Assembly (NCBI GenBank): GCA_003225335.1
Contig: QHZE01000252.1
Coordinates: 1-36,012, forward strand
Reading direction: 5' to 3'
Length of the DNA stretch: 36,012 nt
From: Acidobacteriota bacterium
GTDB lineage: Bacteria; Acidobacteriota; UBA6911
The notes beneath the pieces are model-generated. The model searched no databases, was not told the origin of the DNA, and saw only the letters and a list, made by a program, of their open reading frames with translations. Position numbers and translations under genes: made by a program. This document shows positions 1-36,012 of the stretch, piece by piece (within the stretch, counting starts at the first letter, position 1; each line of letters opens with the position of its first letter).

Positions 1-134
1 CGGAAGTACCGGCCTTAAGAGGAACCCGCGGGAGAACTGACGACGGAAAGACTTGCCACGAATTTTTTTTGGCTCTCTTTCCAGGGCCATCAGCAGCTAG
101 CGTGTTTTCAGTGCGCGAATGAGAAGCGCCCATC

Positions 135-413
135 CATTTGTCATTGGTCATTTGTCATCGGTCATTTTTCATTTTCGGATGCCGCGCGGCCGGAGTCATC
201 TCTTGTTCGGAGTTCAGGCTTTAGCCTGCTTGAGCGGTGCAGTCTGAAGGCTGAACTCCAACCTTCTCGGGACGGAAAAGGAACAATGAAAAAATGCGAA
301 ATGACAAATAATGACCAATGACAAATGACCAATGACAAATGACCAATGACAAATGACCAATGACAAATGACCAATGACAAATGACCAATGACAAATGACC
401 AATGACAAATGAC
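135..413. repeat. Heptamer-based repeat locus (ATGACCA/ATGACAA), inverted arms
   Basis: Positions 311-408 hold seven exact tandem copies of the 14-mer ATGACCAATGACAA plus a partial eighth copy to 413. Each 14-mer is two 7-mers differing by one base. The same motif on the opposite strand lies at 135-175, so the two blocks form inverted arms. Between them is a second inverted repeat (about 209-224 against 244-259) built on GGAGTTCAG. Because 14 is not a multiple of 3, the block is open in all three frames of the minus strand and produces spurious reading frames. I see no gene in 1-537 other than these repeats and the tail of the peptidase gene. Confidence 0.9.
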
Positions 414-537
414 TCACAGCCTGCTAAGGCCGCGCATGAATGAGGCATTACATGTTGTCTCTGGTTTTTTCCCTCCCTGCCTGGCTGGCTCTCGCAGAAA
501 GCTTTTTGCCCTCGACCCCTTTGCCCCTGGCTTTAAA

Positions 538-1791
538 TTAGTTCTGCGCAAGAGCGATGGCGAGGAGCGCGGCGCGCTGTGTGCCTCGCCACGAATCCGT
601 GGAATCGAAAGCCTCGTCGAGCGAGTGCGCGCCGGTTCCCGTGCCTCCGCCGCCAATAGTGATGGCGGGGATGTTCAGGCTCATCGGAATATTGGAATCG
701 GTCGAGCCTTCAGCGAGCCGGACCGGTAGCCCGAGAGCCTTGTTCACGGAAACGGCCGCCTGCACGATAGGCGAAGATTCCGCCGTTCTCCCCGGGGGGC
801 GCAGCCCTGAGAGCTCCGCGATCAGGGACAGCTTGCCTCGATTGGCCCAGCGTTCATTCTCCTCCGTCAAGGCCTGACCGATAACTTTGCGGAATCTATC
901 TTCCAGCGCCTGCAGTGAATCTTTGTCTGCCGAGCGCAGGTCTACTTCCATCCATGCTTCGTGGGCGATGGAGTTCACCGATGTCCCGCCGCCTATGCGA
1001 CCTACATTAAACGTGGTCTTCGGATCCTTTTGGACCTGGAACTCGGCAATTTTGCCAATGGCCCTGCCCAATGCATGGATTGGATTTGCCATTCCGAAGG
1101 CGCCGTAACTGTGGCCGCCCGATCCCTTGTACTTAACGCGATAGCGATAGCTTCCAACGGCAATGTGCGTAATGGCCGGGCCGGTCCCGTCCACAGAGAC
1201 GAACCGGTCGATGGCGTCGCTGAGACTGCGCTCGAAAAGATTCTTTACGCCGCGCAAATCGCCGAGTCCTTCCTCGCCTACCGTTCCAACGAATGTAATG
1301 GTCCCCGGAGTCCGGATTTTTGCATGGTTCAGGGCCCTGATGACGCCGATCACGACGGCGAGACCGCGGCAATCGTCGGCGATGCCGGGACCTTTGAGCG
1401 ACGTTCCTTCCCGCGCGACTTTGACGTTTGTGCCTTCGGGAAAGACCGTGTCGAGATGGGCGCTGAACACGAGATGGGGCCGCCGGGACTGGCCGGGGCG
1501 TTCGCCAAGGACGTTTCCTACTTCGTCAATCCTGACGTTTTCCAACCCTGATTCCTCGAATGTTCGACGCAATGCCTCGGCGCGCCTGCCCTCCTGAAAA
1601 GGCGGAGCGGGAATCTCGCAGAGCCGGATCTGATCTTCGAGTGTCTGAGGTTCGAACCGTTGTGCCGCATCGAGCGCGGCCTTTACCGATGGATCTTCCA
1701 TCAATGTCGTTCCGATGTCCGCTCCCTCCTGGCTCAGCAGGCCCGGAGTCAAAACCCCTAATGCCATCCAAAACACGCGGAAAGATCTCAC
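538..1791 (-). CDS. Secreted M20-family zinc metallopeptidase (PepT/aminoacylase-like)
   Basis: Exopeptidase or amidohydrolase of the M20 family, 417 residues, probably periplasmic. The start is taken as GTG at 1791, preceded at 8-9 bases by an AAGGGGG ribosome site. It gives an N-terminus (MRSFRVFWMALGVLTPGLLS) that looks like a signal peptide. An ATG farther upstream at 1956 would add 55 residues of unlikely composition. Visible M20 signatures: AHLDTVF (metal His112, catalytic Asp114), GIADDCRG (bridging Asp at 139/140), GEEG (catalytic Glu pair 173-174), SVDG (Asp201) and GTGAHS (His389). A dimerisation domain with GGHSYG lies in the middle. It is downstream of the helical protein at 1896-2654 on the same strand, with a 104-base gap holding a short dispersed repeat, so cotranscription is possible. 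Substrate cannot be read from the sequence. Confidence 0.9.
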   Translation of the reverse strand: MRSFRVFWMALGVLTPGLLSQEGADIGTTLMEDPSVKAALDAAQRFEPQTLEDQIRLCEIPAPPFQEGRRAEALRRTFEESGLENVRIDEVGNVLGERPGQSRRPHLVFSAHLDTVFPEGTNVKVAREGTSLKGPGIADDCRGLAVVIGVIRALNHAKIRTPGTITFVGTVGEEGLGDLRGVKNLFERSLSDAIDRFVSVDGTGPAITHIAVGSYRYRVKYKGSGGHSYGAFGMANPIHALGRAIGKIAEFQVQKDPKTTFNVGRIGGGTSVNSIAHEAWMEVDLRSADKDSLQALEDRFRKVIGQALTEENERWANRGKLSLIAELSGLRPPGRTAESSPIVQAAVSVNKALGLPVRLAEGSTDSNIPMSLNIPAITIGGGGTGTGAHSLDEAFDSTDSWRGTQRAALLAIALAQN

Positions 1792-1800
1792 TATTGTCCC

Positions 1801-1840
1801 CCTTTGCTTCGCGATTCTTGCGCCTTCCCGTCTTGGTGGT
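1801..1840. repeat. Short dispersed CACCAAGACGG-type repeat
   Basis: On the minus strand this reads ACCACCAAGACGGGAAGGCG and continues in the same style. It resembles the purine-rich CACCACGGAGACAC stretch at 3052-3142 and the CTTAGCGCCTTCGCGGTGAA flank at 12904-12924. Such stretches recur between genes in this window. It separates the two minus-strand genes and overlaps the likely ribosome site of the peptidase gene. Confidence 0.4.
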
Positions 1841-1895
1841 AAAGGCGGCGCCCGACCCACGACCCAGACTCGAAGAATAACGAAGAGGTTTCCAT

Positions 1896-2654
1896 TCACG
1901 AGAGGATGGCGTCGAGGTGCGTGGCCACCAGATGGACCAATTCGAACAGCCGGCAAAACCCGTTGCGTAGCTTCGACATCAAATCGAGGATCTGATCCTC
2001 TTCCTGGAACCGGCTGGCAATCTGTTGGACCTGATCCCTGAGTTCCTGGTCCGAAAGCGTGACGAAGATCTGCAGCATTTCAACCAGGCGGTACAACGAG
2101 TTCAGAAGGTACTGCCACTCCGATGTGGCATGCTCCTCTCCTGCGACGAAACGCTGCTCGACATGCCGGATCCCGGATGTCATCAGCTGTCCGCGGTCCA
2201 GCACAAGGGTCATCAGGCCCAACAAGGGGAAGGAAGCTCGAATGGCCGCCGCCGACCGCCCGATGGGTCCGCCCGATTGGGTTCGCAAGCTGACCTGTTC
2301 GCCGACCTGACGGATGAGTTCCTGGGACTCCGCATTTCCCTGCGTGAACTGCTGGCTCAGCGTATTCATGTGATTGTACAGGGCAAAGGTGGCGTTCACC
2401 AGGCGATCCTCGAACGAGGCAGCCCTTCGAAGGCCTTCTGTGAAGTAGGTAATTCGCTGATCGATGATGCTCCTGTAGCGTCCATCACGGTCCAGCGACA
2501 GCGAGAAAAAACCGAATATCTCCGCAGAGTGGTTCGCCGCCACAAGGACCTGGCTTTCCACGCTCCCTTCCCTTTCGGCGTATTCCTGCAGATAGTGCCG
2601 CCAGAGGGCCATCAGGTAATCACCGGACTTGCCCTGCCCTGGTGGAAAGACCAT
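1896..2654 (-). CDS. Hypothetical helical protein, 252 aa
   Basis: I do not recognise this protein. It has no evident signal peptide or membrane segment. The composition is helix-rich, with long amphipathic stretches (for example around residues 80-130 and 170-250) and few glycines or prolines, which suggests an all-alpha or coiled-coil cytoplasmic protein. The ATG at 2654 has only a weak upstream GGAAA. A second ATG fourteen codons in (MALWRHYLQE) is an alternative start. The gene is transcribed toward the M20 peptidase gene. Its promoter region is occupied by heptamer repeats, so transcription would have to initiate inside or just beyond them. Codon usage is like that of its neighbours and the frame is intact over 253 codons, so it is likely a real gene of unknown function. 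Confidence 0.65.
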   Translation of the reverse strand: MVFPPGQGKSGDYLMALWRHYLQEYAEREGSVESQVLVAANHSAEIFGFFSLSLDRDGRYRSIIDQRITYFTEGLRRAASFEDRLVNATFALYNHMNTLSQQFTQGNAESQELIRQVGEQVSLRTQSGGPIGRSAAAIRASFPLLGLMTLVLDRGQLMTSGIRHVEQRFVAGEEHATSEWQYLLNSLYRLVEMLQIFVTLSDQELRDQVQQIASRFQEEDQILDLMSKLRNGFCRLFELVHLVATHLDAILS

Positions 2655-2670
2655 CAGATGTTTCCAGAAA

Positions 2671-2774
2671 GGACAAATGACAAATGACCAATAACCAATG
2701 ACAAATCAGAAATGAGGCTGAATACTTCAGAAGACTGTGATCCATTTGTCATCGGTCATTTGTCAATTTTCATT
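2671..2774. repeat. Heptamer repeat locus, second copy
   Basis: Forward-strand ACAAATGACAAATGACCAAT units at 2671-2715 face reverse-strand CATTTGTCATCGGTCATTTG units at 2743-2774, with about 27 bases between. These are the same words as at 135-413, again as inverted arms. The locus sits just upstream of the helical-protein gene. Confidence 0.8.
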
Positions 2775-2815
2775 GACCGCTTTGGTTCCAGCAAATGAAG
2801 AAACGAAATCTGCCA

Positions 2816-3008
2816 GTGGGCTATCCACTTGACTCAGGTTCCAGGCGGTCGGTGGGCCCCTCTAGATCCCGCTCCTGGCCGCGTCAGAGCGAAGGCTGTG
2901 GGTCGATACGCCCCTCGCGCGGGCCTTTGGACCCTAGTTCTACGATGCTCGTCGAAGGCGATCGTGAGGCGTTTTCGGTTCTGAACCTGAGTCACGTGGA
3001 TAGCCCAC
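2816..3008. mobile_element. MITE-like element with 26-bp terminal inverted repeats
   Basis: The left end at 2816-2841 (GTGGGCTATCCACTTGACTC, then AGGTTC) matches the reverse complement of 2983-3008 at 25 of 26 positions. The element is 193 bp and flanked by a 6-bp direct repeat CTGCCA (2810-2815 and 3011-3016, the right copy after two extra A). It is too small for a transposase and has no convincing gene. Small size, near-perfect terminal inverted repeats and a candidate target duplication are the hallmarks of a non-autonomous transposon. The interior is GC-rich and of no known origin. Confidence 0.65.
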
Positions 3009-3051
3009 AACTGCCATTCAGACAGCGACCGTGTAGTGGAAAGAGACACCG

Positions 3052-3142
3052 TTTCACCACGGAGACACAGGTCGCACGGAGAATTTCACAGAGGGATCAG
3101 GGTCTCCGTCCATCTCCGTGTACTCCGTGTCTCCGTAGTGAA
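3052..3142. repeat. Inverted repeat of CACGGAGACAC type
   Basis: TTTCACCACGGAGACACAGG at the left is mirrored by ACTCCGTGTCTCCGTAGTGA at the right, with further CACGGAGA / TCTCCGTG copies between. It could fold into an imperfect hairpin. Together with 2671-3008 it fills the gap of more than 600 bases between the helical-protein gene and dusB. From 3143 to about 3265 nothing was recognised. Confidence 0.65.
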
Positions 3143-3288
3143 TGAAGTGCCTGAATTCTTCTTGAGCTTGACTTCCCACAACTCGTCGCGCTCCTGCGCT
3201 TCCAAATCATAACGGGAATCACCCAGTCGGTTCCCGCGGCGTTCTCGCGTAACGAATTATTCTCCAGGGATGGGCAGGGAACAACTGG

Positions 3289-3294
3289 TATAAT
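3289..3294 (+). promoter_or_regulatory. -10 box of dusB (TATAAT)
   Basis: A perfect TATAAT ends 14 bases before the dusB ATG. A start site about 7 bases downstream would leave a leader of only about 7-8 nt, with no ribosome site (CCCCCTATCT precedes ATG). No good -35 is seen at 16-18 bp. Confidence 0.5.
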
Positions 3295-3308
3295 CTGTCC
3301 CCCTATCT

Positions 3309-4361
3309 ATGTTCAGGATACGTGACGTCCAGATCGATCCGCCACTGATCCTGGCCCCGGTGGCCGGGCATACCGACACGTTGTTCCGCCAGGCGGTTAA
3401 GGGACTGGGCGGATGCGGCCTGGTAGTGTCCGAGCTTGTCAGCACGGAGGGAATGACGCGCCAACTGGAGCGGACCCTGCATCTGACTCGCTTTGAAGAT
3501 TCTGAGCGTCCCGTCTCTATCCAGATTTTTGGCTCGGATCCTGAACGGATGGCCGCGTCGGCGGCCATGGTTGAACAGATGGGAGCAGACATCGTGGACA
3601 TCAACCTGGGCTGTCCGGTGAAGAAGGTGGTCAAACAGGGTGGCGGCAGCAATTTGCTGAAGGATCTCCCTCTGCTGGAGTGCATCTTCAAGGCTGTCCG
3701 CGCGGCCGTGACCATTCCTCTGACCATAAAGATCCGAACGGGGTGGGACAGAAACAGCATCAACGCTGTGGACGTACTGAAGCTGGCCGAAGACCGCGGC
3801 GTGGAAGCTCTGGCGATACACGGACGAACACGGTGCGACATGTTCTCGGGCCGCGCCGATTGGTCCGTGATCGCGCGTGTCAAGGAGAACGCCGGGATCC
3901 CCATCATGGGAAACGGGGACGTGCTTACTCCATCCGATGCGGAGCAGATGTTCCGCGAGACCGGGGTGGATGGAGTCATGATGGGCCGCGGCGTCCTGAG
4001 CAATCCGTGGCTTATTCGCCAGTGCTACGACCATCTTCAGGGCGCCAGGGTCGTCCCCGTCACGCTGGAAGAGAAGGCCGCTTTCGTCATTACCTTTCTC
4101 CGCCGTGTTCAAGCCGAGATCCCGGCCCCCGTGGCCATCGGCAAGATGAAAAAGATGGGAGGGTACCTTTCGAAGGGCATTCCCGGGGGTGCGCAGCTTC
4201 GCGAGCGCATCCACGCCGCGCGCTCATGCGATGAGCTGCTCTGTGTCGTGGAGGAATTCTTCCGCCCGGAAAACCTCGCCGGCTGTGCCGGAGATCCCCC
4301 GGAAGACTCTGATTCCGAGCAAGAAGAATTCTCCGAATTCTCTTGCCGCCACTCCTCCTAA
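3309..4361 (+). CDS. dusB: tRNA-dihydrouridine synthase, DusB/NifR3 type
   Basis: FMN-dependent reduction of uridine to dihydrouridine in the tRNA D-loop; cytoplasmic TIM-barrel enzyme. Visible features in order: the N-terminal APVAGHTD strand (residues 16-23), the signature DINLGCP (97-103) with catalytic Cys102, FMN-contact Lys141 in LTIKIRTGWD, His171 in HGRT, and the phosphate-binding GNGD (201-204) and MGRG (225-228) motifs. A helical C-terminal domain completes 350 residues, slightly longer than the usual 320-340 because of an acidic tail. The gene faces the tatA-tatC operon and ends 80 bases from it, with a heptamer-type inverted repeat between. Which Dus subfamily it belongs to is inferred from the NLGCP and GGGSNLL stretches. 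Confidence 0.92.
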   Translation: MFRIRDVQIDPPLILAPVAGHTDTLFRQAVKGLGGCGLVVSELVSTEGMTRQLERTLHLTRFEDSERPVSIQIFGSDPERMAASAAMVEQMGADIVDINLGCPVKKVVKQGGGSNLLKDLPLLECIFKAVRAAVTIPLTIKIRTGWDRNSINAVDVLKLAEDRGVEALAIHGRTRCDMFSGRADWSVIARVKENAGIPIMGNGDVLTPSDAEQMFRETGVDGVMMGRGVLSNPWLIRQCYDHLQGARVVPVTLEEKAAFVITFLRRVQAEIPAPVAIGKMKKMGGYLSKGIPGGAQLRERIHAARSCDELLCVVEEFFRPENLAGCAGDPPEDSDSEQEEFSEFSCRHSS

Positions 4362-4364
4362 AGC

Positions 4365-4441
4365 CAGTGGGCGGTCGGCAGTGGGCAGTTGGCAGTCAAC
4401 CTCGATATATGATAACTGCCGACTGCGCACTGCCGACTGCT
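4365..4441. repeat. Heptamer inverted repeat between convergent dusB and tatC
   Basis: Left arm, 7-base register: CAGTGGG, CGGTCGG, CAGTGGG, CAGTTGG, CAGT (4365-4396). Right arm: AACTGCC, GACTGCG, CACTGCC, GACTGCT (4414-4441). The arms are largely complementary with a loop of 17 bases. The right arm touches the tatC stop codon and the left begins 4 bases after the dusB stop, so the transcribed hairpin could end or protect both convergent messages. No T-run follows. Confidence 0.8.
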
Positions 4442-5232
4442 CAGTCGAGGCCCCTGGCTCTGCGCCGCCGTCCAAACAATGCGGCGACAGCGATGCTGAT
4501 GAGATACAGAACGATCATCGGGCCCGCGTAGACGCACTGGGTTATGGCGTCCGGCGTAGGAGAGAGCACTCCAGCCAGGATAAAGATGACCAGAATCGCG
4601 TATTTGAATTTGCTCCACAAGAACCTCGCCGTGACCAGGCCGAACATCGAGAGAAAAGCCACGAGCACCGGCATCTCGAAGATCAGGCCGAATCCCAGGA
4701 TGATCGTGTCGGTGAGGTCCAGATAATCATTGACAGTGATCATCGGCTGGAACTGTTCTGCGATCTGCAACAGAAACTTGTAAGCCCGCGGCAGCACGAG
4801 GTAGTAAGCGAACGCCCCTCCCGTCACGAAAAGAATCACGGAAGAGATCAAGAATGGAACCACGAATCTCTTCTCCTTTCGATACAGCCCCGGGGAAATG
4901 AACTTCCACACTTCGTAGAGGGACAAGGGGGCGGTCAGAAAAATCCCCGCAAGGATCGCGACCTTTACATATAAGGAGAAGGCATCGGTCACCTTGAGAA
5001 CGACGAGTTTGCCTCCGGGGGGGAGTGATTGCGTGAGGGGAACCGAAAGGAAGTTGTAGATTTTGTCCGAAAAGTAAAAGCAGGCGGCGAAACCCAGAAG
5101 GACGTAGAGAATGATTCGGATCAGGCGCCGCCGCAGCTCGTCGAGATGCTCGAGAAACGACATCTTGCCGGATTCTTCTTCCGGGGGCGGCGATTCGGGT
5201 TCGGGATCCAGCTCGGCCGTAGGATCCTTCAT
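4441..5232 (-). CDS. tatC: Twin-arginine translocase subunit TatC
   Basis: Multispanning inner-membrane subunit that recognises twin-arginine signal peptides and, with TatA-type proteins, exports folded proteins. 263 residues: an acidic, proline-rich N-terminal extension (1-22), the conserved FLEHLDELRRRL motif (about 26-37), then six hydrophobic spans typical of TatC, with the EVWKFISPGLY and conserved PxPD-like loop (LSPTPDAITQ) between spans. The C-terminus ends in an arginine-rich tail (GRRRRARG). The ATG overlaps the tatA stop by 4 bases (ATGA), so the two are translationally coupled. Likely clients in this window are uncertain because no strong RR signal stands out. Confidence 0.97.
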   Translation of the reverse strand: MKDPTAELDPEPESPPPEEESGKMSFLEHLDELRRRLIRIILYVLLGFAACFYFSDKIYNFLSVPLTQSLPPGGKLVVLKVTDAFSLYVKVAILAGIFLTAPLSLYEVWKFISPGLYRKEKRFVVPFLISSVILFVTGGAFAYYLVLPRAYKFLLQIAEQFQPMITVNDYLDLTDTIILGFGLIFEMPVLVAFLSMFGLVTARFLWSKFKYAILVIFILAGVLSPTPDAITQCVYAGPMIVLYLISIAVAALFGRRRRARGLD

Positions 5233-5474
5233 TTAACGTCTTTGGAGTCCTTCAAATCTGTCGAAGCATCCTTGAGGATTTCCGACATCGACTCCTTTTC
5301 CTTCTCCAGCCGGACTTCCTCTTCCCAGGTCTGCTTCAATTCGTTCGAGGCTTTCTTGAATTCTGCGAGTCCTTTGCCCAACGATTTGCCGAGTTCCGGG
5401 AGCTTGCGCGGACCGAAGACAATGAGGGCTATGATAAAGATTACGATAATCTCTTGCATTCCGAGGGAGCCCAT
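5229..5474 (-). CDS. tatA: Sec-independent translocase subunit TatA/TatB
   Basis: Single-span subunit of the twin-arginine export pore, 81 residues. The start is ATG at 5474 (MGSLGMQEI), preceded by GCGAGG about 8 bases upstream. A longer frame to 5528 is excluded because it would begin inside the -35 box of the promoter at 5500-5528. Features: transmembrane helix QEIIVIFIIALIVFG (about 7-21), the FGPRKLPEL hinge, an amphipathic helix (LGKSLGKGLAEFKKA), and a charged tail. The Glu just before the hydrophobic span is seen in TatB and in bifunctional TatA proteins. As it is the only such gene here, it may serve both roles. Operon with tatC. Confidence 0.93.
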   Translation of the reverse strand: MGSLGMQEIIVIFIIALIVFGPRKLPELGKSLGKGLAEFKKASNELKQTWEEEVRLEKEKESMSEILKDASTDLKDSKDVK

Positions 5475-5499
5475 AAGAAACCTCGCTAAATTTAAGCCA

Positions 5500-5528
5500 A
5501 GTCTAGTTGAGGGTGCAGGGGTTGTCAA
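5500..5528 (-). promoter_or_regulatory. Promoter of tatA-tatC
   Basis: On the minus strand: TTGACA (5528-5523), 17-bp spacer, TAGACT (5505-5500). The predicted start is near 5493, leaving about 19 nt of leader with a GAGG ribosome site before the ATG at 5474. This is one of the best sigma-70-type promoters in the window and settles the start choice. Confidence 0.75.
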
Positions 5529-5544
5529 GCCAGCCGGACATTGC

Positions 5545-5658
5545 CAGACCTCAGACCTCAGGGATCAGACTTCAGACCAGGAGCGTTTGAGACATCTGCG
5601 CTTTTGCTTTTTGATGATAAAGTCTGAAGTCTGATCCCTGAGGTCGAGGTCTGAGGTC
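5545..5658. repeat. Heptamer inverted repeat (CAGACCT family) between tatA and pyrF
   Basis: Left arm in 7-base register: CAGACCT, CAGACCT, CAGGGAT, CAGACTT, CAGACCA (5545-5579). The right arm (5621-5658) is the reverse complement of the same series with one extra CGACCT unit. About 41 bases lie between. It occupies the divergent tatA/pyrF spacer. Confidence 0.9.
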
Positions 5659-5744
5659 TAATCAGCTCTGTGACCGTCTGTGATGTGATGGAGACTGTCT
5701 GATTTTCTGCCGAATTGTGATACGATCCGCGACGGCGTAACCCT

Positions 5745-6476
5745 ATGTCCCCCAAACCAAAGACGGCCGACCGGCTGATTGTCGCGTTGGACGTAGACAC
5801 CACTAAAAAAGCGTTAGACATCATCGAGGACCTCAATGGTCTGGTTTCGTTTTTCAAGGTGGGCTACCAGCTTTTCATTGCCGAAGGGCTTACGTTCGTC
5901 CGGCGATTGATCGAAGGGAACAACCGCGTTTTCCTGGATCTTAAGATGGATGATGTCGAGGAGACAATCCGACGGGCGGTTGCCAACATCGCGGCCAGTG
6001 AAGTCGAATTCTTGACAATCCACGGAAGCGGCGCAACTGTGCGCGCAGCACGAGATGGACGGGGGGCCCGGGAAAAGCCGAAGCTCTTGTCTGTGACCCT
6101 TCTGTCCAGCCTTGATGCGAATGATCTGAAGGATCTTTTCGCGGACTCCAAGCTCACGGTGGAATCTTACGTGAAGTGGCGCGCGAAACAGGCAATCGAC
6201 AATGGCTGTGAGGGGCTGATCGCATCCGGCGAGACAATTGGAATGTTACGCAAGTTGTACCCATCGGCGATCATCGTTGCACCCGGGATCAGACCGGCGG
6301 ACTCGTCTCGCGATGACCACAAGCGGGCGCTTTCTCCTGACGACGCGATTCGAGCCGGAGCTGATTATCTTGTAGTCGGGAGACCCATACGGAACTCGTC
6401 GAACCCGCGGAACGCTGCGGAGAAAATAATCGAAGAGATGGAGCAGGCGTTCCAGGATCTGCGATTCAGACAGTGA
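5745..6476 (+). CDS. pyrF: Orotidine 5'-phosphate decarboxylase
   Basis: Last step of de novo UMP synthesis (OMP to UMP + CO2), cytoplasmic TIM barrel, 243 residues. Catalytic residues are visible with family spacing: Asp16 (ALDVD), Lys38 (FKVG), and Asp65-Lys67-Asp70 in FLDLKMDD. The C-terminal phosphate-binding part APGIRPADSS and VGRPIRNSSNP (Arg213) is canonical. Odd point: the usual DLKxHDIPNT signature reads DLKMDDVEET here, with the His replaced by Asp and the IPNT loop changed, while the Asp-Lys-Asp tetrad residues are kept. No ribosome site precedes the ATG. A TACGAT -10-like box at 5721-5726 would give a very short leader. Other pyrimidine genes are not in the window. Confidence 0.93.
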   Translation: MSPKPKTADRLIVALDVDTTKKALDIIEDLNGLVSFFKVGYQLFIAEGLTFVRRLIEGNNRVFLDLKMDDVEETIRRAVANIAASEVEFLTIHGSGATVRAARDGRGAREKPKLLSVTLLSSLDANDLKDLFADSKLTVESYVKWRAKQAIDNGCEGLIASGETIGMLRKLYPSAIIVAPGIRPADSSRDDHKRALSPDDAIRAGADYLVVGRPIRNSSNPRNAAEKIIEEMEQAFQDLRFRQ

Positions 6477-6542
6477 CACTGCAGCGGCAAGATATCCTGT
6501 TTTCACCACGGGACACGTCGGGCGAGCATTCGGAATTACGGG

Positions 6543-6572
6543 TTGTCTTGCCGTGGAGCCGCATGCTATACT
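6543..6572 (+). promoter_or_regulatory. Promoter of ctpA
   Basis: TTGTCT (6543-6548), 18-bp spacer, TATACT (6567-6572). The predicted start near 6579 leaves about 30 nt before the ATG at 6609, including a GGAG. It lies 66 bp after the pyrF stop, so ctpA need not depend on the pyrF promoter. Confidence 0.55.
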
Positions 6573-6608
6573 GCGAGGGCTCGGCGAAAGGATTGGAGCC
6601 ATCCTCTT

Positions 6609-8270
6609 ATGAAACATAGATTTCCAGTTCTAGTACTCCTTATTATCCTGATGTCCTCGTTGGTGAGCGGCCTGAAAGATGGAAGGGTCGCTGCCGGAAG
6701 CGCGACTTCCCAAAAAGCAGAAAACGAATTTCTCAGGAATTTCACCGAGGCCCTTGACGTCATTCAGGACAAGTATGCCGATGACGTCGGGTCGGACAAA
6801 CTCGTATACAGCGCTATCAAAGGGATGCTGCGAGCGCTCGATCCCCATTCCAGTTTCTTTGAGCCCAAGGAATTTAGCCGTCTTCGGGAAGAGCAGCACA
6901 GCAAATACTACGGCCTTGGGATTCGAGTTCGGTCGCTTATCCGGGAGCGGGGCCGTGTGGTGATTGTGGAGCCTCCCGCGACAGGCTCGCCGGCAGAACG
7001 CCGGGGCCTGCGGGCAGGAGACGTAATCACGCGAATCGAAGGGGAACCCATTGACGACTGGCCATCGGACGAGGTCGTCGGCCATCTCCGAGGTCCAAAA
7101 GGCACGATTGTAAACATTACGGTGGAAAGGCCCGGCATCCGCGATCCGCTGCAGTTCCGGATGGAAAGAGATGAGATCCCGTACATAACCGTCCCCTATG
7201 CGTTCGAGGTAAAGCCCGGGGTCGGTTACATCAAGATCGACCGCTTTTCTGAATCCACCGCGGAGGAACTGGGGCAGAAACTCAAAGAGCTCGACGCCGG
7301 CAACCTCTCGGGCTTGATTCTGGACCTGCGGGACAATCCGGGGGGTCTGCTGAACCAGGCAATCGAGGTGGCGGACTTTTTTGTCGAGAAGGGAAAGCTG
7401 ATCGTCGCCACGAAGGGTCGTACGGAGGGATCCGCGCGTCCTTATAAGGCGCCGGGTCTGGAGAAGGTGCAGGTTCCGATTGTGGTCCTGATTAATCGCC
7501 ACAGCGCAAGCGCCTCGGAAATCGTCGCGGGCGCCCTGCAGGATCACGATCGCGCCTTGATCGTGGGCGAAACCAGCTTTGGCAAGGGACTCGTTCAGTC
7601 GGTCTACCAGTTGGAAAACAACACGGGAATGGCGCTGACTACCGCGAAGTACTACACGCCCAGCGGGCGCCTAATTCAGCGTGATTACTCGGGTTCCAGC
7701 TTCGATTACTACTACCTCAATAACGCGATCTCAGCGAACGGCAAAAATCGTGAGACCAGATTTACCGACAGCGGCCGAAAGGTTCTGGGCGGGGGAGGCA
7801 TTACGCCGGACGCCGAGGTTCCAATGCGGGAGCTCAACCGTTTCGAGGCGATCCTTTCGACGAGGGACATCTTCTTTGAGTACGCGCGCCGCCTGAGTTC
7901 CGGGCAGGTCCCTTCTGCCAGCAATTTCCAGGTGCCGCGCAACGAAGAGGTCGGCGCTCCCCCGGCGAAGGATATCAAGTCTGCCTCGCGGTTGGAGATC
8001 ACAGACTCGATTCTCGAGGACTTTAAACAATTTCTGCGCAACAAAAACATTGAGTTCGCCGATGAGGATATCCAGGCAAACGTTGATTTTATAAAGCGAC
8101 GTATCAAGCAGGAGGTATATACCTCCTCTTTTGGCCTGCAGGAGGGCTACAAGGTGGCTGTTCAAGGGGACACCCAGGTCATGAAGGCCCTCGATTTACT
8201 GCCTGAGGCGAAGCGGTTGATGCTCGCCGGCCGGTCGACCCCGGCTGCGCGAAATCCGGAAGTAAAGTAA
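6609..8270 (+). CDS. ctpA: C-terminal processing protease (S41, PDZ)
   Basis: Periplasmic serine protease of the CtpA/Prc family, 553 residues, which trims or degrades proteins from the C-terminus and often acts on peptidoglycan hydrolases or their regulators. Order: signal peptide or anchor (MKHRFPVLVLLIILMSSLVS), N-terminal helical bundle (about 35-95), PDZ domain (about 96-185, with PATGSPAERRGLRAGDVI), S41 core (200-350) and a long helical tail. The catalytic Ser-Lys dyad is visible: Ser301 in HSASASEI and Lys326 in SFGKGLVQ, 25 residues apart as in the family. The ATG at 6609 is chosen because the promoter overlaps an earlier in-frame codon. It is followed after 12 bases by the LysM transglycosylase gene, which fits a cell-wall remodelling operon. 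Confidence 0.95.
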   Translation: MKHRFPVLVLLIILMSSLVSGLKDGRVAAGSATSQKAENEFLRNFTEALDVIQDKYADDVGSDKLVYSAIKGMLRALDPHSSFFEPKEFSRLREEQHSKYYGLGIRVRSLIRERGRVVIVEPPATGSPAERRGLRAGDVITRIEGEPIDDWPSDEVVGHLRGPKGTIVNITVERPGIRDPLQFRMERDEIPYITVPYAFEVKPGVGYIKIDRFSESTAEELGQKLKELDAGNLSGLILDLRDNPGGLLNQAIEVADFFVEKGKLIVATKGRTEGSARPYKAPGLEKVQVPIVVLINRHSASASEIVAGALQDHDRALIVGETSFGKGLVQSVYQLENNTGMALTTAKYYTPSGRLIQRDYSGSSFDYYYLNNAISANGKNRETRFTDSGRKVLGGGGITPDAEVPMRELNRFEAILSTRDIFFEYARRLSSGQVPSASNFQVPRNEEVGAPPAKDIKSASRLEITDSILEDFKQFLRNKNIEFADEDIQANVDFIKRRIKQEVYTSSFGLQEGYKVAVQGDTQVMKALDLLPEAKRLMLAGRSTPAARNPEVK

Positions 8271-8282
8271 TTTTTACTCTCA

Positions 8283-9854
8283 ATGAAGAATCTTGCGCCC
8301 ATACCTGTCCTTGCCGTACTTTGCTGTTTGTTCATTCCCCCGGCGGCGCTCCCGCAAACAGACTCCGTAAAAGTTCCCGTCGCCCTGCCCGCGGCTGACA
8401 CCTTCACCGACGACCCTGCCAATTTTGTCCCGAATGACATGACTATACCGGGTCAGATGCTGGACCTGATGCGGATCTCCAATTTGCGTTACCAGGAAGG
8501 ATCGCGGCTCTTGAAAGGGGGGGAGTCTGCCAGGGGACGGGAGGCGTTCAACGCCGCCGTGGATCTGATCCTGAAATCAGAGTGGAACGTGGCGTCGGAA
8601 CCGGTTCTGAACCGGTACTTTCAGGACTTGATCCACCGAATCCAGCGCGATGAGTCGCGGTACCTGCAGCCGGACAACGTGAGGGAAGATGCCGCCGAGA
8701 CCGCCGTGGTAGATGAGCTCGAGAAGGTCGATCTCATCCCGATTACGGTAGAACCTTCGCTGCGCAATAGCGCGGAAGCGGATGTTGCCGGCAGCGACTA
8801 CGACATTCCCGTTGAGCTTAATGAGAAAGTTCTGAAGTCTCTGAACTATTGGTTAACCAAAGGGAAAGGCATTTTCAGTGATGGGCTGGTCCGTTCCGGG
8901 CGCTATCGGGATATCATCTCGAAGACTTTCCGGGAGGAATCGGTTCCCCTGGACGTGATGTACCTTGCCCAGGTGGAAAGCCTGTTCAAGACCAACGCCC
9001 TTTCTCGCAGGGCTTGCAAGGGAATATGGCAATTCGGAAAAGCCACAGCTATCCGGTACGGCCTGAGAGTTGACAGGTACGTCGATGAACGTTCCGATCC
9101 TGAGAAGTCCACTCGGGCTGCCGCGCGCTATTTGAATGACCTTTACGCAATGTTCCAGGATTGGAACCTGGTGCTGGCCGCCTACAACTGGGGAGAAGGC
9201 AAGGTTCTGAAACTCGTGAACCGAAGCGGGGTTAATGACTTTTGGGACTTGATGGAACTCCGTCGCAATTTTCCCGAAGAGACCAGGAACCATGTCCCTA
9301 TGATCATGGCCAGCATCATCCTGGCCCACAATCCGGAAAAATATGGCTTGCCGACAGAGCTGGACCGCCCGCTGGCGTACGACCGTGTGCCCGTCTCCCG
9401 CCCCGTGGATCTCCGTGTCGTAGCGAAGACGCTGGATGTTCCTGTGGACACCTTGAGAGAACTGAATCCTTCATTGCGAGGCCACTCCACACCCTTTGGC
9501 TATCCGAATTATGAACTGAAGGTTCCCGAAGGAATAGGAAGCCGGCTCGAGCAAAAGCTGGCTAGTCTGCCCGCCGCAAAGCCCGAACGTGAGCGCCCTT
9601 TGTTCACAGACCGCCATCGTGTGAAGCCCGGGGAGACCCTCTCCAAGATAGCTGCTCAGTACAGGGTGTCGGCCGCCGCGCTGCAGAAGGCCAATGGGAT
9701 TCTTTCGCCCCGGTCCCTGCGGGCGGGGATGTGGTTGAACGTTCCTTCGCCGCGCGCGCCTGTCACGAGGGCAGCGTCCGCCAGGAGCAAAACTGCCGGG
9801 CCGCGCTCCGCGAAACTCCACTCCACCCGCCCCCTGCAACAGGCCTCCCGTTAA
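8283..9854 (+). CDS. mltD: MltD-like membrane-bound lytic transglycosylase with LysM
   Basis: Cleaves the MurNAc-GlcNAc bond of peptidoglycan in the periplasm. 523 residues: signal peptide (1 to about 25, ending in an AALPQ-like site; no lipobox is obvious), a poorly conserved N-terminal region, an SLT domain (about 215-320) with AQVESLFK (catalytic Glu232), KGIWQFGKATAIRYGL and LAAYNWGEGKV, a degenerate LysM around 380-420, and a clear LysM at 445-488 (HRVKPGETLSKIAAQYRVSA). The C-terminus is basic and rich in Ala/Arg/Ser. In the SLT motif the usual AGAxGLWQF is RACKGIWQF, a mild deviation. The gene starts 12 bases after ctpA with no obvious ribosome site, so translation may be coupled. Confidence 0.93.
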   Translation: MKNLAPIPVLAVLCCLFIPPAALPQTDSVKVPVALPAADTFTDDPANFVPNDMTIPGQMLDLMRISNLRYQEGSRLLKGGESARGREAFNAAVDLILKSEWNVASEPVLNRYFQDLIHRIQRDESRYLQPDNVREDAAETAVVDELEKVDLIPITVEPSLRNSAEADVAGSDYDIPVELNEKVLKSLNYWLTKGKGIFSDGLVRSGRYRDIISKTFREESVPLDVMYLAQVESLFKTNALSRRACKGIWQFGKATAIRYGLRVDRYVDERSDPEKSTRAAARYLNDLYAMFQDWNLVLAAYNWGEGKVLKLVNRSGVNDFWDLMELRRNFPEETRNHVPMIMASIILAHNPEKYGLPTELDRPLAYDRVPVSRPVDLRVVAKTLDVPVDTLRELNPSLRGHSTPFGYPNYELKVPEGIGSRLEQKLASLPAAKPERERPLFTDRHRVKPGETLSKIAAQYRVSAAALQKANGILSPRSLRAGMWLNVPSPRAPVTRAASARSKTAGPRSAKLHSTRPLQQASR

Positions 9855-9956
9855 ACCCGTTTCGAACGATTTTCAGGCGGAACAAAACTGCAGCAGTGCT
9901 CGTATCAGGAATCGTCGTAAGCCGCCGATTGAAACGTCCCCAGAAGGGGCTTTTTT

Positions 9957-11267
9957 ATGAGCGCGATCCTTTCGCAATTGGAGTCTGACCTCGGGCCGGT
10001 TTCGGGCCTCGGCCGGCAACGGACGCTCTCGCCCAGGCGAGGCACTTTTTTCTGGGAAGCGACCCGCATTGCCCTGGACTCGATCCGGGCCCATAAGATG
10101 CGCTCGGTGCTCACGCTCCTGGGGATCATTATCGGAGTGGCTTCCGTCGTCACGGTTGGAGGTGCCATCGAAGGGCTGGGCTACTACGTAAAAGACCGTC
10201 TGGTCTCTACATTTGGCAGCAATAGCTTTACCGTGGCGCGCATGGCGCGGATGAACATCTCCGAAGAAGAATGGGAAAAGCTGATGAAACGCCGGCGGCT
10301 CTACACCGATGATCTTCGGGCGATTCGCGGGCAGTGCGATGGTTGCGAGGCTGTCACGCCCATACTTCGCTGGAGGGATGAAGCCAAACTCGGAAACCGC
10401 ACGTTCTTTGATGCGGACGTCACGGGAGTCCACCCCGACATCACCAAGATCCAGCAAATTGAGATTGAGGAAGGGCGCTTCCTGTCCACTTTTGACGTCG
10501 AGCACGCCCGCCCTGTTGCCGTTATCGGAGCAGACATCCGCAACGAGCTATTCGGACCGCTCGATCCCCTGGGCAAGGAGATCAAAGTAGGCGGGGACAG
10601 CTTTACCGTCGTAGGCTTGGAAAAGCGAAATGGCACGTTCTTCGGTCAGTCCCTGGACACAAACATCTACCTCCCCTATACCGCATACTTGAAAAAGTAC
10701 GGGACGCGCCAGTCCATTACCTTGCGGATAAAGGCGCCGTCGTCTGAAGCGCTCGAAACCACACAGGACGACGTGAGGGTGATCATGAGGTCCCGCCATA
10801 AGTTGAAGCCGAACCAGGAGGACGACTTTGACATCCTGGCCAGCAGTGCGATGCAGGAAGGCGTGGGCCGGTTCACGGGAGCGATCGCGGCGGTGGTCAC
10901 TCCGATTACGCTGATTTCTCTGCTCGTGGGCGGCATCGTGGTCATGAACATCATGCTGGTGACGGTAACAGAGAGGACGAAAGAGATCGGAATGCGAAAG
11001 GCGATCGGTGCGAAACGCAGGGACATATTGCTCCAGTTCCTGGTCGAATCCTTGGTGCTTTCTTCTTTCGGAGGGCTGCTCGGGCTGCTGCTCGCTTATG
11101 GCATCGGCGCCGTCATCAGGATTACTACGCCGATCCCGATGCATATCACGATTGGCTATATCCTGCTTGCCCTGCTCACTTCGGGAGGGATCGGGCTGCT
11201 GTTCGGGATCTATCCCGCATACAAGGCATCCAAGCTCGATCCCATTGTTGCGCTTTCCCGGGACTAA
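9957..11267 (+). CDS. MacB/FtsX-type ABC transporter permease 1
   Basis: Inner-membrane permease of the type VII ABC (MacB) superfamily, 436 residues. One span near residues 48-75 (VLTLLGIIIGVASVVTVGG), a periplasmic MacB core domain (about 75-300) and a three-span FtsX domain at the C-terminus with the typical VTERTKEIGMRKAIGAKRRD coupling helix and an ending in LDPIVALSRD. Family proteins work with a MacB-type ATPase in mechanotransmission or export of peptides, lipoproteins or drugs. AAGGGG lies 8 bases before the ATG. A second homologous permease follows 180 bases downstream. No ATPase or periplasmic adaptor gene is in the window, so the pair may use an ATPase encoded elsewhere. Confidence 0.92.
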   Translation: MSAILSQLESDLGPVSGLGRQRTLSPRRGTFFWEATRIALDSIRAHKMRSVLTLLGIIIGVASVVTVGGAIEGLGYYVKDRLVSTFGSNSFTVARMARMNISEEEWEKLMKRRRLYTDDLRAIRGQCDGCEAVTPILRWRDEAKLGNRTFFDADVTGVHPDITKIQQIEIEEGRFLSTFDVEHARPVAVIGADIRNELFGPLDPLGKEIKVGGDSFTVVGLEKRNGTFFGQSLDTNIYLPYTAYLKKYGTRQSITLRIKAPSSEALETTQDDVRVIMRSRHKLKPNQEDDFDILASSAMQEGVGRFTGAIAAVVTPITLISLLVGGIVVMNIMLVTVTERTKEIGMRKAIGAKRRDILLQFLVESLVLSSFGGLLGLLLAYGIGAVIRITTPIPMHITIGYILLALLTSGGIGLLFGIYPAYKASKLDPIVALSRD

Positions 11268-11305
11268 ACTTGATGCAATTAAAAGTTGCGAGTTAAGCAT
11301 CGTGG

Positions 11306-11324
11306 CACGGGCGTCCCGCCCGTG
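11306..11324. repeat. Perfect hairpin CACGGGCG-TCC-CGCCCGTG
   Basis: An 8-bp perfect stem with a 3-base loop between the two permease genes, without a T-run, so not a standard intrinsic terminator. The rest of the 180-base spacer carries a TTAGCGAGCGAAGCGAGCTAA stretch just before the second permease start (about 11422-11442) and no gene. Confidence 0.6.
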
Positions 11325-11447
11325 GAACGTGAGGATCTAACCTAACCTGGGTCATCGCCGAGACGGTCCATGCCACGCCTTTCCTTGTGTTCCTTGACCC
11401 CTTTGCCCATCGACCCGTTAAGTTAGCGAGCGAAGCGAGCTAAGTTT

Positions 11448-12692
11448 ATGAAGAGCTATCAGTACCGCGAAAACATCGCCATGGCCCTGCAGACCTTGAC
11501 GGCCCACAAATTCAGATCTTTTCTGACAATCCTGGGGATCATCATCGGTGTTCTGACGGTGATAGTGATCGCATCCATCCTCACCGGGTTGCGCCAGAAC
11601 GTCATAACCTTTATCGAGGAGTACGGGACCAACAACATCTTCGCCTTTCACCTGAGCACCGGGCCCCAGTTCGGCCGGCGCCCGCGAGAGGAGTGGTTGA
11701 GAAAGCCTCTGACGGTGGACGATGCGCTGGCCATCCGCGAGACGTGCCCCTCAGTTCAGGAGACGTCGTGGGAAGGCTTCCCCTGGAACACGAGGGTCCG
11801 GATTCAGTACCGAGGTAACGTTTTGCACAGTTTCAACTTCAAGGGTGTGCCGGCGAATTATGTTTCGGTCACCAGCGTGCCTCTGGCGGACGGACGTTTC
11901 TTTACTGAAGTCGAGGACGAACACCGGATGAAGGTTTGCGTCCTGGGAGCCGACGCGCGCGAAGCCCTCTTCCCCTATGCTGACGCCGTGGGGAAGCAGA
12001 TTCTCATAAACGACGGCCTGTTCACAGTGGTCGGGACCGTCGAAAAGCGCAAGGGAGGGTTCTTCGGTGAGAATGAGCAGGACAGGGCCGTTCTCGTACC
12101 CTACCGCTCGATGAAAAAAATGATGCCCTGGGAAGATAAACACCTGCTCCTGATCCAGGCGAAAGCGGGCATGCTCAAGAACGCGCTGGACGAAGTAGAG
12201 AGCGTGCTGCGGCGGCGCCGTGCGGTGAAGCCCAGCGAGCCAAGAAATTTCGACCTCACGACCTCGGAGCGATTCATCGAGCAGTTTGATTCGATCACCG
12301 CGGCCGTCGGCCTGATCGCCATCGCCATTTCCGGAGTCGGATTGTTGGTCGGGGGGATCGGCGTGATGAACATCATGCTGGTCTCGGTGACCGAAAGGAC
12401 CCGGGAAATCGGCGTGCGTAAAGCCATCGGGGCCACCCGGCGGGACATCGTGTTCCAGTTCCTCTGCGAAGCCATGACCCTCACGGGCGTGGGTGGGGTA
12501 TTCGGAATCCTTCTCGCCATTGCGACGAGTTATCTCGTTGCGGCCTTCTTCCCCAGTCTGCCTGCAAGCATTCCCCCGTGGGCCGTCATTACTGGATTTA
12601 CCGTTTCGGTCGCGATTGGCCTGATCTTCGGCGTGTGGCCGGCGAGGAAAGCCGCCCATCTCGATCCGATCGAAGCCCTCCGCTACGAGTAG
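11448..12692 (+). CDS. MacB/FtsX-type ABC transporter permease 2
   Basis: Paralogue of the preceding gene, 414 residues, same architecture: one N-terminal span (FLTILGIIIGVLTVIVIAS, about 25-45), periplasmic MacB core domain with the DGRFFTEVE and VVGTVEKRKGGFF strands, and a C-terminal three-span FtsX domain with VTERTREIGVRKAIGATRRD and a terminal LDPIEALRYE. The two permeases may form a heterodimer, since both lie in line and each lacks an ATPase domain. No ribosome site is visible before ATG 11448; the preceding 30 bases are a repeat-like GCGAGCGAAGCGAGC stretch. An alternative start is the Met at codon 12. Substrate unknown. Confidence 0.92.
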   Translation: MKSYQYRENIAMALQTLTAHKFRSFLTILGIIIGVLTVIVIASILTGLRQNVITFIEEYGTNNIFAFHLSTGPQFGRRPREEWLRKPLTVDDALAIRETCPSVQETSWEGFPWNTRVRIQYRGNVLHSFNFKGVPANYVSVTSVPLADGRFFTEVEDEHRMKVCVLGADAREALFPYADAVGKQILINDGLFTVVGTVEKRKGGFFGENEQDRAVLVPYRSMKKMMPWEDKHLLLIQAKAGMLKNALDEVESVLRRRRAVKPSEPRNFDLTTSERFIEQFDSITAAVGLIAIAISGVGLLVGGIGVMNIMLVSVTERTREIGVRKAIGATRRDIVFQFLCEAMTLTGVGGVFGILLAIATSYLVAAFFPSLPASIPPWAVITGFTVSVAIGLIFGVWPARKAAHLDPIEALRYE

Positions 12693-12724
12693 CCTGGAGC
12701 CTTCGCGACTCCTTTGCCCCTTAG

Positions 12725-12903
12725 GGCTCGCGCAGAAATAACTTCACATTTTGCTGCCGCAGCCCGGAGGGGCGCGGCGGCGAAGGGCGCGTATCGGCTT
12801 TGTTGCCGCTCCTCGACGATGTCCGACATCGCCTTCGTCGCGGCGCCTCGCATCTGCCCGCCCGGCGCTCGCGCCAAAATGTGAATTTATTTCTGCGCGA
12901 GCC
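12725..12903. mobile_element. CTTAG-flanked MITE-like element, copy A
   Basis: 179 bp with 29-bp terminal inverted repeats. The left arm begins GGCTCGCGCAGAAATAA and ends ACATTTTG; the right arm is its reverse complement with one mismatch. CTTAG flanks both sides (12720-12724, 12904-12908), so it is a candidate target duplication. The core (about 12756-12875) shares long identical blocks with copy B at 35165-35434, such as GCAGCCCGGAGGGGCGCGGC and GTTGCCGCTCCTCGACGATG. It sits 28 bp after the permease 2 stop. Short frames through it (reading ARAPGGQM on the minus strand) recur in copy B and are not genes. Confidence 0.8.
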
Positions 12904-13017
12904 CTTAGCGCCTTCGCGGTGAAACTGAGCTGGAAAAAGCCAGCCGCCGTGAACTCCTCAGAAGCTGTGGAAAAAAATTGCAGCCCGAGGTTCATCGTTT
13001 GTTTTTTGCCGATCGTG

Positions 13018-13023
13018 TACAAT
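13018..13023 (+). promoter_or_regulatory. -10-like TACAAT before the HEAGH protein
   Basis: TACAAT ends 7 bases before the ATG at 13031. A transcript starting at the usual distance would begin at or next to the start codon, so the message may be leaderless. No -35 matches well. Confidence 0.4.
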
Positions 13024-13030
13024 TCACATC

Positions 13031-13594
13031 ATGGGTGAAAAATATATCGACGAGTGGTGTGCGGGAAAATCGCCGTGGTGGCGCGCGTCAATTCTGCTCG
13101 TCCTTGCCCGGGAATGGCTCAAACACATGGCGGATCCGCTCTACCGTGGTTGGTTCTCCGGTCTTACCCTAGGGCTCCATGAAGCTGGGCATCTGATCTT
13201 TCGCCCTTTTGGGGAGTGGCTGATGGTGGCTGGTGGTTCCGTTACGCAGGCCGCCGTCCCGATCGTCTGTGCTGTCTTGTTCTTCCGGCGGCCGGACTTC
13301 TTCGCGATTGCGGTTTGCGGCGCATGGCTTTCCACTGCTCTCTTCGAGATGGCCACTTACATGGCCGACGCAACCGCACTCGAACTCGACGTCGTCACAA
13401 TCGGTGGCGGCGAACCCGTCACCCCGAATGACTGGCGATACCTGCTGGAGAGCGTCGGTCTACTGCTCTGGGACCGGAGGTTGGCGGGCGCTCTTCGGAT
13501 CGTGGCTTCGCTCGTGATGCTCGCCTCTCTCGCGTACGGATGCTGGCTTCTCTGGAAGATGCGCAAACCGGCAACCTGGCGGGCAGCTTCGTGA
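13031..13594 (+). CDS. Small membrane protein with HEAGH zinc-protease-like motif
   Basis: 187-residue membrane protein. HEAGH at 50-54 within a hydrophobic stretch (LTLGLHEAGHLIF) matches the HExGH metal-binding motif of intramembrane and M50-like metallopeptidases. Further hydrophobic spans lie at about 72-86, 89-107 and 155-177. A conserved-looking GGSVTQAAVP follows the first span. A third metal ligand is uncertain; NDW (133-135) is one candidate. The length and few spans resemble the minimal M50B-like families rather than full site-2 proteases. It is convergent with the DUF4833-like gene, with 35 bases between stops. I infer a possible intramembrane or membrane-proximal metallopeptidase; activity is not shown. 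Confidence 0.65.
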   Translation: MGEKYIDEWCAGKSPWWRASILLVLAREWLKHMADPLYRGWFSGLTLGLHEAGHLIFRPFGEWLMVAGGSVTQAAVPIVCAVLFFRRPDFFAIAVCGAWLSTALFEMATYMADATALELDVVTIGGGEPVTPNDWRYLLESVGLLLWDRRLAGALRIVASLVMLASLAYGCWLLWKMRKPATWRAAS

Positions 13595-13629
13595 CGGCGC
13601 CGAAGCCGCACGACTCCTTCCCTCTGCTC

Positions 13630-14133
13630 CTATCTGGTCGGCAGCACCTTCTCGTAACAATTTTCTCGTGTAGTGACGTCGACTCCAAACAGCTCGATGT
13701 AATCGACTGTTCGAATGAGCAAGACTCTTCGCGTACTGATATAGATCCGGGTAAGGTATGCGCGATGACCCCCGATCAACGTCACTGCTCTCGCAGTGTC
13801 GCCCTCGAGGTAAATGCGGATGGGACGATCTTTCTGCGAAACCAAAGCCATGTTGCAAGATCGGTCCGACGGGTCGCATTTAACCGTAAAACCGTAGGCC
13901 CTGCTTTTCTCCAGGTAGTTCAGCTCCTGGCGCCTCCCGTCCTCCGCTACCATGATCCAATAGACTGCAACAGGGTCTGCAGGATCGAGCTTTCCGTCTT
14001 CTGTAACTCTGGCTTCGTAATGAACCACATTGGCATTCGTACTTCTCTCGATGCTGAACAGTGGACGATACGATGCGATATCAGGCTTGCTTGCAGCAAC
14101 CGCCAGATAGAAGAGGACCAGGATGGTTGGCAT
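13630..14133 (-). CDS. Secreted DUF4833-like protein
   Basis: 167 residues with a short signal peptide (MPTILVLFYLAVAASKPD). The body looks like the DUF4833 family, a secreted beta-rich domain of unknown function: LFSIERSTNANVVHYEARV near the start, DPADPVAVYWIM, ELNYLEKSRAYGF and a late basic strand. Two cysteines (KCDPSDRSC) may pair. GGGGAT lies 8 bases before the ATG. The family assignment is from memory of the motif pattern and is moderate. It converges on the HEAGH membrane protein. Between this gene and the next (14134-14308) I see no gene, only a weak inverted repeat (AGATTCC/GGAATCT). Confidence 0.65.
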   Translation of the reverse strand: MPTILVLFYLAVAASKPDIASYRPLFSIERSTNANVVHYEARVTEDGKLDPADPVAVYWIMVAEDGRRQELNYLEKSRAYGFTVKCDPSDRSCNMALVSQKDRPIRIYLEGDTARAVTLIGGHRAYLTRIYISTRRVLLIRTVDYIELFGVDVTTRENCYEKVLPTR

Positions 14134-14308
14134 GAATTCATCCCCGGGGAGATTCCTTGCGGTGAGATCTCTTCAACCGACCAGCGCCAGGGAATCTTGC
14201 GAGGACGGCAAATGTGGATTTCAGAGAGACCGTTGGCACGCGAGTGTAAAGATGTACACCTGGAGCTAATAAAAGACGCGGGACCAGGGAATCGCGCTTC
14301 GGAGATTA

Positions 14309-14587
14309 TCAGAAGTTAGGCTCGATGTTGTGTTGAGCACAGCGCAGTCGTGCCTCCAGCGTGGTTAGAAAAGGATTCCTGCTTACTCGAGCCAGGCGGG
14401 AAGCACCGGCGCTTTGCTTGTGGATCACCGGAGATGTTCCCGAAATAAGCGCCTCCTTGGGGATACGATAGAGGTCGCCCGTCCCGCGCTCGACGTATGC
14501 GCCAGGTTCTGTGATCTCCTCCCAACTAACTTCGGGAAGTGAAGACCTGGACTGAGGTTCTACTGAAGTATTCTTTACTCGCTGCAT
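14309..14587 (-). CDS. Small conserved-looking protein, 92 aa
   Basis: Soluble 92-residue protein of unknown function. The ATG at 14587 (MQRVKNTSVEP) is preferred over one at 14611 because AGGGAGAGGGAGT lies directly before it. The middle reads EEITEPGAYVERGTGDLYRI and then PKEALISGTSPVI, and the C-terminus is FLTTLEARLRCAQHNIEPNF. Balanced composition, a good ribosome site and protein-like character argue for a real gene. The pattern resembles small conserved hypothetical proteins I associate with acidobacterial and planctomycete genomes, without a known role. Nothing was recognised in 14588-14843. Confidence 0.6.
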   Translation of the reverse strand: MQRVKNTSVEPQSRSSLPEVSWEEITEPGAYVERGTGDLYRIPKEALISGTSPVIHKQSAGASRLARVSRNPFLTTLEARLRCAQHNIEPNF

Positions 14588-14843
14588 ACTCCCTCTCCCT
14601 TTCCTATGCATCTATGGGTTGCACTTCTGTGGAACAAATTACACTACACTAGCTCCCTTCTTAGGGCAGGTCAAGCGAAAATCCCAAGTGTCCGGTCAGC
14701 CACTCCAAACTGCCGGGCATTCAGGACAGTGTTTGCGATGAAACCAATGTGCACCTCCGTGAAACTCGTTTGTACCGGACTTCGTCGTGGCGGTGATGAT
14801 TGCCGAAGTGGTGGATCCATACTGCGGCAATACAGGGTGCAGG

Positions 14844-17172
14844 CTATTTCGGCCATTTCAGATGCTTCCTGAGAAAGTCAACAGTACCTTTGCCGTTGAT
14901 GGTGTGAGGTCCATCAAAGAATTCAATTTCCGTGTTCTCAGGGATTTTGAGCTTTGTCGCATAGAAATAGCGGGTCTTCGCGTACTCGTAGGCCACCCAC
15001 TCATCGGGCGCTACTCCATCATGGTGTCCCCGTTCGACCATGAACGGCCGCGGAGCCATCAGATTTGCCAGCTCTGAATAATTGACCACGTTGGCAAAGT
15101 CAAACTCAATCATGTCATATTCCGAAGTCACCAGGTAGCTGTAGCGCGAATCGATACGAGTGTTTTTCCATACCCACTCATTGAAGTCCGCGGAGCAGAT
15201 CGACAGTGCATAACGATCCAGCAAAGGGGGCACACGAACGGCAGTTTTTCCACCATAAGAGAGACCATAGAAGCCGATACGCTCGGGATCGACGAAAGGC
15301 TGGCTGGCTAGCCAGTCTAGCAGGCGTTCATGCTGCCCTAGAATGAAAGAGAACAGCGCTAGTTTTAACGGGTGTCCTTGGCGTTGGATAAGGCGAAAGC
15401 GATCCTTTCCAATATACGGGTTCTGAGGAGAGAAGGTGACAAATCCTTGCTGAGCTAAGCGGGCGGCAAACTGCTTGTAATAGTGGTAAGCGTCGTTGTT
15501 CTCGATGGTATCTCGCGGCCGTCCTTCCAGCCCGTGCTGGCACACGACGACCGGGCGACGCTCGCCAGGATGAAGATCTTTAGGCACCAGCAGAATCCCG
15601 AAGGCAAAAACGTCTGGCCAGACATCCAGCATCACTTCATACCCTGAGAACTTTGGCTCATCATAGATCTGCCGCGTCCGCGGGTTCGCTGATTGACTCG
15701 GGGAGGGCAAACGACCGATGACCTCATCCCAGATATAGTCTCGGTGAAACTGCGTGGTCTGTTTCCACCGCTCGGGGCTCGACGCATCCGCCTTGGACCA
15801 GAAGGCGGCTCGTTTCTTTGGCGCCTCTCCCAACAACCTTTGAGTGTAATCGACCAGCTCATCGAACTGCCGGTGCAGCCGCTCCGTTTCGTCAACGTTT
15901 GAACGGAGATCTTCCCCCGTCGCTCACCACCAGTTGGAGCTTCTCTTCGGCCTTCAAACCCACAAAGAAGGGGCCGGCGCGCTCGACTTCCGCCTGTACT
16001 GACGATAAAGGCGGCGAAACGAGTTTGCCATTGGGAGTGGCTCCCTTGCGGTCTTTGGTTTCCGGGGGCGGTCCTGTAATCTCCGGTCCTCGGCTGGCTT
16101 CAACAATCAGAGCGCGAGGAGCAATCAAACTGGCCAACTCAGCATCACCAAACTCCTTGAGCAGGCCCCACACATCTCGATAGATCGGCTCTTGCCAAAC
16201 CTGCTGGCGAGACTGGAAATAGCCGCTAACCCCTGTGGCTTGGATTCTGGAGTCAAGGGCCGCGCTGTACAGTGCCAGCAGTCCCCCTTCGCCATAGCCG
16301 AAAACTCCAATGGGTGTCGGCCGCTTGTTTTTGTTTTCAGAGGTGAACCAATCGACGGCTGCCAGTACCTTCTGAACCTCGTAGCCAATGATATGCTTGC
16401 CTACTTCGTAGGCCATACGATAAATCCACTCCCGGTGCGGCTGGTTAGTCATCTTGCTGGTGGTCATCGTCCCGCTGCCGGGAGCAGCCGAAATTGAAGG
16501 CCCAGGCAGAATGTCAGGAATGCCGGACCAGGTGTCCAGCCTGTTAACCAGCACCGGTACCAGCACCTGACAGCCGTTTTCAGCCAACCTGCGGGCAAAC
16601 TGCCCTGCCGGGTCTAGCCCGGCTGACAGCCCCACGAGCATCTCCGGGGACTGGTCGGCATCGGGAATCGCGACGATGCGCGCCACCGGCCAAGTGTCGG
16701 GCTCCAGCAGCAAGCCTTCGGCTGCTACCCCCTCGAACACGGGCCAGCGCACTGCATAAACTTTGTACCCATTGCCGGCCGAGATCAGGGCCGGGGTCGA
16801 GGAGGTCGCCTCCAGCTGCAGCTCAACTTTGGCAACGCGCGACTCGACCACCCCGATGATCTTAGCAAAGCGCTCCCGGTTGGGTGCGACCGACTGGTTA
16901 TAGCTCTCCAGCGATCCATAATCCCGCTTCCACAGCCGGGCTCGCTTCTCAACCGAAGCATCCGTTTCGCGCAACAAGTAGCGCTTGATCCCCTCCACCA
17001 TCTGCTCCGCCAAATCTCCTTCCGCTGTCAAGGGGGCTGTCCCAGGTAAGGTCGTCTGGGCAACAACGACTGAGCTCGGCATAAGCCCCATGACCAGGCT
17101 CAACCGCAGGCAGATCGAAAAGATCAGCTTCCGCCAATAGACTGCCCAACCTGCTTGCACTCTTCTCTTCAT
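14844..17172 (-). pseudogene. Secreted tandem alpha/beta-hydrolase (esterase-like), broken by +1 frameshift
   Basis: Two adjacent frames form one protein. From ATG 17172 (AAAGGAG upstream) a signal peptide (MKRRVQAGWAVYWRKLIFSI region, ending VVVAQ) leads into a first alpha/beta-hydrolase domain whose elbow reads GVFGYGEGG, with Glu where the nucleophile Ser is expected. The frame stops at 15892 after SDGGRSPFKR. Removing one G from the GGGGG run (complement of 15912-15916) restores SDGEDLRSNVDETERLHRQF and joins it to the second domain, ending at 14844. That domain has VVVCQHGLEG, a good elbow GFYGLSYGG, MAPRPFMVERGHHDG and a late His (GPHTINGK), like dienelactone hydrolases and acetylxylan esterases. 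The repaired protein has 775 residues. It is divergent from the PVC-type gene. The break could be a real mutation or an assembly error. Confidence 0.85.
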
Positions 17173-17199
17173 TATAGTAGGCGCTCCTTTCTGGGCGTG

Positions 17200-17214
17200 C
17201 CTGACGGGCCCTAA
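17200..17214 (-). repeat. Solo end of the CTTAG-flanked element family
   Basis: On the minus strand it reads TTAGGGCCCGTCAGG, identical over 15 bases to the left end of copy B (35161-35175) including the TTAG. No partner arm is found nearby. It lies in the leader of the esterase gene. A chance 15-mer match within one window is unlikely but possible. The adjoining 17231-17252 carries a GC hairpin (GATCCGCGC-AAA-GCGCGGGATC) of unknown role. Confidence 0.45.
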
Positions 17215-17376
17215 CCTCACTTCTGAATGAGATCCGCGCAAAGCGCGGGATCTTCATCTATCATAGCGGCGTCACATTGAACAGGATCGTGCTGTACTCA
17301 GATACGGTCTCGCGGCTGGGGAAGACTTTTTTTGCGACTTTTAACAATGTAGAATCCAACAAGAGAGCACACTCAA

Positions 17377-20300
17377 ATGACTCCGCCAACGAGAAGAATA
17401 GTCACAATTCTTGCCGGTGTTCTTTTATTTGGGTTGTTCGCCGGAACGGGGAAAGAAAAAGACGCCGGTTCTGGAGAGCAGACGCCATCGAATGCCACCC
17501 AGCGCCCTGCCGAGAGGCAGCGTGACCCCGAGCAGGAAAAGCATTTCACACCGGAAGTTGAGAAATTCGTCGAAACTTTCAAACCCGCAGGGGAGGGAAT
17601 CGAAGGTGCTGGAGGAATCAAGGCTCCTTCGCCGGCTGAATCGCTGCAACATTTTAGGCTGAGTGATGGCCTGGAAATGGAAGTCGTCGCCAGCGAGCCA
17701 GTGATTCGCCAGCCGCTGAATCTGCACTTCGATGAACGCGGTCGCCTATGGGTGGTGCAGTACATCCAGTATCCATTCCCGGCGGGTCTGAAGGTCGTGA
17801 AATACGACAAATATTTGCGAGCCGTCTTTGATAAGGTTCCACTGCCTCCCCCTAATCACGTCCGTGGCGCTGATAAGATTACAATTCTGGAAGATACGGA
17901 TGGGGATGGCCTTTTCGACTTGCACAAGGATTTTCTGACTGGCCTGAATATTGCCACCGGCGTCGCGGTGGGTCGTGACGGGGTTTGGGTGCTGAACCCA
18001 CCCTACCTGTTGTTTTATCCCGACCGCAATAGAGATGATGTGCCGGATGGTGATCCCGAGGTTCATCTTTCCGGCTTTGGCATCGAAGACACTCATGCGG
18101 TAGCAAACAGTCTGCACTGGGGTCCAGACGGGTGGCTTTACGGTGTTCAAGGCAGCACCACGACCAGTCATGTCAAAGGAATCGATTTCCTGGGACAAGC
18201 TGTCTGGCGCTATCACCCCACGACCAAAGCTTTCGAACTGTTTGCGGAAGGCGGCGGAAATCCTTGGACTCTGGATTTCGACAGCAAGGGACGCATCTTT
18301 GTCGGAACCAATATCGGCGCAGCACGGGGTCTGCATTTTGTTCAAGGGGGGTACTACGTCAAGAACTGGCCCAAGCATGGTCCACTGACCAATCCTTATG
18401 CCTTCGGTTTCTTCCCACACATGGCCCATTCCGGCTACCAGCCCAGGTTCTCTCAAACGCTGGTGATTTACGAAGGTGGGGCATTGCCCAATTACGAGGG
18501 TCAGATGATCGCAGGAATGGCACTGACCAATCGAGTGCAAGCCAGCCGGATGCTCAAGGACACCTCCTCATTCAAGACTGAGGACAGCGAGGCCATCGTA
18601 CTGTCGGATAGCCGCTGGTTCAGGCCGGTCGACACCAAGGTGGGACCGGATGGAGCCGTCTACATCGCCGATTGGTTCGACATTCGCTTAAGCCACCTGA
18701 GCCCCGAGGACAACTGGGACAAAACCAATGGCCGGATCTATCGGCTGAAGGCCAAGGGCGCCCTGCCCACAAAGCCTTTCGATCTTTCCCGATTGAGCGG
18801 CGAGCAGTTGCTTGGATATCTGTCGCACCCCAACAAATGGTTTAGAGAGCAGACCAAACGGGTCTTAGCTGATCGCCGAGACTCCGCCATTGTTCCAGCG
18901 CTTAAGAACCTGGTTGAAACCGGCCGCGGCCAGTTGGCATTGGAAGCCCTGTGGGCAGTGAATCTGAGCGGCGGCTGGGATGACACGTTTGCGCTGCGGC
19001 AGTTGAGTCATCCCGATGAGTTTGTGCGCGCCTGGACTGTGCGGCTGCTGGGCGACGCCAAGATGGTAACGCCATCCGTCCAGACCCGCCTTATCGAACT
19101 AGCGCGTGCGGAAACTCAAGTGGAGGTTCGCAGCCAATTGGCCAGCTCCTGCAAGCGGCTCCCTGCCCGGAATGCGCTTCCGGTCCTTCGGGAACTGTTG
19201 CTGCACAGCGAGGATGACAATGACCTGCATGTCCCTTTGCTCCTCTGGTGGGCCCTTGAAAGCAAAATGGGCAGCGACCTGCAGCTGGCGCTGAAGATGC
19301 TGAAAGATCCCGCTCTTTGGCAGTCATCGCTCTTCAACCGGCACATTGCATCACGAATAGGACAGCGTTTCACTGCTGAACGGGGCGACAGGAGTTCGTA
19401 TACGTTGAATGAGGGCGAGTACTCGAGTTGGAAGACAAACTACACACCCGAGCGTTGCCGAGCCAATCTGAAAGTCTGCTCGCAACTGCTCGATATGGCG
19501 TCGAGTTCGCAAGGGAAGAACCAGCTCATTCGCGGTATGGAACAGGGACTGCGCGGGGATCTGATCGAAGTCGATCCCTCGCCTTTGCGGGAAAAAATTT
19601 TGCAGATTCTGCGGGATCACCCGGAGGACGCGGCGCTCGTTAGCTTGGCGCTTCGACTGAAGATAGAGCGGGCCACCGCTGCAGCGTTGCGAATGGCCGG
19701 CAATGACCGTCTTCCCGAACCTGACCGCAAGATCCTCATTGGAGCGCTGGCGGATCTGCGTGTGAGCGCCGCTGTGCCGATCTTTCTTAAGGGCGTCCAG
19801 AGCGAAACATCCGACAGCTTGCGGCGGGAGTTCTTGGAAAATCTGCAGCGCTTTAGCGATGCTGAGATTCCGCAGTCGCTGCTCATGTCTTATCGCAGTT
19901 TGCCCCGCCATCTGCAGCTCGCGGCACAGGGAGTGCTGGCCAGCCGCCATGAATGGGCGAAACTGCTGCTCGAGTCGGTAGACTCGGGAAAGATCCAACC
20001 TGAACAGATCACGGAGAGCACGCTATTGACTATTCGCAACCATCGCAATCCTGCCGATGAGGAGCTGATTCGAAAGCACTGGGGAAGCACCGCGCAGGAA
20101 GATCGCATGGATGAAAAACTGCGGTCTGCTGTCCAGCTCGGAGAACAGCACTACCGTTCCAAGTGCAGCTATTGCCATTTAGCCAACGGCCAAGGAATGA
20201 AGAAATCGTTGGTCGATTCGAAATGGGTTCAGGGAACTGATCACGCCTTGATCCGAATCGTTCTTCAGGGAAAGGAGGGCGAAGGGGAACTGATGCCAGG

Positions 20301-20475
20301 GTTTGCAGCCGAATTCGACGACGCTCAGATTGCTTCCGTTTTGACCTACGTTCGCTGGCAGTGGGGCAGGCAAACCGAGCCCGTAGCGCCCGCGACGGTT
20401 CACGAGATCCGTTTGGCGACGGCTGATCGCAAGAATGCCTGGAGAGAGGAGGAACTGCTGAATTTCTTGAAATAG
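17377..20475 (+). CDS. PVC-type membrane-bound dehydrogenase with HEAT repeats and cytochrome c
   Basis: 1032 residues, exported (MTPPTRRIVTILAGVLLFGL signal). After a charged linker (25-85) comes a beta-propeller of the glucose/sorbosone-dehydrogenase-like PVC type (about 88-470), with HFRLSDGLEMEVVASEP, LHFDERGRLWVVQY, ILEDTDGDGLFDL, GPDGWLYG and GPDGAVYIADWFD. A helical HEAT-type region (about 475-900) follows. The C-terminus is a class I cytochrome c domain: CSYCH haem site at 930-934 and axial Met973 in GELMPGFA. The family is thought to oxidise sugars or similar alcohols in the periplasm and pass electrons to the haem; the substrate is not defined. It is divergent from the esterase gene, a pairing that suggests polysaccharide or sugar-ester breakdown. 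AGAG-type ribosome site only. Confidence 0.92.
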   Translation: MTPPTRRIVTILAGVLLFGLFAGTGKEKDAGSGEQTPSNATQRPAERQRDPEQEKHFTPEVEKFVETFKPAGEGIEGAGGIKAPSPAESLQHFRLSDGLEMEVVASEPVIRQPLNLHFDERGRLWVVQYIQYPFPAGLKVVKYDKYLRAVFDKVPLPPPNHVRGADKITILEDTDGDGLFDLHKDFLTGLNIATGVAVGRDGVWVLNPPYLLFYPDRNRDDVPDGDPEVHLSGFGIEDTHAVANSLHWGPDGWLYGVQGSTTTSHVKGIDFLGQAVWRYHPTTKAFELFAEGGGNPWTLDFDSKGRIFVGTNIGAARGLHFVQGGYYVKNWPKHGPLTNPYAFGFFPHMAHSGYQPRFSQTLVIYEGGALPNYEGQMIAGMALTNRVQASRMLKDTSSFKTEDSEAIVLSDSRWFRPVDTKVGPDGAVYIADWFDIRLSHLSPEDNWDKTNGRIYRLKAKGALPTKPFDLSRLSGEQLLGYLSHPNKWFREQTKRVLADRRDSAIVPALKNLVETGRGQLALEALWAVNLSGGWDDTFALRQLSHPDEFVRAWTVRLLGDAKMVTPSVQTRLIELARAETQVEVRSQLASSCKRLPARNALPVLRELLLHSEDDNDLHVPLLLWWALESKMGSDLQLALKMLKDPALWQSSLFNRHIASRIGQRFTAERGDRSSYTLNEGEYSSWKTNYTPERCRANLKVCSQLLDMASSSQGKNQLIRGMEQGLRGDLIEVDPSPLREKILQILRDHPEDAALVSLALRLKIERATAAALRMAGNDRLPEPDRKILIGALADLRVSAAVPIFLKGVQSETSDSLRREFLENLQRFSDAEIPQSLLMSYRSLPRHLQLAAQGVLASRHEWAKLLLESVDSGKIQPEQITESTLLTIRNHRNPADEELIRKHWGSTAQEDRMDEKLRSAVQLGEQHYRSKCSYCHLANGQGMKKSLVDSKWVQGTDHALIRIVLQGKEGEGELMPGFAAEFDDAQIASVLTYVRWQWGRQTEPVAPATVHEIRLATADRKNAWREEELLNFLK

Positions 20476-20611
20476 CCGCAACGGACATGGCCGGTCACAT
20501 AGCGAAGCACGTTGCAACGGCAAGGAGGTAAATCAGAAACACAGCACTTAGAATCACGAGAATAAGGTTGGCTGCGACAGAAATCGTTTGATTCGGTGGA
20601 CGATTGCCGTT

Positions 20612-20836
20612 CTACGATCCTCGGGATTGATCCGCTACCCAGTCGGCGGGCTTCAGTTGTCGGAGGCGCGCGTAATCGTGACCGCCTTTCAACCGGCGGA
20701 ACACTTCGTCAGGCGCGTTGTGATCCCAGCCATACGCCTTCAAGAGTGGGAGCCACAAATACCAGCAAGCACAGCTGCTTCGCAGTAACCATCTTCGCGC
20801 AATGGGTTCCTCACCCAGGACTCGTCCCGTGTTCAT
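20612..20836 (-). pseudogene. Possible gene remnant, 74 codons
   Basis: A minus-strand frame with protein-like composition: GEEPIARRW, an aromatic stretch (CACWYLWLPLLKAYGWDHN) and a C-terminal EVFRRLKGGHDYARLRQLKP followed by ADWVADQSRGS. The reading frame stays open upstream of the first ATG to about 20930 (GLGSWGFLHIGFMNTGR), with no start codon or ribosome site that I trust. It may be the C-terminal relic of a larger gene. I do not recognise the family. The rest of 20476-20970 has no other gene I can support. Confidence 0.3.
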
Positions 20837-20974
20837 GAAGCCGATATGAAGGAACCCCCACGACCCTAGTCCGTCCCGCCGCTCGCTGGAGCGCCGCGGC
20901 CGCGAGCTTCCCCGATGCAGTCCGCGCTCTCTCGCGGAAAAAAATCGCGATTTCCGTACTCTGATTGCTTTCTT

Positions 20975-20986
20975 TACCTATCGGTA
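20975..20986. promoter_or_regulatory. Operator 1: TACCTATCGGTA
   Basis: Perfect dyad TACC-N4-GGTA placed 10 bp upstream of the TTGACT -35 box of the SDR promoter. Its centre is 54 bp, about five helical turns, from the matching site at 21028-21041. TetR-type repressors commonly bind such sites. No regulator gene lies in the window. Confidence 0.65.
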
Positions 20987-20996
20987 TATTATTCAC

Positions 20997-21024
20997 TTGA
21001 CTCTCGAAATCCGACTGATATATT
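20997..21024 (+). promoter_or_regulatory. Promoter of the SDR unit
   Basis: TTGACT (20997-21002), 16-bp spacer, TATATT (21019-21024). The predicted start near 21031 falls inside operator 2, so a bound repressor would block initiation. Confidence 0.65.
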
Positions 21025-21027
21025 TAA

Positions 21028-21041
21028 GTACCTTTCGGTAC
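21028..21041. promoter_or_regulatory. Operator 2: GTACCTTTCGGTAC
   Basis: Perfect 14-bp dyad GTACC-N4-GGTAC overlapping the expected transcription start. It shares TACC-N4-GGTA with operator 1. Confidence 0.65.
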
Positions 21042-21066
21042 ATAACAAACTTACGAGGAGTTCGCT

Positions 21067-21120
21067 ATGTCAGGGAAATTGGTTGGAAAAGTGGCTTTGG
21101 TCACGGGGGGATTTCGGTAA
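21067..21120 (+). pseudogene. 17-codon remnant of an SDR gene or leader ORF
   Basis: ATG at 21067 with a strong GAGGAG ribosome site encodes MSGKLVGKVALVTGGFR and stops. This is the first strand and the start of the TGGxxxGxG loop of a short-chain dehydrogenase, and it resembles the N-terminus of the full gene 73 bases downstream (MSKLQGKITLVTGGNSG). Either an earlier SDR gene was deleted after its first codons, or this is a translated leader ahead of the terminator at 21133. Confidence 0.6.
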
Positions 21121-21132
21121 GTAATCGCGCAC

Positions 21133-21166
21133 GGGCAGGATGGTGTTTTCCATCCCGCCCTTTTTC
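21133..21166 (+). terminator. Intrinsic terminator (possible attenuator) before the SDR gene
   Basis: GGGCAGGATGG pairs with CCATCCCGCCC (10 of 11 bp) around a TGTTTT loop, followed by TTTTTC. It lies between the promoter and the SDR start, so the full gene is reached only by read-through or by another promoter. Confidence 0.75.
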
Positions 21167-21192
21167 TCGATTTCAAATCAAGGAGCATTCCC

Positions 21193-21945
21193 ATGAGCAA
21201 GTTACAAGGAAAAATCACACTGGTGACCGGCGGCAACAGCGGTATCGGGCTGGCGACGGCCAAACACTTCGTCGCCGAGGGGGCCGAGCACGTCTACATC
21301 ACCGGCCGGCGACAGGCCGAGCTCGATGTGGCGGCCAAGGAGATCGGCAAGAACGTTACTGCCGTGCAGGGCGACGTCTCCAAGCTGGCCGACCTCGACA
21401 AGCTCTATGCCACGATCAAGCAGAAGCACGGCCGGCTCGACGTGATCTTCGCCAACGCCGGCGGCGGGGAGTTCGTGCCGCTGGCCGAGGCGACCGAAGC
21501 CCACTTCGACAAGTATTTCAACATCAACGTCAAAGGCGTGCTCTTCACCGTGCAGAAGGCCCTGCCGCTGCTGAGTGACGGTGCGAGCATCGTCTTCAAC
21601 GGGTCGATCGCCGGCAGCAAAGGGATGGGGCAGTTCGGCGTTTACAACGCCACCAAAGCGGCGGTTCGATCGCTGGCACGCACGTGGGTGGTCGAGCTCA
21701 AAGATCGCAAGATCCGGGTGAATGTCGTCAGCCCCGGGCCGATCGTCACGCCCGCGATCGAGAAACTCACCGGCAGCAAAGACCAAGCTGCCGCCATGTT
21801 CGACGAGATGGCCAAGGGCATCCCACTCGGCCGGGCAGGGCAGCCGGACGAAATCGCCACCGTCGTGGTCTTCCTTGCCTCCAGCGACGCGAGTTTCGTC
21901 AACGGCGTGGAGCTGTTCGTTGATGGCGGAATGATCCAGGTGTGA
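21193..21945 (+). CDS. Short-chain dehydrogenase/reductase
   Basis: NAD(P)-dependent oxidoreductase of the classical SDR family, 250 residues, cytoplasmic. Rossmann motif TGGNSGIG (12-19), NAG (88-90), catalytic Ser138, Tyr151 and Lys155 (YNATK), then SPGPIVTP and the C-terminal strand NGVELFVDGGMIQV. TGRRQ after the second strand suggests NADP preference (inferred from the basic residues). AAGGAG lies 7 bases before the ATG. Codons are strongly G/C-ending compared with genes on both sides, which with the remnant and the damaged neighbour suggests acquisition by transfer. Its 3' end overlaps, antisense, the tail of the CPBP pseudogene. Substrate unknown; many close relatives are called 3-oxoacyl-ACP-reductase-like. 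Confidence 0.93.
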   Translation: MSKLQGKITLVTGGNSGIGLATAKHFVAEGAEHVYITGRRQAELDVAAKEIGKNVTAVQGDVSKLADLDKLYATIKQKHGRLDVIFANAGGGEFVPLAEATEAHFDKYFNINVKGVLFTVQKALPLLSDGASIVFNGSIAGSKGMGQFGVYNATKAAVRSLARTWVVELKDRKIRVNVVSPGPIVTPAIEKLTGSKDQAAAMFDEMAKGIPLGRAGQPDEIATVVVFLASSDASFVNGVELFVDGGMIQV

Positions 21946-22370
21946 AACGCTTGCAGACCCTCGCCAGCCTGACGAAGGCCGGGATCGCCAGCACCGTGAA
22001 GATGATCGCTTGCGCGAAGTGGATCCAGAACCATCTGTCCGCACCACCTTCCCAGACCAGCTGTCGTGTCGCGTCGTACGGCCAAACCAGAGTAAAGAAT
22101 GTCAGGTCGCCAATGATGTGAACGGGGATGGCGGGGACGGTCGAGTTGGCGACGTAGGCCATCACACCAAACACCACGCCTGCGAGGAAGTACACCAGAA
22201 GCTTGGGCCCGAGGAAACCATGGACCACGGGTGCCGCCGTAAAAAAGGCCGAAGAGTGTCATCAAAACCGCGATCGGAGCGGTGAACTCTCGTTCCAGAA
22301 TGACCTGGCAATAACCCCGGAAAGCTGCTTCTTCCGTGATGGGGGAGACCGGAATGTCCCGGCAGGGCCT
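21899..22370 (-). pseudogene. CPBP-family (CAAX-like) intramembrane protease, frameshifted and truncated
   Basis: The upper part in one frame gives PVSPITEEAAFRGYCQVI and AVLMTLFGLF, the EExxxFRG-type motif of CPBP proteases. The continuation in another frame gives VVHGFLGPKLLVYFLAGVVF, then GVMAYVANSTVPAIPVHIIG and DLTFF, which hold the later CPBP motifs. Removing one T from the T6 run (complement of 22239-22244) joins them as LFGLFTAAPVVHGF. No credible membrane-spanning N-terminus is found upstream of about 22370, so the gene is probably truncated as well as shifted. The final codons overlap the SDR 3' end on the opposite strand. Confidence 0.7.
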
Positions 22371-22643
22371 CGTCGATAGCGACGAAAGCTCTGCCGGTTC
22401 CGGCTTCTTCAGGGATGGGATGGGAACTATGCCGCGGCCGGTGCCGGAGCCGCGGCGTTGCTGTGATACGGGCCGGAAGATTTCCCTGACGCAGTCGCTG
22501 AGGCTCAAAACTACGTCTCCAGAGAGTATCGGCCTCCCTGGAAACTGTCTACATGATCCGCTCCAGAAGGAGACTCGAGTGTAACGAAGGGGTGTTGTTT
22601 TTTCCCGGAATACGGACAAAACACCGCAATTCAAAAAATAGGA

Positions 22644-22671
22644 TTGACAAGAGCATTTCTGGATGTATTCT
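22644..22671 (+). promoter_or_regulatory. Promoter upstream of TonB receptor 1
   Basis: TTGACA (22644-22649), 16-bp spacer, TATTCT (22666-22671). The predicted start near 22678 gives a leader of about 300 nt to the chosen ATG at 22976. I see no gene in this leader. Confidence 0.55.
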
Positions 22672-22975
22672 CGATTTTCTCAAGAATTTTCCAGGGACGA
22701 ATCATTTTTTGATCAGCTCGATGGGGTGCGTTGTATTTAGCAACCTTCGCATGGGGACTACTATCTGGATGAGTTCACTTGCCGCTTCAATCGCGGAACT
22801 TCCAGATCACGCGGCAAACTGTTCTATCGCCTAGTCCAACACGCCACGATGCTTGATCCTGTGCCGGCCACGATCATTTCCGGCGGACGCCCAAGGGTGT
22901 GAACGACTACATATGGTGGCCAGTGGCGTCAAGTGCATACCCCTATTCAGCTATTTACAAAGTTGGGAGGCGATC

Positions 22976-25900
22976 ATGATCATGAAGAGCACGAGGAAGC
23001 CGTGTCTGTTACTCACATTTCTTTTTTTTGTAGTTGTGGCAGAACTCCCTACCGTTTGCCTCGGCCAAATCAACAGGAGTTCCTTGAGCGGTGTTATCAC
23101 AGACACCACCGGAGCTGTAATCGTGGGCGCTAAGGTTCTCTTGATGGAAGAAGGGACCCAAGCAAAATATGAGAGTACGACCGACCAGGCTGGGTATACT
23201 TTTTCTGCTCTGCCTTTAGGGAGGTATACCTTGACTGTGACCCAGAGTTCATTCAAGACGTTTGTTCGCTCGGGAATCGAATTGAACGCTGGAGACAACA
23301 AACGCATCGATTTGACTCTGGAAGTAGGAGAGATGACCCAGCAGGTTGAGATAACAGGAACGGCTCCCGTGCTTGAAACCTCTGAGCCAGTCTATACGGA
23401 TACGATCGCCACGAATACTCTGGAAAAGCTCCCGATTCTTCTCAACGGACTCAAGCGTGATGCCAGCAACTATTTGGCAACGGTTCCAGGCTACCAAGGA
23501 GGAGCCGGATTCACCAATAACATCAATGGATCAATTGGTACTTTTACCGAGCTTTATGTGGACGGTGTACCAGCGGACGGTAACCCTGCCGTGCACGGTC
23601 TGTTCCGGAACGGTTTCTCCAATGAGACCCTGGCGGAGTTCAAGGTCGCCGATTCTCCGTCTGCCGACCAGGGCCCGACTGGCGGAGCACTTATCTCGTT
23701 CGTCACTAAATCAGGCACTAATGATTTCCACGGGAACGTTTACGAATACCACCGGAATACGGCCTTAACGGCTAGGGATTTCTTCTCACCCACGGTGGCT
23801 AAGAATCTTCAAAATGAATTCGGCTTTAGTGTTGGGGGCCCGGTGTGGCTACCGCGTCTCTACAATGGTCGCAACAAAACCTGGTTCTACTTTAACTGGG
23901 GCAAGTCGCGGCGTCGTTATGGAGTTGGGGCGTCTACATACACAATGCCGATCGAGGAATTCAAAAACGGCGACTTTAGCCGCCTCTTGGGTGGGGCAAT
24001 AGGCACGGATGCTTTAGGACGGACGGTTCGAGAGGGCCAAATTTACGATCCATCCACAACGCGGTCCGACGGCCAGGGTGGGTTTATCCGCGAACCTTTT
24101 CAGGGCAACATCATCCCGCAGACTCGCTTTAGTCAAGTTTCCAGCAAATTCCAATCACATTATCCGAAGCTTCCGGCCGGTGCACCACTTGTTAACAACT
24201 ATCTGACATCGGGCGGATCCGGAGCGTTGGATGAGGACTACTATGACATAAAGATAGACCAGCAGATCGGCAATAATCGATTCGCTGGTAAATATTGGCG
24301 ATCTTTTAACTCTACAACCGATCCGTTTAATCTTCCCGCAATCTTTGCGATCCGGACGTTGAGCTTTTCTCGAGGTAGCCATGGTCGCTTCAATTGGACA
24401 AAGACGATCAGTGCCCGTTGGGTGAACGACTCTGCGTTTGGCATAGACCGCGACTTTCTCCGCACCGGATCGCCGGGTGAAGCCGGCATAGGTGCCTCCC
24501 TGATCGGACAGCCGAACGCTCTCGGTCGATGCCTGCCCACGGCTCACGTTGCAGGTTTTTTCTCGACTACGCAAACTGAGCTTAAGTGTGGTCAGGATGA
24601 GGCGGACACGAACTGGCGGTTTACCGATAACACTTCTTATAGTACAGGTAAACACCTCATCAAGTTTGGGGGTATCTACAACAAGTGGGCAGCGAACTTC
24701 CCCATCGAGAATAACGCTCAGTTCACGTTTCTTGCCCCCGAGACAGGTCTTCCTGGTCAGCTTTTAAACAAGACTGGCTATTCTTACGCGAGCTTCTTGC
24801 TGGGCGGTTCCGACAATGCTGCCGCAAAGGGTGCGGAGGACCAGACACCGCGCATGTATATGTTCGGATTCTACGTACAGGACTCTTGGCGCGTGAAACC
24901 GAACCTAACTCTGCAACTCGGTCTTCGCTATGACGTGCAGCCGTTTCCCGTTCACTGGCATGACACCATTTCCCAATTTGACCCGACGGTGCCAAACCCG
25001 GGAGCAGGTGGACGCTTGGGTGCACTGACTTTTGCTGGCATAGGCCCCGGGCGCCTCGGCAGGAGGCAACTGGCGGATACCCATTATAGGGACTTCGGGC
25101 CACGCCTCGGTTTTGCGTACCAGGCCGGTGCGAAAACCGTTATTCGAGGGAACTGGGGACTGTATTATGGACCGAACAACCAAACGATGGCTGGATACGC
25201 CGCGGTCATCCAACAAGGGTATTTTCCCACGTTTAGCCGGGCGTCGCTGGATGGGTACTCGGCTGTTTTCAACTGGGACAGCGGTTTTCCGCTGCCTGCC
25301 ACCCTTGGGCCAAACCTCGTGCCTGAAGTGGCCAATGGAAGTGACACGGCCTTTTTCGGCCGGGATGCAGGGCGGGCACCTCGCATCCAGATGGTGCATT
25401 TTGGTATCCAGCGAGAACTTCCCGGCAAAGCTTTGCTGGAATTCTCGTTCATGGGAAAGTACGCGCACGGTCTCATCTCGGGGGCAGCTGAGCCCATTAA
25501 CCAGCTCGATTACGGGAAGTATGGTAGTCTCGGTGATTTGTTGGGGGCTGATGTGTACTCGCCACAAGCTCAGGCTGCTGGTATTCCAGTCCCGTATACG
25601 GGTTTCCAGGGAACAGTAGCCCAAGCTCTGCGGCCCTTTCCACAATATCTGACCATCAACAACGAGGGAGCGGCGGTGAGTTTCAACACCTATAATTCAT
25701 TTCAGTTGAAACTGCAGAAGCACTATTCCCAAGGCCTGAGTTTTCTGGTCGGTTACACTATCAGTAAGGCGATGACCGACCTCGGCGGGATAGGCAATAT
25801 CCCGGGGTTTTTTGCAAGCTCGCCGCAGGACGCTTACAACCGCAGAACAGAGAAGGCTCTTGCCAACACCGACATTCCGCAGTCACTCATTGTTCATTAT

Positions 25901-26452
25901 TTATATGAGCTGCCAGTCGGGCCCGGGAAGAAGTTCTTAAATCAGAACAACATTTTCACCAAATACATCTTGGGGGGATGGTCTATTTCTGGGTACAACA
26001 GCTACAACTCAGGCACTCCAATTGGGGTCGTGACTGAGAGGGTGCTGCCAACAGTGGGTGGCGCTCTTTTGGGGAACAACCTTCGTCCTGACATCGTTCC
26101 CGGTGCAGCAATCCGAACGAGTGCGGGTTGCGGCGATTTCGATCCAGGTCGTGGGGACCGCTACTTGAACAGCTCTGCCTTTAGTGATCCGGCACCGTGG
26201 AGGTTTGGTAGCGCTTCGCGAGTCCTGGGAAATGTTCGTACATGCGGTAGCCTCAACGAAAATATTTCTATCATTAAGTATATTCCCATAAAGGAAAGGG
26301 TCCGTTTCCAGTTTGGGAGCGATTTCTTCAACGCCTTTAATCGTCATAGTTGGGGCGCCCCGAATTCAGACATCGACAATTCAGGTTTTGGGACGATCAC
26401 CTCAACCGGGCCCGGCCGAGTCATCCAGGTGCATGCCCGGATAGAGTTTTGA
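22976..26452 (+). CDS. Oar-like TonB-dependent outer-membrane receptor 1
   Basis: 1158-residue outer-membrane protein for TonB-driven uptake. The start at 22976 is set by GGGAGG five bases upstream and by the signal peptide that follows (LLLTFLFFVVVAELPTVCLG). Domains: carboxypeptidase-regulatory-like beta-sandwich (about 34-115; SGVITDTTGAV, YTFSALPLGRYTLTV), a plug region (about 120-260; the loop LYVDGVPADGNPAVHG), then a long beta-barrel with alternating aromatic strands, ending VHARIEF with the terminal Phe typical of barrel insertion. Oar-type receptors of Acidobacteriota are linked to sugar or peptide uptake, but the ligand is not known. Two secreted TPR proteins follow on the same strand. 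Composition is less GC-rich than in receptor 2. Confidence 0.93.
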   Translation: MIMKSTRKPCLLLTFLFFVVVAELPTVCLGQINRSSLSGVITDTTGAVIVGAKVLLMEEGTQAKYESTTDQAGYTFSALPLGRYTLTVTQSSFKTFVRSGIELNAGDNKRIDLTLEVGEMTQQVEITGTAPVLETSEPVYTDTIATNTLEKLPILLNGLKRDASNYLATVPGYQGGAGFTNNINGSIGTFTELYVDGVPADGNPAVHGLFRNGFSNETLAEFKVADSPSADQGPTGGALISFVTKSGTNDFHGNVYEYHRNTALTARDFFSPTVAKNLQNEFGFSVGGPVWLPRLYNGRNKTWFYFNWGKSRRRYGVGASTYTMPIEEFKNGDFSRLLGGAIGTDALGRTVREGQIYDPSTTRSDGQGGFIREPFQGNIIPQTRFSQVSSKFQSHYPKLPAGAPLVNNYLTSGGSGALDEDYYDIKIDQQIGNNRFAGKYWRSFNSTTDPFNLPAIFAIRTLSFSRGSHGRFNWTKTISARWVNDSAFGIDRDFLRTGSPGEAGIGASLIGQPNALGRCLPTAHVAGFFSTTQTELKCGQDEADTNWRFTDNTSYSTGKHLIKFGGIYNKWAANFPIENNAQFTFLAPETGLPGQLLNKTGYSYASFLLGGSDNAAAKGAEDQTPRMYMFGFYVQDSWRVKPNLTLQLGLRYDVQPFPVHWHDTISQFDPTVPNPGAGGRLGALTFAGIGPGRLGRRQLADTHYRDFGPRLGFAYQAGAKTVIRGNWGLYYGPNNQTMAGYAAVIQQGYFPTFSRASLDGYSAVFNWDSGFPLPATLGPNLVPEVANGSDTAFFGRDAGRAPRIQMVHFGIQRELPGKALLEFSFMGKYAHGLISGAAEPINQLDYGKYGSLGDLLGADVYSPQAQAAGIPVPYTGFQGTVAQALRPFPQYLTINNEGAAVSFNTYNSFQLKLQKHYSQGLSFLVGYTISKAMTDLGGIGNIPGFFASSPQDAYNRRTEKALANTDIPQSLIVHYLYELPVGPGKKFLNQNNIFTKYILGGWSISGYNSYNSGTPIGVVTERVLPTVGGALLGNNLRPDIVPGAAIRTSAGCGDFDPGRGDRYLNSSAFSDPAPWRFGSASRVLGNVRTCGSLNENISIIKYIPIKERVRFQFGSDFFNAFNRHSWGAPNSDIDNSGFGTITSTGPGRVIQVHARIEF

Positions 26453-26553
26453 GCACGTATAGACGCCGCGGAGAGGGGTGTCTGGCCCGCGGGTCGTTTA
26501 CAAAGCCCCCCGCGCGCCATTTTGTTTTGCCATAATTACATCTCGATTCAGCG

Positions 26554-27747
26554 ATGTCTACCAACTCCGTCACCAACCAGCGCTTTCCGCGTGGGATAAA
26601 GATTCATAGGCTATCGCATCATTTGCTCCAAAAGAGCCGAACTCTCGCAACCGTAGTTTGGATCTTTCATATTTCGTTTGTGGAAACTAACGCTCACCGC
26701 ATCTGGGCTCAGCAGGCCGGCGGCGAGGCGATCCAGAGCAAAGGGCTTGTCCGACAGTCGAACGACCGAGCTCAACAGGATGGAGTCCCACAGCCGACTT
26801 CGCTTCTGCAACTCAATTCAAGCAGCCGCGAAGATCGCGCAGAAAGAGAATTCAAAGAGGCGTTAACGAAAACACCAAAAGAGGACAAATATGTTCGGAG
26901 GTTGACGCTCTTCTATATCGAAAGAAATCGCTATGAGGATGCAATTCGCGTGATTGCCGAACATGTGAAGCTTCGCGGTGTCACTGCATTGGGATACGAA
27001 CTCGAGGCCGAGTTGCTTTTTAAGCAAAAGTTATACGATTCAGCTCTTGAGGCAACGTTAGCCTCGCTGAAGCTGGACGATCATAACGCACGAATGCACC
27101 AGTTGTTAGGTTTGATCCACATTGCCAAACACCAAGATAACGCGGCCGTAGTCGAACTGCAGAGAGCAGCGGAGCTGGATCCGAATCAGCCAAGCACGCG
27201 ATATTTCCTGGCTAGGGTCCTTTACACAACTGGCAACTATGCAGTAGCGCGGGACCAATTTCTGGCCTGTCTGAACATAGATCCCACCTATCGGAAGGCC
27301 CTCGAAAACCTGGGCCTTTGCTACGAAGCCCTTCAGTCATATGAGGAAGCCACTGAGGCCTACCGTAAAGCGATCAGGCTGGAGGAGGAACAAAAGGGAC
27401 CGAAGCACGCGGAGCCCTACGCATTTTACGGGGCCATGCTCGCGCGACTGGGTGAATCAGAGAAAGCTGTCGCCGTGCTACGCCGTGGAGTAGAAGTGAG
27501 CGAAAAATCGTTTGTAGCCAATTACCATTTGGGAAGAGTACTTCTGAAGTTGGGCGAGATCGCGGAAGCTGAGAGATTTCTTATTGCAGCAGCAGACTTG
27601 GACCCGAAGTTTTCACGAACATACTATCTACTAGGCAACCTCCGGCAAAAACAGAACCGCAAGGACGATGCTGCTCGATATCACGCAAAGTTCCAAGAAT
27701 TGGATCAGGTGCCTGAGAATCGCGTCTTTCCGCTTACCGACCGCTAA
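26554..27747 (+). CDS. Secreted TPR protein 1
   Basis: 397 residues. A long basic N-terminal region precedes a hydrophobic segment (TLATVVWIFHISFVETNAHR, about 31-50) that could be a signal peptide ending near WAQQ. The true start is uncertain: no ribosome site precedes ATG 26554, and a TTG nearer the hydrophobic segment is possible. From about residue 95 to 390 come eight or so TPR units, for example ARMHQLLGLIHIAKHQDNAA, STRYFLARVLYTTGNYAVAR and ALENLGLCYEALQSYEEATE, each with the Gly/Ala/Pro pattern at helix turns and 34-residue spacing. Follows receptor 1 by 101 bases. Likely a periplasmic scaffold that helps the receptor system; no catalytic site. Confidence 0.85.
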   Translation: MSTNSVTNQRFPRGIKIHRLSHHLLQKSRTLATVVWIFHISFVETNAHRIWAQQAGGEAIQSKGLVRQSNDRAQQDGVPQPTSLLQLNSSSREDRAEREFKEALTKTPKEDKYVRRLTLFYIERNRYEDAIRVIAEHVKLRGVTALGYELEAELLFKQKLYDSALEATLASLKLDDHNARMHQLLGLIHIAKHQDNAAVVELQRAAELDPNQPSTRYFLARVLYTTGNYAVARDQFLACLNIDPTYRKALENLGLCYEALQSYEEATEAYRKAIRLEEEQKGPKHAEPYAFYGAMLARLGESEKAVAVLRRGVEVSEKSFVANYHLGRVLLKLGEIAEAERFLIAAADLDPKFSRTYYLLGNLRQKQNRKDDAARYHAKFQELDQVPENRVFPLTDR

Positions 27748-27844
27748 ACCAAAAACAATCTTTCATTCGGGTAGATTGGAAATGATTTCAGTCCGCATGG
27801 GACATTGCAGGGCTGACAGAGCACAATTCCGAAAACAACCGGCG

Positions 27845-29704
27845 ATGCGTCTTCAATCCTTTAGCCCTGTCATTTTAGTCTGGATGTTTCTTGCTGTTCC
27901 AACTCTTGGTTTGGCGAGAGCTTTCGGGGTCCAGGGTCAGAACAACAATGATAATGATATCGACGCATGGACTGTTCAGCATTTTCGGCTCGCGAGCGAG
28001 GCACAGCGTCAAAACAATCTCGGAGTAGCAGAAAAGGAGTACCAGCTCATTCTTTCCAGGAGGCCGAAGTTCGCTGAGGTACACCAAAATTTAGGAATCG
28101 TGTACCACCAACAACGAAAATACCGGAAGGCTGTGAAGACTTTGCAAGTGGCCGTATCTTTGAAGCCTGATCTACTTGGAGCCCAAGTATTTCTTGGAAT
28201 TGACAGATACATGATTCAGGAGTTCAAGAGTGCTGTTGGCTCCCTAGAAAAGGCGTTACGGTTAAATCCTGAGGAGAGACAGGCCGGGCTTTACCTTGCT
28301 TTCACCTACCTCGCGCTCGATTCACCTGAGAAGGCCGCGCGACAGCTTCGTAAGACCGCCCAATACTTCCCTGAAGATGTCGAGATCGCGTATCACCTTG
28401 GTGAAGCCTATCTGGAAGGTGTACGTCAGCGCATGGTGTCGCTTCAGCAGGCTGGAGAGCGATCCGCACTGCGCCACTGGGCGCTGGCCATTTCTTCCGA
28501 ACAAAAAGGGGACAGGGATGGGACGATCCTAGAGTATCTCAGGGCTCTTGCTATCGAGCCGAAAAATGTAGAGCTTTACTGGAGATTGGCCATTGCGCTC
28601 CGCAAGGCAGGTATGGCCGATTTATCGGGAGCTGCCTTGCAAAGATACGCGCTACTAAATCCGGATCGGGACCTTGAAAGTCTAGGTCTTGACGCAATTG
28701 CGAGCGAGCCCTCGGGAGATCAGGCGGCGATTGCCGCCCACAAGGATTCTTATGAGCGGCTCTGGGAGTCTTTACCCGCTGCTGAACGGGGGGACGCTTG
28801 GCCCGGTGTTGCAGATGAATTTGTCAACCAGGCAATAGGAAAGTGCGCGCTCTCGACGAGTGGGTCCGAAGTGGAGGCGAGCCTCAAGCTGTACCGAAAG
28901 GGGGATTACAGAGGTGCTGCCGAAAAGATTAAAGGCAGAATAACAGGTCAACCACAAGATTGGCCGTTGGCCTTTCTTCAGGCCCGGTCGTATTTTTTGG
29001 CATCCGATTACGATGCCGCCGAACAGGTAGTCGAAGGGCCGCTTCGCAACTATTTCCATTTGCCCTCTGTGGCTTTACTGAGATTGGAGATCGAAAGCCA
29101 ATTAGCGTTACGCTATTTCGGTCTGGTGGTTGCAAAAGAGCCGAACTCCGATCGGGCGAAGCTACTCCTTGCTAAGTCTTATGGAGCGACGGGCCGGACG
29201 AAAGATGCCATTTCCACCTATCAAGAGATTTTGAAGCAGGCTCCTGATCGTTTGGGAATTCATCTGGCGATCGGACAGCTGTACGAAGACGAACAAAAAT
29301 GGCCGGCAGCGATCGAGGAGTTGAAGGCAGAACTGGCCTTGGCACCTGACAATGCTTTGGCCCTGGCTCATCTTGGTCACGCGTACGAAGAATCTCAGGA
29401 TGCAGATCAGGCAATCCAGGTTTTAAGCAAGCTGTTAGAGACTCATCCGGAGGACGGCCGGGCATATGCAGACCTCGGCAGAGCTTGGGCAATGAAACAG
29501 AACCCTGCGAAGGCTATCGAGGCGTTTGAACGAGCCCTCCTTTATGATTCGAACCAGCATAACCTCCACTATCGGCTGTTCCAGCTGTACAGCAAAATGG
29601 GAGATAACCTTAAAGCCAAAACCCATCTTGCCGCATTTAAGGCGGGAGAAATCGATAAGCAGAAAAAGCTAAGAGCAGCCACGGCTGATCTCCTAAAGCA
29701 ATGA
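27845..29704 (+). CDS. Secreted TPR protein 2
   Basis: 619 residues from ATG 27845, chosen because a signal peptide follows at once (MRLQSFSPVILVWMFLAVPT, ending near ARAFG). ATG 27782 with a weak GGA is the alternative and would add 21 residues. The mature protein is almost all TPR in two blocks: about residues 45-260 (AEVHQNLGIVYHQQRKYRKA, GAQVFLGIDRYMIQEFKSAV) and about 370-610 (RAKLLLAKSYGATGRTKDAI, ALALAHLGHAYEESQDADQA, YADLGRAWAMKQNPAKAIEA). No catalytic motif. It lies 97 bases after TPR protein 1 and shares its lower GC content, so the three genes 22976-29704 look like one unit. After 29704 there is no gene until 29946. Confidence 0.85.
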   Translation: MRLQSFSPVILVWMFLAVPTLGLARAFGVQGQNNNDNDIDAWTVQHFRLASEAQRQNNLGVAEKEYQLILSRRPKFAEVHQNLGIVYHQQRKYRKAVKTLQVAVSLKPDLLGAQVFLGIDRYMIQEFKSAVGSLEKALRLNPEERQAGLYLAFTYLALDSPEKAARQLRKTAQYFPEDVEIAYHLGEAYLEGVRQRMVSLQQAGERSALRHWALAISSEQKGDRDGTILEYLRALAIEPKNVELYWRLAIALRKAGMADLSGAALQRYALLNPDRDLESLGLDAIASEPSGDQAAIAAHKDSYERLWESLPAAERGDAWPGVADEFVNQAIGKCALSTSGSEVEASLKLYRKGDYRGAAEKIKGRITGQPQDWPLAFLQARSYFLASDYDAAEQVVEGPLRNYFHLPSVALLRLEIESQLALRYFGLVVAKEPNSDRAKLLLAKSYGATGRTKDAISTYQEILKQAPDRLGIHLAIGQLYEDEQKWPAAIEELKAELALAPDNALALAHLGHAYEESQDADQAIQVLSKLLETHPEDGRAYADLGRAWAMKQNPAKAIEAFERALLYDSNQHNLHYRLFQLYSKMGDNLKAKTHLAAFKAGEIDKQKKLRAATADLLKQ

Positions 29705-29865
29705 CAATCCTACCTTCCATTCGGTTCACCGTGTCAGTTTGCTGGGCACCTGTGTCAGGGAGTAAAACCAGCGACCGGAGAGCCGTATGTTGGGAGATCT
29801 CCAGTAGTTCTTGGTGTGAGGCGGTGACACCAACCGGTCCGGCGACGCGCAGAGCGCGATTACGT

Positions 29866-29883
29866 TTCGGAATGCATTCCGAA
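29866..29883. promoter_or_regulatory. Operator TTCGGAATGCATTCCGAA
   Basis: Perfect 18-bp palindrome ending 4 bp before the TTGACA box of the aldolase promoter. The inner TCGGAA-N4-TTCCGA recurs at 31817-31832 in the promoter of receptor 2, at nearly the same distance from its -35. GntR-type sugar-acid regulators bind similar GGAAT/ATTCC dyads (inference from memory). Confidence 0.75.
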
Positions 29884-29887
29884 GATC

Positions 29888-29916
29888 TTGACAGCCAGTG
29901 GCCCCGATGATACGGT
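29888..29916 (+). promoter_or_regulatory. Promoter of the DHDPS-family gene
   Basis: TTGACA (29888-29893), 17-bp spacer, TACGGT (29911-29916). The predicted start is near 29923, 23 bases before the ATG at 29946. It rules out the GTG at 29898 as the start codon. Confidence 0.7.
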
Positions 29917-29945
29917 GGAAATCGCTGTGGCCTGGGGCGCTCGCG

Positions 29946-30884
29946 ATGGACCATTCCAACCCGCACGAAATCCGGCAACTCGGCGGCGTCATTCCGCCCA
30001 TGATTACGCCGTTCTCCGACGATGATTCGATCGACAGCTCCCTGCTCCGCACCGAGACGCAGTTTCTGCTTGAAGCGGGAGTGAACGGGATTGTAGTTGG
30101 CGGCAGCACGGGCGAAGGCGCGGGTATGTCCGCCGAGGAATTGTGCGAGGCAACGTCGGTTGTCGTCGAAACCGTGAACGGGAGCATTCCGGTCCTCAGC
30201 GGCGTCATCGCTGATACGTCCGACGAAGCGGTACGGCTCGGAAAGGCGGCGCTCCGCGCCGGCGCGGCGGCCTTGCAGGTGCCGCCGCCGCATTTCAACG
30301 TTGCGATCTCGTCCGCATTGCTTTCGCGTTATTACCGTGCGATCACGGACGGGACGGGCCTGCCGCTGATCATCTATAACGTCATCCCATGGGCGCAGGT
30401 GGCCGTCGAATCGCTCGAGCATCTGGCGGCTGGGAACCCGATGATCGTCGGAGTGAAGCAAAGCGGGCGGAATATCCACCTGCTCGCGGCCTTGCTGGCG
30501 TTTCTCAAGGGGCGAATCCCAATCTACTCGGCTATCGACGATCTCGTGTATCCCTCGTTCATGCTGGGTGCCGACGGCACCATTTCCGGCACATCCAGCG
30601 TCTTCCCACGCGAAACCGTGGAGCTGTGGGAGTGCGTGCGCGAGGGGAATGTTGTGCGCGCTCTCGAGTTGCACAACGCGCTCGTGCCGGTCTGGCGCTC
30701 GCTCGACGGGCCGCAGTTTCCGAGCCGTGTCAAGTACGCACTGGCGCTCCTCGGCCGGGCCGCCGGCAAACCACGCAGCCCGTTCACGTGGCCGCGCGGT
30801 AAAGACGCTGCACGGATCGAGCAGGCCCTCGAAACCGGTGGCTTTCTCGCGGCGGGCCCGCGTGCAACCGTCTCGGAACGATAA
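29946..30884 (+). CDS. DHDPS/N-acetylneuraminate lyase-family aldolase
   Basis: Class I aldolase or dehydratase of the DapA/NanA superfamily, 312 residues, cytoplasmic TIM barrel using a Schiff-base lysine with pyruvate-type substrates. Visible: GVIPPMITPF (14-23), GGSTGEG (52-58, the GTTGE-type carboxylate loop), Tyr144 in IIYNVIP, and Lys171 in VGVKQSG. The usual IYNVPxR is IYNVIPWA, so the Arg that dihydrodipicolinate synthases use for the semialdehyde is missing; a catabolic role on a keto sugar acid is more likely than lysine synthesis (inference). Cotranscribed with the TPR gene 10 bases downstream, and shares an operator with receptor 2. Confidence 0.9.
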   Translation: MDHSNPHEIRQLGGVIPPMITPFSDDDSIDSSLLRTETQFLLEAGVNGIVVGGSTGEGAGMSAEELCEATSVVVETVNGSIPVLSGVIADTSDEAVRLGKAALRAGAAALQVPPPHFNVAISSALLSRYYRAITDGTGLPLIIYNVIPWAQVAVESLEHLAAGNPMIVGVKQSGRNIHLLAALLAFLKGRIPIYSAIDDLVYPSFMLGADGTISGTSSVFPRETVELWECVREGNVVRALELHNALVPVWRSLDGPQFPSRVKYALALLGRAAGKPRSPFTWPRGKDAARIEQALETGGFLAAGPRATVSER

Positions 30885-30894
30885 TCGAGAGAAC

Positions 30895-31772
30895 ATGATG
30901 ACCGTAAAGCTGGCGGGCCTCGGGCTGTTCGCTGTGTGCAGCGTCTACGCGCAATTTTCCGTCGATTCGCTGCCGCCGCACGGTCCTGCCGCGAAGGCGC
31001 GCGCACTCGAGCGCGCTGGCAGAGTCGCCGACGCCGAGAGCATCTTGCGCAATGCGCTCTCGGCGGGCAACGACTCGGCGGAAGTGCATGGTGCGCTTGG
31101 TCTTCTGCTTTACCGTATGGGGCGATTTCGGGATGCCGTGCCGGAGTTGGGGCGCGCTGCCCAGCTCGCGCCGGAGTCTCCCGAGTATTCGCTAAAGCTC
31201 GCCGCGGCGATTCTCGCCGACCATCGGTATTCGGTCGCGCTCGATTTCCTGAATGCGGTCGCCGGTCGTTTTGGCACTATTGCCGAGTATCAATAATGGA
31301 CGTGGCGTACTTCTTTACGGGAAATGCGTGGGCCGGCAGCGGTGATCCCGACAAAGCCGTCGCGTTCTACCGGAAAGCAATTGAAATCAATCCGAAGAGC
31401 GCGGGCTATTACCTCGCTCTCGGAAAGGTCCTGGGCTTGATCGGTCCGGAGCGCGACCCGGAATCAGCGAAGTGGCTGCGGAAAGGGCTTGCGTTGAAGC
31501 CGGGCGACGCGGCGAGCGAGTTCGCGCTTGCGCTTGCCTGCGAGCGCCTGAATGACCTGCCGTGCGCGCGTCCGCTGCTCGAAGACGTGGTGAAGCGCTA
31601 TCCCAACGAGCTTTCGCCGCGCATCGTGCTGGCGCGTATCTACGCCAAAATGCACGAGCCGGAGAAAGCCCGTACCGAGCGCGAGGCGGTGAAGCGGCTA
31701 CAGGAAGCGCAGCGCCGGTCAAATTCGGAACGGCCGTCGTTTTCGGATTCCGAGCTACACCCGCCGCGCTAG
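30895..31772 (+). pseudogene. Secreted TPR protein split at TAATG (frameshift or coupled pair)
   Basis: First frame 30895-31296 (133 residues): signal peptide (MMTVKLAGLGLFAVCSVYAQ), then TPR units, ending GTIAEYQ and stop. Second frame 31296-31772 (158 residues) begins at an ATG overlapping that stop by one base (TAATG) with MDVAYFFTGNAWAGSGDPDK and continues TPR units to SDSELHPPR. The repeat phase runs across the junction, and the second half lacks a signal peptide, so I favour one gene that lost a single base near 31294 (AEYQ-x-MDVAYFF). Two translationally coupled proteins remain possible. It lies between the aldolase and receptor 2 genes. Confidence 0.75.
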
Positions 31773-31816
31773 CGGGACCTCAACACACTCGCCTCCATGA
31801 CCGGCCGGAATCAAAA

Positions 31817-31832
31817 TCGGAAGATATTCCGA
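31817..31832. promoter_or_regulatory. Operator TCGGAAGATATTCCGA
   Basis: TCGGAA-N4-TTCCGA, the same dyad as at 29866-29883, ending 6 bp before the TTGACA box of receptor 2. Both centres lie about 49-50 bp upstream of the predicted transcription starts. Confidence 0.75.
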
Positions 31833-31838
31833 AAGCGA

Positions 31839-31867
31839 TTGACACCCTCTCAGAGGCGTGGCTAAAT
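31839..31867 (+). promoter_or_regulatory. Promoter of TonB receptor 2
   Basis: TTGACA (31839-31844), 17-bp spacer, CTAAAT (31862-31867; TAAATT one base on is an alternative at 18 bp). The predicted start is near 31874, leaving a short leader with AGGAG 6 bases before the ATG at 31887. Confidence 0.7.
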
Positions 31868-31886
31868 TCCGATCACAGGAGCTACC

Positions 31887-34800
31887 ATGAGTCACCCTTC
31901 AGTCCGTGTGTTTGTCGTGGTTTTAACACTCGTGGTTTCGCTGGCGCTCGCGCCGAGCCTCTCCGCTCAGGGCGGACGCGCTTCGATATCCGGTGTCGTC
32001 ACAGATTCGAGTGGCGCCGTGATTCCGGAGGCGGCGGTCAGCGCCGTCAACACGAATACCGGCTTCACCGTCTCCGTCAATACAAACGGGATCGGCGCGT
32101 ACGCTCTGCCGCTGCTGCCCGTCGGCACTTACGATGTGTCGGTGAAAAAAGAAGGATTCAAGACCGAACTCAGGAGTGGCATCACGCTAACAGCGGACCA
32201 GGCGGCGACGATCAACATCACCATCGCGGTCGGCTCGGTGAACGAGCAAGTCAGAGTGATCGCCGACGCAGAGATGATTAACACGCAGAACGCGGCGCTC
32301 GGACAAGTGATTCAGGAGCGGTCGATTGCAGAGTTGCCGCTGAACGGGCGCAACCCGGCGAGCCTCGTGTTGCTGACGCCCGGCATGATCGACGTATTAC
32401 AGACGGGTGGCGGCGTGCACCAGGGATATACGACGTTTCCCACCGAGGAAGGCGCCTCGGCGAATGGCGGCCGGCAGGGAAGCACTCTGTACGTGCTCGA
32501 CGGCGCCATCAACATGGACAACTATCACCTCCTCGCCGCGCCGTTCCCCAACGCCGACGCGACCCAGGAGTTCCGCGTGCTCGGAAATAACTTCGAGGCG
32601 CAGTACGGCTTCGCGCCCGGCGCAGTAGTCTCGATTGTGACCAAGTCCGGCACGAATACACTGCATGGCAATGCGTTTGAGTTCCTGCGCAATGGCGTGT
32701 TGAACGCGCGCGATTTCTTCCAGCCTGTCCGCGACGAACTGAAGCGCAATCAGTTCGGCGCATCCCTCGGCGGGCCGATCAAGAGAGACAAGATCTTCTT
32801 CTTCAGCAATTATCAGGGCACACGCGAGCGGCGGCGGGTCGGCGGGTCCACCGCGTTCGTTCCCTCCGACGCAATGTTGCAGGGCGACTTCAGCGCATAC
32901 GTCAACGCGGGCGTCACAATCCTCGACCCGGACACGGGCAAGGCGGCGCCGAACGGCTACATCTCGCCCACCCGGTTCAGTCCGGCCGCCCTGAAGATTG
33001 CGGAATCGCTGCCGCGCACCACGGATCCTCTTGGGAAAACAACCGTGAGCGGTTTCTCGAACATGCAGGACTATAACGAGTTCACCGTCAAAGGGGACGT
33101 CTACCTCAGTGCGAATCACCGGATCAGTGGCCGGACGTTTTTCAACGATTTCACCCAGCCGGAGCAGACGTTGAACTTGCTGAATTCCGATCGTTCCTGG
33201 CTGGCGCGGTGGCAGAACCATTCCGGCAATTACACGTGGACGGTGAGCCCGACGTTGTTAAACAACTTCGTCATTTCGTACTCCCGGCTGAATTCGAACA
33301 GCATCAGCGGGCTGCGCGACAAGGGCGGGAACCGGATTTGCTACTCGCAGTTGATTGAGGTCGCGGACCCGCCCAATTCGCCGTGTACGATCGAGGCGCT
33401 ATGGGTCGGCGGCTCGTTCGGCTTCGGCCAGAACTTCAACGGACTGAACCGGTCGACGTGGGGAGTTTCGGATTCGATCACGAAGACCAAGGGACGCCAC
33501 CTGATCGTCGGCGGCGTGGACGTGCTTCGGCAGTACTGGGACCTCGCGACGGACTGGCTCGCGCTGCCGATCATTTCGTTCGACGGCGGCGTCACCGGGC
33601 ATGAGCTATCCGACTTTTTGGTGGGTCGCGTCGCGAGTTACACCCAGGGCGGAGGTGAGTATCAGCGGCTCCACGCGACTCAGATCGGCGTCTATGTGCA
33701 GGATCAGATCCGAGTTGCGCAGAATCTGACGATGAGCGCCGGGGTGCGCTGGGAACCGTTCCTGGCTCCCGTGCCCTCAAGCGGCCGCATCCCGGTGTTC
33801 TCGCCGGGCGAGCAGAGCACGCGATATCCGAACGCGCCGGTTGGCGTGGTGTACCCCGGGGATCCGGGCGTGCCGGATGCGGGCGTTCCGAGCGGTTATG
33901 ACTATTTCAACCCGCGGCTGGGTCTAGCCTGGCGGCCGGGGTTCATGAAGAACACCTCTATTCGCGCGGCGTTCGGCATGTTCACCGCGCCTATCGATTA
34001 CTCGTCGTGGAACCATACGGCCGACAGCTCGCCCTTCAGCACCACGTACGACCTGTCGGCTTACGATCCGTCGATCAAGAGTATCAAGCTCGATCACCCC
34101 TGGGCGAATTACAAACCGACCGGCGGAAAGAGTCCCTTCCCGCCCTTCCCGGATCCGGGTTCATCGCCGCCAAGCGATACCCCATTCACATTGCCGATGT
34201 ATTTTCAGGCCGGATTCAACCGTAACTTCCGGCTGGCCCGCGAACTGAGTTGGAACTTTTCGATCGAACGTCAATTCGGCGAGAACTGGCTGGTACGCGC
34301 CGCGTACGTCGCTAGCGAGGCGTACCACCTCATTAACGGTATCGAGCGGAATCCGGGATTCTTCTCCGCGGAAGGTGCTCGCCTGTTGTACCCGCAGTTC
34401 ACTTCGGTGCTCGAGATGGCTTCCTGGGCAACCTCGAACTATCAATCCGGGCAGTTCACTGTGGAGAAGCGCTTCTCGAAAGGATTCCAGTTCCAATCCA
34501 ACTACACCTATTCGAAATCGCTCGACTCCGCCTCGATTGGCACGCTGGCGTTCACAGGCAGCGTCGCCGATCCGTTCAATATGCGTAACAATCGCGGCTG
34601 GTCGGCGTTTAATTTCCCGCATGTGTTCGTAAACAATTTCGTGTGGGAGCTGCCGAAGCTGAACCGCTTGAATCCCTTCGCCCGCGGAGTTATTGGCGGC
34701 TGGCAGTTGAGCGGTATCTGGCGGATGCAGTCGGGTGCTCCGGTTGGCATCCGGCCGGGATACGGAAATAACCGGTCGTTGTTCCAGACCGGTGGCGATC

Positions 34801-35159
34801 GTGCCGACTACGTACCGGGCGAAGCAATCTCGGTCCAACAGGGCAGCAAGAACGACTGGCTTCACGAATTCTTCAGCACGAGTGCATTCCAGCCGAATGC
34901 GCCCGGAACGCTTGGAAATACGCCGCGCTATTTGTTCCACGGCCCCCGGACAAACTCCTGGGACCTCGGCATCTCGAAGAACTTGATGGCGCGCGACCGC
35001 CATAAACTCCAGTTTCGCTGGGAGATGTTTAACGCGTTCAATACGCCGAGCTTCTCCACACCCGTCAACACCGTGACCAGCGCGCAATTCGGCGAAATCC
35101 TCAGCACCGGCACCGTCCCGCCGCGCGTCATGCAGGGTGCGCTAAAGCTATCTTTCTAG
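31887..35159 (+). CDS. Oar-like TonB-dependent outer-membrane receptor 2
   Basis: 1090 residues. Signal peptide (MSHPSVRVFVVVLTLVVSLA, cut near SLSAQ), carboxypeptidase-regulatory-like domain (about 33-115; SGVVTDSSGAVIPEA, YALPLLPVGTYDVSV), plug region (RSIAELPLNGRNPASLVLL, then LYVLDGAINMDNYHL) and a beta-barrel, e.g. SGTNTLHGNAFEFLRNGVLN. The C-terminus MQGALKLSF ends in the Phe typical of outer-membrane barrels. The LPLNGRN motif is common in acidobacterial receptors. Its own promoter and operator match those of the aldolase gene 2 kb upstream, so the ligand is probably the aldolase substrate or its precursor (inference). CTTAG-flanked element copy B begins five bases after the stop. Confidence 0.94.
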   Translation: MSHPSVRVFVVVLTLVVSLALAPSLSAQGGRASISGVVTDSSGAVIPEAAVSAVNTNTGFTVSVNTNGIGAYALPLLPVGTYDVSVKKEGFKTELRSGITLTADQAATINITIAVGSVNEQVRVIADAEMINTQNAALGQVIQERSIAELPLNGRNPASLVLLTPGMIDVLQTGGGVHQGYTTFPTEEGASANGGRQGSTLYVLDGAINMDNYHLLAAPFPNADATQEFRVLGNNFEAQYGFAPGAVVSIVTKSGTNTLHGNAFEFLRNGVLNARDFFQPVRDELKRNQFGASLGGPIKRDKIFFFSNYQGTRERRRVGGSTAFVPSDAMLQGDFSAYVNAGVTILDPDTGKAAPNGYISPTRFSPAALKIAESLPRTTDPLGKTTVSGFSNMQDYNEFTVKGDVYLSANHRISGRTFFNDFTQPEQTLNLLNSDRSWLARWQNHSGNYTWTVSPTLLNNFVISYSRLNSNSISGLRDKGGNRICYSQLIEVADPPNSPCTIEALWVGGSFGFGQNFNGLNRSTWGVSDSITKTKGRHLIVGGVDVLRQYWDLATDWLALPIISFDGGVTGHELSDFLVGRVASYTQGGGEYQRLHATQIGVYVQDQIRVAQNLTMSAGVRWEPFLAPVPSSGRIPVFSPGEQSTRYPNAPVGVVYPGDPGVPDAGVPSGYDYFNPRLGLAWRPGFMKNTSIRAAFGMFTAPIDYSSWNHTADSSPFSTTYDLSAYDPSIKSIKLDHPWANYKPTGGKSPFPPFPDPGSSPPSDTPFTLPMYFQAGFNRNFRLARELSWNFSIERQFGENWLVRAAYVASEAYHLINGIERNPGFFSAEGARLLYPQFTSVLEMASWATSNYQSGQFTVEKRFSKGFQFQSNYTYSKSLDSASIGTLAFTGSVADPFNMRNNRGWSAFNFPHVFVNNFVWELPKLNRLNPFARGVIGGWQLSGIWRMQSGAPVGIRPGYGNNRSLFQTGGDRADYVPGEAISVQQGSKNDWLHEFFSTSAFQPNAPGTLGNTPRYLFHGPRTNSWDLGISKNLMARDRHKLQFRWEMFNAFNTPSFSTPVNTVTSAQFGEILSTGTVPPRVMQGALKLSF

Positions 35160-35164
35160 CTTAG

Positions 35165-35434
35165 GGCCCGTCAGGAAATAAGGTGTACATTTTGCTGCTG
35201 GCCCCCAGGCCCGCTGGCAAGGCGCGAGCGACGAGCATACCCGCTGCGGTATGTAAGGAGCGAGCAACGCAGCCAGGGGGCCTGCGGGCCGCAGCCCGGA
35301 GGGGCGCGGCGGCGGGCGGGCATCTGCGGCGTTGCCGCTCCTCGACGATGTCACTACATCGCCTGCGTCGCGGCGCCTTGCATCTGCCCGCCCGGCGCTC
35401 GCGCCAAAATGCACACCTTATTTCCTGACGGGCC
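35165..35434. mobile_element. CTTAG-flanked MITE-like element, copy B
   Basis: 270 bp, 30-bp terminal inverted repeats (left arm starts GGCCCGTCAGGAAATAAGG and ends ACATTTTG; one mismatch between arms), flanked by CTTAG (35160-35164 and 35435-35439). The core matches copy A in long blocks, but a palindromic insert of roughly 70-90 bp (about 35201-35290, with GCATACCCGCTGCGGTATGT at its centre) is present only here. Further nested dyads lie around GATGT-CACT-ACATC and GGCGGGCA/TGCCCGCC. It may also end receptor 2 transcription. Confidence 0.8.
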
Positions 35435-35449
35435 CTTAGTATACAGGGG

Positions 35450-35748
35450 CATAAATACGGTAACGTGTTCCGCCCCGCCTATGGGTCGAAGCTCTTCCAC
35501 CCCGAAGGGGTGTGAGGAAATTAGCCAGGGGTGAGCGCTTTTTGCGAACCCCTGGATACACCAACAACCCCGCCCTGGAGGGGCGGAAGGACTGGAGTTC
35601 AGGTTAAAATGTTGAGTGAACAAGTCCGGCTGCCCCTGCCGGGGCGCGTTGGTCACGTAGGCTCTGTTCCAGGGGTTCGCAAAAGGCGCTCACCCCTGGC
35701 TAAGCTCCCACGCGCCCCGCTGGGGCGAAATTGGTTACCGTATTTATG
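35450..35748. repeat. Long nested inverted repeat (about 300 bp)
   Basis: Outer arms CATAAATACGGTAAC (35450-35464) and GTTACCGTATTTATG (35734-35748) are perfectly complementary. Inner arms of 33 bp (35523-35555 and 35669-35701) match at 32 positions and begin AGCCAGGGGTGAGCGC. Each inner arm is itself a partial palindrome (CCAGGGG...CCCCTGG). Small CCCC/GGGG hairpins such as CGCCCCGCTGGGGCG punctuate the interior. No gene is seen. Confidence 0.85.
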
Positions 35749-35788
35749 AACCAGAGTACTTAGCTAACATGTCTTGAGTCCCAGTTTG

Positions 35789-35843
35789 GGGGGCGGGCTT
35801 TGGTCCGCTCCGGACTTTACGCGCCGGGCTGAGGCCCGCCCCC
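35789..35843. repeat. GC-rich hairpin before the symporter gene
   Basis: GGGGGCGGGC (35789-35798) pairs with GCCCGCCCCC (35834-35843), with an inner GGTCCG-CTC-CGGACT dyad. It lies 34 bases before the symporter ATG and has no T-run. Confidence 0.65.
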
Positions 35844-35877
35844 TGTTTGCGCTGGCTGGTTGAGGCTGATCTCCCTC

Positions 35878-36012
35878 ATGCATCTCGCCGCCATCGATCT
35901 CGCCATCCTGTTCGCATACGTTCTCTTCGTCATCGGCGTTGGCTATTGGCTCAAGGACCGGATGAAAACATCCGAGGACTTCCTTCTCGCGGGCCGTTCG
36001 CTGCCAGCCTGG
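35878..36012 (+). CDS. Sodium:solute symporter (SSS family), N-terminal part
   Basis: The first 45 residues of a protein that runs off the window. The N-terminal transmembrane helix (about 4-24, IDLAILFAYVLFVIGVGYWL) and the following KTSEDFLLAGRSLPAW are the hallmark start of SSS-family sodium/solute cotransporters (sugars, sialic acid, proline and others). The ATG at 35878 has a GAGG 13 bases upstream, which is distant. Coming after the aldolase, TPR and receptor genes, it is a natural inner-membrane partner for the same substrate, though about 700 bp of repeats intervene and I find no TCGGAA-N4-TTCCGA site before it. Confidence 0.9.
   Translation, partial: MHLAAIDLAILFAYVLFVIGVGYWLKDRMKTSEDFLLAGRSLPAW

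Follow-up and report, generated by a model that had tools for sequence, protein, structure and literature searches.

Organization of the locus

The stretch of DNA analyzed here (36,012 nt in full, hereafter the window) is contig QHZE01000252.1 of a soil Acidobacteriota bacterium (GCA_003225335.1), which stops at position 36012. Its last part encodes an aldolase, a TPR protein, a TonB-dependent receptor and the beginning of a symporter (Table 1), and the palindrome TTCGGAATNNATTCCGAA sits 4-5 bp upstream of a TTGACA box at both the aldolase and the receptor promoters.

Table 1. Genes and candidate regulatory elements at the end of contig QHZE01000252.1
Feature	Position	Strand	Remarks
Candidate operator	29866..29883		TTCGGAATGCATTCCGAA, exact 18-bp palindrome 5' of aldolase
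-35 box TTGACA, aldolase promoter	29888..29893	+	4 bp past operator; -10 weak
DHDPS/NAL-superfamily class I aldolase	29946..30884	+	312 aa, intact; Tyr144, Lys171; YNVIPWAQ...GVKQS
Secreted TPR protein, N-terminal part, interrupted gene	30895..31296	+
Same TPR protein, C-terminal part, other frame	31296..31772	+	TAATG junction; ~29 homologue residues missing there
Second candidate operator	31816..31833		ATCGGAAGATATTCCGAA, 2 mismatches, 5' of receptor
-35 box TTGACA, receptor promoter	31839..31844	+	5 bp past operator; CTAAAT 17 bp further at -10 place
Oar-type TonB-dependent receptor	31887..35159	+	1090 aa, intact
SSS symporter, first 45 codons	35878..36012	+	Cut by contig end

The assignment of the aldolase to the DapA/NanA superfamily, made in a preliminary description of this locus, is borne out by its match to the Pfam DHDPS family (E 2.2e-53, 181 bits against a cut-off of 22.1). 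In the alignment, Lys171 and Tyr144 fall in the columns of the Schiff-base Lys and the catalytic Tyr of E. coli DapA and, also as previously described, the arginine of the DapA motif IYNVPxR is absent from the window aldolase, the segment reading YNVIPWAQ. The adjacent gene does code for a TPR protein, but not as the single gene claimed earlier: it is split between two ORFs in different frames that overlap by TAATG. Because three homologues carry about 29 extra residues at this junction, the split may stem from a frame-changing deletion or from an error in the assembly.

The receptor combines OMP_b-brl_4 (E 8.4e-189) and CarboxypepD_reg domains, a layout known as Oar-type, in agreement with the original description. 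Aligned over 1091 columns, it shares 58% identity with the product of an operator-bearing receptor gene in a related locus (L117). TPR and FG-GAP/ASPIC proteins are encoded beside the receptor in L117 and in L116. A Pfam scan of 17 ORFs from the window and 30 from relatives found no member of the SusD family. Since the contig ends at position 36012, the symporter amounts to 45 residues, which on their own have no Pfam match and are 78% identical over 45 aa to the full SSS protein of locus L009; the SSS assignment holds to this extent, for 45 codons of the gene. The remainder, sought with the full L009 protein, was found on no contig of the assembly, where the other matches reach 25-28%; loci with the symporter start in other genomes were set aside.

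A shared operator in the host genome

The claim that aldolase and receptor are co-regulated is confirmed, at the level of sequence, by the operator that their promoters have in common: two sites with up to 2 mismatches occur in the window, against 0.033 expected per shuffle (30 first-order shuffles). The palindrome is matched exactly at the aldolase alone, both within the 7.54 Mb assembly and across 396 genomes of the phylum (own included), a uniqueness that says little because none of the other genomes showed the aldolase. The whole assembly contains five places with up to 2 mismatches, two of which are the aldolase and receptor sites; no genes of the set described below were found at the other three, all 2-mismatch sites (contigs C153, C664 and C189). 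When relaxed to CGGAAYNNRTTCCG, allowing 1 mismatch, the pattern matched 154 places against 62 in the control and was dropped as too loose.

Measured from the start codons, the two sites are centered some 62 and 71 bp upstream, inside the published 20-80 range for IclR. Their half box is that of the published group-2 consensus for IclR, GRAAC to GTTYC, with 2 nt between the halves in place of 3-4; given this spacing, tighter by 1-2 nt, a different type of regulator is conceivable. The host assembly offers at best an IclR protein with 33% identity to the one of L009 (contig C66) and an enolase-superfamily protein with 42% identity to the one of L008 (contig C159), neither contig having an operator with up to 2 mismatches.

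The operator in related genomes

In related Acidobacteria, the palindrome precedes orthologues of the aldolase and receptor genes, and also genes for a gluconate/galactonate-type dehydratase, GH2 hydrolases, a GH172-type protein and a second aldolase-family protein. The window and seven relative stretches contain 20 distinct sites with up to 3 mismatches, 13 of which have a TTGACA, TTGACG or TTGACC box 2-6 bp off and facing a gene of this set: the receptor (window, L116 and L117), the aldolase (window, L009, L010 and L118), the dehydratase (L008, L009 and L010), GH2 (L117), the GH172-type gene (L009) or the second aldolase-family gene (L119). The other seven sites break this rule, and one more operator, beyond the 13, precedes GH2 genes in L121.

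Elsewhere in these genomes the picture is mixed. The number of sites equals that of the control in the L008 genome (12 and 12) and is lower in the L011 genome (1 versus 2). Of 50 off-seed sites in five relatives, 14 were inspected, all from genomes other than that of L010 (which has 14 such sites of its own), together with three from the host genome, on 16 contigs overall. Five of these contigs present set genes at the site, in one it falls within the coding sequence of a GH172-type gene (G396:C307, for that reason not counted as a match) and ten show none of the 15 panel proteins; among the latter are G397:C177, G396:C136, C342 and C383, G400:C32 and C8, and G399:C8, searched with the 15-protein panel mostly over some 1.5 kb on each side. 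On contig G400:C89, an IclR gene (50%) accompanies seemingly decayed fragments of dehydratase and aldolase genes, and the site departs from the strict pattern at 3 positions. Such off-seed sites, often without set genes, would be expected if aldolase and receptor merely shared a general regulator and served no single pathway, as would a host assembly in which the regulator gene was not found. We nevertheless regard this as improbable, given that the best sites cluster on contigs with set genes: all four places with up to 1 mismatch in the L010 genome fall on its 27-kb contig, and all five in the L009 genome fall on two contigs, those of the aldolase and of the receptor orthologue.

Phylogenetic placement of the aldolase

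Nine loci with relatives of the aldolase (L008-L016) were considered. The alignment comprised L008-L012, with L016 as reference row, and left out L013 (same neighborhood as L012), L014 (gene spread over two ORFs) and L015. The resulting tree had 30 rows, and 25 were retained for testing after dropping three very long paralogues of the host genome and two near-duplicate rows.

The best NCBIfam model for the aldolase is dapA (TIGR00674), with 161.3 bits against a cut-off of 206.15. This is what one would see if the enzyme were the lysine-biosynthetic DapA of the genome, located next to uptake genes by chance; its best solved-structure and fold matches also carry the name DapA, and the other DHDPS homologues found in the host genome (dapA scores of 163, 161, 93, 50 and none) do not reach 206 either. 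However, the approximately unbiased (AU) test on the 25-row tree rejects a clade with E. coli DapA (p 5e-60), the DapA arginine is absent and the operator is common to the aldolase and a TonB receptor. At E 1e-70, and with up to five candidates scored per genome, the gene turned up in a single one of the 396 phylum genomes, unlike a biosynthetic gene; under the strict limits, searches of 149 relatives, of 38 genomes from the class and of the same 396 (overlapping sets) found it in its own genome only. Together, these results make a biosynthetic role extremely improbable. The preliminary description had named a DapA grouping without catabolic genes downstream as the outcome that would count against catabolism; the clade is instead rejected, and dehydratase, GH2, GH172-type, SSS and MFS genes, with DhaK/DhaL in one case, are found close to the aldolases of relatives.

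The sialic-acid option raised in that description, namely a sialic- or nonulosonic-acid locus with a NanA-type lyase and a SiaT-type symporter, fared poorly as well. The superfamily is the same, the GGSTGEG and GVKQS segments resemble GGSTGEA and ALKQT of E. coli NanA, and the AU test does not reject a grouping with E. coli NanA (p 0.098), which branches apart from the aldolase in the free tree, on a long branch. The fold model of the aldolase (pTM 0.87 for the best of five, the other four with mean pLDDT of 56-62) has DHDPS and NanA structures as its top PDB matches, in a search that does not separate DapA, NanA and YagE. On the other hand, the two NanA models score far under their cut-offs (97.4/382 and 110.8/281 bits), and the Pfam scan of 30 ORFs from relatives returned no sialidase, NanE or NanK family. 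The symporter was compared through its L009 orthologue (533 aa), 45 residues being too few, and this protein is closer to the bacterial sodium/glucose cotransporter 2xq2 (E 3e-47) than to chain 5nv9 of SiaT (E 4e-20); the nearest relationship of the symporter thus appears to be with sodium/glucose cotransporters and not with SiaT. In addition, sialate catabolism needs no dehydratase, and a dehydratase is the steady neighbor in relatives. A sialic-acid locus is very improbable.

Grouping with YagE, a 2-keto-3-deoxygluconate aldolase, is rejected less firmly than that with E. coli DapA (AU p 0.013), a result given moderate weight because of the long branch. The aldolase is part of a DHDPS subfamily marked by YNV[I/V]PW and KQS. 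Members occur also in rhizobia and Azospirillum, outliers in Burkholderia and in a haloarchaeon, and none that has been characterized was found. Among seven annotated records with aldolases 34-40% identical to it, IclR genes occur in six and dihydroxyacetone-kinase genes in five. A search of open-access literature by titles and abstract openings turned up no paper on the aldolase subfamily or on an acidobacterial regulon of this kind, and the consulted part of PMC3174227 yielded nothing on either.

A putative sugar-acid regulon

No dehydratase, hydrolase or regulator gene was found in the window, and for these components we infer the pathway from relatives. The dehydratase shares a locus with the aldolase in L008, L009, L010 and L118; the genes in L009 (81%, 106 aa) and L010 (67%, 341 aa), where only antisense ORFs had been noted earlier, were looked for and found because the operators pointed there. 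The best NCBIfam model for the L008 and L118 enzymes is D-gluconate/D-galactonate dehydratase (290-310 bits against a cut-off of 750), and another model, at 252-265 bits, is likewise not passed (cut-off 311). An IclR gene accompanies the aldolase in the three closest relatives, L008, L009 and L010; the encoded proteins are 52-62% identical and have KdgR and BhcR as best models, under cut-off; the IclR homologues of L011 and L012 are at 26-33%.

These observations lead us to propose, with a probability of roughly 0.8, that the locus, under IclR control, serves to take up a sugar acid and degrade it by a non-phosphorylative route, and that the window ends inside the regulon, the missing genes presumably lying past the contig end. 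The earlier claim of uptake coupled to sugar-acid catabolism is therefore retained, on account of the shared operators and the neighborhoods of orthologues, but not for the broken TPR gene. A dedicated regulator most likely of the IclR family (KdgR-like), the sign of its action being part of the proposal, would bind TTCGGAATNNATTCCGAA immediately 5' of the -35 box, switching aldolase and receptor together. The imported compound would be a sugar or small glycoside. A glycan fragment would cross the outer membrane through the Oar-type receptor, and the GH2 and GH172-type enzymes would then free the monosaccharide. Bringing this into the cell would fall to the SGLT-like SSS symporter or to an MFS carrier for sugar acids. 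There, an SDR enzyme may oxidize the sugar, the enolase-superfamily dehydratase would convert the acid to a 2-keto-3-deoxy acid, and the YNVIPWAQ aldolase, through a Schiff base on Lys171, would cleave the latter to pyruvate and an aldehyde, with the DhaK/DhaL kinase phosphorylating the triose. The sugar acid would, in this manner, be broken down without an early kinase step.

As to the substrate, a galactonate- or gluconate-type hexonate is our leading but tentative candidate, a guess among related sugar acids since no enzyme passes an equivalog cut-off. The same regulon might act on a pentonate or a deoxy-sugar acid, such as D-arabinonate following the action of a GH172-type D-arabinofuranosidase, differing in substrate alone. 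DUF2961 (GH172) genes are present in L009 and L010, and the GH172 enzymes described in PMC10115798 are D-arabinofuranosidases. Against this, the dehydratase and the MFS protein match gluconate/galactonate models best (for the L117 MFS protein, the D-galactonate transporter model, under cut-off), the archaeal arabinonate dehydratase model scores much lower (127-143 bits), and DhaK/DhaL, which occurs in a single acidobacterial locus (L118) and in several proteobacterial relatives, fits a triose product. We thus consider a pentonate or deoxy-sugar acid unlikely, if by no means far-fetched.

Acidobacteria are abundant in soil and encode many Oar-type receptors, the ligands of which are mostly unknown. 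An operator that links one such receptor to a catabolic pathway provides a means to assign ligands by regulon, and one testable aldolase subfamily is named here. It is conceivable, although we hold it with less than even confidence, that the locus exemplifies a SusCD-free acidobacterial glycan regulon, made up of an Oar receptor with TPR and FG-GAP/ASPIC proteins, GH2/GH172 hydrolases and a non-phosphorylative route for sugar acids based on a YNV[I/V]PW aldolase, with a single IclR-type operator, its half-sites unusually close, in control of all of them.

Comparison with known systems

The proposed pathway is of an ordinary kind, and what is new is the uncharacterized aldolase and the Oar-type receptor that replaces the usual one. 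The NanA/SiaT loci for sialic acid draw on the same aldolase and symporter superfamilies, but profile scores and partner genes differ here. In a similar vein, the Bacteroidetes SusC/SusD polysaccharide utilization loci subject the genes for receptor, hydrolases and catabolism to common control; the receptor here is instead Oar-type (OMP_b-brl_4), no SusD was present among the scanned ORFs, and TPR and FG-GAP/ASPIC proteins neighbor the receptor (L116 and L117). The non-phosphorylative Entner-Doudoroff pathways for galactonate and gluconate likewise combine a dehydratase of the gluconate/galactonate kind with a DHDPS-type aldolase, yet no member here passes the equivalog cut-offs, so that a specificity of this type is a prediction from sequence.

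A further parallel is found in the IclR-controlled xylonate genes. According to PMC12445098, growth of Salmonella on xylonate is made possible by an IclR-type regulator along with genes for a DHDPS aldolase, a dehydratase and an MFS protein, and the systems covered there (Salmonella xynABC/SL1344_3500, E. coli yagE/yagF with XynR, and the YjhI regulon) resemble the regulon proposed here in presenting IclR, a DHDPS aldolase, a dehydratase and a transporter, and in converting a sugar acid to pyruvate and an aldehyde. They differ in that the dehydratase of our relatives is of the enolase superfamily and not a dihydroxy-acid dehydratase, in that the aldolase subfamily is another one (AU test against the YagE grouping), and in that an outer-membrane receptor and glycoside hydrolases bear the operator here.

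Shared operator and content of the locus

The preliminary description proposed uptake and catabolism of a keto sugar acid or sialic-acid-like compound, and the locus is probably part of a real uptake-and-catabolism regulon: a shared operator and the neighbourhoods of relatives favour that proposal, but not its sialic-acid option or an intact TPR gene. Co-regulation of the aldolase and the receptor, also suggested earlier, is borne out by the operator before both genes, each copy just ahead of TTGACA. At up to two mismatches, five operator places occur in the assembly as a whole, the window's pair included; allowing three mismatches gives 42 places versus 8 for the pattern read backwards. For the window itself, 30 first-order shuffles yield 0.033 sites each at the two-mismatch limit.

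Features of the locus and gene content of related loci
Feature	Position	Remarks
Operator, exact 18-bp palindrome TTCGGAATGCATTCCGAA	29866	Upstream of aldolase; TTGACA 4 bp further
TPR gene	30895-31772	Broken; two ORFs in different frames, overlap TAATG
Operator copy, two mismatches	31816	Upstream of receptor; TTGACA 5 bp further
Inverted-repeat elements (two)	35160-35439, 35435-35763	In the receptor-symporter gap, with flanking CTTAG
Gene row	29866-36012	DHDPS-superfamily aldolase, TPR gene, Oar-type TonB receptor, SSS symporter start
Related locus L008		Aldolase, second DHDPS-family gene, enolase-superfamily dehydratase, IclR, ASPIC protein
Related locus L009		Aldolase, second DHDPS-family gene, MFS, SDR, DUF2961 (GH172 family), SSS, IclR
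Related locus L010		Receptor piece, FG-GAP/ASPIC protein, three GH2 genes, aldolase, DUF2961, metallo-beta-lactamase-like gene, second DHDPS-family gene, SDR, IclR

The window is an entire contig (36,012 bases, in a 7.54-Mb assembly of 795 contigs) and holds only the first 45 codons of the symporter. The expected row of aldolase, Oar-type receptor and SSS start is present, but the single TPR gene is split between two frames. About 29 residues are missing at the ORF junction relative to three homologous TPR proteins, two of which adjoin the receptors of relatives (L116, L117), and the break would reflect either a deletion or an assembly collapse of TPR repeats. TPR and FG-GAP/ASPIC-UnbV proteins flank the Oar-type receptor in both relatives (L116 50-3165, L117 6109-12287) and are possible accessory proteins of it. 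Both inverted-repeat elements look MITE-like: copies of the first, complete or partial (56-281 nt, 87-97% identical), lie on six further stretches among those examined in the genome, with another partial copy in the window (12756-12908), and the second has one copy (89%) on contig C153.

Operator sites in relatives

Across the window and seven relative stretches, 20 distinct sites (21 rows, one site being counted in two overlapping stretches) lie within three mismatches of the strict pattern. Thirteen of these have TTGACA (or TTGACG, TTGACC) at a distance of 2-6 bp, oriented towards a member of the gene set (receptor, aldolase, dehydratase, GH2, GH172-type and second aldolase-family genes). 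The seven off this rule are window 11202 and 33467, L008 3927, L009 8784, L119 5147, L116 6880 (a second site upstream of 6801) and L117 15436 (preceding an esterase-like gene). The operator predicts regulon membership. Sites L010:15207 and L009:636 pointed where only antisense ORFs had been listed, and dehydratase genes were found there, matching that of L008 at 67% over 341 aa and 81% over 106 aa, respectively. On contig C268 of the L009 genome (L121), a site precedes a pair of GH2 genes, beside which are a second DHDPS-family gene (65%) and a partial dehydratase gene (71%). This content, and the start of both this contig and that of L009 inside a dehydratase gene (2-502 and 2-319), suggest that the two adjoin.

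The genomes of the closest aldolase relatives (L008-L012) were scanned with TTCGGAAYNNRTTCCGAA, allowing up to two mismatches, against a control. The L010 genome (6.0 Mb) has 19 places versus 5, and its 27-kb contig accounts for all four that have no more than one mismatch; on this contig a TPR gene, an operator, a receptor (58% identical to the window's over 1091 columns) and an ASPIC gene follow in order. The L009 genome (9.1 Mb) has 21 versus 7, its five best (at most one mismatch) falling on the aldolase contig and on another that carries an orthologue of the window receptor (46-55% identical in two ORFs) adjoining ASPIC and TPR genes. In the L012 genome (7 versus 2), the best site precedes a DHDPS gene 46% identical to the window's, near dehydratase, GH2-like, SSS (59% to L009) and DhaK/DhaL genes. 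The L008 genome shows no overall excess (12 versus 12); two of its sites lie between dehydratase and IclR genes, and one precedes a second aldolase-family gene adjoining an SSS gene (72% identical to L009's). The L011 genome yielded one place versus two. Fifty places in these genomes fall outside the contigs of the aldolase loci; 14 of them were inspected with three from the window's own genome, on 16 contigs. Gene-set members occur at the site on five contigs, one has its site within a GH172-type coding region, and ten hold none of the 15 panel proteins.

Candidate regulator

By the company it keeps, an IclR protein is the best regulator candidate. Those of L008, L009 and L010 are 52-62% identical to each other and 26-33% identical to those of L011 and L012; they score best against the KdgR and BhcR models, both below cut-off. 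Relative to the IclR group-2 consensus TGRAACAN1-2TGTTYCA (PMC8222616), the operator has the same half box with spacing 1-2 nt tighter. The two site centres precede the start codons by ~62 and ~71 bp, within the range of 20-80 given in that paper. Placement immediately ahead of the -35 box would be in keeping with an activator, repression being a possible alternative. We infer that the regulator gene of the window genome is located past the end of the contig or was left unassembled. Elsewhere, an IclR gene (50% identical) in L135 8811-11045 (G400:C89) is accompanied by fragments of dehydratase and aldolase genes that look broken; this may be a degraded version of the cluster.

Aldolase and substrate

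The closest aldolase relatives, all in Acidobacteria MAGs, are 66% (L008), 58% (L009), 54% (L010), 47% (L011) and 46% (L012) identical to the window's, which scores below the cut-off of every NCBIfam model matched; these relatives suggest that the source is itself an Acidobacterium. In trees the window's aldolase groups with L008-L010 (support 100/99), inside a larger assemblage of 17 rows (98/96), among them plasmid-borne proteins of Azospirillum, Shinella, Rhizobium, Sinorhizobium, Burkholderia and Halomarina. The alignment shows YNV[I/V]PW in 14 and KQS in 15 of the 17, the deviating sequences being those from Burkholderia and Halomarina and, in L009, the second DHDPS-family protein (1761-2693), beside its aldolase; lacking the Schiff-base lysine, the latter is perhaps not an aldolase. 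Grouping with lysine-biosynthetic DapA, which would have spoken against a catabolic role, was rejected for the E. coli protein (p 5e-60); a clade with YagE was rejected less strongly (p 0.013), and one with NanA, on a long branch, was not rejected (p 0.098). No DHDPS homologue found in the window assembly (G000) exceeds the curated dapA cut-off.

Nine plasmid regions around aldolase relatives were retrieved; among the seven annotated, IclR occurs in six, dihydroxyacetone kinase genes in five and enolase-superfamily genes in one. Dihydroxyacetone kinase and IclR genes neighbour the proteobacterial relatives L088, L089, L095, L096 and L097, with a second DHDPS-family gene in L089, L095 and L096 and an aminotransferase in L089 and L097.

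The relatives' dehydratase is nearest the D-gluconate/D-galactonate dehydratase model and their MFS nearest D-galactonate transporters, both below equivalog cut-off. The sialic-acid option loses ground with the SSS, nearer sodium/glucose cotransporters (E 3e-47) than 5nv9 (4e-20), which we take to be SiaT. By sequence similarity the three families point the same way, none above equivalog cut-off. The DhaK/DhaL kinase fits a triose product, and thereby a six-carbon acid as substrate. A pentonate is also possible, since the GH172 members studied in PMC10115798 are D-arabinofuranosidases and another, reported in PMC8605356, acts on alpha-fructofuranosyl linkages.

Comparison with known pathways

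Unlike the IclR-controlled sugar-acid pathways compared, the regulon combines an Oar-type receptor with an aldolase subfamily for which no characterised member was found. On our analysis it appears to be a variant of such pathways, among which the Salmonella xylonate genes, as described in PMC12445098, are comparable.
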